Shown here piece by piece: positions 1 to 49,001 of a stretch of DNA of 49,001 nucleotides. Within the stretch, counting starts at the first letter, position 1; every line of letters begins with the position of its first letter. The stretch is from a virus. The notes under the pieces are model-generated. The model was not told the origin of the DNA, ran no database searches, and saw only the letters and a program-made list of their open reading frames with translations. The stretch is taken from positions 1 to 49,001 of the IMG/VR virus record IMGVR_UViG_3300049927_000019. The stretch is one strand, 5' to 3'. The position numbers and the translations under genes were made by a program.

Positions 1-657
1 GCCTGCTCTAGCAGTGTTTGTGGCTACTGTAGCAGCTCCTGAACCACCAGAACCATAGACAGTTCCTGTTGCTCCAGCTACGCCTGCTGGAGCACCTAAA
101 AATTTCTCTAACCCACCAGCGCCAAACCAACTATTAGCACCTATACCAGATCGTACAGTTAAACTACCATCCCATACTCCTGTACCTCCTGGCACTCCTA
201 CTACTAATACATCGCCAGTAGTTGCTGTACCTCCTGCACCCCCAGCCGAAGATGTCCATCCTGCTGCTGTCGCACTACCTGTTCCACCTGTACCACCACC
301 TACGCTTGCTAAAGTTCCTAAACTTGTTGTACCACCATTATTGCCAGGGTTATTACCAGCTGATCCTGCTGTACCACCAGCACCAATTGTTACTGCTTGG
401 CTAACACCTATCTGTCTGGCTGTTAGTCTAACTCTGCAATATCCACCAGAACCGCCACCACCACCACCACCAGAATTTGTTGAAGATGCAGCGGTGCCCC
501 CACCTGCACCACCACCACCTAATGCTTCAACTATACAAAACTTCATACCTCTAGTTGGGGTATAGGTTCCGGTAGCCGTAAAGGCCTGTAAAACTACTTT
601 GGTCCCTTTATTGCCAAAAATACCATTAAATTTAGGGTTGACAATTCCAGTTGACAT
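1..657 (-). CDS. Glycine-rich tail-fibre tip protein (partial, runs off the window)
   Basis: The frame is open for 219 codons from an ATG at 657 to the window edge, so the C-terminus is missing. After a short N-terminus (MSTGIVNPKF) comes a segment reading FTATGTYTPTRGMKFCIVEA. A long Gly/Ser/Thr/Ala-rich region with GGGGAGGG and GGGGGGGSGG runs follows. A TYTP-G-K--V-----GGGG arrangement is typical of glycine-rich receptor-binding tips of phage fibres. It lies 1 nt after the previous gene's stop, in the tail-fibre cluster. Host adhesion is inferred from this resemblance and the context. Confidence 0.75.
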   Translation of the reverse strand, partial: MSTGIVNPKFNGIFGNKGTKVVLQAFTATGTYTPTRGMKFCIVEALGGGGAGGGTAASSTNSGGGGGGGSGGYCRVRLTARQIGVSQAVTIGAGGTAGSAGNNPGNNGGTTSLGTLASVGGGTGGTGSATAAGWTSSAGGAGGTATTGDVLVVGVPGGTGVWDGSLTVRSGIGANSWFGAGGLEKFLGAPAGVAGATGTVYGSGGSGAATVATNTARAG

Positions 658-658
658 A

Positions 659-1078
659 TTAGTAGTCCGTAGCTACAACAAGTGATGTGACTGTCTTAGC
701 AGCTGTTAAGGATACAGGTGCATTTATTGTTAAAGTAGTGCCCGATGCTAAATAGATAAAAGGATTACCTAAAGCATCTAAAGGAAATACACCAACGTTA
801 GCGTGTGTTAGCACATTAACAGGAGGAATAGCATTTGTTTGTCCTGCTGATAAAGGTACTTGCACTAAGGTTAATTGATAGTTAACAGCACTTATTGTTA
901 AATTAATAGATATATCTCTGTTAGAAGTATCATTTGACGTTAAAAACATTGCTTCAATTTTACTACCATTAGTACCAGCCGTATATGCTGTTTTATAAGT
1001 CTGTGTTTCTGCTGCTGTAATTGTCATTGCAGTATTCTTTAATGACTGAGGAAATATGGGAGTTGCTGTGACTGCCAT
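659..1078 (-). CDS. Small virion-associated protein, unknown
   Basis: This 139-residue Thr/Ala/Val-rich protein has no Cys and an alternating polar/hydrophobic pattern, which suggests an all-beta fold. It lies between the repetitive fibre gene (3 nt away) and the glycine-rich tip gene (1 nt away). This tight packing suggests that the three are co-translated. A fibre-associated or decoration role is inferred from position only; I do not recognise the family. Confidence 0.6.
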   Translation of the reverse strand: MAVTATPIFPQSLKNTAMTITAAETQTYKTAYTAGTNGSKIEAMFLTSNDTSNRDISINLTISAVNYQLTLVQVPLSAGQTNAIPPVNVLTHANVGVFPLDALGNPFIYLASGTTLTINAPVSLTAAKTVTSLVVATDY

Positions 1079-1081
1079 GAG

Positions 1082-2836
1082 TTATGGTGCTCCGTTATAA
1101 GTTGCTGAATAATAATCAATACCTGAACCACCACTACCAGCAGGAACAGTCCATGCACCTGCACCATTTAAAAACTTAGTGGTATCATTAGGTGCTTTAG
1201 GAGCAAATCCGTGTGCTGAAGTAGTTACATCATTTGTGGTAACATCTGTGACAACAAGGCTAGCTTCTACATATCCCGTACAGTTAGTTAAGACTCCTGA
1301 TGTAGGAGTACCTAACAACGGCGTTGTAAATGTAGGAGACGTACTAAATACTAAATTAGTTGATGTTGTACCTGTTGAACCTGCTGCGGTATATCCTGTT
1401 ATGTTATTAAATGCTGTGATTGAAGCAGATGAAGCATTAGTACCACCATTAGCCACTGGTAAGACACCTGTGACACCATCAGACATTGTAACTTGTGCCC
1501 ATGATGGGATGTTAGATGCACCTTTATTACTTAAATATCTGGTTGCATTAGTATCTTTAGCTAAAGCTGTTAATACACTGGTAGCACTTGCATAAAGAAT
1601 ATCCCCGGCTGCATACGTATCTGGAATTGTATAAGTCGAGGCTAACCAATTCGTACCATCACTTCTTATCTGTTTACCAGCAGTGGCACTGGCATTAGGG
1701 AATGTCGGGGTGGAGGTAATCCAGTTAGTACCATCTGATACCATTATCTTACCAGACGTAGAAGGAGTATCTGATATAGTAGCAGTCGAAGCAATCCAGT
1801 TTGTTCCATCACTTCTTAAATGTTTAAGAGCTGTAACACCACCTTCTGCAAACGTTGAGGTTGAGGTAATCCAGTTTGTTCCATCCGAACGTAACCATTT
1901 TAAAGCTGTACTTGGCGTATCAGATATAGTAGCTGTGGTAGCAATCCAATTAGTACCGTCTGAACGAAGGTGTTTTAAAGCTGTAACTGCTCCTTCAGCT
2001 AATGTAGCCGTAGATGCTATCCAGTTTGTACCATCTGATCTCATCCACTTTAAGGATGTAGCAGAAGCATTTGGAAAGGTGTTAGCTGACAATACATAAT
2101 TTGTACCGTCTGATATCAAGTGTTTATTAGCTGTTGCACCTGCTGATGTTGGTATTGTTGATGTAGACCATGTAGGGGCCGCACTTGAACCTGATAACAA
2201 CATCTTACTTGCTGTCGCAGTACTTGCTAATAATCCTAACGCTGACCCTGTTGAGTAAACAATTGCACCTAAATCAGCTACAAGGCTGGCATTAGTACCA
2301 CCATCTGCTAAGGCAACATCTGTGCCACCAGCTTTATAATGCGTAGCTGTATCAACACTTAATGTGCCATCACCACCACTCGTGTAAACCACTCCATTAG
2401 ACGTCAGGTTAGCTAGTTTAGCAATTGAGGGGGAGGAGTATGTACCACCAGTGATCGTCTTACCAGTGAAAGTTAAGGCTGCTGGGAGGGATAAAGTCCA
2501 TGTTCTGTTAGCTGATAAATCTTGTGCACCAGCAGATGAGGTAATCTCATTAGCTGTACCAGCAACTGTAATTGTGGTTGAAGCTGAGGCAAAACTACCA
2601 CCACTTGCGGCTGTCCATTGCAGATTGCCTGCTCCATCAGTTGTTAGATATGAGGAGACGGCGGTAGTTAAACTTGTTAATTGGCCTGCTGCGGAGGTAT
2701 ATATTAATTTATTAGCAGCACTCGGATACCAACTAGCACCCGCAGATACTACCCCTTGATAGATAAACGCATCAACGTCGTTTAACCATGAGGATTCAAT
2801 AACTGTACTATGTGCTATAAAATTCGTTGTTGACAT
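1082..2836 (-). CDS. Repetitive tail fibre protein
   Basis: This 584-residue protein is rich in Ser/Thr/Ala/Gly. Its middle is built from a 25-residue repeat with the core LRSDGTNWI-ST-T, seen at least six times. Such beta-rich periodic repeats are typical of trimeric fibre shafts. The N-terminus (MSTTNFIAHSTVIESSWLND) resembles those of other phage fibres that attach to the tail. The C-terminal part is GTP/ST-rich with IDYYSATYNGAP at the end. Its ATG overlaps the stop of the upstream zinc-ribbon gene, which indicates translational coupling. The fibre role is confident from composition and context; the receptor is unknown. Confidence 0.85.
   Translation of the reverse strand: MSTTNFIAHSTVIESSWLNDVDAFIYQGVVSAGASWYPSAANKLIYTSAAGQLTSLTTAVSSYLTTDGAGNLQWTAASGGSFASASTTITVAGTANEITSSAGAQDLSANRTWTLSLPAALTFTGKTITGGTYSSPSIAKLANLTSNGVVYTSGGDGTLSVDTATHYKAGGTDVALADGGTNASLVADLGAIVYSTGSALGLLASTATASKMLLSGSSAAPTWSTSTIPTSAGATANKHLISDGTNYVLSANTFPNASATSLKWMRSDGTNWIASTATLAEGAVTALKHLRSDGTNWIATTATISDTPSTALKWLRSDGTNWITSTSTFAEGGVTALKHLRSDGTNWIASTATISDTPSTSGKIMVSDGTNWITSTPTFPNASATAGKQIRSDGTNWLASTYTIPDTYAAGDILYASATSVLTALAKDTNATRYLSNKGASNIPSWAQVTMSDGVTGVLPVANGGTNASSASITAFNNITGYTAAGSTGTTSTNLVFSTSPTFTTPLLGTPTSGVLTNCTGYVEASLVVTDVTTNDVTTSAHGFAPKAPNDTTKFLNGAGAWTVPAGSGGSGIDYYSATYNGAP
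1640..2115. repeat. 75-bp tandem repeats inside the tail fibre gene
   Basis: The codons for the T-N-W segment recur at exact 75-bp steps, starting near 1646, 1721, 1796, 1871, 1946, 2021 and 2096. That gives about seven units of 25 codons. Units diverge at third positions while the protein motif is kept. Such in-frame periodicity allows the fibre to grow or shrink by recombination. Confidence 0.85.
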
Positions 2837-3162
2837 TATATTCCACTTCTGCTAGGAGAATCTGCTACTGCACAATCTGCAACTGCAAAGTCAGACACTG
2901 CCGTAATACCACTAATCGCACATGCGTCAAATGGAGCTGATGGCTCTTGTCTTGTATTAATGATATAACTATTTTCTACTGGATAATCATGCACTAAATC
3001 TGCTGGATGTCTATCATTGAAACACCAATCACAGACAAGTAATCCTGTCCATTCTGTTTGTAACTGTTCCCCTGCGAATCTCATTGCACATCTATCACAG
3101 ACTGCATTATAAGAACCTTTAACTCGGTATCTTAGATTCTTATATTTAGGAGCTAAACTCAT
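2836..3162 (-). CDS. Zinc-ribbon-like small protein, fibre region
   Basis: This 108-residue protein has two CxxC pairs (CDRCAMRF and CDWCFNDRHPADLV) about 20 residues apart, an apparent zinc-binding ribbon. The segment WTGLLVCDWC--DRHPADLV is a pattern common to small phage proteins coded near structural genes. The last 40 residues are unrelated to the paralogue upstream. It overlaps the upstream gene by 4 nt (ATGA). Function is unknown; metal binding is inferred from the cysteines. Confidence 0.7.
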   Translation of the reverse strand: MSLAPKYKNLRYRVKGSYNAVCDRCAMRFAGEQLQTEWTGLLVCDWCFNDRHPADLVHDYPVENSYIINTRQEPSAPFDACAISGITAVSDFAVADCAVADSPSRSGI

Positions 3163-3389
3163 TCGTTAAAGTCTCCCTTCCGTACTTTGGAAGGATCAGG
3201 AAAATCACGTTCTGTTGTGTAATGTGGATCGTCTGCTGGATGTGGATCATTATGACACCACGTACAAACTAACAGTCCCGTTCTTTTCTCTATTAATGTA
3301 TTCTCAACATTATAAGCCATACCACATCTATCACAAACTGTATGATGTGTATTACCGATAATGCCTGGACGTCTCTTAGGACGTTTCAT
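3159..3389 (-). CDS. Zinc-ribbon-like small protein (paralogue of its neighbour)
   Basis: This 76-residue protein has two CxxC pairs (CDRCGMAY and CTWCHNDPHPAD) with the same spacing as the next gene downstream. The TGLLVC-WC-ND-HPAD core is shared between them, so the two genes are a tandem duplication. The N-terminus is basic (MKRPKRRPG). It overlaps its downstream neighbour by 4 nt and abuts the upstream gene. Function is unknown. Confidence 0.7.
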   Translation of the reverse strand: MKRPKRRPGIIGNTHHTVCDRCGMAYNVENTLIEKRTGLLVCTWCHNDPHPADDPHYTTERDFPDPSKVRKGDFNE

Positions 3390-3802
3390 CAGTTAGGTCT
3401 TACACACAGCACCAAACTAATGCTACTATTTGCCTCTAACAGTGTTGTTGTTAAAGTAATATCCCCTGTTATACCTGTTCCTGCGTAGTTAGGTAAGCCT
3501 CCAAAATCTCTAAAATTATGATGAGATGTTGCACCTGCTCCACCTGGTATAGCTACTGCTAGTACATCGGTCGTCGCATCGAATTCTAACTTTACTCCAA
3601 GTGCGGTCAACGTTGAAGTCGACACATATACTTCTAATATAGTACTATCTAATGGGTCAGTTATTCCTAAAGCAGTTGCAATAACGGAGGAATCATAGAT
3701 AACCATGTCGGTTTCTTCTGTTCCATCAGAAAATATTGTCGCATAAACAACAACTTCTTGGGGAGAAAGTATAAGATTACGTATTGTACTAACGTTTGAC
3801 AT
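3389..3802 (-). CDS. Structural-type protein, tandem copy B
   Basis: This 137-residue protein begins MSNVSTIRNLILSP and ends SISLVLCVRPN. It is a clear paralogue of the 138-residue product coded just upstream, with the same start, the same SSVIATALGITDPLDSTIL block and the same C-terminus. It is beta-rich and non-membrane, inside the fibre/capsid cluster. A virion role is inferred from context. Confidence 0.7.
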   Translation of the reverse strand: MSNVSTIRNLILSPQEVVVYATIFSDGTEETDMVIYDSSVIATALGITDPLDSTILEVYVSTSTLTALGVKLEFDATTDVLAVAIPGGAGATSHHNFRDFGGLPNYAGTGITGDITLTTTLLEANSSISLVLCVRPN

Positions 3803-4143
3803 AAATAGTGTTCCTAATTAATTGGGTCTTACCCATAATGTAAAAAATATAGTGCCATTAGTATCCAGACCAGTTGTTGTTAAAGTAATATCCCCAGTTT
3901 TACCTGTACTAGCATAATTAGGCAACCCGCCAAACGGTCTAAAATCTAAATTCTGTGTGGCACCTGCGCCACCTGGTAGTGCCCATGCTAAAACATCAGT
4001 ATTAGCGTCAAATTCTAAATACGGTAAAAGTGTTAAACTAGAAGTAGAATACTGTATCCCTAATATAGTACTATCTAATGGGTCAGTTATTCCTAAAGCA
4101 GTTGCAATAACGGAGGAATCATAGATAACCATGTCGGTTTCTT
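3634..4143. repeat. 84-bp identical direct repeat in tandem paralogues
   Basis: Positions 3634-3717 and 4060-4143 are identical over 84 bp, while flanking parts of the same two genes differ clearly. This indicates recent duplication or gene conversion limited to this block, which encodes the ITDPLDSTIL region. Confidence 0.9.
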
Positions 4144-4234
4144 GTCCAACTGTAGCAGCACCAAAGATGGTTACGTAAACAACAACCGAACTAGGACTAA
4201 TGATAAGATTACGTATTGTACTAACGTTTGCCAT
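3818..4234 (-). CDS. Structural-type protein, tandem copy A
   Basis: This 138-residue protein is the tandem paralogue of the gene that follows it, with 15 nt between them. The copies share the MV-YDSSVIATALGITDP block and GGAGAT--N-R-FGGLPNYA. They differ in the loop segments between, as expected for duplicated virion proteins under diversifying selection. I do not recognise the family. Confidence 0.7.
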   Translation of the reverse strand: MANVSTIRNLIISPSSVVVYVTIFGAATVGQETDMVIYDSSVIATALGITDPLDSTILGIQYSTSSLTLLPYLEFDANTDVLAWALPGGAGATQNLDFRPFGGLPNYASTGKTGDITLTTTGLDTNGTIFFTLWVRPN

Positions 4235-4251
4235 TTAATGACTCCTAATTA

Positions 4252-4464
4252 TTACGGATTATATACCGTAGTTACTTCACCTAAATCTGTAATTGAAACA
4301 ATTTCCCAATCATAGGGATAGTCAAAACCACCAGAGGATACCAATTGATTATTATCATCCATGACTAATGCAACACTAGCTGTCATTATCTTAACGACTC
4401 TATAATCTGAATTCTGTGTGAAATTACCATCAGTGGTTGCTAACCTACGTGCAATAATTTTCAT
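4252..4464 (-). CDS. Small hypothetical protein after the beta-helix gene
   Basis: This 70-residue protein (MKIIARRLATTDGN...) has no recognised motif. An AAGGAGATAAC-like site precedes the ATG on the minus strand. It is the first gene after a hairpin terminator, and 17 nt separate it from the duplicated pair downstream. A structural role is inferred from position only. Confidence 0.6.
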   Translation of the reverse strand: MKIIARRLATTDGNFTQNSDYRVVKIMTASVALVMDDNNQLVSSGGFDYPYDWEIVSITDLGEVTTVYNP

Positions 4465-4491
4465 GTGTTATCTCCTTAATAACGTAACAAA

Positions 4492-4524
4492 AGGCTGCCA
4501 ATATATACAACTACACAGCAGCCT
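4492..4524 (-). terminator. Rho-independent-type terminator after the beta-helix gene
   Basis: A perfect 7-bp stem (AGGCTGC at 4492-4498 with GCAGCCT at 4518-4524) has a 19-nt loop. On the minus strand it is followed by TTTTGTT. It lies 29 nt past the stop of the beta-helix gene. The loop is long, so termination may be partial and allow read-through. Confidence 0.6.
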
Positions 4525-4552
4525 AATATTATATATCTATTTTTACTAACTA

Positions 4553-5488
4553 CTAAGCGTCTGTAGAAGCAGTAGTATTAATTGACATTGCTAATTCACC
4601 AGCTAAGTTTACTACATTAATTGGTAAGAACTGAACAAATGTAGCACCTGTAATAGCTTCTGTAATATTCGCAGCGTTATCTTGCAAACGTAATTGAATA
4701 TTAGGACCAATCATACCAGTAGATGCCGTAATTGTATCAATCAAGAATATATCAGCAGAGTTACGAGTTCTAAATACAACATCTGAAATTTCAATATCAG
4801 TTGTTGCAGTAGTACGAATATCAATACCACCAACGGCAAAGTTGCCGTCCATTCTCAATCCTTTAATAACGATACCATCACCACCAACGATAGCAATACC
4901 AGCATTAGTGCCAGCAGCCGTATCACCGTCATGTCGATATCTTTCAATCCACAACCTATTCGCCCCAGCAGTTGTCAACAGACCATCTGTACACTGACCT
5001 GTGACATCACGATATTCAAAATCAACAAGTGCGCAATCAGCGGCTGAAACAACCGTATGACTAACAACTGCATCTATACCACCAGTTACTAAAACATTAA
5101 CTAACGCACAATTCGCAGCAGACATTGTTACTGTACTTGAAGTTGCTGTAAGGTTAAACTTAGGTCTTAAAGAACCAGACCCTAACCCTATTACAGCTAC
5201 ACCCGCTTTTGTTAAAGCGACACCCGCAGCAGCCGCTACAGTTTCTATGTGTCCTGGTTTAACCATGATAACATCACCACGCCCGGCTAAACATTTTGAA
5301 ACTGCACCATTAATGGTTGAGAAAGGTTGTAACATTGTCCCTTTATTACCATCTGATGCGCCTATCTCACCTTCTTGTAAAACTCCTGAATTATTAACCC
5401 AGAATACCTTTCCAGGATACGCTTGTACAATTGGAACACCACGAATCGTGATACCATTTGCAAAGTGATTATATGTTGCTATTGCCAT
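4553..5488 (-). CDS. Putative right-handed beta-helix virion protein
   Basis: This 311-residue protein is coded directly after the major capsid gene, with a hairpin between. The N-terminal part has a DGNKGTMLQPFSTINGAVSK segment, typical of parallel beta-helix (pectate-lyase-like) proteins, where DGN.GT..SPF.TI..A marks the first coil. Later stretches such as NCALVNVLVTGG, DCALVDFEYRDV and GIVIKGLRMDGN fit successive beta-helix coils. Similar proteins next to the capsid gene occur in uncultured aquatic phages. Capsid decoration or a head fibre is inferred. An enzymatic glycan-binding role is an alternative. Confidence 0.65.
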   Translation of the reverse strand: MAIATYNHFANGITIRGVPIVQAYPGKVFWVNNSGVLQEGEIGASDGNKGTMLQPFSTINGAVSKCLAGRGDVIMVKPGHIETVAAAAGVALTKAGVAVIGLGSGSLRPKFNLTATSSTVTMSAANCALVNVLVTGGIDAVVSHTVVSAADCALVDFEYRDVTGQCTDGLLTTAGANRLWIERYRHDGDTAAGTNAGIAIVGGDGIVIKGLRMDGNFAVGGIDIRTTATTDIEISDVVFRTRNSADIFLIDTITASTGMIGPNIQLRLQDNAANITEAITGATFVQFLPINVVNLAGELAMSINTTASTDA

Positions 5489-5564
5489 TATTTATTCTCC
5501 ATACACACCGATTATTCGGCTAGCTCACACTAGAATTGTGTAGTTTAAATTGAAAAAGAAACAC

Positions 5565-5593
5565 TGGCACTCAATTATTGCAACTGAGTGCCA
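5565..5593 (-). terminator. Terminator after the major capsid gene
   Basis: A perfect 9-bp inverted repeat (TGGCACTCA / TGAGTGCCA) with an 11-nt loop is followed on the minus strand by GTGTTTCTTTTTC. It sits 16 nt past the capsid stop codon. It could also protect the 3' end of the capsid mRNA and so raise capsid expression. Confidence 0.75.
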
Positions 5594-5608
5594 ATATTAA
5601 GTTAAATA

Positions 5609-6541
5609 CTAAGCACCTTCTGATCCACAAATACAACGTGCATCACCAGCGTAGCCAACACCCATACCAGACAAGATAGAAATACGAGCGTTTTTAGTCG
5701 TAAATTCCACATCTTGGTCGATCTGAGCTTCTTGACGACGCATGAAGATTAAGCCGTTTTCTTTTGTGTTTAATGAAGTTGTTATGAAATAAGCGTCTGT
5801 ATCAGTTAAATACGGATCAACGACTAATTGTAACATTCCGCTAAGAACGTTTACATCATTGTTCGGACTACCTGATTCTAATACTGAATTCAATAAACGT
5901 TTTGCATTAAATTCATCAGCTGGATTAACTAACAACTTAACTGGTTCAACACCAATTCTTTGACCAACATCATTCGTATAATTTCTTAATTGAACGATTA
6001 AGGTTTCAAGACTAAGTTGTGATAAATCTGCTGCTGTAGAAAGTTTATTACTAAACGTACCACCGCCTTTAAGAACGTGTGAAGCAGAGAATAAAGCTAC
6101 TGCATCTGGGTTCTGATAAAGGTTAGCTGCTGCACCTGAAACGGTTGAGAAACCATCATTAAGTACAGAGTGTGATAATAATTCTTCACTATGCTTCATT
6201 GACTTAGCGAATTCACCGCCGACCTGTTCCGCCAATTTAGGGGCATATTGATCGTCATTAACGAATTCTCTAGACATGTGCATAATTAAACCGTAGCTAG
6301 CATACGTTAAACGTTGAGTAAAACCGTTCATCATATCCACAGCGGCTAATGCTTCACCTTCAGACTTAAGTACAGCTGCACCAACGCCAGTTACACTTTT
6401 AATTTCTTCAAAAGCTCTAGTAGAAGTCATGACATTCATGAATTCCATATATTTCTTAGGAAGTTGCTCGTAGTCTAATCCGTACCACATTTTCGTACCA
6501 GGGACTAGACGACCTGGAACACTATTTGTTAACATTGTCAT
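5609..6541 (-). CDS. Major capsid protein
   Basis: This 310-residue protein sits at the usual place: terminase, portal, scaffold, small head gene, capsid. The segment ASYGLIMHMSREFVNDDQY and the overall pattern resemble HK97-fold major head subunits of the Mu gpT type. The C-terminus has QDVEFTTKNARISILSGMGV, typical of the P-domain end of HK97-fold capsids. It has its own terminator and no visible protease gene beside it. The call is confident from position and length, moderate for the subfamily. Confidence 0.85.
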   Translation of the reverse strand: MTMLTNSVPGRLVPGTKMWYGLDYEQLPKKYMEFMNVMTSTRAFEEIKSVTGVGAAVLKSEGEALAAVDMMNGFTQRLTYASYGLIMHMSREFVNDDQYAPKLAEQVGGEFAKSMKHSEELLSHSVLNDGFSTVSGAAANLYQNPDAVALFSASHVLKGGGTFSNKLSTAADLSQLSLETLIVQLRNYTNDVGQRIGVEPVKLLVNPADEFNAKRLLNSVLESGSPNNDVNVLSGMLQLVVDPYLTDTDAYFITTSLNTKENGLIFMRRQEAQIDQDVEFTTKNARISILSGMGVGYAGDARCICGSEGA

Positions 6542-6543
6542 GA

Positions 6544-7173
6544 TTAGTCATCCATACCTAAAGTACCAGCTTTATACGGACCTGCATTTATCATGCACTC
6601 GAATTTCAGCTTCGTGTTTGTAATAACATTATCAACGGCTAAAACGACACCAACAATCTTCAACGGCAATGTAGCTGTCGTTTCAACAGTTGTACTGTCG
6701 ATTTCCATACCTGATATACCTGTAGTTGTTGACCCAGCTGCTACGATTATATCAGCATTTGCGCCTACGTAATCGGTATCACCTGTTTCTGTGTCATCGT
6801 CTGATTGACCTACCATTACAAGACCATTACTGTCTGCAACATAGACATACATGCCTACGGATGCTGGCCGATGAATCCTGTTTAAGTTTAAGTTGGCATT
6901 GCTAACACCCAAATGCTGATTAACGCTTACTAAGCAACCAACATGAATGTCTGTAGATGCACCAGCTGCTGCTTGTACTACTAAAGGACGGCCATAGCCT
7001 AAATCCGCTGTAGATGCTGCTGCTGAAGAATCTGACATTTTAACAATATCACCAACAAAGGTAGCTGTGCCATCACCAGAAGCGATATAATACATACTTA
7101 CCGCGCCGTTCCAGCCAGCACCATTTTTCATCTTGTGGGGAAAGAACCCCTTACTAGATGTATTTGCTGTCAT
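6544..7173 (-). CDS. Head decoration-type protein
   Basis: This 209-residue Gly/Ala/Thr/Val-rich, beta-type protein is coded 2 nt upstream of the capsid gene. Features such as GDGTATFVGDIVKM and VVLAVDNVITNTKLKFE fit small beta-barrel head proteins such as decoration proteins, which are often coded beside the capsid gene. No catalytic motif is seen. The alternative is a head-fibre or capsid-stabilising protein. Confidence 0.6.
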   Translation of the reverse strand: MTANTSSKGFFPHKMKNGAGWNGAVSMYYIASGDGTATFVGDIVKMSDSSAAASTADLGYGRPLVVQAAAGASTDIHVGCLVSVNQHLGVSNANLNLNRIHRPASVGMYVYVADSNGLVMVGQSDDDTETGDTDYVGANADIIVAAGSTTTGISGMEIDSTTVETTATLPLKIVGVVLAVDNVITNTKLKFECMINAGPYKAGTLGMDD

Positions 7174-7200
7174 TTTAAAATCTCACTTTTATATTAATTT

Positions 7201-7677
7201 TTATCTACTGACTGTGAGAAATCCATGTCCACCTTTGACGGCATCCGTCATAGCCTTCATGGCATCTATCCCACTGTCAAGATAGATTCCTTTTGTCGAT
7301 AACTCTCTCTTTTTGGCTCTATCTGCTTCAGCCCATTCCTCTGGCTGTTTTAGTAAGAAACCATACATCCCACCACCAACGTGTATTGACACTTTATCTG
7401 AAGTTATAGGTACGCCCATAATTTCTGTTAAGCCAACTTCTTCGGGGGTTACAAATTCGTAGCCCACTGTGGGATCAAGTAATTTTTGAATCCTATAAGG
7501 GTCGTTCCCTTTTTTATCTGTCGCCAGGTATAATCTGTAACCTGGTATTTGTAAGCCCATCATAAACTGCAATGGTCCTACGTTGTTATTGAACTGACGA
7601 ACGCCTGGACGTTCACGTCTTACATCTAATTTCTCTGTGTTATCTTCTCTAGTACGTACTACTTTTTCTGTAGGCAT
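7201..7677 (-). CDS. Head-cluster hypothetical protein
   Basis: This 158-residue basic protein has an N-terminus rich in Arg/Lys (EKVVRTREDNTEKLDVRRER) and a central RPGVRQFNNN segment. It abuts the scaffold gene, its ATG touching the scaffold stop at 7677. Proteins of this size between scaffold and capsid genes occur in P22-like and aquatic podoviruses, but I cannot assign a function. Confidence 0.6.
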   Translation of the reverse strand: MPTEKVVRTREDNTEKLDVRRERPGVRQFNNNVGPLQFMMGLQIPGYRLYLATDKKGNDPYRIQKLLDPTVGYEFVTPEEVGLTEIMGVPITSDKVSIHVGGGMYGFLLKQPEEWAEADRAKKRELSTKGIYLDSGIDAMKAMTDAVKGGHGFLTVSR

Positions 7678-8555
7678 TACATCTCTCCTAATTGTTTAAC
7701 TTGCGTGATATATCTATTTAAATCCGCATTTGTAAATGGTTTACCTGCTGCTTTATGTGCCTGCTGTAATGATCTCACCATGTTCTTATGAAACTGTGGC
7801 AACTTGTCTATTAATGCCCTAGACTCACTTGGATGTCCTGATGCTTCACCTGTTGCAGAAATTACATCAACTCGTTTTGCAGGTTGAGTTGGGAACTTAT
7901 TAGCTACTCTTTCCGTAACTAACTGTAAATGTTGTTCCATTGTTAAATTAACACCTCTTGCTTGATGCTCAGCTAATATCGTATCAGCAGCTTGTTCAGC
8001 AAATCCAATCCTTGCATAATCTGTTTCAGATTGTGGATTCTTATACCAAGGATTCATCTGACTAAATCGTTCTCTAGGATCAACTGATGGTGTGACATGT
8101 TGAACAACTGGCTGCTCCATTGGGACAGTTTCATTCATCTTCAACATCTTATCAGTTAATTCTGACACTCTCGCAACATCACCTATGGATGTAGCCTGCA
8201 TAGTCTGAACCTTTAATTCCTCTAAAGCTGTTTTCTTAGCTTGTTCCTCAATCCTTTTATTATATTCCCACATCTTCTGCATTGCTTCACGTTGAGATTT
8301 CTGTTCAGCTTGTAATGCCATCAACGACTTAAATCGTTCACCTTCCCTTTCATACGCCTTCTTCCCTTTATATTCGTCTGGGTCTTTACCTTCCGTTACC
8401 CATTGATCATACGTCCTGTATCCTTTTACTTCTTCAGTTGGTACACTAGGAGTGTCACTCTTCACCTCTTGGGTGAGTTCAGACTCTTTAACTGTACTAA
8501 CATCCTCAAACACTGCCTCATCAATAGGCGTGTTATCTTCCACTACGTCTGTCAT
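7677..8555 (-). CDS. Scaffolding protein
   Basis: This 292-residue, highly charged, helix-rich protein lies between the GroES-like gene and the head genes. The N-terminus is acidic (MTDVVEDNTPIDEAVFEDV). A long predicted coiled coil at roughly residues 80-155 follows, and a basic C-terminus ends VKQLGEM. Charge and position are those of phage internal scaffolds, which direct capsid assembly and then leave. Its start overlaps the previous gene by 4 nt. Confidence 0.75.
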   Translation of the reverse strand: MTDVVEDNTPIDEAVFEDVSTVKESELTQEVKSDTPSVPTEEVKGYRTYDQWVTEGKDPDEYKGKKAYEREGERFKSLMALQAEQKSQREAMQKMWEYNKRIEEQAKKTALEELKVQTMQATSIGDVARVSELTDKMLKMNETVPMEQPVVQHVTPSVDPRERFSQMNPWYKNPQSETDYARIGFAEQAADTILAEHQARGVNLTMEQHLQLVTERVANKFPTQPAKRVDVISATGEASGHPSESRALIDKLPQFHKNMVRSLQQAHKAAGKPFTNADLNRYITQVKQLGEM

Positions 8556-8923
8556 TTTACTTCCTCTTCATCATCTATTAAGATACCAATAATCTCTTTA
8601 TCGGTCATCCAGCGTAATAATGGAACATCTTTTTGAAGTCTTCCATCATCACCACGATTAACATCTCGACCTGTATACGAAAAGAAGGATACATGATCAC
8701 CAACTTGGCATCTTGCTTCTGCTTCATCATTGTAAGACAGTGGGCCTACAGCCCTCACTACTCCTGATGTTCGTGCCATCAGTTGTCGTTCTTTCTCTTG
8801 TTCTTCATTTGCCATACGTATCAACGTATTTGGAACTACTACTTCATCTACTTCTACTAAAAGGTGATACCCTCTAGCTACATACGTACGTTTACCTTGT
8901 TTGAACCTGTACTGTTCGCTCAT
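8552..8923 (-). CDS. GroES-like co-chaperonin
   Basis: This 123-residue protein has the Cpn10 layout: GYHLLVEVDEV strand, a polar mobile-loop region, SGVVRAVGPL, CQVGDHVSFF and the closing strand TDKEIIGILIDD. In GroES the same order is PLHDRVIVKR, RGEVLAVG, VKVGDIVIF and ESDILAIV. It would pair with host GroEL to fold the capsid protein, like T4 gp31. It lies between portal and scaffold, overlaps the upstream gene by 32 nt and the scaffold gene by 4 nt. No GroEL gene is in the window. Confidence 0.7.
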   Translation of the reverse strand: MSEQYRFKQGKRTYVARGYHLLVEVDEVVVPNTLIRMANEEQEKERQLMARTSGVVRAVGPLSYNDEAEARCQVGDHVSFFSYTGRDVNRGDDGRLQKDVPLLRWMTDKEIIGILIDDEEEVK

Positions 8924-9179
8924 GCTCTAGCTCTCTCATCTCTGTTACTATACGATCTATTGTATTAATAAGGGCTTGAGACTGCCCAATAATACGTGCT
9001 GTTTGTCCGACAATTGCTGCTGTACTTTCATGACTACTAAAGGTTTCACCTGTTAGTAAAATGTCATGTAATTCCTTTATTTCTCTTTTTATCTTATTAA
9101 AAAACTGTTCTGTTAAAGGCTCACTTAGCCATAAATCAACTTGGCTATTTGGGCTTAGAAACGGGTTCATGTCCGACAT
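8892..9179 (-). CDS. Hypothetical helical protein downstream of portal
   Basis: I chose the ATG at 9179 (MSDMNPFLSP) because AGAGG lies 6 nt before it; an upstream ATG at 9209 would add ten mostly basic residues with no better site. The 95-residue product is helix-rich and acidic/polar. It overlaps the portal end by 35 nt in another frame, and the GroES-like start by 32 nt. Function is unknown; a head-completion or portal-related role is inferred from position. Confidence 0.6.
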   Translation of the reverse strand: MSDMNPFLSPNSQVDLWLSEPLTEQFFNKIKREIKELHDILLTGETFSSHESTAAIVGQTARIIGQSQALINTIDRIVTEMRELEHERTVQVQTR

Positions 9180-11088
9180 AGTCTGCCTCTTTCTTTGCTT
9201 TCTCTGCATCAGCTAAATTCTTAACTGCCTGTGTATTATTAACTTTTACATTACTCTGTTTTACTTCAATATCTGCTATAGCATGTGCAGTATTGAGTTC
9301 ATGTTCTCTTTGACTCTTCTGCATATCAAGCTCTAACTTCGCTGCATCTGCTTTAGACACAATACCTAAACTAGCTGCTTGAGCGTGGAATAACTCAGCT
9401 TGTGCCAAATCCTTCTGTGCGTCAGGAGGAGGAGGTGGTGGATTCTGAGGATCAATAGGTGGCAATAAGGACTGTACTTCATAATCTTCTACATCCATGG
9501 CATCTAACATAAATCCTGCTGCTGCCCGTCTATCAACTTCTTGTAATTGATATACAGCTTGTGCCTTCGCTAATCTCTGTGTTTCACTAGCCATGTTTGG
9601 ATCAGCTATTGGTCTTACATCCATATCCATTGACTTATAGTCATCTGCACTAGCGTTCTCATCATCAATCATATTTAAATATGTTTCAAGATTTAAGTAC
9701 TTACTATTCAGTTTATACAACAATCCAAATTCTTTCTTTAAACTACGTAGTACACGTTTATGTACAGCATTGTACTGGACAAGTCCTTGTTTAATCAATG
9801 CTAACACTGTTGTTGCTGGACTATTCTGTGAAGGCTGTTGACCAGTAAGTATTTCAGTTGTTCCTGCAAGTTCTTTGCCGGCATCAACTAAGTACTCTAA
9901 TAGGTTCTGCAATACTGGAGAAGGAGGTAATAAAGGCAATTGCATCAAACTATCACGTAATGTTTGACTCCCTAACCCTTCAATCTTATTAATCTTACCT
10001 GGTTGTAACTTTATCATTTTTGCATCAATACGTGCTGTGCCAGCAATGAACATAGGCTGTGCATTCAACAACGTACCTGAATCTATAATTTGGTTAATTG
10101 TAGTATTAACAGTTTCATTAAGGGGATACAGCAATGTTCCTAAACCTAATGACAAAAACTTACCTTCTGGCGAGGGTAAGAAATGATAATCAATAAAATA
10201 CTGCGTAGGATTAATACACTTAATCTTCTTTTGGTCATCAGTATACATAATATCTTCAACATCATATCGTGCTACAATGCTTAATATCTTACCACTACCT
10301 ACATGATACGTAACAATGTAAGGTTCTTGGTATCCATCTTCATCTAAATCCAGATAACGATGTTGTTCAAAGATTTCATGTGGTTTATCAGAATCTTGTG
10401 AATCTATTTCTTCACCGTATGTATTAACTTGTAATACAGCATCATCATATTCACAGAATAAACCTTGACGTGCTTTCTCAACAATCTGGTTTAGATATAA
10501 ATAACATACGTGTGTGATACGTCTTGCGGTCTCTACACTCTGTATATTATTGTTAATATAAATATGATCGGGTCTACATACTTCAAAACAAGGCTTACCC
10601 GAGGTTGGATTGTAATATCCCTTTCTAAACACGGTGCCAATAACTGCTAATGTAGCAAGCATCTTATCCGTATCACCTTCCCAGGTGTCTGACTCAACTA
10701 ACAATTGCCAAGACATGTGTTTACTTAAACGACGACCTTTTGCAACCTTTGTACCGTCTTTATCTTTACCAAATACTGCAGCGTCAACTACAACTTGACC
10801 ACGTACTATCTGCGGATACTCACGCGCTGCAAAGGTAATAGCACCGTTGGTAATTAACGGATACATAACGTTAGAAGCCCCTTCCCAAGGGAATGTCTTC
10901 TTCGTTTGTATCTGCATAGCAATTTCCATTGCCTTATTATTTCTGTCCATCCATTCAGACATCGATAACTTATCAATGTCTGCTTCTTGTTTAACTTTTT
11001 CTGCAATCTTTGCTAATGTTTCATCATCAAGCATTTCAGCAATGTTATTTGAAACAGCATAATCGACTAGTTTACTTGCCTGACTCAT
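9145..11088 (-). CDS. Portal protein (P22-like)
   Basis: This 647-residue protein follows the terminase genes. It has the FPWEGASNVMYPLITN segment of P22-type portals, a central helical domain, and TEILTGQQPSQNSPATTV near residue 420, a typical portal crown/wing motif. The C-terminus from about residue 545 has a run of prolines, then a long Ala/Lys/Glu coiled coil (KSQREHELNTAHAIADIEVK). As a dodecamer it would form the DNA entry and exit channel. Its start overlaps the FmdB-like gene by 4 nt. Confidence 0.9.
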   Translation of the reverse strand: MSQASKLVDYAVSNNIAEMLDDETLAKIAEKVKQEADIDKLSMSEWMDRNNKAMEIAMQIQTKKTFPWEGASNVMYPLITNGAITFAAREYPQIVRGQVVVDAAVFGKDKDGTKVAKGRRLSKHMSWQLLVESDTWEGDTDKMLATLAVIGTVFRKGYYNPTSGKPCFEVCRPDHIYINNNIQSVETARRITHVCYLYLNQIVEKARQGLFCEYDDAVLQVNTYGEEIDSQDSDKPHEIFEQHRYLDLDEDGYQEPYIVTYHVGSGKILSIVARYDVEDIMYTDDQKKIKCINPTQYFIDYHFLPSPEGKFLSLGLGTLLYPLNETVNTTINQIIDSGTLLNAQPMFIAGTARIDAKMIKLQPGKINKIEGLGSQTLRDSLMQLPLLPPSPVLQNLLEYLVDAGKELAGTTEILTGQQPSQNSPATTVLALIKQGLVQYNAVHKRVLRSLKKEFGLLYKLNSKYLNLETYLNMIDDENASADDYKSMDMDVRPIADPNMASETQRLAKAQAVYQLQEVDRRAAAGFMLDAMDVEDYEVQSLLPPIDPQNPPPPPPDAQKDLAQAELFHAQAASLGIVSKADAAKLELDMQKSQREHELNTAHAIADIEVKQSNVKVNNTQAVKNLADAEKAKKEADYVGHEPVSKPK

Positions 11089-11279
11089 TTATTAACCTTG
11101 TAGGAACTGAATCCTTGTTTATAGAATCCGTCACCTTTTAAGTTGAACGAAAATGTACTTGTAAATTGTTTCGTCATATCAATGCCACATTTATCACAGA
11201 TAACTATCACATCGTATTTTGATACCAGATGTTCTTCTACCTGCTCACATTTATCACACTTGTAATCAAAAATAGGCAT
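11085..11279 (-). CDS. FmdB-type zinc ribbon protein
   Basis: This 64-residue protein starts MPIFDYKCDKCEQVEE and has a second pair ICDKCG, the FmdB-family regulatory zinc-ribbon pattern (MPIYEYRC..C ... CP.CG). Such ribbons often sit between terminase and portal genes in phages. Four Cys are present. The role is unknown: a small DNA/RNA-binding or assembly factor. It overlaps the portal ATG by 4 nt and lies 1 nt from the terminase stop. Confidence 0.75.
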   Translation of the reverse strand: MPIFDYKCDKCEQVEEHLVSKYDVIVICDKCGIDMTKQFTSTFSFNLKGDGFYKQGFSSYKVNK

Positions 11280-11280
11280 C

Positions 11281-12798
11281 TTAATATCCTGTAGTTCTGT
11301 TATAACTTAAATTTGAAAACTCCCGTCCTTGATTCTTATACTTAGGATTGATCATCATTACTTCTTCACCTTGACGTACGAGATAACGAACACAGTCTAA
11401 TAAATCATGACCAGTCCCATCTCTACCTCTATTAGTGACAATCTGTCCTTTATCGTCTCTTCGATATAATCTTAATTCTTTAAATATCTCATAAAGATGC
11501 TCAGCAATCTTTAAACGTCCTGTACTTAACCTATTCCAAACTTCAACAATCCCTGCTTCAACCTCTTTACCAGCCCTCGATAAAGAAAGATTCAACCCTA
11601 AATTAGTATATGTATCTAAGGTTATTTCCTTAGACGTAAGACTGTCATTCCGATTAGCTGCCTTATCAATAAGGCCACACATCCAGTCTCCACGCGATCT
11701 AATAGCTGAAGCATGTATTTCGGCATTCTCTTGACCCCTTGAGTAGCAGTCATAGATATACCATGTATCATTTAATTCGTTATACGCTCCCCATACGACT
11801 GAAGTGCGTGCCCAGCCTGGGTCCATTGCATAAGCTCTATACCAATCAATCTCAGGTAATCCCTGCTTAGCTTTAAACTGTATATCTGTTTCATATATTG
11901 GATATACTAATCCTGAACCAACAGATGGTCGACCATAAAACTTCGCTTCACGTTGATAAGGAGGTAAAGCATCAAAGAAGGCTTTCTTTTCTTCATCTGT
12001 AAAGTGTGGTACATCATCCATATCGAAGGATACAGCATACTTACCTGTTCCTACATGTCCATTAACTACGTTACCATCTGGGAAGAACTGTAACATTGTG
12101 TCAGACAATCCTTTATCTGGTGTGAATGTGATATACTTCAATCCTCTAGTACTGAAAATACGAGCTGTACACTCAGTATCAATCAACAAAGGAGGTTCCT
12201 CATCTTCATGTATCAAATCAATAGCTGCTGATGAAAACGCACTAACTTCTTCTTCGTATGACTTAAATGAGACTTCACTAACACCATCTTCAACACCATT
12301 GGTGAAATGTTTAACCAACATCATTTCAATTGCACCTGGTGTGCCTGGCTTAACTCTTACATTAACAATACAATCTTTAGGGAGAAGCCCACTACCAATA
12401 TCAGATGTGCTTCCTAATAGGATAGTTTGTATACCATCTCTAACTGTTTTTGTACCCGCTCCGCATATCCATGCTTTAATCGGTTTTTTAAACTTCTTAC
12501 CTTCCCACCATTTAGGATACAATCCAGTGATATGTACTGTATCAGCATATCCACCAGCCATACTCTTACCCGAACGGTTAGGGGCAATTAGGACAAGCTG
12601 ATTAGCTGTACTACTAGCTTTAAAAAAATCAAGTTGTTTAGGATATTTATCCCTAGAATGGACAATACCTGTAGGGATATAGGGGAAATTAACAATATCC
12701 TGATCAGGGAAGATGTAGGCTAATCGATTATACTTATATCGAGTATCCCGTTCCTGGAGGAGACGTAACTTGTTTTCACTCTCTGCGCGAGTTGTCAT
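11281..12798 (-). CDS. terL: Terminase large subunit
   Basis: This 505-residue packaging motor has Walker A APNRSGKS at about residues 72-79. The acidic run IHEDEEPP near residue 195 fits Walker B plus the catalytic Glu. RGLKYITFTPDKG near 220 fits the coupling motif. The C-terminal RNase H-like nuclease has AMDPGW near 340 and GTGHDLLDC near 475 with the expected Asp residues. It cuts and pumps DNA through the portal. It is preceded 1 nt upstream by the small subunit gene. Confidence 0.92.
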   Translation of the reverse strand: MTTRAESENKLRLLQERDTRYKYNRLAYIFPDQDIVNFPYIPTGIVHSRDKYPKQLDFFKASSTANQLVLIAPNRSGKSMAGGYADTVHITGLYPKWWEGKKFKKPIKAWICGAGTKTVRDGIQTILLGSTSDIGSGLLPKDCIVNVRVKPGTPGAIEMMLVKHFTNGVEDGVSEVSFKSYEEEVSAFSSAAIDLIHEDEEPPLLIDTECTARIFSTRGLKYITFTPDKGLSDTMLQFFPDGNVVNGHVGTGKYAVSFDMDDVPHFTDEEKKAFFDALPPYQREAKFYGRPSVGSGLVYPIYETDIQFKAKQGLPEIDWYRAYAMDPGWARTSVVWGAYNELNDTWYIYDCYSRGQENAEIHASAIRSRGDWMCGLIDKAANRNDSLTSKEITLDTYTNLGLNLSLSRAGKEVEAGIVEVWNRLSTGRLKIAEHLYEIFKELRLYRRDDKGQIVTNRGRDGTGHDLLDCVRYLVRQGEEVMMINPKYKNQGREFSNLSYNRTTGY

Positions 12799-12799
12799 A

Positions 12800-13186
12800 T
12801 TATGCGTTTTTAATTGCTTCTTCTAACTCATCATCTGATAATTCGGAAATCGTATCTGTTTTTGTTTTAGTCTCTGTCTTATCTGCCCATTTAAACTTAT
12901 TCTGCATATATGCTTTAAACATCCCTTCTTTAACGCCTTCTAACTCTCCTGACATCCCTTTTACATAAAGTTCTTCGAAGTGTGCTTCATGTAACGTATC
13001 ACCTAATTCTAAGGTATCACGTAATGCTTGTTGCATTTCTGGTTGTTCTTTGTTGGAGGTTAGTAATGTATTGAATTTCTTACGTGACATACCAAGATGG
13101 GCGCATACTTGTGTCAGGCTCTTACCTGTTGCCATCATCTTTCTAACATCATCTAAAAGGTTTTGTGTTATATTACTACTTATCAT
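12800..13186 (-). CDS. terS: Terminase small subunit
   Basis: This 128-residue helical protein lies directly upstream of terL. An N-terminal helix-turn-helix (TGKSLTQVCAHLGMSRKKF, about residues 20-40) would bind the packaging site. A helical oligomerisation segment follows, then an acidic tail (ELSDDELEEAI). Layout and position match small terminase subunits. Confidence 0.82.
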   Translation of the reverse strand: MISSNITQNLLDDVRKMMATGKSLTQVCAHLGMSRKKFNTLLTSNKEQPEMQQALRDTLELGDTLHEAHFEELYVKGMSGELEGVKEGMFKAYMQNKFKWADKTETKTKTDTISELSDDELEEAIKNA

Positions 13187-13364
13187 TGTTTAATCTATCG
13201 CTTATCTGTGTGAGTTGGGATTGTATCATTATGAACTGTGCCTTCTGTGTTTCTTGCAAGTTCTTTAAATCGGCTTGGATTTGTCCATAACCTATAGCCG
13301 CCGCTAATATAACTCCTGCTAATGGCATTACTTTTAAAATTGGGGTTATTTCAAATCCAGTCAT
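13176..13364 (-). CDS. Small membrane protein with coiled coil (possible spanin-like)
   Basis: This 62-residue protein has one hydrophobic segment (VMPLAGVILAAAIGYG, about residues 12-27) followed by a Gln/Lys/Leu-rich helix. An N-terminal membrane anchor followed by a coiled coil is the layout of inner-membrane spanins. The holin gene is nearby. No outer-membrane partner lipoprotein was seen beside it, so the spanin call is weak. It overlaps terS by 11 nt. Confidence 0.55.
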   Translation of the reverse strand: MTGFEITPILKVMPLAGVILAAAIGYGQIQADLKNLQETQKAQFIMIQSQLTQISDRLNNDK

Positions 13365-13376
13365 TCTTGTTTATCC

Positions 13377-13715
13377 TTACCAATAATAGGCAAAAGGTCG
13401 TCTCGCTAGTGGGAAAATAAGACCATCAGCATTATCTGGGTCTTTAGTTGCTTGTTGTAACAAATGTTTTTCTTCTCTCTTTTTTGGCAGATTACTATAT
13501 AATCTAGTAAACCAACTTGGTGCTCCAGAGTAATCAGTATATAACTGTTCGTGAGAGGAGTATTCTAAATTCTTAGATACAAAGTCTCTACATGCTTTTA
13601 ATGCTGTGCTGAACACTCCAGTATATGGGCAGAATGTCTTAGACTTATTAGCGTAATAAGTATCCCAAAACTTAGCTGTCTTCCATTTCCTGATGTCTTT
13701 GTAAGTCCGACTCAT
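13377..13715 (-). CDS. Conserved phage hypothetical, MSRTYKD family
   Basis: This 112-residue protein begins MSRTYKDIRKWKTAKFWD. Short proteins with the same opening occur in many large phages without known function. The basic N-terminus and aromatic-rich C-terminus suggest nucleic-acid or virion contact. Its first 44 nt overlap the preceding zinc-binding gene in another frame. Confidence 0.6.
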   Translation of the reverse strand: MSRTYKDIRKWKTAKFWDTYYANKSKTFCPYTGVFSTALKACRDFVSKNLEYSSHEQLYTDYSGAPSWFTRLYSNLPKKREEKHLLQQATKDPDNADGLIFPLARRPFAYYW

Positions 13716-13851
13716 TAGCCTTTCTCTCTTGAATGGTTAATTTATCTTCACCTTTAGTATATTTCCTAGCATTGCCACACATCCAACACGAACAAGCTGT
13801 AAACTTTTTATCTTTATGCTTCTGAGAATTCCGAAATGCTCTATCTCTCAT
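13672..13851 (-). CDS. Small CxCxxC protein
   Basis: This 59-residue product begins MRDRAFRNSQKHKDKKF and contains CSCWMCGNARKY, then LTIQERKANE. The CSCxMCGNxRR pattern followed by LT-QE is a widespread family of tiny phage/bacterial proteins of unknown role, probably metal-binding. The frame runs from an ATG at 13851 to a TAA at 13672, overlapping both neighbours. Confidence 0.7.
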   Translation of the reverse strand: MRDRAFRNSQKHKDKKFTACSCWMCGNARKYTKGEDKLTIQERKANESDLQRHQEMEDS

Positions 13852-13930
13852 TCTTCTCTAAATATCCATCTACGAAATACCAGATTGAAAAAACAAGTAC
13901 TAACATTGCGATAATGCTTAGACTTTCCAT
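13841..13930 (-). CDS. 29-residue single-TM protein
   Basis: The ORF ATG-TAG encodes MESLSIIAMLVLVFSIWYFV followed by DGYLEKNER: one membrane helix with a charged tail. Its ATG directly follows the holin stop (TAG-ATG), and AAAGGTAAG just upstream can serve as ribosome site. Position suggests a lysis-cassette accessory such as an antiholin or small spanin, which is unproven. Confidence 0.55.
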   Translation of the reverse strand: MESLSIIAMLVLVFSIWYFVDGYLEKNER

Positions 13931-14407
13931 CTACTTACCTTTAATTTTCTCAATGGTGCGCATACTACCAAGACCTAATAGACCACCTAATAACCACATT
14001 AACTGATCTGAGGCTATAACCACCATAGGGACACCTAGTGATTGCCCAATAGGTACTGCGATAAAATTATAGGCAAACCCTACTACTGATATCCACAATG
14101 CTGCGGGTCGTGCTCCAGCCTTCCAGAAACTCTCTGACTGTGCTTCGACAAGATTAACCGCAGTTTGTCTGTCTTTGTCTGCATCTTCAGACTTAAGGCG
14201 TGCAAGAGTTATCTGTGATTCTAATTCTTTTAATTTAAATAGGTTATCAGGGTCTTTAATAGCAGTTACAATATCTGTGATGGATGAAGATTCATTACCG
14301 AAGAACAAGTTACTAAGCCAAGAAACGACAGTACCAGCTAAAGGCCCGCCTGCTAGGCTTGCTAATGCTGGTGCTACGTTCGATAATACTGATGATAATA
14401 AATTCAT
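13931..14407 (-). CDS. Three-TM holin (GTA-holin type)
   Basis: This 158-residue protein starts with a short hydrophobic N-terminus, then a polar helical middle. Two strong membrane helices follow (AALWISVVGFAYNFIAVPIG and DQLMWLLGGLLGLGSMRTIEK). The RPAALW...GFAYNF...LLGLG-RT-EK-KG pattern matches the three-TM holin family known from gene transfer agents and many phages. It would release or activate the endolysin. The lysozyme gene is about 30 kb away in this window. Confidence 0.8.
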   Translation of the reverse strand: MNLLSSVLSNVAPALASLAGGPLAGTVVSWLSNLFFGNESSSITDIVTAIKDPDNLFKLKELESQITLARLKSEDADKDRQTAVNLVEAQSESFWKAGARPAALWISVVGFAYNFIAVPIGQSLGVPMVVIASDQLMWLLGGLLGLGSMRTIEKIKGK

Positions 14408-14515
14408 TTATATACCTAAAAAAGTAAAAGTCTCTCCTTTCTGTCACACCACTTTGCCTTTTATACGGACTTCAACCGTCGATGGGAAAGCCCCATTTGC
14501 GTTGCTCGTAAGGTG

Positions 14516-15229
14516 TCACTTATTCGTTGTATCTAATTCGTATGCTTCTACTATCTCTTTTGCTAACTGACTTCTAACTACATCATTCTTATCAAATTCT
14601 AAAATACTAATTGATCTAATATTATCTAAAACTTTTAAAGCATGTGCCAATCCAGACATCTTCCCTTTTGGTAAATCATTCTGGCTTCCATCTCCAGTTA
14701 TAACCATTTTACTCTTATAACCTATACGTGTCAAGAACATCTTCATTTGTTCAGGACTAGTGTTTTGTGCTTCGTCTAACACAACAAAGGAATGGTTAAG
14801 AGTCCTTCCTCGCATATATGCTAAAGGGGCTAACTCTATTTCCCGATTATTAATCATCATTTGCAGGTTAATAGTACCTACTAAATCGGTCAAGATGTCG
14901 AAGATAGGTCTAAAATATGGGTTAACTTTCTCTTCAATTGTGCCTGGCAAAAATCCTAAACTTTCTCCTGCTTCAACAATAGGACGTGTTAGAACAATCC
15001 TTTTAATCTTACCTGTTCTTAGGTGTTGTATGGCGCTTGCTATTGCTACGTGTGTCTTTCCTGTACCAGCTGGTCCTATCCCAAAACTAACATCGTGATG
15101 GTCAATATCAGACATAAAATCTTTTTGGTGGGCATTAAGAGGTTTAAATAATGCCTTTGCAGCTTCTTCTCGTTCTAATAACTCTTCTTCGTATTCGTCT
15201 ACAGCTATACGTTTCGAGATTCTGCCCAT
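14516..15229 (-). CDS. phoH: PhoH-like ATPase
   Basis: This 237-residue protein has Walker A GPAGTGKT (52-59), VLTRPIVEAGESLGFLPG and Walker B FVVLDEAQN (about 148-156), followed by TGDGSQNDLP. All are hallmarks of the PhoH superfamily-1-like ATPases common in phages. RNA remodelling or phosphate-stress roles have been proposed, but the phage function is unsettled. It has its own promoter and lies just downstream of the structured RNA region. About 108 nt without a gene separates it from the holin. Confidence 0.9.
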   Translation of the reverse strand: MGRISKRIAVDEYEEELLEREEAAKALFKPLNAHQKDFMSDIDHHDVSFGIGPAGTGKTHVAIASAIQHLRTGKIKRIVLTRPIVEAGESLGFLPGTIEEKVNPYFRPIFDILTDLVGTINLQMMINNREIELAPLAYMRGRTLNHSFVVLDEAQNTSPEQMKMFLTRIGYKSKMVITGDGSQNDLPKGKMSGLAHALKVLDNIRSISILEFDKNDVVRSQLAKEIVEAYELDTTNK

Positions 15230-15259
15230 TTAAAGCCCCTAGGTAGTAAACACAACTTA

Positions 15260-15287
15260 AGTATAGCATAGATTACAACAATGTCAA
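15260..15287 (-). promoter_or_regulatory. Sigma70-type promoter for phoH
   Basis: On the minus strand TTGACA (15287-15282), a 16-bp spacer and TATACT (15265-15260) lie about 30 nt before the PhoH ATG. Matches are 6/6 and 5/6 to consensus. Confidence 0.7.
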
Positions 15288-15299
15288 ATCGGCTAGAGT

Positions 15300-15506
15300 C
15301 CCGTCAGTCACTCTATTTAATCTCCGACACTCAAGGAGGAGAACCTAAACTGGCGCGAGTGCCTTTAACATGACCTTAGCGTTAATTATGTACCGGGTTA
15401 ACGTCTCGCATAACTGGAGGGGCGTAAAGTCACTTAGTACTTTATCTTAGGATGATTAGTGGTTCATGACCCGAGCTAATCCCAATCTTTTTAGTAGCCC
15501 CATAAC
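15300..15506 (-). ncRNA. Structured RNA segment, 3' of tRNA-Met
   Basis: No ORF is plausible here, and nested inverted repeats can be traced on the minus strand. GGGGC (15501-15497) pairs with GCCCC (15423-15419). This closes two hairpins: GATTAG/CTAATC (15476-15481 with 15454-15459) and TAAAGT/ACTTTA (15425-15430 with 15439-15444). A second helix GCGAG/CTCGC (15405-15409 with 15355-15359) encloses CGTTAA/TTAACG (15380-15385 with 15398-15403). The word CCAGTTATG occurs twice. It is probably the 3' domain of the same large RNA that contains the tRNA. Confidence 0.55.
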
Positions 15507-15581
15507 TGGATGCGGGAGGAGGAGTCGAACCTCCAGCTGTGGATTATGAGTCCACTGTTTTGCCAGTTAAACCATCCCGCG
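15507..15581 (-). tRNA. tRNA-Met (CAT) with initiator-like C1xA72 mismatch
   Basis: This is a full 75-nt cloverleaf with encoded CCA. The acceptor is CGCGGGA/TCCCGCA, with T8 and A14 in place and the D-stem GTTT/AAAC. The anticodon stem GTGGA/TCCAC has loop CTCATAA (anticodon CAT at 15548-15546). The T-arm is GGAGG-TTCGACT-CCTCC, and base 73 is T. The first pair is C1 against A72, unpaired as in bacterial initiator tRNA. However, the anticodon stem lacks the three G:C pairs of initiators, and T11:A24 is elongator-like. It lies inside the structured RNA region. Confidence 0.93.
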
Positions 15582-15589
15582 ATAAAAGG

Positions 15590-16517
15590 ATGGAGGAACT
15601 TTCATCCTCCGGATATGGCTCAACCTGCTCTATGTAACTCTGTTAGTATTTAACGTTGTGCTAACATCACCCATAGTCTCAATCTGCCACTAATATTCTG
15701 CAAGGTATTTTACTCTGCCCCTTGCGAGCCGTAACTTCGGGAGAGAAGTTGATTAATGACGATATGGACATGGATTTAATTCTGCCCACTTTACACCCAA
15801 AACGCGTACTCTCGGTCTTCACCTTTCACGGCGGTTGCCTTCATACGGTACCTTGTTACACTCGTGACCCCACCCCAGGTCAAAAGAAGGCATCGTCTGT
15901 GCCTTTCGTAGCTATGCAGATGGACAAGACTATTTGCCATCCTGTGGTACCCAACCGTTGGCAGCGCGATTGTCCTCTGCTGCCTCTTAGGGTTGCTACT
16001 AGCTTTCAAAAAATTTAGGCGGAGAGTCGAACTCCTACATTCACCTCAACCATTCTAAATTCTAGAATATGGAATGGCTGTCATCAGTGAAGACCCCAGT
16101 AGTCATACTAGTACTTGAAGGGCAGTGATCAGCTCCCCGCTTTCCTAAGCCTAAAACTTGTACTTCACCAAAACTACATTTGCAGATTTGGTGAAGAAAT
16201 TAGTGAGGATATCGGTTGCCTCGACCGTCAGCGCATATAGCTATGGACTCTGAAGCCCGCACCCTCTAACGTCAGGACAGACGTCGTGAGTTCGTCACGA
16301 GTTATCCAATTTTTACCGAGGTAGGAGCTGTCCCTCTGTTATCTCAATGATTCAGTTCTTTAAACCCCTTAACGGAGTCCTGTTATCGGTTGAGAATCCA
16401 TGTGTGGATAGTGCTCTTGGTACAATCCAAGGAGATATAACCACGTTATTTTTATATCATCCCAAAGTCACGGGCTTCTGCCTCATCTGGGGATTTATAG
16501 ATATATTTTCTTAGTGT
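15590..16517 (-). ncRNA. Giant structured non-coding RNA, candidate GOLLD/ROOL-like
   Basis: About 930 nt lies between a perfect promoter and tRNA-Met. No convincing ORF is present, base composition is more balanced than in the genes around, and there are many inverted repeats. Examples are a 10-bp perfect stem 16163-16172/16187-16196 (14-nt loop), adjacent stems 16269-16273/16280-16284 and 16284-16289/16295-16300, GGCAGC/GCTGCC 15960-15965/15979-15984, TGTTAG/CTAACA 15641-15646/15661-15666, and GGAGGA/TCCTCC 15592-15597/15605-15610. A lone T-arm-like GTTCGACTC sits near 16026-16034. Size, phage setting and tRNA adjacency fit the GOLLD class; family membership is inferred, not shown. Confidence 0.6.
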
Positions 16518-16523
16518 ATATAC

Positions 16524-16552
16524 ATTATACACTATTATTACTCTTCTGTCAA
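16524..16552 (-). promoter_or_regulatory. Perfect-consensus sigma70 promoter for the structured RNA
   Basis: On the minus strand TTGACA (16552-16547), a 17-bp spacer and TATAAT (16529-16524) give a 12/12 match. The start is expected near 16517. The -35 box lies in the last codons of the upstream 54-residue gene. It should drive the RNA, the tRNA and perhaps phoH and the late genes beyond. Confidence 0.85.
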
Positions 16553-16702
16553 GGAGTTTTTAATATATTTCCAAACTTTCTTCCGAACCCTATCCCAATC
16601 CTCTTTCGAATACCACTTTCCTTCCGCAGCCATGGACTGCCTGCTATTCTCGGATAAATGCTCCCGTAAGTCCTTTTTAGATAGTTTTCTAACCTTTTTC
16701 AC
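16538..16702 (-). CDS. Small basic protein, GTG start
   Basis: This 54-residue product begins (V/M)KKVRKLSKKDLREHLSE and ends YIKNSLTEE. The GTG overlaps the stop of the upstream gene by 1 nt (TAGTG), the usual coupling signal. It is Lys/Arg/Trp-rich and may bind nucleic acid. Function is unknown. Its 3' end contains the -35 box of the RNA promoter. Confidence 0.55.
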   Translation of the reverse strand: MKKVRKLSKKDLREHLSENSRQSMAAEGKWYSKEDWDRVRKKVWKYIKNSLTEE

Positions 16703-17112
16703 TAATACCCAACCCTACTAATATCATGATCACTTAAAACTTGATAATAGTGATCTCTTACTAACTCAATCAAGTCATCCTTGGTTCCTGCAAATCCATG
16801 CTTGTAAATGTCTCGAAGCTTTGACCCTATCTCCCATATAGCACTAGACATCTTACGGGCATCTAGGACATCCTGGAAGTCATCTACGACGTCTTGATCA
16901 GTCATATCGAAGTATAGCACGGCTGTTTTACCGTATGGCATCATTAATCCAGGATGTTTCTCTATTTGTCCATGTGATCTAAAAGTCTCTCTAGACTCTT
17001 TAAGCTCCTCCTCTGTCATAGGTACCACACCCCCATCTGTGGTTAATAGATGGCCATCTCCTTTCTCTACTTCATTCTCCTGTTTCGTTTCAAATTTCTC
17101 TTGCATTACCAT
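16702..17112 (-). CDS. Conserved phage hypothetical protein
   Basis: This 136-residue acidic protein has a disordered-looking N-terminus. Its C-terminal helical segment (DDFQDVLDARKMSSAIWEIG...LRDHYYQVL) resembles a small helical phage protein often annotated as hypothetical, in which an AL-D---YLR core precedes an acidic helix. It is coupled to the downstream 54-residue gene. No function can be given. Confidence 0.6.
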   Translation of the reverse strand: MVMQEKFETKQENEVEKGDGHLLTTDGGVVPMTEEELKESRETFRSHGQIEKHPGLMMPYGKTAVLYFDMTDQDVVDDFQDVLDARKMSSAIWEIGSKLRDIYKHGFAGTKDDLIELVRDHYYQVLSDHDISRVGY

Positions 17113-17131
17113 CCCCTATAAAATAAAAAGC

Positions 17132-17160
17132 TTGACAACTTCACCTCTTCTCAGTATAAT
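17132..17160 (+). promoter_or_regulatory. Perfect-consensus promoter pointing right, antisense to late gene
   Basis: TTGACA (17132-17137), a 17-bp spacer and TATAAT (17155-17160) give a 12/12 match on the plus strand. The predicted start, about 17167, faces into the 3' end of the leftward gene 17238-17765. No rightward gene starts before 18771. It could give an antisense RNA or be a far-upstream early promoter reading through the control region. Confidence 0.75.
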
Positions 17161-17237
17161 CAAAACACAACAACGTACTTATCCGCCCCCGGTGAATTAA
17201 TACCCACCTTTCACGTCCCTATATCCACTGTACAAAA

Positions 17238-17765
17238 TCAACAAAAACCACGTGGTATTGCTCTTCCATCTGTATATTGAACCTTAACCTTTTTATCCTT
17301 ACCGGAGTAATCAGTCTGTTTTAAATCTAACTTCTTTGGTGACCCATTCGATGTTTCTCCTACATGATAGTTAGGATCTAAATTAGGGTTAAATACCTCT
17401 GTTGGATAACCTTTAGGTTGTGGATCTCCTCTCCTACCTACCCCTATACCCGCCGGAGTACCATTCTCTCCTTTCCACCCTTCCCCGTGCTGTATATATC
17501 TCTCTTCTTGATCCTCTGGCATAATACTAAGATCTCTTGGATCGCGTACATGGTCTGAATCTTCTTCCTTAGCCATCACTAGCTGTAGATAGTCGTGATG
17601 TTTATCCAATTGGTTACGTATTGACACCAGTTGTTCTTCTAGACTATTAATAGCACGTGCAAGATTCCCTACGACGGTATTAAAATCTACTTCCTTTACT
17701 GGTTTATTCTGTTCCTGTTCAATTATTGACAAATGTTCTTGCCATGGTGTCATTGTGGATGTCAT
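17238..17765 (-). CDS. Hypothetical protein, first gene of the leftward arm
   Basis: This 175-residue protein has an N-terminal helical, Glu/Gln-rich half (INSLEEQLVSIRNQLDKHHD, probable coiled coil, about residues 35-60). The Gly/Pro/Asp-rich C-terminal half looks disordered (GRRGDPQPKGYPTEVFNPN). AGGAGATTTAA precedes the ATG. It may be a small structural or assembly factor; I do not recognise it. Confidence 0.6.
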   Translation of the reverse strand: MTSTMTPWQEHLSIIEQEQNKPVKEVDFNTVVGNLARAINSLEEQLVSIRNQLDKHHDYLQLVMAKEEDSDHVRDPRDLSIMPEDQEERYIQHGEGWKGENGTPAGIGVGRRGDPQPKGYPTEVFNPNLDPNYHVGETSNGSPKKLDLKQTDYSGKDKKVKVQYTDGRAIPRGFC

Positions 17766-17804
17766 TTAAATCTCCTAGTCGCCTCTTCTCTACTGTACAC
17801 CATA

Positions 17805-17833
17805 ACCTTAGCATACTTATCAGTAAATGTCAA
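17805..17833 (-). promoter_or_regulatory. Possible promoter of the leftward arm
   Basis: On the minus strand TTGACA (17833-17828), 17 bp and TAAGGT (17810-17805) with TGC just upstream (extended -10). It lies 40 nt before the ATG at 17765. The -10 matches only 3/6, so this may need an activator. Confidence 0.45.
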
Positions 17834-17986
17834 GGTTATTCTGTGTATAAGTGACAAATAAACAAAATAACTTACCTATTTGTCTTGTTTACTGTCTAAC
17901 CACATATTTATTGGTTTGTAGGTCAACAGGATACTTCCTCTATTGGGAAGTTTCTATCCAGTATCTTTCCCTTTACAATACGAGAT

Positions 17987-18004
17987 ATTGACAAATATGT
18001 CAAT
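17987..18004. promoter_or_regulatory. Inverted repeat built on TTGACA
   Basis: A perfect ATTGACA / TGTCAAT repeat with a 4-bp AATA spacer. A shorter relative, TTGACA-A-TGTCAA, lies at 18718-18730 over the -35 box of the early promoter. Both could be operators of one regulator. Confidence 0.4.
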
Positions 18005-18243
18005 TTCAGGTGTTTTAAAGGGTATTTTAAAGCAGTTGGAGACATTTTGTCACCTACTCCTTTTTATTAAATTTTACTACTTTTTATACCTCCTTTATTA
18101 CCTATTTTCTCTTATTTCTGCCTATATTCTTTATGTCTGCTGCACTGCATGATGGTCTGAGAATATTGATTTTACTAGAGAGTGGGAACAGTACACATAT
18201 TTCCTCAAGATTACTTTGTCCCCCACCCCCTTTTTGTGTGAGA

Positions 18244-18322
18244 ATTAACATATTTTATTAGAAATACCAGAGTTATTAACATATTATGTAATATTTACTA
18301 TATTTGGGTTTAAATATGTTAA
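18244..18322. repeat. Iteron-like repeats ATTAACATATT
   Basis: ATTAACATATT occurs at 18244-18254 and 18275-18285 (31 bp apart). The core TTAACATATT occurs in inverse orientation at 18313-18322. Three near-identical sites next to the AT-rich stretch resemble origin iterons or operator clusters. Confidence 0.5.
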
Positions 18323-18717
18323 AAGTTGGTAAAATGCTATTTCGACACATGGTATAGAGGGTGTTAACACTCACATCATACACTATGCACCACTAACCTA
18401 TCATCTAATATGCTCTACAAGCTCCATACAGCAGGCCTAGAGCACGATCACTGGTCTACTAGTACAAGGGTAGTGGGTAGGCTACTAAATGACCTTAAAC
18501 ACGCTTATATTCGGTTGACATAACAATTATGTTGCAGTGTTCCGGTTCCCATATATACATATACGTATATATGACTACTATATATTATATAAATACTATC
18601 TATTATTATGTATGTTCTTATACTATGGTCTATTATGATAGTATATGATTATGATGTCTATGTTATCTGTATAATTATTATGTAGTATTTATATTTATTA
18701 TATATGTGTATTTATCC

Positions 18718-18746
18718 TTGACAATGTCAACTATGTGGACTAAGAT
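18718..18746 (+). promoter_or_regulatory. Early promoter of the rightward arm
   Basis: TTGACA (18718-18723), 17 bp and TAAGAT (18741-18746), 24 nt before the first early ATG. The -35 box is half of a TTGACA-A-TGTCAA inverted repeat, so repression by a dimeric regulator is possible. Confidence 0.7.
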
Positions 18747-18770
18747 TATCTTAACTAGGAGAGTGTTACT

Positions 18771-18947
18771 ATGAATATCTTATCTGTGTTGAATGAAGAA
18801 CTTAATGATGATATCCTTGACATTAATCCAGGGTATATTTATCATCTTGATAAATATGCAGAGGAATATACAGCATTTGTTAAAGAACAACATATCAGAC
18901 GTCTGTTTCAAGATATACTTGATGAACTGGAGGAGTTCGAGTTATGA
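18771..18947 (+). CDS. First early gene, 58-residue acidic protein
   Basis: MNILSVLNEELNDDILDINP... is a helical, acidic product that ends ELEEFEL. AGGAG lies 9 nt before the ATG. Its stop overlaps the ClpP-like gene's start (ATGA). As the first gene after the early promoter it is a candidate host-takeover factor, but nothing in the sequence names its target. Confidence 0.65.
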   Translation: MNILSVLNEELNDDILDINPGYIYHLDKYAEEYTAFVKEQHIRRLFQDILDELEEFEL

Positions 18948-19528
18948 TTATTAAACCTACTGAACCATTGAAGTATGAAGATAGCAAGAAAGAAGAAGGT
19001 TATTTTAGTAATACACTATCCACTGAGATTGAACGAGTTGATGTGTATTTAACTGCTGACACTAACGAAGGTAAGTTTTATACTGTCATTGATCAGAAAC
19101 TACGTACGCTTAAGGTAGTAGATCAAGTTAATTTCTATTTACGCAACTATGGTGGTACAATTAATGGATTAACAGATTTGTTGTCTGCTATTCATGATAC
19201 ATGTGCACAAGAGGTTAATATGATACTAACAGCCCCTAGTTATAGCTGTGGGGCATTATTAGCATTAGCTGGTACATCACTTGTCATGAAACCTAATACC
19301 TTCCTCATGTTTCATAATTATAGCACTGGTAATAGTGGTAAGGGAGGAGAAGCTATGATAAGTGCCAAGGAGCATGATAAGTGGATTAAACACCTTATGC
19401 GTAGTGTTGCAATGCCATTCTTGACTGAGGGTGAGATGCAAGCATTAGAGAAAGATCAAGACATTTACATACACGAATATGATAAATCAGTTAAATCACG
19501 TATTAAAAGACATTTTAAGGGGAAATGA
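18944..19528 (+). CDS. ClpP-like serine protease A
   Basis: This 194-residue protein has ClpP/crotonase-type features. LRNYGGTINGLTDLLSAI matches the N-S-G-G region. TAPSYSCGALLALAG carries Ser101 at the nucleophile position (ClpP ASMG). KPNTFLMFHNYS carries His124 (ClpP MIHQP). The third residue (Asp) is not obvious by eye. No ClpX/ClpA-type unfoldase is in the window, so it may work with a host unfoldase, alone, or as a modified structural protein. It is the second early gene. Confidence 0.75.
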   Translation: MIIKPTEPLKYEDSKKEEGYFSNTLSTEIERVDVYLTADTNEGKFYTVIDQKLRTLKVVDQVNFYLRNYGGTINGLTDLLSAIHDTCAQEVNMILTAPSYSCGALLALAGTSLVMKPNTFLMFHNYSTGNSGKGGEAMISAKEHDKWIKHLMRSVAMPFLTEGEMQALEKDQDIYIHEYDKSVKSRIKRHFKGK

Positions 19529-19529
19529 T

Positions 19530-19742
19530 ATGGTTAGTTATGACACCAAAATGATGGTGGGGATATATGTTACTGGATTATCTTTTACTGAAGTTAAAGA
19601 AAAGGTACAAGCTTTAATTAATATAAAATATAATAATAGATCAAATGTTGAAGATTATTTACTTGAGAGATTACAGGAGCGTGTCCATGAGGATAGTGAA
19701 ATTACAGAATTAAAACGATTAGGTATTCTACTTGACAAGTAA
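19530..19742 (+). CDS. Small hypothetical protein
   Basis: I place the start at the ATG at 19530 (MVSYDTKMM), just after the ClpP-like stop, with AAGGGGA 6 nt before it. The 70-residue product is helical and charged (EVKEKVQALINIKYNNRSNV). Function is unknown. Its last codons contain the -35 box of the next promoter. Confidence 0.55.
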   Translation: MVSYDTKMMVGIYVTGLSFTEVKEKVQALINIKYNNRSNVEDYLLERLQERVHEDSEITELKRLGILLDK

Positions 19743-19760
19743 ATTAAACTAGTCTATGAT
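19732..19760 (+). promoter_or_regulatory. Sigma70-type promoter at a gene 3' end
   Basis: TTGACA (19732-19737), a 17-bp spacer and TATGAT (19755-19760), 31 nt before the next start at 19792. 11/12 match. Confidence 0.65.
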
Positions 19761-19791
19761 TAAATCATTAGGTAAGTTAAGGAGAGTTGAA

Positions 19792-19968
19792 ATGAATATT
19801 CAATATTACACACATAACAGCCAATCATTGTCATTTATTCAGTTTATGTCTAAATTAAATGATTATGCGGAAAAGGTTGAATTATTCTATAAGTTCCAGA
19901 AGGAGGATATTAAGAACAAGAAGCAGGATAATGATGATTTCTTCAAAAAGTTCAATGAGGAGAGTTGA
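19792..19968 (+). CDS. 58-residue hypothetical protein
   Basis: The start MNIQYYTHNSQSL is set by AAGGAGAG 7 nt upstream; an ATG at 19756 lacks a site and overlaps the promoter -10. The C-terminal half is a Lys/Asp-rich helix ending FFKKFNEES. Function is unknown. One nt separates it from the next gene's ATG. Confidence 0.55.
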   Translation: MNIQYYTHNSQSLSFIQFMSKLNDYAEKVELFYKFQKEDIKNKKQDNDDFFKKFNEES

Positions 19969-19969
19969 G

Positions 19970-20248
19970 ATGAAAAGTTTTTTAAAAATATGCTTATGGG
20001 GTAATATAATATTAATTGTGCTGCTTGTCTTAGTATTATTTGCACCAAGTGCTCATGCCACAGTATGGGATGATCAAGGAATGACGACACCAATAGATCA
20101 TAAATGTATGAATGCCTTCCTTGACAACGCACGTATGAACCCAGATAATGCTACATATCTACGTGATGTGTGGAAAGAAGCAGGATTAGACCCTCAGGTA
20201 TGTAATGAGATTAATGGACATCCTGAAAACTACAACGAATATCATTAG
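19970..20248 (+). CDS. Exported Cys-pair protein (signal peptide)
   Basis: The start at 19970 gives a clean signal peptide: MKSFLKICLWGNIILIVLLV, more hydrophobics, then PSAHA before TVWDDQG. AHA fits signal peptidase I. The mature part has HKCMNAFLDNARMNP...VWKEAGLDPQVCNEIN, with a Cys pair flanking W--AGL-P. The gene at 22808 codes a lipoprotein with the same pattern, so the two are paralogues. Action in the periplasm or envelope is inferred; superinfection exclusion is one option. Confidence 0.7.
   Translation: MKSFLKICLWGNIILIVLLVLVLFAPSAHATVWDDQGMTTPIDHKCMNAFLDNARMNPDNATYLRDVWKEAGLDPQVCNEINGHPENYNEYH
20121..20149 (+). promoter_or_regulatory. Possible promoter inside the exported-protein gene
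   Basis: TTGACA (20121-20126), 17 bp and GATAAT (20144-20149), an 11/12 match but wholly inside coding sequence. Given the other promoters with the same geometry it may be real and serve the small genes from 20258. Confidence 0.4.
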
Positions 20249-20257
20249 GAGAATGAA

Positions 20258-20416
20258 ATGAGTGTAAGTGAATTAAGTAGATATTTAGCAGATTTACCAG
20301 ATGAATATAAAGACTATCAAGTTGTAACAGCAGGAATATATTCTATGGGGTGTGAAATAAACGAAAAGGATATTTTTATTGATGCTGTAGGAAAAGTGAT
20401 AGTGTTAGGAGATTGA
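20258..20416 (+). CDS. 52-residue MSVSEL-type protein
   Basis: AGGAGAATGAA precedes the ATG at 20258. The product starts MSVSELSRYLADLPDEYKDY and ends with IFIDAVGKVIVLGD. The layout (VSEL--L--LP-----V, then a beta hairpin ending in KV-VL) is a common phage micro-family, and the gene at 23478 is a paralogue. Function is unknown. Confidence 0.6.
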   Translation: MSVSELSRYLADLPDEYKDYQVVTAGIYSMGCEINEKDIFIDAVGKVIVLGD

Positions 20417-20417
20417 C

Positions 20418-20621
20418 ATGAGTATTACCTATATTGACACAAACGTGATAAAAGGAGATTTTACAATGAACAATCCACAGCCTGTTATAGGGCTTTGCCA
20501 CAAGGAGTATGATATAACTGATTTGCTTGACACTAGCGATCATCTTGAGATAAATTTATTATCAGAGCATGAAATGTTACCATTGAAAGAGCAGGTAAAC
20601 TATTGGGAGTTTAAGAGATGA
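20418..20621 (+). CDS. Small hypothetical protein with two possible starts
   Basis: The ATG at 20418 has AGGAG 6 nt upstream (67 residues). An in-frame ATG at 20466 (MNNPQPVIGL) has AAAGGAGA at good distance (51 residues). Both could be used. The acidic product has DITDLLDTSDHLEINLL and no known domain. Confidence 0.5.
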   Translation: MSITYIDTNVIKGDFTMNNPQPVIGLCHKEYDITDLLDTSDHLEINLLSEHEMLPLKEQVNYWEFKR

Positions 20622-20785
20622 TTAACAAAGATGCTTTACAAAAACAGATTGATATTAGTATACACAATTTAAAACAAGATTTATTACAAATAAGAGATAT
20701 ACAAGGTGAATCCATGTATTATCTAGAAACACAAAGAACACTAGATGACCTTGAATATCGCATGTCTTATATGTTGAGGGTATAA
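20618..20785 (+). CDS. 55-residue coiled-coil protein
   Basis: MINKDALQKQIDISIHNLKQ... is a continuous charged helix ending YMLRV. It overlaps the previous stop by 4 nt (ATGA). It is similar in style to the gene at 20871. Function is unknown. Confidence 0.5.
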   Translation: MINKDALQKQIDISIHNLKQDLLQIRDIQGESMYYLETQRTLDDLEYRMSYMLRV

Positions 20786-20787
20786 TA

Positions 20788-20874
20788 ATGTTTGAAGCAT
20801 ACGCATTGATTTGGCTACTAACGACGGCTGCTCTAGCAATAGCAGTGTTTATAGGTGAAAGGTGGATGAAATGA
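20788..20874 (+). CDS. 28-residue single-TM protein
   Basis: MFEAYALIWLLTTAALAIAV then FIGERWMK is one membrane helix with a basic end. It is ATGA-coupled to the next gene, which supports translation. Confidence 0.45.
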   Translation: MFEAYALIWLLTTAALAIAVFIGERWMK

Positions 20875-21026
20875 ATACACAACGGGATCGTCTTAAAGTG
20901 GAGATTAAAGACCAAAAAAAATATGTTAAGGATTATATAGATATGGTAAATAGATATCAACGTAGAGTAGAAGAAGAACAGTTTAAGTTAGATGTATTAG
21001 AGAGAATGTTAAAGGAGTTGAAATGA
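20871..21026 (+). CDS. 51-residue coiled-coil protein
   Basis: MNTQRDRLKVEIKDQKKYVK... is a Lys/Glu-rich helix. It shares 4-nt overlaps with both neighbours. Function is unknown. Confidence 0.5.
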   Translation: MNTQRDRLKVEIKDQKKYVKDYIDMVNRYQRRVEEEQFKLDVLERMLKELK

Positions 21027-21166
21027 AACAGTCAGATAAAGATGTAATAGTATCCTTTTTAGGCGTGCTATTGGTATTTGGTATTATTGGTGGTATGAGT
21101 TATGCACAATATACTGACACGCATAAACCAATGATGGAACAAACGCAACAAGCTGTAAGAGGCTAA
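21023..21166 (+). CDS. 47-residue single-TM protein
   Basis: MKQSDKDVIV is followed by the membrane helix SFLGVLLVFGIIGGMSYAQ and a polar tail. It could be a small membrane effector or have an uncleaved signal anchor. It is ATGA-coupled to the previous gene; AAAGGAG precedes it. Confidence 0.5.
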   Translation: MKQSDKDVIVSFLGVLLVFGIIGGMSYAQYTDTHKPMMEQTQQAVRG

Positions 21167-21168
21167 CT

Positions 21169-21714
21169 ATGACTTGTATCGTAGGTGTTGTCGATTCAAA
21201 GGGTATAGTTCATATTGGAGGTGATAGTTGTGGCTCAGGTTCGGCGTCTCAACAAACTGTGTGTAATCCTAAGGTGTTTAAGGTCAATCAGTTTGTAATT
21301 GGATGTACGTCCTCCTTTCGTATGATTGATATATTAACTTATGATTTATCATTACCTAATTTAGATAAAGATATTGATAAATATATGCGCACAATATTTA
21401 TAACTAAGGTAACAGACGCATTTAAAGCTGGTGGTTATGGTAAGATTAAAGATGGTGATGACCGAGAAGGTGGGAATTTCTTAGTTGGTGTATCTGGTCG
21501 TTTATTTGAAGTTCAAGGCGACTTTTCAGTCTTAAATGTGGATGTCTTTGGCACAAGTGTTGGATGTGGTAGACAAGCAGCACGTGGTTCACTACATTCT
21601 ACTTATAAGTTAGTAAAAGACCCTGAAACTAGGGTATTAATGGCGTTAAAGGCAGCAGAAGAATTATGTATCGGTGTTAGAAGACCATTTAAAATAGTGG
21701 ATACGAAAAAATGA
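21169..21714 (+). CDS. Proteasome/HslV-like Ntn-hydrolase
   Basis: This 181-residue protein starts MTCIVGVVDSKGIVHIGGDS. Removal of Met leaves Thr1. Asp18 (in GGDS) and Lys34 (in NPKVFKV) then fall at the T1/D17/K33 positions of proteasome beta subunits and HslV. TSVGCGRQAARGSL matches the G-G--A-GA-- helix region of that fold. It would be a threonine peptidase. No HslU-like unfoldase is seen. Similar HslV-type genes occur in some large phages. It overlaps the SbmA-like gene by 4 nt. Confidence 0.75.
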   Translation: MTCIVGVVDSKGIVHIGGDSCGSGSASQQTVCNPKVFKVNQFVIGCTSSFRMIDILTYDLSLPNLDKDIDKYMRTIFITKVTDAFKAGGYGKIKDGDDREGGNFLVGVSGRLFEVQGDFSVLNVDVFGTSVGCGRQAARGSLHSTYKLVKDPETRVLMALKAAEELCIGVRRPFKIVDTKK

Positions 21715-22640
21715 TGAATAATCGAGCAGTATGGCAAGGAGTTGGTATATTAATACTCACAGCTATCTTGCTATATGGATCATATTACCTAAATGATTGG
21801 CGAGGTAGGTTTTGGGAAGATATATCAAAGAAAGACACACATCAATTATTATCTTTAATAATTCAATTTAGCATAGCTGCTTTCATTTGTGTCTATTCAT
21901 CAGCAGCACAGACATGGTTACAATCAAAATTATCCTTATCCTTACGAGATACACTTGCAAAATGGATTACTATAAAATACCTCGGAAGCAGTAAAAACCT
22001 AGCTAACCTTAACCCCGACCAACGAATTGCAGAGGATTGTCGTCTTATTACTGTTAACGCAGTGAATTTGGTATCTGGTGGTATTATGAACCTAGCAAAA
22101 GCGGGTATCTTCATATACGTGCTTTACAGCTTCTCTGGCCAATTCTTTTCTACACCCTATACCCTACCATTGGCTACAGTGGTATATACTGTCCTGAGCG
22201 TCCTACTTGTCTTCTGGGTCGGGCAGATGTGTCAGTTAGTATCACTTGTGTCAGAAGCTCAAAGTAACGAGGCAAACTATCGTACTGGGTTAATTAAACT
22301 AGAGGATAATGAGCATGGTGGCAGATTTAGTATTATGGCTTTACAATACCAGATATTATTTATGCGTCAAAAGATACTGAATATATTTATTGGTACCTAT
22401 GATCAATTTTCTGTAATTGCACCGCTTTTGTTTTTAATTCCAGTGTATATGATACAGCCTACCTTTACATTTGGGGTATTAATGCAGGTTTTGAATGCGG
22501 TTGGTGAGTTAGTATTATCATTGTCTTTTCTAACTAATAATTGGAGTACTGTGTTGGAAACAAGGACTTGTGCTAATCGTTTAAAAAAGTTATTAAACGC
22601 CTTGACAGATGATAATATTGAGACTATAGTTAAATCATAG
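21711..22640 (+). CDS. SbmA/BacA-like inner-membrane peptide transporter domain
   Basis: This 309-residue protein has about six hydrophobic segments. NPDQRIAEDCRLIT resembles the AQRVQEDTMRFA region of E. coli SbmA, NEANYRTGLI resembles VEAAYRKELV, and GVLMQVLNAVGELV plus NNWSTVLETRTCANRLKKL resembles SbmA's LMTQITNVFGQV and NSWTTLVELMSIYKRLRSF. SbmA/BacA imports peptides by proton drive and has no ATPase; none is seen here either. SbmA is about 406 residues, so this is a shorter version missing N-terminal helices. It lies in the early arm, ATGA-coupled to the HslV-like gene. Confidence 0.72.
   Translation: MMNNRAVWQGVGILILTAILLYGSYYLNDWRGRFWEDISKKDTHQLLSLIIQFSIAAFICVYSSAAQTWLQSKLSLSLRDTLAKWITIKYLGSSKNLANLNPDQRIAEDCRLITVNAVNLVSGGIMNLAKAGIFIYVLYSFSGQFFSTPYTLPLATVVYTVLSVLLVFWVGQMCQLVSLVSEAQSNEANYRTGLIKLEDNEHGGRFSIMALQYQILFMRQKILNIFIGTYDQFSVIAPLLFLIPVYMIQPTFTFGVLMQVLNAVGELVLSLSFLTNNWSTVLETRTCANRLKKLLNALTDDNIETIVKS
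22602..22630 (+). promoter_or_regulatory. Sigma70-type promoter at the 3' end of the SbmA-like gene
   Basis: TTGACA (22602-22607), 17 bp and TATAGT (22625-22630), 11/12. The expected start, 22637-22640, falls exactly at the beginning of a foldable leader. Confidence 0.7.
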
Positions 22641-22697
22641 GGAGATCGTTAGGCTAATGGGTTAACCACGAGCAATGCCGACATCCTCCCTACCAAG
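22640..22697 (+). ncRNA. Structured 5' leader
   Basis: From the predicted start the RNA can fold as GGGAG/CTCCC, a 3x3 internal loop, GTT/GAC and GGC/GCC, with a 22-nt loop holding TGG-GTTAA-CCA. It lies just before the 28-residue gene at 22712. It could be a small regulatory leader; no known riboswitch consensus was recognised. Confidence 0.35.
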
Positions 22698-22711
22698 TTT
22701 AGGAGAGAATA

Positions 22712-22798
22712 ATGACGGGGATGTTAGTAGTAATCTGTATTGTTCTCATAGCACGATTTTTAGCATGGGTATTTAACCATAAGGACTGGGATGATTAG
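22712..22798 (+). CDS. 28-residue single-TM protein
   Basis: MTGMLVVICIVLIARFLAWV then FNHKDWDD: one membrane helix with an acidic end. AGGAG lies 7 nt before the ATG. First gene after the leader. Confidence 0.5.
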   Translation: MTGMLVVICIVLIARFLAWVFNHKDWDD

Positions 22799-22807
22799 GG
22801 GAATGTT

Positions 22808-23131
22808 ATGAGTTGCAATAACGGTTCATGTGACATAAAAAGGCGAAGTAGGTTTAATTATAGTAAAGTGTTTAAAATTTGGTTAGTTGTTATGGGGGCT
22901 ATAGCATTTTTAATGCTAGCGGGTTGTGCCGTTACTGAACAGGATCATATTGATGCAAGGAAGTGTACAGCAGCTTTGAACAAAGCACCATTTAATAAAG
23001 TAACAGGTGAACAATATGAAGCAAATTGGATAATATGGACGAGAGCTGGTTTAAATCCATTTAGTTGCGCGGATTTAGTAGTTAAAACAGGGTATGATGG
23101 TTTTGAATACGCAGAAAGACCGAAACATTAG
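22808..23131 (+). CDS. Putative lipoprotein, paralogue of the exported Cys-pair protein
   Basis: This 107-residue product has a basic N-terminal region, hydrophobic LVVMGAIAFLMLAGC with lipobox LAGC at about residue 40, then AVTEQDHID. The mature part has RKCTAALNKAPFN...WTRAGLNPFSCADL, the same C...W--AGL-P--C pattern as the exported product at 19970. The n-region is long for a signal peptide; a start further downstream is possible. Phage lipoproteins such as T5 Llp block receptors. That role is only a hypothesis here. Confidence 0.65.
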   Translation: MSCNNGSCDIKRRSRFNYSKVFKIWLVVMGAIAFLMLAGCAVTEQDHIDARKCTAALNKAPFNKVTGEQYEANWIIWTRAGLNPFSCADLVVKTGYDGFEYAERPKH

Positions 23132-23140
23132 GAGCTTGTT

Positions 23141-23350
23141 ATGAGAGTGTCAGAAGTTGAGCATGACTTAGAACATGTTCATAAAGAATTAGCACGAATG
23201 AGTCAATTAGGAGTCTTCACACTAGAACAACAAACAGAATGGCATAAGTTAAACGGACATCATTCATTTTTATTAAATAAAATATTAAATTTAGGTAGAT
23301 CACGTAAGTTTGAGGAATACTTTCACAAGAGTTTTCCCGATATAAAGTAG
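23141..23350 (+). CDS. 69-residue helical protein
   Basis: MRVSEVEHDLEHVHKELARM... is a His/Glu/Lys-rich helix pair ending HKSFPDIK. AGGAG stands before the ATG. Function is unknown. Confidence 0.55.
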   Translation: MRVSEVEHDLEHVHKELARMSQLGVFTLEQQTEWHKLNGHHSFLLNKILNLGRSRKFEEYFHKSFPDIK

Positions 23351-23362
23351 GAGAGTGTTACT

Positions 23363-23467
23363 ATGTGTGACCGTTATGAAGAAGTATCAACGGATGCTAT
23401 ACTATATGGACTATTAGTAGTTTCAATAACTATTTCAGCCATAGTTGCATTAATTGTTTGTTTATAA
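23363..23467 (+). CDS. 34-residue single-TM protein
   Basis: MCDRYEEVSTDAILYGLLVV then SITISAIVALIVCL: an acidic N-terminus and one membrane helix running to the C-terminus. TAGGAG lies 9 nt before the ATG. Confidence 0.5.
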   Translation: MCDRYEEVSTDAILYGLLVVSITISAIVALIVCL

Positions 23468-23477
23468 GGAGTTTAAA

Positions 23478-23654
23478 ATGACAGTCTCAGAACTTATACG
23501 TAAGTTATCAAATTTAAATAATATTGGAGAGTATAGAGTTGAAACTCTACCAACCACTTTACGATTATTTAGTACTATAATAACCAAAGTGGTTATATTT
23601 GATGATGAAAAGGTTGTATTGATTCATGGTGAGCCTGATGAAACATCTCACTGA
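23478..23654 (+). CDS. 58-residue MTVSEL-type protein
   Basis: The start MTVSELIRKLSNLNNIGEYR is set by AAGGAG 8 nt upstream. It ends ITKVVIFDDEKVVLIHG plus a short tail, the same layout as the gene at 20258. The two are diverged paralogues of a phage micro-family of unknown role. Confidence 0.6.
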   Translation: MTVSELIRKLSNLNNIGEYRVETLPTTLRLFSTIITKVVIFDDEKVVLIHGEPDETSH

Positions 23655-24192
23655 CCTACAGCAGTGTATGAAATGCCGTGAGAGTAAGCCATTATCAGAT
23701 TATTATGGTGCTAAAGTATGGACTAAACGAAAAAGCTGTAAAAAATGTGTGGCACAGCAGCAGATATCGTATCGAAGAAGAATAGAGACTATACTATCTG
23801 TTTCAGTATTGGATACGAAACATAATAAACGACACCATGGTCAATATACGTATATTACAAAGAAAAAGCAGTATAAGTTAATTGATAATGTGGTATGTAA
23901 ACTATGTATGCGATGTAAAGAATTTAAGCGTCCGTTATATTTTGTGACGGATATGACGCGTAGTGATAATTTAAGTGTTTATTGCATTAGTTGTAAAGAA
24001 GAGAATTGGTTACGTCAAAAATATAGGAATGCAAGTTCGCCTAATCAATTAATAGAAGAAGAGGAAGTTGACGAAGAAATGATAAAACATAATAAAGTCC
24101 TTGACAGAATTGATAAGGTAGGCTATGATAAATGGTATTGGGATAGTTTAGCTGAGGAGATTGAAATTGAAAATGTTTCTAGTAACCTCTAA
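23638..24192 (+). CDS. Double zinc-finger protein
   Basis: The start at 23638 (MKHLTDLQQCMKCRESKPL) is preferred over 23626 because GGTGAG precedes it. There are two similar finger units: CMKCRESKPLSDYY...CKKC at the N-terminus and CMRCKEFKRPLYF...YCISC about 90 residues later. C-x-x-C---KPL--FY plus C-x-x-C units occur in HNH/endonuclease VII-type phage proteins, but I see no HNH catalytic histidines. A DNA-binding regulator or inactive nuclease is likely. The C-terminus is acidic. Confidence 0.6.
   Translation: MKHLTDLQQCMKCRESKPLSDYYGAKVWTKRKSCKKCVAQQQISYRRRIETILSVSVLDTKHNKRHHGQYTYITKKKQYKLIDNVVCKLCMRCKEFKRPLYFVTDMTRSDNLSVYCISCKEENWLRQKYRNASSPNQLIEEEEVDEEMIKHNKVLDRIDKVGYDKWYWDSLAEEIEIENVSSNL
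24101..24129 (+). promoter_or_regulatory. Sigma70-type promoter at a gene 3' end
   Basis: TTGACA (24101-24106), 17 bp and TATGAT (24124-24129), 11/12. It serves the gene starting at about 24173. Confidence 0.65.
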
Positions 24193-24343
24193 AAGAGGTT
24201 CTAAGTTTGAGCAGCAATATTTAACTCAAGAGCAGTTACTTGAGCAGTTTGATAAGCTGTTATTAATTGTAGATAGTATGAAGATTGATTCTATTGATAC
24301 ATCACCAGAACTTTATGAATATGATCAACAGGCAGTTAGTTAG
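24173..24343 (+). CDS. 56-residue hypothetical protein
   Basis: The first ATG in frame is at 24173 (MFLVTSKRGSKFEQQYLTQE). A TTG at 24167 sits at better distance from GAGGAG and may be the true start. It is helical and acidic and overlaps the zinc-finger gene by 20 nt. Function is unknown. Confidence 0.5.
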   Translation: MFLVTSKRGSKFEQQYLTQEQLLEQFDKLLLIVDSMKIDSIDTSPELYEYDQQAVS

Positions 24344-24352
24344 GGGGTTTTT

Positions 24353-24535
24353 ATGTTTATTCTTGAGTATGCAGTATGTGATTCGAAAGATGGGCTTGAG
24401 AATTGGCTAGATCACAAAGCTTATTGTCAAACCTTAGAGAATGTTAATACACTGAAGAAAGGGTTAAGGGACGAATATAAGGGAGCATTACTTATATTTG
24501 AAGATGTTTATCAATCTGAGGAGCTTATACAATGA
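24353..24535 (+). CDS. 60-residue hypothetical protein
   Basis: MFILEYAVCDSKDGLENWLD... is mixed alpha/beta and ends SEELIQ. GGGGG lies 6 nt before the ATG. It overlaps the next start by 4 nt. Function is unknown. Confidence 0.55.
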   Translation: MFILEYAVCDSKDGLENWLDHKAYCQTLENVNTLKKGLRDEYKGALLIFEDVYQSEELIQ

Positions 24536-24864
24536 ACTGGCAAGACGTTCCTGATAGACAAGATGAGTTAGAAAATGATAGACGTGAATGGGAAGAGATT
24601 CATAATATGGACTTACTATCTGATGAGGAGAAATCTGACTGGATGGATCAATCCTACGAAGAGTATCGTGAATGGGCAGAACAGCAAAAGTTCGACGCAG
24701 AGGAGCAGAAACATCAAAAATTATTAGAATGGGAGCAGGAATATATTAAGTTTGTAGATAGTCAGCAGTTAAAATGGGGTGAAACTGTTGATCTATATTC
24801 GATTGAAGGAGTTACAGCTGATATATTTGAGTTCGTTAAAAAAAGATTTTTAGAAACCGTTTGA
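24532..24864 (+). CDS. Acidic helical protein
   Basis: This 110-residue protein is very rich in Asp/Glu/Gln/Trp (ELENDRREWEEIHNM, YREWAEQQKFDAEEQ), with a likely long coiled coil in the first 70 residues. Such acidic early proteins can mimic DNA or bind host factors, but nothing specific is seen. Its stop overlaps the promoter of the next unit. Confidence 0.6.
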   Translation: MNWQDVPDRQDELENDRREWEEIHNMDLLSDEEKSDWMDQSYEEYREWAEQQKFDAEEQKHQKLLEWEQEYIKFVDSQQLKWGETVDLYSIEGVTADIFEFVKKRFLETV

Positions 24865-24889
24865 CAAACTACAAATAATGATCTATAGT
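24861..24889 (+). promoter_or_regulatory. Sigma70-type promoter before the PrkA module
   Basis: TTGACA (24861-24866), 17 bp and TATAGT (24884-24889), 11/12, with the start near 24896 and the first ATG at 24920. No terminator is seen before the SpoVR gene, so it probably drives the whole PrkA-YeaH-SpoVR unit. Confidence 0.72.
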
Positions 24890-24919
24890 GTAGGTAATGA
24901 TCAAGAAAAGGAGAGTGTC

Positions 24920-25120
24920 ATGAAAGTTCATAGTTTTACGTTCGATGTAGCAGCATACGCAACGGAGAGTTACTTAACAGTTGAGAAATACAAGGATAAT
25001 CCTTCCCACAACCAGTTTCAACGAGTACAAGCCCAGCTAGATTTAATAAGATATAAGGAAATGTATAAACAGTTCAAGGGAGAAGATTTAGTATTAAGGT
25101 TAGGAGAGTGTCATGATTAA
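24920..25120 (+). CDS. 66-residue hypothetical protein
   Basis: The start MKVHSFTFDVAAYATESYLT is set by AAGGAGAG 7 nt upstream. It is the first gene after the promoter and has a helical C-terminus (QRVQAQLDLIRYKEMYKQF). It overlaps the next gene by 8 nt. Function is unknown. Confidence 0.6.
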   Translation: MKVHSFTFDVAAYATESYLTVEKYKDNPSHNQFQRVQAQLDLIRYKEMYKQFKGEDLVLRLGECHD

Positions 25121-25292
25121 CTTTGATGACGTAGATTTTGATGAACGTAGTTTGTCATATAGTGAAGATATTGAAGTTACGGCTTCATTAACGGAACGAG
25201 GTGAATACTGCATACGTTCTAATGATCCTGACGTAAGGGCAGCTATTGAAGCACTTGATGCTCGAAAACGAGAAATTAATGTAAGGATGTAA
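25113..25292 (+). CDS. 59-residue acidic protein
   Basis: MINFDDVDFDERSLSYSEDI... ends with a charged helix (VRAAIEALDARKREINVRM). TAGGAGAG stands before the ATG. The style resembles small antitoxin-like or regulator proteins, but no family was recognised. Confidence 0.55.
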   Translation: MINFDDVDFDERSLSYSEDIEVTASLTERGEYCIRSNDPDVRAAIEALDARKREINVRM

Positions 25293-25295
25293 GAA

Positions 25296-25475
25296 ATGAA
25301 GACTATTATCACATGTTCATATACCATACTAAGAGAAAATACAACAAATGAATTAGAAGCGCAGGTTGAAATGTATTTAAAAAACGGATTTGAACTGCAA
25401 GGGTCAGTAGTGGTTGATGGAAAGACATATTTACAAGTAGTTATTTTGAACTCGCATGACTATAGAAGGGGTTAA
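25296..25475 (+). CDS. DUF1737-like small protein
   Basis: The 59-residue product has NELEAQVEMYLKNGFELQGS followed by VVVDGKTYLQVVIL. This matches the VN-LI-EGWEP-GG---YYQAMVK pattern of DUF1737-type small proteins, common in phages. Function is unknown. It lies 2 nt before the PrkA gene. Confidence 0.6.
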   Translation: MKTIITCSYTILRENTTNELEAQVEMYLKNGFELQGSVVVDGKTYLQVVILNSHDYRRG

Positions 25476-25477
25476 TT

Positions 25478-27394
25478 ATGTCAGTATTGCTTAATGTTAC
25501 AGCTAGGTTTAATCAACAGAAGACAGAAGATTTGTCGATGGATGAATATCTTGAGTTAATAAAAACTGATAAAATGGTATATGCGAATGCTGCTGAGAGG
25601 ATGTTATCTGCGATTGGTAGTCCGACTGTTATTGACTCAGCCACTGACCCTAGCTTAAGCAGGATATTTGCCAATCGCAACCTAAAGTACTATGAACCAT
25701 TTAAGGATTTTTATGGTATGGAATCGGTAATTGAACAGATAGTGTCTTATTTCACGCATTCGGCCCAAGGATTGGAAGAGCAGAAGCAGATACTGTATTT
25801 ATTAGGTCCTGTCGGATCTGCTAAATCATCTTTAGCAGAGAAGTTAAAAGAGTTAATGGAGGTTATGCCGATATATGTATTAACCTTGAATGGTGTTATG
25901 TCCCCCGTGTTTGAAAGCCCATTAGGTTTATTTACTAAGAAAGATTCAGATGAGTTAGGTATATCTAGTCGTTATTTACATGAGCATTTATCACCCTGGG
26001 CCGTTAAGAGATTGAAGGAGATTGAAGGTGACATCTCAAAATTTAGAGTTACAAAAGTCTATCCAAACCAAGCCAGACAGATTGCAATTAGTAAGACGGA
26101 GCCTGGGGATGAAAACAACCAAGATATATCAGCACTTGTTGGGAAGATTGATATACGTAAACTTGCGAAATTCTCGCAAAATGATCCCGATGCTTATTCA
26201 TTCTCAGGGGGGTTATGTCTCTCAAATCAAGGTTTACTTGAGTTTGTTGAAATGTTTAAAGCTCCAATTAAGGTGCTGCATCCACTCCTTACTGCCACCC
26301 AAGAGGGTAACTATAATGGTACAGAAGCGTTATCAGGAATACCTTTTGAAGGTATTATCTTAGCGCATAGTAATGAAAGTGAGTGGGAAACATTTAAGAA
26401 TGACAAGAACAACGAAGCATTTATTGATCGTATCAGTATTGTTAAAGTTCCTTATGTTCTTCGTATGAAAGAGGAGGTGAGAATTTATAAAAAACATATC
26501 AATAATTCATCGCTTGTTGGTGCAGTTGTAGCACCCGAAACGTTTGAGATATTAGCTAGATTTGCTGTGTTATCACGGTTAACGGAGGCATCAGGCTTAG
26601 ATCAGCTTAGCAAGCTACAGGTTTACGATGGTGAGAATATTAAAGATCAAGACGCAAAAGCGAAAAGCTATTACGAATACAAAACTGAAGCAGGACAGAA
26701 TGAAGGAATGTCAGGTATATCAACACGTTTTTCGTATAAAGTATTAAGTAGAGTATTTAACTTTATTGATGGCGAACGTAGTGCAAATCCTGTACATCTG
26801 TTATATGTGCTAAGGGAAGAGATTGACAAAGCACAATTCAACGAAGCTGTAACTATAGAGTATAAGTCATATATAGATAAATTAGAGACTAAATATGCCA
26901 AACAGTTAGGCCTTGAGATACAACGATCATACTTTGAGACTTACGATGAGTATGGGCAAAATTTATTTGATCGCTATATTATTTTAGCTGATAACTGGTT
27001 GCAGGATACAGATTATAGAGATCCAGATACTAAGGAATTATTTGACAAGCGAGTATTAGATGAGGAATTAACCAAGGTTGAGAAAAGAGCAGAAGTCGTA
27101 AACTATAAAGATTTTAGGAATGAAGTTGTTAGCTTTGCACTCCGGCATAGGGCTAATAATAAAGGTAACAACCCTAATTGGAAGAATTATGCTAAACTTA
27201 GAAGTGTTATTGAGAAGAATATGTTCGATGCAACGAATGATATGACACCTATCATTTCCTTTAGTTCGAAGGAGTCTAAAGATAATGCCAAGAAGCATAG
27301 TGAGTTTGTTAAACGTATGACTGAGAAAGGCTATACAGAGAAGCAAGTGAGGCAGTTGGTCGAATGGTATATACGCGTGAGGCATAAATTATGA
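25478..27394 (+). CDS. prkA: PrkA/YeaG-family serine protein kinase
   Basis: This 638-residue product is the same length as E. coli YeaG (about 644). It has Walker A GPVGSAKS (110-117; YeaG has GPVGGGKS). Long blocks as I remember them from YeaG are AKTEPGDENNQDISALVGK-like (here SKTEPGDENNQDISALVGK), EFVEMFKAPIKVLHPLLTAT, QEGNYNGTEALSG, GIILAHSNESEW, and C-terminal YTEKQVRQLVEWYIRVR. PrkA proteins have an AAA core plus a kinase-like C-terminal domain; some have been described as proteases. It is complete, with no frameshift. It overlaps the next gene by 4 nt. It is not a usual phage gene. Confidence 0.93.
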   Translation: MSVLLNVTARFNQQKTEDLSMDEYLELIKTDKMVYANAAERMLSAIGSPTVIDSATDPSLSRIFANRNLKYYEPFKDFYGMESVIEQIVSYFTHSAQGLEEQKQILYLLGPVGSAKSSLAEKLKELMEVMPIYVLTLNGVMSPVFESPLGLFTKKDSDELGISSRYLHEHLSPWAVKRLKEIEGDISKFRVTKVYPNQARQIAISKTEPGDENNQDISALVGKIDIRKLAKFSQNDPDAYSFSGGLCLSNQGLLEFVEMFKAPIKVLHPLLTATQEGNYNGTEALSGIPFEGIILAHSNESEWETFKNDKNNEAFIDRISIVKVPYVLRMKEEVRIYKKHINNSSLVGAVVAPETFEILARFAVLSRLTEASGLDQLSKLQVYDGENIKDQDAKAKSYYEYKTEAGQNEGMSGISTRFSYKVLSRVFNFIDGERSANPVHLLYVLREEIDKAQFNEAVTIEYKSYIDKLETKYAKQLGLEIQRSYFETYDEYGQNLFDRYIILADNWLQDTDYRDPDTKELFDKRVLDEELTKVEKRAEVVNYKDFRNEVVSFALRHRANNKGNNPNWKNYAKLRSVIEKNMFDATNDMTPIISFSSKESKDNAKKHSEFVKRMTEKGYTEKQVRQLVEWYIRVRHKL

Positions 27395-27615
27395 GTCAGT
27401 GCATGGGCATGTGTGGGTCTAAGATGTGTGATGAACATTGTTATGGTAAGAAGACAGAACCAACGGTACTTGTTTTTATTGTAGATACGCTGGATCATAA
27501 TGCACGTCAGGATATGATAACAAAGGTATTTCGTAATATGAATGATGCCTATAAGTATATGGATAAATATCATGATGGAGTTGCATACAAGATTCAAACA
27601 AGAGAGTTACTTTAA
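27391..27615 (+). CDS. 74-residue Cys-rich protein inside the PrkA module
   Basis: The N-terminus MSQCMGMCGSKMCDEHCYGK has four cysteines and a His in a C-x3-C-x4-C-x3-C spacing, probably metal-binding. An alpha/beta part follows (VLVFIVDTLDHNARQDMI). It lies between prkA (4-nt overlap) and yeaH (9-nt gap), a place where I know no gene in bacterial operons. It could be a module partner or a simple phage insertion. Confidence 0.6.
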   Translation: MSQCMGMCGSKMCDEHCYGKKTEPTVLVFIVDTLDHNARQDMITKVFRNMNDAYKYMDKYHDGVAYKIQTRELL

Positions 27616-27624
27616 GGATTCAAA

Positions 27625-28947
27625 ATGGCTATTATCATCGATAGAAGGTTGTCTAAGCGCGTAGATAGTGCCAGTAATAGGCAGAAGTTTAAAGAACGAC
27701 ATAAACAGACCATTGATCGTATCATTAAGGATAGACTCTCTAAAGGTAAAATAGGAGATATACTTAAAGATATGGATGGTATGGATATCCCATTATCAGA
27801 TATAGAGCCTAGTATTGATGTTGAGCAGGAAAACTTTGATCGTGTATTTTCAGGCAATCCCCGTTATAGAGTTGGAGATACAGTTGATAAACCACAAAAT
27901 GGTGGCGGCAGTGGCTCAAGAGGATCAAAGGATGGAGAAGGTAATGATAATTTTGTCTATCGAATGACAGCGAAGGAGATTGAGGATACCTTATTTAAAC
28001 ATCTACAATTGCCCTATTTAACGGAGAGACTATTAAAGGAGTTATCTGAAACGCAGATGAAAAATGCTGGGTTTCAGAATCACGGACTACCGAGTAATCT
28101 ATCTGTAACACGTAGTTTTAAGAATGCTTTAGGTAGACAAGCTGCAATGGAAGCTGCTATTGATGAGGAGATTAAAGAGAAAGAAGAAACGATGTTTGCC
28201 TATGATCAGGTTGGACATCCTGATGCTGTGGCTATTAACGCTAATATTGCTAGTGAAATTGTTGAGTTAGAAGATTTTAAGACAGCTATTCCATTCCTAG
28301 ATGATGTAGATTTACGATATAGATATAGAACTAAAAAGTTGATTAAGACATCAAAAGCTGTGATGTTTTGTTTGATGGATACATCTGGTTCAATGGACGC
28401 AGATAGAAAGAAGATTGCTAAGAATTTCTTTGTATTGTTAGCATTATTTTTAAGATATAAATATAAGAAAATAGAAATTGTTTTTGTTTCACATGCAACA
28501 ACAGCAGAAGTAGTAGACGAAAAAGAGTTTTTCCATTCGACAAAGAGTGGTGGGACAATGATCTCAAGTGGTTTAAAAGTTGTAAAGGATTTAATACGTG
28601 ATAAATATCCAGTGTCACAGTATAATATTTACTTAGCACAAGCTAGTGATGGAGACAATTTTTCACATGATGATGTTGAGTGTATTGAGATATTTGAAAG
28701 GTATTTATTACCTAATTTGAATTTATTTGTATTTCTAGGGACTAATTTAGCTGCATCAACATATAACGCTATATTAGGTAAGTCTAAAGCTTCGTATGGT
28801 GAGGATAATGGGTTTGTTGCACATATTTACAATAAACTTAAAGCTGGGGATAGTAGAAAACTACGAATGGCATTTATTGCTAGTGAAGACCAAGTGTTTG
28901 ATGGATTTATTGAGTTATTCACTAATCCGGAGGATAAGGTATTATGA
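27625..28947 (+). CDS. yeaH: YeaH/YhbH-family VWA protein (UPF0229)
   Basis: This 440-residue protein begins IIDRRLSKRVDSASNRQKF (YeaH: FIDRRLNGKNKSTVNRQRF). It has the GGGSGS linker and DGEGNDNFVYRMTAKE, then SVTRSFKNALGRQAAM. The VWA domain has MIDAS motif LMDTSGSMD (Asp about 252) and AQASDGDNFSHDD. Binding of divalent metal and protein partners is the usual VWA role. In bacteria YeaH is coded next to the kinase YeaG and is its presumed partner. Its stop overlaps the SpoVR start by 4 nt. Confidence 0.93.
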   Translation: MAIIIDRRLSKRVDSASNRQKFKERHKQTIDRIIKDRLSKGKIGDILKDMDGMDIPLSDIEPSIDVEQENFDRVFSGNPRYRVGDTVDKPQNGGGSGSRGSKDGEGNDNFVYRMTAKEIEDTLFKHLQLPYLTERLLKELSETQMKNAGFQNHGLPSNLSVTRSFKNALGRQAAMEAAIDEEIKEKEETMFAYDQVGHPDAVAINANIASEIVELEDFKTAIPFLDDVDLRYRYRTKKLIKTSKAVMFCLMDTSGSMDADRKKIAKNFFVLLALFLRYKYKKIEIVFVSHATTAEVVDEKEFFHSTKSGGTMISSGLKVVKDLIRDKYPVSQYNIYLAQASDGDNFSHDDVECIEIFERYLLPNLNLFVFLGTNLAASTYNAILGKSKASYGEDNGFVAHIYNKLKAGDSRKLRMAFIASEDQVFDGFIELFTNPEDKVL

Positions 28948-30542
28948 AACGACGTAAGAAACCTTTATTCACTGGGTCAGATTGGCTTGTTCCTCAAATT
29001 GAACAAGGATGGGAAGTTATAAACAAGATAGCTAAGGAGAAATACGGATGGGAAGGATACCCAGTACAATTTGAAATTGTGAGCAGTCTTCAGATGTTAG
29101 ATAGCTATACAACCATTGGTATGCCAGTGTATTATAGCCACTGGAGTTTTGGTAAACGGCAGATACAAGCACAAAAGGACTATGAAAGTGGACAAAATCG
29201 TGGTATGGCTTATGAAATGATAATTAATACTAATCCATCGATTTGTTATATTATGGAAGATAATGACATGATGATGCAGTTGTTAGTCACTGCCCATGCA
29301 GCCGTTGGTCATAATCATTTCTTTAAGAACAATTATCTATTTAAAGAATGGACTAACCCTGAATCATTTGTTGATTATTTGTTATATGCAAAGCATTATA
29401 TTAGTGACTGTGAAGAAAAATACGGGTTGATTGATGTTTCCAAAACCTTAGATATGGCACATTTATTAGCTGATTATAGTGTATTTAAAACAACACAGGT
29501 ACATAAAACCAAGGAAGGTTTAAGGAAGAAGAAAACTGCACGTACGGAGGATTTATATAGATCCTATAATCCAGTTATTGATGGAGGGTTTAAAGAGTAT
29601 AGACGTTCAGTTATAGCCTCTCATTTGGATTTTGGAGATACCTCAGAAAATTTACTATCATTTTTAGAACGCACTAACAGTTATCAAACTGTATTAAAGG
29701 ATTGGCAGAAGGAAGTATTTAAAATTATACGAACCATACAGCAGTACTTTTATCCACAAGGACAGACTAAGTTAATGAATGAAGGGTTTGCCTCCTTTGC
29801 TCATTATACTTTAATGCATGATTTATATGATCAAGGGTATATTGATGATGGATACATGTTGAATTTTATACATAGTCATTGTGACGTTACTTACCAACGT
29901 GATTCTGGTTCTAAGGAAGGATGGCATTCAATTAATCCGTACGCATTAGGCTTGGCAATGTTTCAGGATATTAAACGTATATGTGAGAATCCTACACAAG
30001 AGGACATTGACTTTCTTCCACAATATGCTAACACAGATTGGGTAAAAAGCATTAATAGTATTGTTGCTAACTATAGGGATGAGAGCTTTATACGTGAGTT
30101 TTTAAGTCCTACCATTATACGGAAGTTTAAATTATTTTCTATCAGCACAAAGGAAGAAATGACGAAGTATGAAATTGGGGCAACACATAATGTCACGAAC
30201 TATGAGTTAATTCGTGACAAATTAGCAACTAGCTATACATGGGAGAATTATCATCCAGATATTTTGATTAAATGTACCTCAGAGACGTCCCGATTAGGTG
30301 AGGTAGCCCGTGAAGTAGCAGAGGAAGCAGGACTAACTTTAAAAAATAAGGGGGAGTCATCTTTAGCAAACTATGATGATTTAGTGATTACTCTATCCGA
30401 TCATCAGAATAATAAATTTGATGAGGAGGGACTAGACATGCTATGGATATATTTAGCTGTTATCTGGAAAGGAAAAGTTAGTATCTTAGTGAAAAGTCGG
30501 GATGGAGATATTCTACAAAAGAAGGATGGTATTGTCGGATGA
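28944..30542 (+). CDS. spoVR: SpoVR/YcgB-family protein
   Basis: This 532-residue protein has the SpoVR signatures: MPVYYSHWSFGK, AYEMIINTNPSICYIMEDN, LLVTAHAAVGHNHFFKNNYL, MNEGFASFAHYTLMHDLYDQ and INPYALGLAMFQDIKRIC, in the same order as E. coli YcgB (about 510 residues). SpoVR is needed for spore cortex in Bacillus; its role in non-sporing bacteria is unclear but tied to PrkA and YeaH. The last 120 residues diverge from YcgB as I remember it. With PrkA and YeaH this makes the full three-gene set. Confidence 0.93.
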   Translation: MKRRKKPLFTGSDWLVPQIEQGWEVINKIAKEKYGWEGYPVQFEIVSSLQMLDSYTTIGMPVYYSHWSFGKRQIQAQKDYESGQNRGMAYEMIINTNPSICYIMEDNDMMMQLLVTAHAAVGHNHFFKNNYLFKEWTNPESFVDYLLYAKHYISDCEEKYGLIDVSKTLDMAHLLADYSVFKTTQVHKTKEGLRKKKTARTEDLYRSYNPVIDGGFKEYRRSVIASHLDFGDTSENLLSFLERTNSYQTVLKDWQKEVFKIIRTIQQYFYPQGQTKLMNEGFASFAHYTLMHDLYDQGYIDDGYMLNFIHSHCDVTYQRDSGSKEGWHSINPYALGLAMFQDIKRICENPTQEDIDFLPQYANTDWVKSINSIVANYRDESFIREFLSPTIIRKFKLFSISTKEEMTKYEIGATHNVTNYELIRDKLATSYTWENYHPDILIKCTSETSRLGEVAREVAEEAGLTLKNKGESSLANYDDLVITLSDHQNNKFDEEGLDMLWIYLAVIWKGKVSILVKSRDGDILQKKDGIVG

Positions 30543-30706
30543 TGACCTTATTATCTGAATTAAGATGTAGAGCTTGTGATGAGGATTTGACTGATCAAGA
30601 GTCAACCCGTAAAGATACTAATGATGACTACTTAGATTTATGTAATGAATGTGCAGGGTATATTGATATTGACTGGCTAGTTGAGGATGAAAAAGATGAG
30701 GATTGA
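30539..30706 (+). CDS. 55-residue zinc-ribbon protein
   Basis: MMTLLSELRCRACDEDLTDQ... has CRAC and CNEC pairs 25 residues apart and an acidic tail. It overlaps the SpoVR stop and the primase-helicase start. Metal binding is likely; function is unknown. Confidence 0.6.
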   Translation: MMTLLSELRCRACDEDLTDQESTRKDTNDDYLDLCNECAGYIDIDWLVEDEKDED

Positions 30707-32324
30707 ACCGCTTCAACATACTGCATGTGAAGCATGTGGATCATCAGATGCTGGGCAGATTTATGACGATGGACATTTTCATTGCCACAAATGCGGCGCA
30801 CATACAGTTAAGCTTAATGTAGATGGAACAATTCCGTATGAAACTTATAAAAAAGGCCATGAATACCTTAATAACTGTTCACATGATAAATGTGACACAG
30901 CATTCTTACAGGGGGATTATAGAGCCTTAACAGCTAGGAATATATCACGTGAAACCTGTGAATTATTTCACTATAAGCATTCTGAGTATTATGGTAAACC
31001 GTGCACAGTATCTGATATTTTTGACCCAAAGTCTGGACAGTTAGTAGCCCAGAAGATACGACTAGAGGGTAAAGAATTCCCATGGATAGGGGATAATAAG
31101 AAAGGAGGGTTATTTGGTCAACAACGATTTGGTAAAGGGAAACGTATTGTCATAACTGAAGGGTTTGAAGATGCAATGGCTGTTAGTGAAGTGTTCAATA
31201 ACAAATGGCCAGTAGTGTCCATTATCAATGGAGCTGATCTTAAAGGCACAGGGCCGAAGAATGAGCTAGTACGTCAGATTGAATACCTTAATAATTTTGA
31301 TGAGATTGTCTTATTATTTGATATGGATGAACCAGGGCAGATATGTGCGATAGAAGCTGCTAAGGTTCTCCCTATGGGGAAGACCTTCATAGCAACCATA
31401 TCAGAACATGATGCTTGTGATATGCTTAAGGCTGGGAAAGGACAGGAACTGTTTGCATCTGTGTTCAATGCCAAACCTTACGTTCCTGATGGGTTAATTG
31501 ATAAGATTGACTTGCTTGAATCTGTATTTAAAATCAGGGAATTAAGTAAGATTACGTATCCATTTCCTAGATTAAATAGTATGACATTTGGAATAAGAGC
31601 ACAAGAGATTATCACAATAGCTGGAGGCAGTGGCCTTGGGAAGAGTACATTTGTCAGACAGATTGCCAATAATTTAATTGATCAAAAGGAAAAGGTAGGG
31701 TTTATCACACTTGAAGAAGATGCAGAATTCACCTTACGATGTTTAGTAGGGCAGCGTTTAAAAAAGAACACTAGGCTGATACCAGATTTAAATAAGATAT
31801 CTGATGTACGACAGATGATACAGAATGATATATTACCCTATACGGAATGGTACGATGATCAAGGAGGCTTGACAAAGGCAAGGCTGAAGGCTACAATTGA
31901 ATTTATGGCATTAGCACAAGGTTGTAAATGGATTGTTTATGATCATATAACAATGACAGATAAATCAGAAGGGGATACTATGGTTGAAGCTATCGACAGT
32001 GTAATGAAAATATTAAGGTCTATGGCACAGAAGTATAAGATTACCATATTTGTTGTTACACAGCTTGCTAAGCCTTCAGAAGGTAAAGGGTATAACGAAG
32101 GTAGAGAAGTTAAGCTTTCGAATATAAGAGGAAGTGCAGCTATTGAGTTTAACTCGAATTTAATTATTGCGTTTCAAGGAGATAATAGAGAAGGAGGTTG
32201 TCAAAGGGATTTGGTGGTGTTAAAGAACCGATATTATGGGGTCAATACGGGACATGCAGATATTTTAACGTATAGCCCTGAGACTGATATGTTGACAACT
32301 GGGGTGAATGTGGGGGAGTTTTAA
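30696..32324 (+). CDS. T7 gp4-like primase-helicase
   Basis: Start ATG at 30696 (MRIEPLQHTA), with GAGG 9 nt upstream. The 542-residue product has an N-terminal zinc finger CEACG...CHKCGAHT, a TOPRIM primase core with VITEGFEDAMAV (about 150-162) and LLFDMDEPGQ, and a C-terminal RecA-like helicase with Walker A GGSGLGKST near residue 310, VYDHITM (Walker B) and FVVTQLAKP. This is the T7 gp4/Twinkle layout; it unwinds DNA and makes primers. It is the first replication gene. Confidence 0.92.
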   Translation: MRIEPLQHTACEACGSSDAGQIYDDGHFHCHKCGAHTVKLNVDGTIPYETYKKGHEYLNNCSHDKCDTAFLQGDYRALTARNISRETCELFHYKHSEYYGKPCTVSDIFDPKSGQLVAQKIRLEGKEFPWIGDNKKGGLFGQQRFGKGKRIVITEGFEDAMAVSEVFNNKWPVVSIINGADLKGTGPKNELVRQIEYLNNFDEIVLLFDMDEPGQICAIEAAKVLPMGKTFIATISEHDACDMLKAGKGQELFASVFNAKPYVPDGLIDKIDLLESVFKIRELSKITYPFPRLNSMTFGIRAQEIITIAGGSGLGKSTFVRQIANNLIDQKEKVGFITLEEDAEFTLRCLVGQRLKKNTRLIPDLNKISDVRQMIQNDILPYTEWYDDQGGLTKARLKATIEFMALAQGCKWIVYDHITMTDKSEGDTMVEAIDSVMKILRSMAQKYKITIFVVTQLAKPSEGKGYNEGREVKLSNIRGSAAIEFNSNLIIAFQGDNREGGCQRDLVVLKNRYYGVNTGHADILTYSPETDMLTTGVNVGEF

Positions 32325-32503
32325 TGACAAACGCTGATTTAGTACAGAAGATTATTAATTGGAATTTGGAGTGTATAAGATTTAAACGTAAATTAGGATA
32401 TAAAAATTACCCTTACTTAGAAGGAGGTATAAAACATGCACTGTATATATTACGACAAATACAAAACATCCATGGTCCAATATTTTATAAGGAGGGTTTT
32501 TGA
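32324..32503 (+). CDS. 59-residue hypothetical protein
   Basis: MTNADLVQKIINWNLECIRF... is a helical, basic product ending GPIFYKEGF. It overlaps the primase stop (TAATG) and is linked to the next gene by TGATG. Function is unknown. Confidence 0.55.
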   Translation: MTNADLVQKIINWNLECIRFKRKLGYKNYPYLEGGIKHALYILRQIQNIHGPIFYKEGF

Positions 32504-32946
32504 TGACTGTTTATATTAATGAGCAAGTCGATAATTATTTTTTAATGGAGGATGAAGGTTATGATAAAATCAAAGAAGTTAATACAGCAGTACCTAAAGA
32601 ATCAGGTGTTAAAGAAGATTTTGAGAAACATACCTCAGGGGCAGTCAAAGAAACTGCGGGAAAAATCAGATTAGATTTAGTACCATTTGAAGCTATTATG
32701 GAAATTGGTAAGGTTTACAGTATGGGTGCTGATAAGTATGAAGACCATAATTGGCGTAAGGGACTGTTGTTCATGAAACATCATATAGGCGCTGCATTAC
32801 GTCATATAGGTAAGTTTGTGTTAGGACTAGATAAAGATGATGAGAGTGGATTACCACATTTAGCACATGCGTGTTTCCATTTAATGGCGGTTATGACCCA
32901 TCAAGTGAACGGAACAAAGGGGTTAGACGATCGGGTGAAGATATGA
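32503..32946 (+). CDS. dATP/dGTP diphosphohydrolase-type protein (N-terminal family)
   Basis: I use the ATG at 32503. The 147-residue product has GKIRLDLVPFEAIMEIGKVY, MGADKYEDHNWRKGL, AALRHIGKFVLG-DKDDESG and LPHLAHACFHLMAV. The G---K-RLDL-P----L------GA-KYG--NW---G plus ALLRHL------DESGL-HL-HA pattern belongs to an all-alpha phage family named dATP/dGTP diphosphohydrolase N-terminal (DUF5664-like). It may adjust the nucleotide pool. Confidence 0.7.
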   Translation: MTVYINEQVDNYFLMEDEGYDKIKEVNTAVPKESGVKEDFEKHTSGAVKETAGKIRLDLVPFEAIMEIGKVYSMGADKYEDHNWRKGLLFMKHHIGAALRHIGKFVLGLDKDDESGLPHLAHACFHLMAVMTHQVNGTKGLDDRVKI

Positions 32947-33044
32947 ATATAAAAATATCCATGGAGCTTATTAGAACTATAGGAGTCTGTTGTACATTTG
33001 TAATACAGGTATTTATTCTTTTACATTTAATGGGAGTATTATAG
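32943..33044 (+). CDS. 33-residue single-TM protein
   Basis: MNIKISMELIRTIGVCCTFV then IQVFILLHLMGVL: one membrane helix. ATGA overlap with the previous gene. Confidence 0.45.
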   Translation: MNIKISMELIRTIGVCCTFVIQVFILLHLMGVL

Positions 33045-33045
33045 C

Positions 33046-33456
33046 ATGAAATTCGTGAAGATAAAAGACCCAGAAGATGAATATACATACATTATTGGAG
33101 TGTATACAAGTAAGGATTTTGGTCATATTAAACGAAAATTAAAGTCTATTTATCCTAAAGCTCCACCAAATCATGAGGAGGATCACTCCTTCTATTCAAA
33201 ATTAGCTGGTATTACTCATTTTAATAAGGATTCTACTAATGTCGTGATTTTATTTAATAAAGATCAACACGGATTAGAGGATTCTACTAAGGTTAAGTTA
33301 GTTGAGTTTATAGGTACTGTAGCTCATGAGTGTTTCCATGCTGCAACTCGGGTACTTGAGTTTCAAAAACTGAAGCTAACAGGGAAGACACAAGAGCAGT
33401 ACGCATCATATTATGAATGGCTGTTTAAAGAAGTTATGGGAATTATTGTTACATGA
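33046..33456 (+). CDS. Putative HExxH metallopeptidase
   Basis: The 136-residue protein has FIGTVAHECFHAATRVLEF with HECFH at residues 94-98, and a later YASYYEWLFKEV whose Glu/Tyr could complete the metal site. This layout occurs in small phage HExxH proteins with unknown substrates. It is cytoplasmic (no signal). It could also be a metal-binding protein without protease activity. Confidence 0.6.
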   Translation: MKFVKIKDPEDEYTYIIGVYTSKDFGHIKRKLKSIYPKAPPNHEEDHSFYSKLAGITHFNKDSTNVVILFNKDQHGLEDSTKVKLVEFIGTVAHECFHAATRVLEFQKLKLTGKTQEQYASYYEWLFKEVMGIIVT

Positions 33457-33758
33457 ATAGACGATCACCGATGGCACAAGCGATTATCACTAAAAGCTTT
33501 AAGGTAGGTAATCATCCCGCTATTGGTAAGGGTGTGACTATTTATGAATATGAAAATAATTACAGTCCGTTTATGCGTATTGGACAGATATTAAAATGCT
33601 ATGTCTTAGATTCAATCCATTTCTTTGATGTGGATGTGATAACAGATCATACAATAGAATTAATACAAGGTGTGTTTATGAAAGAGAATAAATCGATAAC
33701 AGATGATTTGAAAGGTAAGGTTAATACCCCTAAACCTATTTATGGAGCTACTAAATGA
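33453..33758 (+). CDS. Hypothetical protein
   Basis: This 101-residue basic product (MNRRSPMAQAIITKSFKVGN...) has mixed beta strands in its centre. Both ends overlap neighbours by 4 nt. No motif is recognised. Confidence 0.5.
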   Translation: MNRRSPMAQAIITKSFKVGNHPAIGKGVTIYEYENNYSPFMRIGQILKCYVLDSIHFFDVDVITDHTIELIQGVFMKENKSITDDLKGKVNTPKPIYGATK

Positions 33759-34027
33759 AGCTTAAATATAAAAAATATGGTTATAATGCTGAGCAGGTAA
33801 GAAATTATAAGCGTATGTATAGTGGTAAACATCGTTCTGGTATATGTATTTGTGGACATTCACATGAAGATCATCATGGCAATATGGTTATGAATAGGGT
33901 GTATTACAATAAAACTGGGGAAGAGCGCTTTCCAGAAGAATGTGAGCACTATGGATTTAATGAAGATGGAGGGATGGATGATAACGGTGAGTATCATTGT
34001 GGTCAGTATAAGGATAGTAAGGCATGA
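33755..34027 (+). CDS. Cys/His-rich metal-binding protein
   Basis: The 90-residue protein has CICGHSHEDHHG, EECEHYG and YHCGQYKDS. The C-CGH--E-H pattern followed by later Cys residues is a recurrent phage zinc-binding family. The role is unknown. 4-nt overlaps on both sides. Confidence 0.6.
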   Translation: MKLKYKKYGYNAEQVRNYKRMYSGKHRSGICICGHSHEDHHGNMVMNRVYYNKTGEERFPEECEHYGFNEDGGMDDNGEYHCGQYKDSKA

Positions 34028-34143
34028 TTAAACTGGTGACGAGGAATCCTAAACACTACCCATTTTTATTTGATTATATCAATAGTGAATATGGCATAGT
34101 CATTCACTTTTATAAGTGGACGTTGATTTATACGAGAGAGTAA
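34024..34143 (+). CDS. 39-residue hypothetical protein
   Basis: MIKLVTRNPKHYPFLFDYIN... is an aromatic-rich product ending LIYTRE. ATGA overlap with the previous gene supports expression. Function is unknown. Confidence 0.45.
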   Translation: MIKLVTRNPKHYPFLFDYINSEYGIVIHFYKWTLIYTRE

Positions 34144-34146
34144 GGT

Positions 34147-34338
34147 ATGAAAGGTTATATGAGTTTTTGTTTGGCATTAAATACGGAAACTAATGAGCGT
34201 ACCGTATTTATTACTGATGTCTATATGGAACGCTATAGAGCTGAATTAGCATTAGATAATGCAGTATATAAACTGAAGGGAGCTAAAGGTAATTCATTAG
34301 AAAACTATCATCTAATAGAAGTGGATATTCATGACTAG
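34147..34338 (+). CDS. 63-residue hypothetical protein
   Basis: MKGYMSFCLALNTETNERTV... is an alpha/beta protein ending HLIEVDIHD. It overlaps the next gene by 8 nt. Function is unknown. Confidence 0.5.
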   Translation: MKGYMSFCLALNTETNERTVFITDVYMERYRAELALDNAVYKLKGAKGNSLENYHLIEVDIHD

Positions 34339-34561
34339 ATATGATTATTTCACAGATTATCCATTCCATTTCTTAGGGGATGCTGAATATACTCGTGGTC
34401 CTATGCGTAAGATTAAAATTATTTCTTATGATAGAAATAAATATGTAACTGTTAAGTTAGAAACTGGACAGGTGGTTGAGATTAAGTCTGGCTATATTTA
34501 TTTAAAGCCTAGAGTGCCTCATAACTATTTTAACACTTTTATGGAAACACCTGATGACTAG
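34331..34561 (+). CDS. 76-residue hypothetical protein
   Basis: MTRYDYFTDYPFHFLGDAEY... has a basic central beta-hairpin part (RKIKIISYDRNKYVTVKLE). It overlaps the polymerase start by 8 nt, so it is co-translated with it. Function is unknown. Confidence 0.5.
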   Translation: MTRYDYFTDYPFHFLGDAEYTRGPMRKIKIISYDRNKYVTVKLETGQVVEIKSGYIYLKPRVPHNYFNTFMETPDD

Positions 34562-36236
34562 ATTAGTATTTGATATTGAAACTACAGGCTTAGACTGGAA
34601 TTCACCAGATGCTAAGATGCACGTTATGTGCACGACCGATGTTGATGATATAAATCTTGTAGCAGATTTTAATGATCCTTATGAAGCTGTGGATTATTTA
34701 AATTCTCAGGAATTACTAATAGGACATTATATACAGTTCTTTGATATACCATATCTTGAAGCTATCACAGGGAAAAAGATAACAACACCAGTATTTGATA
34801 CTAAGGTTATGGCAGGGTTAATGTTCCCCGAACGTAAGTCACACAGTTTAGAGAGCTGGGGGGATACATTAGGACTACCTAAGAAAACCGAATTTACATA
34901 TACTGACTTTACCAAATGTACGCCAGAAATGATTGAGCAGTGTCACCGAGACGTTGAAATTACTGCACAATTACATAGTTATTTAATGCAACAAAACATA
35001 GCGATTGAGGCACAACAGCTTGAAACTCAGGTAGCTATGATCATCCAAAAACAGATTGCTCGTGGAGTTGGGTTTGATACAAAAGCAGCAATTGACCTCT
35101 ACGGTAATTTATTTGCTGAGTATAACACTAAAAAGAAGGCGTTACAGTTAATATTTCCACCGCGAACAAAGACAACCCAGATGAAAACTAAGGTGAAAGA
35201 GGAAATAATACCATTTAATCCTAATTCAAATGATGATATTGCTGAGAGATTGAAGGAGAAATATAATTGGAATCCAGAGAAATATACACCAAAAGGTAAA
35301 CCTGCGGTCGATATAGCTGTCTTGTCAGCGCTAGATTATCCCGAAACAAGAATGTTGATAGAGATGTCGCAGATTGGTAAAATGATGGGTTATGTTAGTG
35401 ATGGTGCAGATTCCTGGCTTAGGCATGAAAAAAAAGGTAAGATTCATGGTCGTATAAATACTACTGGTGTTGTAACAGGACGTATGAGTCATTTTGCACC
35501 TAATATGGCGCAAGTCCCTAGAGGCGGAAAACATGCAGATCAGTGTCGTTCCCTGTTTATACCTTCTACCGGGAATGTGTTAGTTGGCTGTGACGCAAGT
35601 GCATTAGAGTTACGTTGTTTAGCACACTATTTAGCACCATATGATAATGGACGATTAACGAAGATTATTGAAGAAGGTGATATTCATCAGTCCAACGCAG
35701 ATATATTAACGTGTTCAAGAGACATGGCTAAACATTTTATTTATGCCTTTATTTATGGTGCAAAAGGTAAGAAGTTAGCAGAAGTGTTAGGATGTTCATT
35801 AAATAACGCTAAGGATATGCAGATTAAATTTGAAAAGAGTTTTCCAGGGTTTAAAGAGTTTTACGCTGTCTTAACAAATGCCAGTACTCGTGGATATATT
35901 AATGGATTGGATGGAAGGAAGATATTAACACCTATGACAGCTAATACTTATAATGGTGGGATGGATGCTAATTATAAAAGGTTGAATTACTTATTACAAT
36001 CAGCAGGGGCAATTATAATGAAAAAGGCATTATGTATTGCATATGATAAGAATCCAGATTTAGCATTTGTTTTAAATGTACACGATGAAATTCAAGTTGA
36101 CTCTTCAAAAGAAGAGGTGTATAATGTCGGTAAGTTATTGGTAGACAGTATATTTGAGGCTGGAGAATACTTCAAATTTAGGTGTCCGGTAAGGGCAGAG
36201 TTTAAGGTGGGGAATAATTGGAATGAAACACACTGA
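34554..36236 (+). CDS. Family A DNA polymerase (T7-like, compact)
   Basis: The 560-residue enzyme has exonuclease motif I VFDIETTGLDW at the N-terminus, then CHRDVEITAQL (exo III-like). Polymerase motifs are A GCDASALELRCLAHYL (about 345-360), B RDMAKHFIYAFIYGAK (about 389-404) and C LNVHDEIQVD (about 507-516). T7 polymerase is about 704 residues, so this is a shorter form, probably lacking the long thioredoxin-binding insert. It is the replicative polymerase beside the gp4-like helicase. Confidence 0.93.
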   Translation: MTRLVFDIETTGLDWNSPDAKMHVMCTTDVDDINLVADFNDPYEAVDYLNSQELLIGHYIQFFDIPYLEAITGKKITTPVFDTKVMAGLMFPERKSHSLESWGDTLGLPKKTEFTYTDFTKCTPEMIEQCHRDVEITAQLHSYLMQQNIAIEAQQLETQVAMIIQKQIARGVGFDTKAAIDLYGNLFAEYNTKKKALQLIFPPRTKTTQMKTKVKEEIIPFNPNSNDDIAERLKEKYNWNPEKYTPKGKPAVDIAVLSALDYPETRMLIEMSQIGKMMGYVSDGADSWLRHEKKGKIHGRINTTGVVTGRMSHFAPNMAQVPRGGKHADQCRSLFIPSTGNVLVGCDASALELRCLAHYLAPYDNGRLTKIIEEGDIHQSNADILTCSRDMAKHFIYAFIYGAKGKKLAEVLGCSLNNAKDMQIKFEKSFPGFKEFYAVLTNASTRGYINGLDGRKILTPMTANTYNGGMDANYKRLNYLLQSAGAIIMKKALCIAYDKNPDLAFVLNVHDEIQVDSSKEEVYNVGKLLVDSIFEAGEYFKFRCPVRAEFKVGNNWNETH

Positions 36237-36402
36237 GGATACATATATTATATCTGATTTATGCTATCATAAATTACTAGGAATGGTGGTTGAAAGATTA
36301 CACATGATGCAGGGTGATATAAATTTTTCTCCTACACAGATAGAGTGGGTTAGTGATATATTAACTGAATTAAAGAGTTCTAAAATTAAAGAGGGTAAAT
36401 AG
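36223..36402 (+). CDS. 59-residue hypothetical protein
   Basis: MKHTEDTYIISDLCYHKLLG... is helical and ends SSKIKEGK. It overlaps the polymerase stop by 14 nt in another frame. Function is unknown. Confidence 0.5.
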   Translation: MKHTEDTYIISDLCYHKLLGMVVERLHMMQGDINFSPTQIEWVSDILTELKSSKIKEGK

Positions 36403-36404
36403 AG

Positions 36405-36572
36405 ATGACACTACAGGAATTTAAGGCTAAACTAGATACGATTAATCATGTACACGATTATATTGTTAAATTTAAGGGTACCGATGGATTGGTATTTACA
36501 CCAGATAACATATCATTACGCCAGTGGCATAATGATAAGTCAGTTTTTGTAGAATTGGAAGAGGATAAATAG
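36405..36572 (+). CDS. 55-residue hypothetical protein
   Basis: MTLQEFKAKLDTINHVHDYI... is a small alpha/beta product ending VFVELEEDK. 2 nt from the previous stop and abutting the next ATG. Function is unknown. Confidence 0.5.
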   Translation: MTLQEFKAKLDTINHVHDYIVKFKGTDGLVFTPDNISLRQWHNDKSVFVELEEDK

Positions 36573-37151
36573 ATGATAGAAGTTAAGATAGCAGCAAAAG
36601 AGAGTGGTGATTATTTAATCTCAGAAGATGTACATACTGGTATTATTGTGCAGATGATACATATCGGAACACAGACCAGTCCTGTTTATGGAGTCTCAGA
36701 TAAGATGATTATCGTATATGAGATATCAGATGATTTGATTACTAAAGGTGATGATGCTGGTAAACCTAAACAAACGAGTCAATATGTTAATTTAGTGATG
36801 GGAAGTGAGAAGAAACCTTCTAATTTAAGAGAGGTTATTTTAGCTGTTGAAGGGAGAAGTATGACTAAAGAGGAATTGGAAGACTATAATATTATGACCA
36901 TGATTGGTAAACATGTGCAAGTTAACATCACTCACGACAAGAAAGGTGAAGTTACAAAGGCACGTATTACACAACATGGTGTTAGTAAGCTCCATAAGTC
37001 TATGGAAAGACCTGCACCATTTGCAGAGTTAAAGGCTTTATATCTTCCAGTATTTGATAAAACTGTGTTTGACAGTTTACCTGAGTGGATTAAGAAACAG
37101 GTTAATATGAATGATGTTCCTGTTAGTCTTAAACCAGCGGTAGACTTTTAA
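36573..37151 (+). CDS. Replication-region protein, possible ssDNA-binding
   Basis: The 192-residue protein lies between the polymerase and exonuclease genes. It has a beta-rich N-terminal part (GIIVQMIHIGTQTSPVYG, KMIIVYEISDDLI), then NLREVILAVEGRSMTKEELE, MIGKHVQVNITHDKKGEVTK and LPEWIKKQV. This layout is a conserved phage family found next to replication genes; OB-fold ssDNA binding is suspected but not shown by any motif I can point to. Confidence 0.6.
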   Translation: MIEVKIAAKESGDYLISEDVHTGIIVQMIHIGTQTSPVYGVSDKMIIVYEISDDLITKGDDAGKPKQTSQYVNLVMGSEKKPSNLREVILAVEGRSMTKEELEDYNIMTMIGKHVQVNITHDKKGEVTKARITQHGVSKLHKSMERPAPFAELKALYLPVFDKTVFDSLPEWIKKQVNMNDVPVSLKPAVDF

Positions 37152-37910
37152 GTGCTCCTAATCGACGGCGATCATTTACTAGTCTATCGTATTGGCTTTG
37201 CAGTTGAGCACGATAGAATGGGAGAGAAAGCGTATGAGTATAATATACGTAATTTCTTAGACAGCCTTATTAATCGGTTTGGTGATTTTGAGCGTAAGAT
37301 TTATCTAACTGGTAAAGATAACTTTAGAGATAAAGTGGCGACCATATTGCCATATAAAGGAAACAGGACTGGTACTAAGAAGCCTAAGTATTATCAACAT
37401 ATTAGGGATTACCTAATGGCTTATTATGACGCTATTATGGTTGATGATATGGAAGCAGATGACGCAATGGGTATTGAGCAGATGAGGTATTATCATGCCG
37501 CAGAACATGAAGGTGATACAGCCTATGCAGATTCATGTATTGTAGCTTGTGATAAGGACATGGACATGATACCAGGATGGCATTATAACCCTATTAAGAA
37601 AGATCATTATTTTATAACAGATAATATAGCCATGCATAATTTCTATAAGCAATGCTTGACTGGGGATACTTGTGATAATATCCCAGGGCTAGTAGGGTTT
37701 GGTACGAAGACCGCGGAGAAATGGTTAAAGGAACACGGAGATAGTATGGAGTCTGTAGAAAAGGCTTATACGGAAGCTATAACTGTTAGGCTTAATGGAG
37801 CTTTACAGTTACAATTGAAACAGAAAGCTCATATAGATGGTATGAATGAAAGTGATTGTATGAAGGCATTAGATGAAATTAAAGAGCTTCTTTGGATTAG
37901 GAGGGCGTAA
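37152..37910 (+). CDS. 5'-3' exonuclease (FEN/PIN-like)
   Basis: The start is GTG at 37152, right after the previous stop. The 252-residue enzyme has LLIDGDHLLVYRIGFA, DDMEADDAMGIEQ, VACDKDMDMIPG and the H3TH segment DNIPGLVGFGTKTAEKWL, the acidic cluster and DNA-binding motif of FEN-type nucleases such as T7 gp6. It would remove primers and degrade DNA. Confidence 0.88.
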   Translation: MLLIDGDHLLVYRIGFAVEHDRMGEKAYEYNIRNFLDSLINRFGDFERKIYLTGKDNFRDKVATILPYKGNRTGTKKPKYYQHIRDYLMAYYDAIMVDDMEADDAMGIEQMRYYHAAEHEGDTAYADSCIVACDKDMDMIPGWHYNPIKKDHYFITDNIAMHNFYKQCLTGDTCDNIPGLVGFGTKTAEKWLKEHGDSMESVEKAYTEAITVRLNGALQLQLKQKAHIDGMNESDCMKALDEIKELLWIRRA

Positions 37911-38008
37911 TGGGTTTATTACAACTTAGAGTTGGTATATTATTTACTCAATATGTTCGTGTTGAACTGATTAAACTTTGGTTGGAGCAGAATAATGGGA
38001 ATGTTTGA
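37910..38008 (+). CDS. 32-residue hypothetical protein
   Basis: MGLLQLRVGILFTQYVRVEL then IKLWLEQNNGNV. It overlaps the exonuclease stop (TAATG), with AGGAGGGC just upstream. Function is unknown. Confidence 0.45.
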   Translation: MGLLQLRVGILFTQYVRVELIKLWLEQNNGNV

Positions 38009-38156
38009 TGATTTTTATAGCTTTAGTAACATAAAGAGTGGTACTGTTGTTGATATTTCAATGAAGAAGGAACGTAAAAATGGTAAAAAAGACGATAAAA
38101 GTAAAAGGTCTCAAGAACGTAATAAAGCCAAAAAGAGCAGTAAAATCAAAAAATAA
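37995..38156 (+). CDS. Lys-rich 53-residue protein overlapping the nuclease gene
   Basis: The frame ATG (37995) to TAA (38156) encodes MGMFDDFYSFSNIKSGTVVD and then a Lys/Arg/Ser-rich tail. GGAG lies 8 nt upstream. Its last 77 nt overlap the nuclease gene in another frame. The basic tail suggests nucleic-acid binding. It could be a real overlapping gene or a chance frame. Confidence 0.4.
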   Translation: MGMFDDFYSFSNIKSGTVVDISMKKERKNGKKDDKSKRSQERNKAKKSSKIKK

Positions 38157-38484
38157 GGTTATTAAGACCGTAGCTGAGGATTTACTATACACACAGTTAC
38201 AAGAAGCGTTACCTACCGTAGAGTTTGTTAGAGAACATAAAGGTATACCAGGTAGGCAGTTTAGATTTGATTTTGCCAGTATTGCGCTACAATTAGCAAT
38301 TGAGGTACAAGGTGGAGTGTTTACTTATGGGGGACATTCAACCGGAATGGGTATAACAAGAGATTGTGAGAAGTTAGCATTAAGTAACCTTGCAGGATGG
38401 ACAGTGTTCCAAGTTACAAGTGGTCAGGTCAGGGATGGTACAGCTATTAAGTGGATTAACGAATGGTGTAAGGGGATGAAATGA
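38080..38484 (+). CDS. PD-(D/E)xK-type endonuclease
   Basis: The 134-residue protein has a basic N-terminus, then FRFDFASIALQLAIEVQGGV, GGHSTGMGITRDCEKLALS and GWTVFQVTSGQVRDG. RFDF...IEV-GG---GGRH--G-G---DCEK is the pattern of small phage Vsr/PD-(D/E)xK nucleases, often called endodeoxyribonuclease or resolvase. It probably acts in recombination or DNA processing. Confidence 0.78.
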   Translation: MVKKTIKVKGLKNVIKPKRAVKSKNKVIKTVAEDLLYTQLQEALPTVEFVREHKGIPGRQFRFDFASIALQLAIEVQGGVFTYGGHSTGMGITRDCEKLALSNLAGWTVFQVTSGQVRDGTAIKWINEWCKGMK

Positions 38485-38561
38485 TTGAATACGTAGTTAT
38501 TGGGCTAATCTATTTAGTCATTATTGAGTTAGTCGTAATTGTTAAATTACTGGATTTCTAA
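38481..38561 (+). CDS. 26-residue single-TM protein
   Basis: MIEYVVIGLIYLVIIELVVI then VKLLDF: nearly all membrane helix. ATGA overlap with the nuclease gene and TAATG overlap with the next gene. Confidence 0.45.
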   Translation: MIEYVVIGLIYLVIIELVVIVKLLDF

Positions 38562-38707
38562 TGGGAAGAATACTTTGTTTTATTGGACTACATCGGTACA
38601 TCCCACATTGTGGCTATAATTTTTTAAAGAACTATGTTACTAGATTTATGGGGTGTACACGCTGTGATAAAATTAAAGAAGGGACAGTTTCTTATGATGA
38701 AGTCTGA
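38561..38707 (+). CDS. 48-residue CxxC protein
   Basis: MGRILCFIGLHRYIPHCGYN... contains CTRCDK. The LCFIGLHRY---C and C-RC layout resembles a small phage zinc-binding protein. It overlaps the next gene's start by 11 nt. Confidence 0.5.
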   Translation: MGRILCFIGLHRYIPHCGYNFLKNYVTRFMGCTRCDKIKEGTVSYDEV

Positions 38708-39410
38708 ACAGAAAGTGTTGATTTGGGACATTGAGACAAGCTTAATGCAAGTTGCTGTGTTTCAGTTAAAAAATGATTATATAAATCCAGACTCAATATT
38801 AACTGATTGGCATATAATCTCTGGTGCATGGAAATGGTTAGGAGAAGATAAAGTCTATAGTGCAGTTAATAAAAAGGGTGATAATGATATTAAATTAGTA
38901 ACTAAACTGGCTGATGTGTTATCTAAAGCTGATGTAGTAGTTCATCATAACGGAGACAGATTTGATGTCAAGAAGCTCCATACAAGGATGATTAAACATG
39001 GTATTATGCCAACCTATGCGAATCTGCGGACAGTTGATACCTTAAAGGAAGCGAAGAAGCATTTTGGGTTTAGTAGTAATAGGTTGATGTATATAGCCAG
39101 GTTTTTAGGTGTCACTGAGAAGGAACACAGTGAGTCTAGTTTCTGGATGAAGGAATTGAAAGGTGATCATTCCTCATTAAAAGATATGGTGACTTATAAC
39201 AAAGGAGATGTGATAACATTAGAAGAAGTGTACTTAAAGATGTTGCCATATATAGATCATCCTAATATGAATCTAGGAGTCTCTGATAACTGCCCTAATT
39301 GTGGCACTAGTTACACCATAAAACGTGGATTTGGGGCAACGAGAGCTGGGCTAACTAGACAGATACATCAGTGTAAGATGTGTTTTAAATACTATTCGAC
39401 GAAGGTATGA
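38697..39410 (+). CDS. DEDD-type 3'-5' exonuclease with zinc ribbon
   Basis: I take the second ATG of an ATG-ATG pair (38697; MKSEQKVLIWDIETS). The 237-residue product has exo motif I WDIETSLM, motif II VVHHNGDRFDVKKLHTRM and motif III TYNKGDVITLEEVY (Y-x3-D). The C-terminus has a four-Cys ribbon CPNCG...CKMC. This is a PolB-exonuclease-like DnaQ-fold nuclease found in phages. Proofreading or repair is its likely role. Confidence 0.8.
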   Translation: MKSEQKVLIWDIETSLMQVAVFQLKNDYINPDSILTDWHIISGAWKWLGEDKVYSAVNKKGDNDIKLVTKLADVLSKADVVVHHNGDRFDVKKLHTRMIKHGIMPTYANLRTVDTLKEAKKHFGFSSNRLMYIARFLGVTEKEHSESSFWMKELKGDHSSLKDMVTYNKGDVITLEEVYLKMLPYIDHPNMNLGVSDNCPNCGTSYTIKRGFGATRAGLTRQIHQCKMCFKYYSTKV

Positions 39411-39411
39411 T

Positions 39412-39981
39412 ATGAGCGACTTAAAACCCTATACAATTTATACAACAGAGTCTGTATTCAAAGATCATCATATCTGGTTTTATTCATTTGAGTCCGATAT
39501 GCCCGATTTGATGAATTTAATCGCTAACACAATGGGAGGTATTGACTGTGTTCACTTTCACATGAACAATGAAGGTGGGGACATGTTATCTGGGATGCAG
39601 CTTCTTACCGTGATACAGGAGGCTATGGGACGAGGTACGGAATTCGTTTTGCACGTAGAGAGCAATTGCGATTCCATGGCATCGGTGTTTATATGTAAGC
39701 TTATTACTATGGGGGTTGAGACACACTTTGGTGAACATTTCACAGTTATGTTTCATTCACCATCTGGTGGAGGTGGGGAGACCATGCGGATTGGTGATAT
39801 ACTTGATGATATGCATCATTTTAATATGATGTACTTACAGTTATTAAAGACTAGTTGTACTGGTATATTGTCAGAGCAGGAGATTAATCAGATAGTATCT
39901 GGTAAAGAGCTTAGGATAGAACATGCAGACTTTGTATTAAGATGTTCTAATTTAATTGATAAATCAGAGACGATACATTAA
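39412..39981 (+). CDS. ClpP-like serine protease B
   Basis: The 189-residue product has HMNNEGGDMLSGMQLL (ClpP N-S-PGG region), ESNCDSMASVFIC with Ser88 at the nucleophile place, and FTVMFHSPSGG with His115. It is only distantly like the ClpP-like protein at 18944, so two separate ClpP genes exist. The loop after His is Gly-rich. A partner unfoldase is not in the window. It abuts the next gene. Confidence 0.72.
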   Translation: MSDLKPYTIYTTESVFKDHHIWFYSFESDMPDLMNLIANTMGGIDCVHFHMNNEGGDMLSGMQLLTVIQEAMGRGTEFVLHVESNCDSMASVFICKLITMGVETHFGEHFTVMFHSPSGGGGETMRIGDILDDMHHFNMMYLQLLKTSCTGILSEQEINQIVSGKELRIEHADFVLRCSNLIDKSETIH

Positions 39982-40643
39982 TGGATAGTAATGCAACACG
40001 TAGGGCACATAAAGCTAAGATGTTGACGAATAATCAATTTATTCGTCATCTATCTAAAATACCAGTATGTTTTCCATGTAAGGCAAACGTTGATATTGAG
40101 CCACTTATATACGTGATGTTATTGGCTCAGTCAGTATTAGATTTAAAGGTACTTAGTCGTAATGAGAATGTGAAGTATCCATTAGGAATTATGTATGTGT
40201 CTATCTATCAGTTGTTAAGTTATTTTAACAGGGAGTTTAAGATTGTAGCTACAAATAAGGATTATGGGACAGAGTACTACTTTATGTTAAATCAGGTTGA
40301 ATCAGGAGTACGAGAGGTTATAAGTAAATTTAGTTATCTAATGCTTGGTACATTACAAACGTTAGATAGAACTAATCTTGTTAAGGTCTTAAATGGGTTA
40401 GGAGGTAATTTAGCTAATCTATGTGTCTCTCTTAACTTTACAGTAGAGCATATAGCATTTACAGGAGCAGAGTTCTTTAAAACAATAGTACCTACCCCTG
40501 GGTTTATAGATTATATTAAGACAGCAGATAGGTTATCTAATTTTAGGAATTTATATTTAGATACCAGGACGAGAGAGGGACAACGGACGTCAAGGATTGA
40601 ACAGTATTTACAGCTTAAATTTGAGGAGGTGAGTAGTGGATAA
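39981..40643 (+). CDS. Hypothetical helical protein
   Basis: The 220-residue product is mostly alpha-helical with no clear membrane segment (MDSNATRRAHKAKMLTNNQF...). Its first 70 nt include a 9-bp perfect hairpin (40025-40033/40039-40047). It follows the ClpP-like gene directly and could be its partner. No family recognised. Confidence 0.6.
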   Translation: MDSNATRRAHKAKMLTNNQFIRHLSKIPVCFPCKANVDIEPLIYVMLLAQSVLDLKVLSRNENVKYPLGIMYVSIYQLLSYFNREFKIVATNKDYGTEYYFMLNQVESGVREVISKFSYLMLGTLQTLDRTNLVKVLNGLGGNLANLCVSLNFTVEHIAFTGAEFFKTIVPTPGFIDYIKTADRLSNFRNLYLDTRTREGQRTSRIEQYLQLKFEEVSSG

Positions 40644-40821
40644 AGTAGCAATTTTACAGATGATTGAGAACTATAGACAAAGGTGTTATGATGAGATACA
40701 GAGTGAATGTCCAGCATCAGTAGGCTATGATCAAGCAGAGAAAATGCTTGCACAGGTACATTTGATGGTTTATTACTATTTAGTAGACAAACAGAAAGGG
40801 GTTTATGATGAAGCAGCTTAA
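40636..40821 (+). CDS. 61-residue hypothetical protein, GTG start
   Basis: GTG at 40636 with AGGAGG 7 nt upstream. The product (MDKVAILQMIENYRQRCYDE...) is helical. It overlaps the previous stop by 8 nt and the next start by 14 nt. Function is unknown. Confidence 0.5.
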   Translation: MDKVAILQMIENYRQRCYDEIQSECPASVGYDQAEKMLAQVHLMVYYYLVDKQKGVYDEAA

Positions 40822-41584
40822 GATAGCATTAGGTTTAGTATTAGGTATATTAATCCCTATAACGGGATTCTGTGATGGTACAGGAGTGTTTGTGTCAGGT
40901 AACGGAGATGTTATGACGAATCGTCATGTGGTCAATGACGTAGTTAAGGAACCAGCTACCAAATTTTATGTCGGATATAAGGGTGTATTCTATCCTGCTA
41001 CCGTTACTTCTATTAGTGGTAAGACAGACTTAGCTTTACTTCATATTGACAAGAAAACTCCGTGTCTTGCAGTATCTAAACATGAGATTAAGAGTGGAGA
41101 TAAGCTTAAGGCTTTGATGTTTAACTTATTAAGCCTAGATTATCAAGACTTCGATAACAAACGAGAGATATTTAATATAACTGTACATGGAACAGATTCC
41201 GTAGTTTTAGGTCAGAAGGCATTTGAATTTGAGGCAGTCTTAAGACCGGGTAATTCAGGTAGTCCAATATTGGATGATGACGGGGATATAGTAGCGGTAG
41301 GATTTGCTGGGCTACAAGGCGGTGGGTTCTTTATTACGTCGTATGGCTTGATGAATGAAGCAGTGAAAGACTTTGCAGATAACAACAAGCAAGTGTCTTG
41401 TACCTTCCCAGATACAGGCTCTACCATGCGTGATAACTTAGTATGGATATATGAAGTACAACCAGCCCCTCAGATAGCTATTACTGTTGTGCCAGTACCT
41501 CCTACAGAAACAACGTCAATAGCTCCTATGCCAAAGATGTTCATTAACAATGACGCAATACTTAATGGATGGGAATTAGCTTGA
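40808..41584 (+). CDS. Exported trypsin-like (S1-type) serine protease
   Basis: The start at 40808 gives signal peptide MKQLKIALGLVLGILIPITG, ending near FCD. The 258-residue product has the full triad: TNRHVV (His40), TDLALL (Asp74) and RPGNSGSP (Ser150), with GFAG after. This is the DegP/trypsin-like protease domain without a PDZ. A Pro/Thr-rich C-terminus follows (VVPVPPTETTSIAP). It would act in the periplasm, perhaps on envelope proteins or on superinfecting phages. It is the last large gene of the right arm. Confidence 0.82.
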   Translation: MKQLKIALGLVLGILIPITGFCDGTGVFVSGNGDVMTNRHVVNDVVKEPATKFYVGYKGVFYPATVTSISGKTDLALLHIDKKTPCLAVSKHEIKSGDKLKALMFNLLSLDYQDFDNKREIFNITVHGTDSVVLGQKAFEFEAVLRPGNSGSPILDDDGDIVAVGFAGLQGGGFFITSYGLMNEAVKDFADNNKQVSCTFPDTGSTMRDNLVWIYEVQPAPQIAITVVPVPPTETTSIAPMPKMFINNDAILNGWELA

Positions 41585-41763
41585 ATGTTCATTACAACGG
41601 AACAGGATTGGGGAGTTTACTCTTTGTCCTGTTCGTAGGCCTTAAACTGACAGGAGTCATAACCTGGAGCTGGTGGTTTGTCACCCTGCCTCTGTGGCTG
41701 CCTGTAGTGCTCGTGGCGGCATTATTCATAATAGGCTTAGGGGTAGTAGTGGGTTTAGACTGA
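41569..41763 (+). CDS. Small membrane protein (phage TM family)
   Basis: The 64-residue product has YNGTGLGSLLFVLFVGLKLTG, WSWWFVTLPLW and LVAALFIIGLGVVVG: two membrane helices. The G---LFL----KLTGVI-WSWWWVT-PLW pattern is a common small phage membrane protein of unknown role. Its end overlaps the end of the opposing tail gene by 9 nt, and no terminator is seen. Confidence 0.7.
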   Translation: MGISLNVHYNGTGLGSLLFVLFVGLKLTGVITWSWWFVTLPLWLPVVLVAALFIIGLGVVVGLD

Positions 41764-42714
41764 AAGTTCTTCTATATTGATTGTACACGCAGAGACACCA
41801 CCTAAGGTACGCCCACCACTAGTACCATTGGTATAGATAATCCCACTTACGTATACTTTGAGTGTGATGGAAGCCGTACTTCCAGCTACCATCATGTGAC
41901 GTAGTACGGCTATACGAGTTGTAGCAGCCGCCGTATATATAACTGAGGCTTTAGCTGATGTCTCTGCATCTTGAAACAGAGATATTAACGCATAAGGTAT
42001 AACTCCGTCATTAGCACCGTGTACAATAACTGTTACTTTTAAAATATTTAAGGCATTTTTAGGAGTGATTGATTTACTGTCTAGTAAAACATGGTCACTT
42101 AATGCCGGTATAGTGTCACTCACATTAGGTGATATTGATAATGTGCTCAGAGCAACATACGTACTATATGGGTCTTGCACATTAAATACTGAAATCGAGG
42201 TGTTTGGTAACGTAATGATTCTATCTGATGTTATTGATGTAGGAGCCTGTATGGCAATACTAGCTTGACCATACCCTGTATTTTCACTCAGTGTTATACT
42301 AGCTGCACTGCTATTAGTTCCTTTAAATTGATATGTGCCACTACCTCCCACTTGTAATATAACATCACTACCTGTAGATACCGTAATTATATTATCAGAG
42401 AATGTAAAATTCCCTAAACTAGACACAGATATATCACTAACCCCATTATATGTTGCTATTGTCGTGGTGTCTGTTGGATCCTTAACAATAATTGTGTATG
42501 ACCCATTCCCCCAAATTCCCCCATCTACTAATCCATCTGACCCTAACGTACACGGGTTTTTAAGCTTTGTTGTGCCATAGTACCCATTATATAAGGATTT
42601 AGGGGTGAGTGTGCCAGTCACATACGAATACACTTTACCGCCAGCTAAGGGTAAATGTGTTGTTTGATCAAAGAACTGTTGTACCGGAATAAAGAAGTTA
42701 GTCTGGATAGTCAT
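41755..42714 (-). CDS. Tailspike-like protein, copy 2
   Basis: The 319-residue product begins MTIQTNFFIPVQQFFDQTTH and has LPLAGGKVYSYVTGTLTPKS plus WGNGSYTIIVKDPTDTTTIA. These resemble the head-binding N-terminal domain of P22-like tailspikes (G-V---GK-YTY--GT-TPK). The beta-rich rest ends TINIEELSV. It is a tandem paralogue of the next gene, with the ATG and stop touching. A fibre/spike adaptor or receptor-binding role is inferred. Confidence 0.7.
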   Translation of the reverse strand: MTIQTNFFIPVQQFFDQTTHLPLAGGKVYSYVTGTLTPKSLYNGYYGTTKLKNPCTLGSDGLVDGGIWGNGSYTIIVKDPTDTTTIATYNGVSDISVSSLGNFTFSDNIITVSTGSDVILQVGGSGTYQFKGTNSSAASITLSENTGYGQASIAIQAPTSITSDRIITLPNTSISVFNVQDPYSTYVALSTLSISPNVSDTIPALSDHVLLDSKSITPKNALNILKVTVIVHGANDGVIPYALISLFQDAETSAKASVIYTAAATTRIAVLRHMMVAGSTASITLKVYVSGIIYTNGTSGGRTLGGVSACTINIEELSV

Positions 42715-43697
42715 TATGCGCTATACTCAGTAATGAATATACTGGAAGCCATAACACCACCAAGTAACCGGCCACCTGTGATACCATTAAATGTTGTAGT
42801 CCCAGCAGATGCACAACCAGCTCTAATCCTAAACGTGGTTGCAGAAGTTGTTCCAGCTACCATAGTATGAGTTAACACATAGCAATCTGATGTAGACTGA
42901 ACTGTTATCCGTGAAGTAGCAGCTAACGCATTACCTACTGCATCTTGAAATAACGCAACCTGCATTACGTTAGCAGCAGCGGAATTCGATAAATTAACAA
43001 TAGCCTCAATCTTTAAGATGTTAGTAGTTAATTTAGGAGTAATAGCTAATGTCATAAACTCAACCCCTTCACCAATTTGTGGTATAGAATCATCATTAAT
43101 TGTAACTGTCGTGCCAGTGGCTACTGCTCCTGTTTCCATATAAACATATTGCACTACGAATTGGCTAATAGAACTATCAGGCAGAGTTATAACCCTGTCT
43201 GCGGTAAGGGATTCAGGAGCTTTAACTGTTATTTTATTTGTTCCATTTCCTGTATTCTCCGTCAAGACCAACCAAGCTGCTTGTGAAGATGTTCCTTTAA
43301 ATTGATAGGTTCCTGACCCTCCAGTTTGAAATATAACATCACTGCCTGATGCTGCTGTCATAGTATTAGATGAGAAGGTAAAGTTACCTGTGGATGCAGT
43401 AGCACTAGCTCCTACGCCTACGTTATCATACGTAGCAACTGTAATAGCGTCCGTTGAATCTTTAACAACTATTTTATATGAACCATTTCCCCACATACCG
43501 CGTAACGCAGCACTGGCATAAGAGCCGTAAGCATCAAGGACAACTGGATTAGCGAGGTTAGTTCCGCCATCTGAGCCAGTATGTAGATATTTAGGCGTAG
43601 AGGAGCCTGCTTCATACGAATAAACCTTACCAGCAGCCAGGAATGCGCCTGTGTTAGGATTAAAATAAGTTTGAACTGGTAAGAGCGTATCTGCCAT
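42714..43697 (-). CDS. Tailspike-like protein, copy 1
   Basis: The 327-residue product begins MADTLLPVQTYFNPNTGAFL with AAGGKVYSYEAGSSTPKYLH and MWGNGSYKIVVKDSTDAITV. It shares GGSGTYQFKG-S---A, APES-T-DR-ITLP and the C-terminal TGGR-LGGV block with the downstream copy. Lack of a long beta-helix suggests a short spike or adaptor. It overlaps the lysozyme stop by 1 nt. Confidence 0.72.
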   Translation of the reverse strand: MADTLLPVQTYFNPNTGAFLAAGKVYSYEAGSSTPKYLHTGSDGGTNLANPVVLDAYGSYASAALRGMWGNGSYKIVVKDSTDAITVATYDNVGVGASATASTGNFTFSSNTMTAASGSDVIFQTGGSGTYQFKGTSSQAAWLVLTENTGNGTNKITVKAPESLTADRVITLPDSSISQFVVQYVYMETGAVATGTTVTINDDSIPQIGEGVEFMTLAITPKLTTNILKIEAIVNLSNSAAANVMQVALFQDAVGNALAATSRITVQSTSDCYVLTHTMVAGTTSATTFRIRAGCASAGTTTFNGITGGRLLGGVMASSIFITEYSA

Positions 43698-44122
43698 TAT
43701 ATAAGACCTTTAAATTGTTTGTATTCGGTGTACCTACGACCTATGATAGCCTTCGGTTTGTTCCACATCATAAAAGCAGTTGCTGCTGCTTGTTTATCAT
43801 TTTGATTAAGACGCCTTAAGACTGTGCTTCTATTAAATCCAGATGTCCCTATATTGAAGGAGAAGCTCACTAGAGCGTCAAACTCATCTTGAGATAGGGG
43901 AGTAGTAACTACCTTGTTAATATTGTCTACAAAGCGTTTTACGTCGGTTTTAAAGAGGTCTTCTGCTTCCGTCTGTGTTATCGTAGTGAAGTGTTCACCT
44001 GGTTTAATAAGATGACCTATCCCAATTGTAGGGAGTCCTACTGCATCTTTGTAGACATGAAGTACACACCTTTCTCGTCCGATTAATAACTTTATACCTT
44101 TTTCAGATAAATTCATTTGCAT
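43697..44122 (-). CDS. T4-type lysozyme (GH24 endolysin)
   Basis: The 141-residue enzyme has catalytic residues Glu17, Asp26 and Thr32 (RERCVLHVYKDAVGLPTIGI), the exact E-x8-D-x5-T spacing of T4 lysozyme. GIGHLIKPG and FDALVSFSFNIGTSGF follow. It cleaves peptidoglycan at lysis. No signal peptide is visible, so release by the holin is expected. The true start may be the second Met (MNLSEKG). Confidence 0.9.
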   Translation of the reverse strand: MQMNLSEKGIKLLIGRERCVLHVYKDAVGLPTIGIGHLIKPGEHFTTITQTEAEDLFKTDVKRFVDNINKVVTTPLSQDEFDALVSFSFNIGTSGFNRSTVLRRLNQNDKQAAATAFMMWNKPKAIIGRRYTEYKQFKGLI

Positions 44123-44176
44123 AGTTTGTCTTCCTGTGTTAATATAAAGATAAGGAAATTGTTTAAGGAGTGTGTC

Positions 44177-44323
44177 ATGTTTACATTTATATTATTATTG
44201 TTCGCATACTTATTATTCTTTCATACTGAAACAGGCGCTTTAATAACTGTCTTTATATGGAAAGTATTTACTGGCGAATTCACCCAAGACATAAAGGATG
44301 CGAAGACGAATACTACCCCCTAA
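44177..44323 (+). CDS. 48-residue membrane protein, lone rightward gene in a leftward block
   Basis: The start MFTFILLLFAYLLFFHTETG is set by AAGGAG 8 nt upstream. One strong membrane helix and a polar tail follow (DIKDAKTNTTP). It is divergent from the lysozyme gene and overlaps the end of the opposing internal virion gene by 11 nt. No convincing promoter was found in the 54-nt divergent gap. It may be a holin or antiholin beside the endolysin. Confidence 0.5.
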   Translation: MFTFILLLFAYLLFFHTETGALITVFIWKVFTGEFTQDIKDAKTNTTP

Positions 44324-46142
44324 TCCCGCCTAGTGTGACAGCTTCCCCTGGGTTACGGTTTGTAACCGACTGAACCCTATTAACCCCAGAGTTTGAAGGA
44401 GTCACCGCTAACATACCCCCCATTGAGGCAGCCTTATTTAAACTCATCATTGTCTTACTATTTACAATTGAGCCTACATACCCTAATATTCTAGTTAATA
44501 AGGCTTCTTTAATAGGAGTAGACACACTATCAATATTCTTTGAGGCTGCAAGTAAAGATTTAATAACTGGATCAGAAGTCATCTTCCCTAACGCATACAT
44601 TGCCCCTACCTTAGGAGTTTGTCCAGTTAACCATGTGATGGCACCAGCAATAGGACTGCCTACCGTAGTAGCACTAACAGTGAATAGATTAGTGAGGCCT
44701 TGCCCTCGATCGCGGGTGGCAGACTTAACAACATCTACTACCTTTGATAAATTCCCTATTTCATTAGCCATGTGTTTAAAAGAAGGATTCTTAAGTAAGT
44801 CTTTATTTAATGCGCTGATATAATCATGAAAATCAATCTGACCACTGATAGGATCAGTTAATGATGACTTCACAGCATTCATGTGAGCACCTGCTAGTTG
44901 ATTCTTAATATCCCCACCTAACTTATCTAACCCAGCATTAGGCTGACTGTATGATGCTGAATCCTTAACTAACTTACTGACCCACGCATCTTCTGTTAAT
45001 TTTTCAACAGCTTTAGACCGTGCGACTTCCTTAATAGGCATGTAGGTTTCTTTATAAAAATTAGTAGCATTATTATGTAGTTGTTGAACAGATTGATTAC
45101 CTGATGTAGTAACAGCCTTATCTACATCCATTTCAATAGCCTGCTTAATTTGTCCTAAGAATCTAGCTTTAGTAGTATCAGTTTTTCCAGCGGTATATGC
45201 TGCATCCCCAGCTTTCTTAAGTAAACTATAGGATTGTGATAGTGATATCGGCTCATCACCTCCGTAGGTATTTATTATTTTTAATAAAGCTGTATCGTCT
45301 GCATTTGGACGAACACCTAATTCTTTTTGTATGTTCTCAATAGTATCATTAACATTATTCGTAACAACCTCTAATCCACTTTTATCAGCAGCATTATTAC
45401 GTGCAGTATAATTCGCTTCCTTTACAACCTTAACTTTCTGATAAGAATGCTCAACTGCATCTAATACGTTCTTAGCAGTGACATCAGGATTAGATGGATT
45501 AAGTTTAGCTCCTATTCCAGTCGTGACATCATCTACAAATGTCTTTGCTGCATCTTTACCAGAATTAACACCACGCATATACGTAGCAGCAAGACTCATA
45601 GCACCTTTAACAGTTCCTTGAATAGCTCCAACAGCACCACCTACGGTACCCCCTATTACTCCACCTATTACAGCATTACCAAGATGTGAGGTTATTGATC
45701 CATCATCTGTATACATCAAAGCACCTGCAATAGCTCCTTGTGCTAAACCTTGTGATCCTAATTTAATAATATTAGCTTCCCCTGCTCCAGGGATTAATAA
45801 GGTAGGAGCTGTGGCTGCAATACTACCCACTCCTTTACCTAATGCAAATGTCATAGGATTACTATTTTTATATGCCTCTTGTGCTTTCTCAAGAGTAGCC
45901 TTCACCTTACCTACGTGGGCAGTCATATCAGTCCCTAATACCTTATCAGCAATACGACTAGCTAATTGAACAGTTCCTAAGGTTACATTCTCTACCCCTT
46001 GATTAAACCCTGCTGATGCACTCGTCACAGCTGAACCACCTAAACCCTCTACAGGGGTATCCTCTTGAGGAGATCGTGCAGCTAGAAGGTCTACAGGAGC
46101 TCTGGTGGCATTATTACTTTGTGCTAATAAATCTATTGGCAT
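44313..46142 (-). CDS. Large internal virion/ejection protein
   Basis: The 609-residue product has a disordered N-terminus, then a Gly/Ala-rich hydrophobic part (about residues 100-175: GKGVGSIAATAPTLLIPGAG, GNAVIGGVIGGTVGGAVGAI) like membrane-inserting segments of ejection proteins. A long helical region follows. It is coded next to the DNA-transfer proteins. A role in genome delivery across the envelope is inferred from these features and position. Confidence 0.7.
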   Translation of the reverse strand: MPIDLLAQSNNATRAPVDLLAARSPQEDTPVEGLGGSAVTSASAGFNQGVENVTLGTVQLASRIADKVLGTDMTAHVGKVKATLEKAQEAYKNSNPMTFALGKGVGSIAATAPTLLIPGAGEANIIKLGSQGLAQGAIAGALMYTDDGSITSHLGNAVIGGVIGGTVGGAVGAIQGTVKGAMSLAATYMRGVNSGKDAAKTFVDDVTTGIGAKLNPSNPDVTAKNVLDAVEHSYQKVKVVKEANYTARNNAADKSGLEVVTNNVNDTIENIQKELGVRPNADDTALLKIINTYGGDEPISLSQSYSLLKKAGDAAYTAGKTDTTKARFLGQIKQAIEMDVDKAVTTSGNQSVQQLHNNATNFYKETYMPIKEVARSKAVEKLTEDAWVSKLVKDSASYSQPNAGLDKLGGDIKNQLAGAHMNAVKSSLTDPISGQIDFHDYISALNKDLLKNPSFKHMANEIGNLSKVVDVVKSATRDRGQGLTNLFTVSATTVGSPIAGAITWLTGQTPKVGAMYALGKMTSDPVIKSLLAASKNIDSVSTPIKEALLTRILGYVGSIVNSKTMMSLNKAASMGGMLAVTPSNSGVNRVQSVTNRNPGEAVTLGGIRG

Positions 46143-46143
46143 A

Positions 46144-47523
46144 CTAAGCTCCTAACTGTGCTTTTACTTGTTCAATAGTCATATTATTCTTTTGTGCAGT
46201 ATATGCTAAATCTGCGTCACTATATGAGGTGGCAGGGGTCGACTTCTTATCTGGAAGATAACCAGCTTGCATCTTTGTGGTATTTGATAAAAAGTTGTCT
46301 AAGCTTTGCATCTTACTCTTAATTGCGTCGGCGCTGTCCCAATAACTTGGTATAAACATTTTATTATAACGTTGTAACTCTTGATCTGAAATGGCTGCAC
46401 CAGATTCTAATCGTAATTTACTCATGATTGAACGTTGTAATGTTTGATTAAACTGTCGTCCAGCTGAACCAGGTATACTAGCAGCTGAGGTAACCAACAA
46501 ACCTCTATTAACATTACCATTAGAATCATATAACATACCTTTAGCAGTGTCTAAATCTCGTTTAGCTTCCCCTAAAGCAGCATTAGCAGCGGCATTCTGG
46601 GGACTTTGCTTTTCCGCGGGACCACCTGGTATAGCTTCCAATGGGCTCGCAGGATTAGTTGGATCAGTAAATCTATAACCAGGAGGAATTCTTCCTTTAG
46701 CCATGTTCATTGCATTTGCCGCAACTGCTGATTGTGGAAGTAATCCTGAATTTACATCTTGTTGTAATTTACCTTGATCACTTAAAGGTGCGTTAGCATC
46801 TCTTATATTTTTAGCTATCGTACTCATTCGTAACATATTTTCAGGATTAGTCGGGTCTTTCTGGAACGCTAACATTGCATCTTTATAGGCTGAATCTTTT
46901 TGTGCTAATCCAAATGTCTGACCAAATTGTGACTGCTGTATATCTTGACCACGTGATGTAAGACCTAATTGTGCCCTTTGTAGTGTATTATCGTCTTGAT
47001 GAGCAAGTAAGGTCATATCTTGTCCTCTAGCAGTAAGACCTAATTGTGCCTTTTGTATTGAATTATCTTCCTGATGAGCTTGTAAAGTCATATCTTGACC
47101 ACGAGCAGTTAAGCCTAATTGTGTCTTTTGTATTGAATTATCTTCCTGATGAGCAAGGAAGGTCATATCCTGCCCACGTGCTGTAAGACCTAACTTCGCT
47201 TGTTCTAGTTCCATTGTTTGACCAAACTGTGCACGCTTATCGTCAATATCTGTTTTCTTTAATGCATACTCCATTGCAAATTCTTTCTGCTTTTCTATAA
47301 ATGATTGTTGTTCAAACTGCTGCTTTAACAACGTTGCACTGTGTTCAAATTTAAAATTTTGTGCTTGCATATTTAATTCAGCATCTTGTCGATCAAGATT
47401 AGCTAAATCTAATGCATTCTTAGCTGCTGCTTGTTGTTTTTGTGCTTCTAATTCCTGTTGCTTCATTACATTTGAAGCAAAGGCAATACCCCCTTGTAAT
47501 AATCCGCTGCTATCAACTGCCAT
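46144..47523 (-). CDS. Internal virion protein with 25-residue repeats
   Basis: The 459-residue, Gln-rich protein has a coiled-coil N-terminal half (MKQQELEAQKQQAAAKNALD). Three full 25-residue repeats LGLTARGQDMT--AHQ-DN--Q- and partial copies on each side follow. The C-terminal half has GAAISDQELQRYNKMF. Such layouts occur in phage DNA-transfer or lysozyme-like internal proteins. It is next to the P22 gp7-like gene. Ejection role inferred. Confidence 0.7.
   Translation of the reverse strand: MAVDSSGLLQGGIAFASNVMKQQELEAQKQQAAAKNALDLANLDRQDAELNMQAQNFKFEHSATLLKQQFEQQSFIEKQKEFAMEYALKKTDIDDKRAQFGQTMELEQAKLGLTARGQDMTFLAHQEDNSIQKTQLGLTARGQDMTLQAHQEDNSIQKAQLGLTARGQDMTLLAHQDDNTLQRAQLGLTSRGQDIQQSQFGQTFGLAQKDSAYKDAMLAFQKDPTNPENMLRMSTIAKNIRDANAPLSDQGKLQQDVNSGLLPQSAVAANAMNMAKGRIPPGYRFTDPTNPASPLEAIPGGPAEKQSPQNAAANAALGEAKRDLDTAKGMLYDSNGNVNRGLLVTSAASIPGSAGRQFNQTLQRSIMSKLRLESGAAISDQELQRYNKMFIPSYWDSADAIKSKMQSLDNFLSNTTKMQAGYLPDKKSTPATSYSDADLAYTAQKNNMTIEQVKAQLGA
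46962..47186. repeat. 75-bp tandem repeats in the internal protein gene
   Basis: The minus-strand codons for LGLTARG start at exact 75-bp steps (plus-strand marks at 46962, 47037, 47112 and 47187). Three full units are present with partial units on each side. The DNA identity between units is high. Confidence 0.85.
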
Positions 47524-48446
47524 TATACTGCTGCTCCACCAATCGATTGTGCATTAGCATTGCCACCATACCAGCCTGATTGACTAGCATTAGCATTACC
47601 ACCAAAGTCATTATTCAACATCATCGCTAAATTTCCAGCGAAGTTACTTCCTCCAGCTCCCCCGCCTGAGCCTCCACCACCACCTGAACCACCCATAGCA
47701 GCGATACCACCATACATATTACTATAAATACTAGCAATTGAATCCCCTTCACTCTGATAGACCTTAGCCAGATTGTTTCCTAAGTCTGTGTTCATCCCTG
47801 CACCAGCAATACCTTGTTGTGCATATAGACCTGATGACTGATTTGCTTTATTACTATATAGACTAGATGACTGCATGACAAAAGGATTAGTTAATCCTAC
47901 GGATTCAGCTAAGTTTTTAACATAACTTTGATATGTGCTATCCGCTAATCCAGTTGTATAATCCATAGCTGCTTTTAATGTATTACCACTATTAAGATAC
48001 CCCTTAGACGCACTGTTGGCATTTATCTGATCTATGCCTTGTTGTTGTGCAAATTGATATCCCGGTGTATTACGTAATTGATTTAAAATACTATCTGAAT
48101 TGACGGGCTGCCCATTAGTCGATATACCTAATGCAGAGAAATAGGATTGTAAGGCATTCCCATTAGCTGCTACACCTCCGGCTAATACGCCTTGTGCTTG
48201 TCCATACCCAGATGTTAAAGCTCCTTGTGCATTTCCATATTGATCATTTAGATAACTAATCCCACGATCAAACCCGGCTTGAAGATTATCTCTAGCAAGT
48301 CCTGAACTCGTACTAACTGCATTGATAGCATTATACCCACCTTGTTGCAGGTTATACAGGGTAGAGGCTTGCTGCATCCCATTAACTGTACCGTATGAGG
48401 ATGCGTCACCGCTTGGAGCTGTAGGCGCTTGGTTGTTATATGCCAT
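47523..48446 (-). CDS. P22 gp7-like DNA transfer protein
   Basis: The 307-residue protein is Gln/Ala/Ser/Gly-rich. NTPGYQFAQQQGIDQINANS and ASKGYLNSGNTLKAAMDYTT match the G-P-GYQF---QG---I---AA--G-L-SG---K pattern of P22 gp7-type transfer proteins. The C-terminal part is glycine-rich (MGGSGGGGGSGGGAGGS). It would leave the capsid with DNA and help it across the envelope. It touches the next gene. Confidence 0.78.
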   Translation of the reverse strand: MAYNNQAPTAPSGDASSYGTVNGMQQASTLYNLQQGGYNAINAVSTSSGLARDNLQAGFDRGISYLNDQYGNAQGALTSGYGQAQGVLAGGVAANGNALQSYFSALGISTNGQPVNSDSILNQLRNTPGYQFAQQQGIDQINANSASKGYLNSGNTLKAAMDYTTGLADSTYQSYVKNLAESVGLTNPFVMQSSSLYSNKANQSSGLYAQQGIAGAGMNTDLGNNLAKVYQSEGDSIASIYSNMYGGIAAMGGSGGGGGSGGGAGGSNFAGNLAMMLNNDFGGNANASQSGWYGGNANAQSIGGAAV

Positions 48447-48448
48447 GT

Positions 48449-48979
48449 TTAATTTATCCTATGACCTTGAAAGTATGTGTGTTCTGGGGTTGCTGCAATA
48501 TTTGTTGCTCCGCCTACGGTATGATACACATAGACTTCTACATAATCTGTTGGACTTAAATCAATATAAGCTGATACTGCTGCTGTAGTTGATGTAGTCG
48601 TTGTTGCTAATGTATCTGTTTCTCTGATGACAACTCCATTTTTATAAAGCATTACTTTTAATACCTTACCACCACTGATAGCACCACTTAATAAAACTGC
48701 TGCATGAAAGAAATATGTACCTTCCATTTGTATTACATATCTGTTATTAGTTGAATCCCATCCACCTATTGAATCATTATTAATAGTGGTTGACCATGTA
48801 ACCTTAGTAGCTGAACTATCATTAATACTTTGTGTAGCTGCTTTCTGTACTGAGAACTTAATTCCATTCTTAAGTCTTAAATATACAGAATAAAACCACG
48901 CTGCAAATGGTGTATTGGTTCTTATATCCTCTGGCACTAAAGCACTAGGATCAGAAAGGTAATATGCTCTATCTGCCAT
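48449..48979 (-). CDS. Beta-sandwich structural protein (C1q/TNF-like)
   Basis: The 176-residue product begins MADRAYYLSDPSALVPEDIR and has a central YVIQMEGTYFFHAAVLLSG, VLKVMLYKNGVVIRETDT and DYVEVYVYHTVGG. The G-Y-F-A-V---L...V-LYKNG pattern is that of C1q-like jelly-roll domains at phage fibre tips or adaptors. The window ends 22 nt upstream of its start. Confidence 0.65.
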   Translation of the reverse strand: MADRAYYLSDPSALVPEDIRTNTPFAAWFYSVYLRLKNGIKFSVQKAATQSINDSSATKVTWSTTINNDSIGGWDSTNNRYVIQMEGTYFFHAAVLLSGAISGGKVLKVMLYKNGVVIRETDTLATTTTSTTAAVSAYIDLSPTDYVEVYVYHTVGGATNIAATPEHTYFQGHRIN

Positions 48980-49001
48980 TAGCTCACCGTAGTTGTTGTT
49001 T

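Follow-up and report, generated by a model that had tools for sequence, protein, structure and literature searches.

The window, which is the whole stretch of 49,001 nucleotides analyzed here, covers a 49-kb virus record carrying genes for a terminase, an SU10-type portal, a major head protein, PhoH, a primase-helicase and polA. On the minus strand, the phoH-like gene and a small gene of unassigned function enclose about 1.47 kb in which no credible gene is found. The features located in and around this gap are listed in Table 1. The G+C content is 0.45-0.49 within 15290-16517, compared with ~0.36 on both flanks. In A+T-rich genomes, structured RNAs often have a raised G+C content.

The stretch 15290-16517 can be considered as a unit of its own, because it is located between two minus-strand promoters (12/12 and 11/12). 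The perfect promoter described in the sequence-only reading is indeed present, and the start of transcription is expected near 16517. The putative RNA, which would be encoded from there to just before the tRNA gene, owes its proposed ends to this promoter and to a terminator-like site. The latter site is weak, as such sites are not more numerous in the scanned region than in shuffled sequence.

Elsewhere in the window, a second 12/12 sigma70 promoter (17132-17160, plus strand) reads into minus-strand genes and might yield an antisense transcript. In the A+T-rich, non-coding stretch 17800-18099, both strands show excess folding (z -2.4 to -4.0). This stretch, where the direction of the genes and the GC skew both switch, is a possible control or origin region. 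Genes for PrkA kinase, DUF444 and SpoVR, which are usually grouped in bacterial genomes, adjoin each other in this phage at 25478-30542 on the plus strand.

Table 1. Features of the window around the tRNA-Met gene, in window coordinates, and the large RNA of Schitoviridae phages, in coordinates of the respective loci.
Feature	Position	Strand	Basis or remark
phoH-like gene, first of the downstream genes	14516-15229	-	Pfam PhoH, 6.9e-86
sigma70-type promoter, 11/12, with TG, before phoH	15260-15287	-	sequence scan
non-coding stretch from tRNA to next promoter, fold excess absent	15290-15506	-	z +0.93
tRNA-Met (CAU)	15507-15581	-	Rfam tRNA, 60.4 bits; sole tRNA found in the window
proposed large non-coding RNA, ~930 nt	15587-16517	-	without ORF; G+C 0.45-0.49; fold z -3.05 to -3.43
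terminator-like hairpin GGAGG..CCUCC then AUCCUUUUAU, directly before tRNA	15592-15610	-	possible RNA 3' end
predicted domain with long-range 10-bp helix, GGUCUUCACU (16095-16086) with GGUGAAGACC (15823-15814)	15814-16095	-	probability 0.99, whole-length fold
predicted domain closed by CAGCUCCU (16330-16323) with GGGAGCUG (16137-16130)	16130-16330	-	probability 0.95, single sequence
perfect 10-bp hairpin CUUCACCAAA/UUUGGUGAAG with inner CUGC/GUAG stem	16163-16196	-	pair probability 0.98
long interrupted hairpin GAGGGUG-CGG-GCUUC / GAGGC-CCG-UAUCCUC	16205-16266	-	probability 0.98-0.99
sigma70-type promoter TTGACA-17-TATAAT, 12/12	16524-16552	-	sequence scan
small gene, function unassigned, other flank of the gap	16702-17112	-	
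large RNA of Schitoviridae (Xanthomonas/Stenotrophomonas phages)	L095:3680-4494, L096:4309-5050, L111:1235-2106, L112:1516-2149, L113:1173-2198, L114:1257-2182	+	

The part upstream of the tRNA folds more stably than shuffled sequence, with a z-score of -3.8 against 20 shuffles and of -3.05 against 100. When 150 shuffles were used, the z-score was -3.43 and none of the 150 was as low. As a genome background, 27 other window/strand tests of 930 nt gave an average z of -1.0 (sd 1.05). Fold energy alone is indecisive, since one of those 27 tests scores lower (-3.98). The measure was also calibrated on known RNAs: a genuine ROOL RNA reaches only -1.31, and two Schitoviridae RNAs reach -6.4 and -6.9, so that the z-score can neither establish nor rule out a functional RNA. 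It agrees with a structured RNA, short of proof. The 217 nt downstream of the tRNA show no fold excess, and multi-helix junctions on both sides of tRNA-Met, as had been proposed, are thus not supported. Likewise, the tRNA is not embedded, as had been suggested, between two structured halves; it follows the structured part.

Several individual elements of the fold are predicted with high pair probability. The 10-bp perfect hairpin previously noticed at 16163-16196 was recovered with arms 16196-16187/16172-16163, and hairpin stems of at least 10 Watson-Crick pairs occur in only 0.7% of 150 shuffles. The paired hairpins claimed at 16269-16300 survived in part: TCGTGA/TCACGA is predicted to pair locally (0.62), whereas the neighboring CGTC/GACG pairing is poorly determined. 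Two larger domains and a long interrupted hairpin are predicted in addition. The structure model is nevertheless provisional, because the shorter piece 16000-16149, folded separately, adopts a competing local structure. Palindromes suited to kissing loops are found at chance level (three seen, 3.4 expected), and the A-richness of the unpaired positions is the same as in shuffles.

By blastn, the tRNA-Met shares 77-81% identity over its length with that of phages RiverRider and Philippe. No further tRNA or tmRNA gene was detected in the region: one tRNA is called at standard settings, and the same holds for cmscan at E<=10. With relaxed ARAGORN settings, low-quality calls appear here and there on the two strands, as chance predicts. 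These matches are incoherent, and hidden tRNAs or a tmRNA are not supported. Between the stretch preceding the tRNA and the D-arm side of the tRNA, an 11-bp pairing is predicted (15565-15625, minus strand). This pairing is not significant, since shuffled leaders reach it in 6% of cases and windows of the genome in 4%. E. coli genomes were searched for an rRNA match to the 16S-like stretch GTAACAAGGTA-CCGTA (E<=10), with a negative result. At 15291-15333 (minus strand), the full-length Ocean-VII RNA model matches below threshold (19.1 bits, cut-off 53.5), which is probably noise; a sub-threshold Plastid-ycf2 match (cmscan, E<=10) corresponds to the antisense of the tRNA and was dismissed as noise too.

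Relatives of the putative RNA were sought in several collections. When the region was compared by blastn with phage, plasmid and E. coli sequences, only tRNA or chance matches were obtained, and an nhmmer search of all loci retrieved matched the tRNA only. IMG/VR was scanned with the phoH, terminase, portal and polA proteins, with a translation of part of the region and with three DNA patterns, and yielded no copy of the RNA. In GTDB, the DNA-pattern scan was empty, and the phoH scan retrieved mainly bacterial phoH genes and no RNA copy. The DNA-pattern scans depend on a short exact match and may therefore have overlooked a homologue of 65-75% identity. The nearest relative, L003, has a terminase 72% identical to that of the window and, as its sequence stops 665 bases before the terminase, falls short of the RNA locus. 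The 1.3-kb unannotated gap of MW202785 was examined as a counterpart and, on inspection, reads as coding sequence.

ORF-less stretches that yield abundant transcripts have also been described in other phages. Phage K carries two lncRNAs beside its tRNAs (PMC9241854), and the most abundant transcript of ICP1, of ~800 nt, lies inside an ORF-less 1-kb gap (PMC7567579). The region resembles both in its lack of ORFs, and phage K also in the neighboring tRNA genes. They differ in that expression was measured in those phages, while the window RNA is predicted from sequence. Blastn of the whole region over the "phages" collection, which includes the phage K and ICP1 records, found tRNA matches only.

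The main rival to a functional large RNA is a long leader or spacer of the tRNA, that is, a decayed tRNA array or filler whose function is limited to the delivery of tRNA-Met. The fold excess would then be a by-product of the higher G+C and of remnants of old RNA genes. One genuine tRNA is indeed located at the end of the region, a T-arm-like GGAGTTCGACTCTCC occurs near 16018-16035, the fold excess is only moderate, and the region is conserved in no relative found. Decay of an array fits poorly with the single tRNA seen even at E<=10, and with the chance-like character of the relaxed ARAGORN calls. It would also be unusual for filler to have its own 12/12 promoter, 930 nt ahead of the tRNA, and a 10-bp hairpin found in <1% of shuffles. 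This explanation is regarded as possible, though rather doubtful.

Size, phage setting and tRNA contact had led to the suggestion that the RNA belongs to GOLLD or ROOL. Both RNAs often occur near tRNAs in phages and form RNA-only cages, their function being unknown (PMC12286853). GOLLD is often >800 nt long, is encoded by phages or prophages, and often lies near tRNAs or contains them; GOLLD env-38 adjoins a Met-tRNA (PMC12286853). The phage setting near a tRNA gene expected of GOLLD is found here, with terminase, portal and major head protein genes and the tRNA-Met. A further trait of GOLLD is increased expression during lytic growth. ROOL shares the phage setting and the tRNA neighborhood and is known as an independent, abundant RNA (PMC12286853, PMC5643018), exceeding the level of 16S rRNA in Lactobacillus salivarius (PMC5643018).

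Neither of the two Rfam models matches the window at E<=10. RF03087 (ROOL; 574 positions, 99.1-bit cut-off) does recognize its family elsewhere, with 130 bits in pMP118 (L104:2264-2806) and 265 bits in phage phiEF24C. RF02032 represents the conserved 3' domain of GOLLD (416 positions, 150-bit cut-off), and its negative result is weaker than that for ROOL because no record searched gave a positive control above the cut-off. Besides sub-threshold noise, cmscan of the region reports the tRNA as sole match and neither GOLLD nor ROOL. This silence on large RNA families is weak evidence, since cmscan at E<=1 missed the genuine pMP118 ROOL that the genome search scores at 130 bits. More generally, large RNA families can be lost through the cmscan filters. 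The strong ROOL match of Enterococcus phage phiEF24C is located at 139666-140242 on the minus strand (locus L110).

The window RNA also differs from both families in its layout. Unlike GOLLD, it shows the order RNA then tRNA and has no tRNA within a structured linker, and its ~930 nt exceed the ~520-660 nt of ROOL. The proposed membership in GOLLD or ROOL is not supported. A very diverged member, past the reach of the Rfam models, would fit in size, phage host and tRNA neighborhood (PMC12286853), but is unlikely given the unmatched models (the GOLLD search having no positive control) and the ease with which ROOL is found elsewhere.

That the region is a decayed or unusual protein-coding sequence, or alternatively a DNA element (for instance an origin), is quite improbable. 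Its largest ORFs, of 98 and 72 amino acids, overlap at the same place on opposite strands, which could be taken in its favor. Against a coding role, all six frames of 15290-16525 contain 20-31 stop codons each, leaving open stretches of at most 113 codons on the plus strand and 84 codons on the minus strand, and no relative of the 98-aa frame was found in viral_contigs. The turn of the GC skew, near 18.2-18.5 kb, lies outside the region and argues against an origin. The absence of a credible gene from this ~1.2 kb, as first read from the sequence, is thereby upheld.

A further parallel to the window RNA was found in phages of the Schitoviridae. The tRNA arrays of Philippe and RiverRider contain a non-coding stretch of 630-1000 nt directly after tRNA-Gln, which is also present in Pokken, Paxi, PB119 and Piffle, and partially in C121. 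Base pairs change on both sides, for example GAAGCTGCAC/GTGCAGCTTC versus GAAGTCACAC/GTGTGACTTC. For a core of 167 positions, the covariation score is 0.166, compared with 0.101 for shuffles and 0.008-0.061 for slid controls, from five sequences only. The stretch matches no Rfam family at gathering scores, nor the GOLLD and ROOL models. Schitoviridae phages thus carry, after tRNA-Gln, a conserved, covarying large RNA that is outside Rfam, and this RNA is better supported than that of the window. A published description was not found in a narrow literature search. Upstream of tRNA-Met in RiverRider and Philippe, sequences resembling the hammerhead ribozyme (CTGATGAG...CGAAAC with flanking stems) were read by eye (L096 ~2590-2660, L095 ~2500-2570); Rfam does not list them at gathering scores.

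The Schitoviridae RNA resembles the window RNA in being ~630-1000 nt long, non-coding, structured and adjacent to tRNA genes, and differs in its much stronger fold excess (z -6.4 and -6.9 versus -3.4). Common membership in one family is highly improbable and mostly refuted: the tRNA-Met of the window has its closest counterparts in Philippe and RiverRider, both of which possess such an RNA, but model R1, built from the 167-position core of five members, scores <=0.2 bits across 15200-16600 when run without filters, versus 55.4 bits for the left-out RiverRider copy, and the Schitoviridae sequence profile, too, finds no match in the window region (R1 spans only the 167-position part).

The reading that we favor, with modest confidence, is that 15290-16517 (minus strand) forms a non-coding transcription unit of its own, whose large RNA product, an orphan with respect to Rfam, works in the manner of the large tRNA-adjacent RNAs of other phages. 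It is preferred because of the 12/12 promoter, the separate 11/12 promoter before phoH and the stops in all frames. Further reasons are the raised G+C, the 150 of 150 shuffles beaten, the rarity of the 10-bp hairpin, a z-score stronger than that of the genuine ROOL, and the precedents of GOLLD/ROOL, phage K and ICP1. It is weakened by the single sequence without homologue, the one window in 27 with a lower z and the weak terminator-like site. The initial description of a large non-coding unit beside a phage tRNA agrees with the lack of ORFs, the promoter of its own and a fold potential above that of shuffled sequence.

In the model that we infer for its transcription, ends, abundance, oligomerization, detailed structure and role, the consensus sigma70 promoter of this short-tailed-type phage would drive an RNA of ~930 nt. 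This RNA would end at the hairpin-U site directly before tRNA-Met or read through it, and tRNA-Met would be matured from the same transcript. By analogy with the known large phage RNAs, it is most likely abundant, stable and structured, made during infection, and acts as RNA without being translated; it is perhaps a homo-oligomeric scaffold. A further-reaching proposal, that the ~930-nt RNA represents a new class of phage RNAs, giant and structured, with no relation to GOLLD or ROOL, transcribed from a strong promoter of its own next to a tRNA and forming an RNA-only particle or scaffold in infection, can be put forward only tentatively.

Should unrelated large RNAs repeatedly evolve in phages beside tRNA genes, the shared position, and not the sequence, would be the clue to function. 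The window RNA is one candidate for such an RNA. Cultured phages and laboratory hosts are available for the Schitoviridae RNA, which makes it the better-supported candidate.
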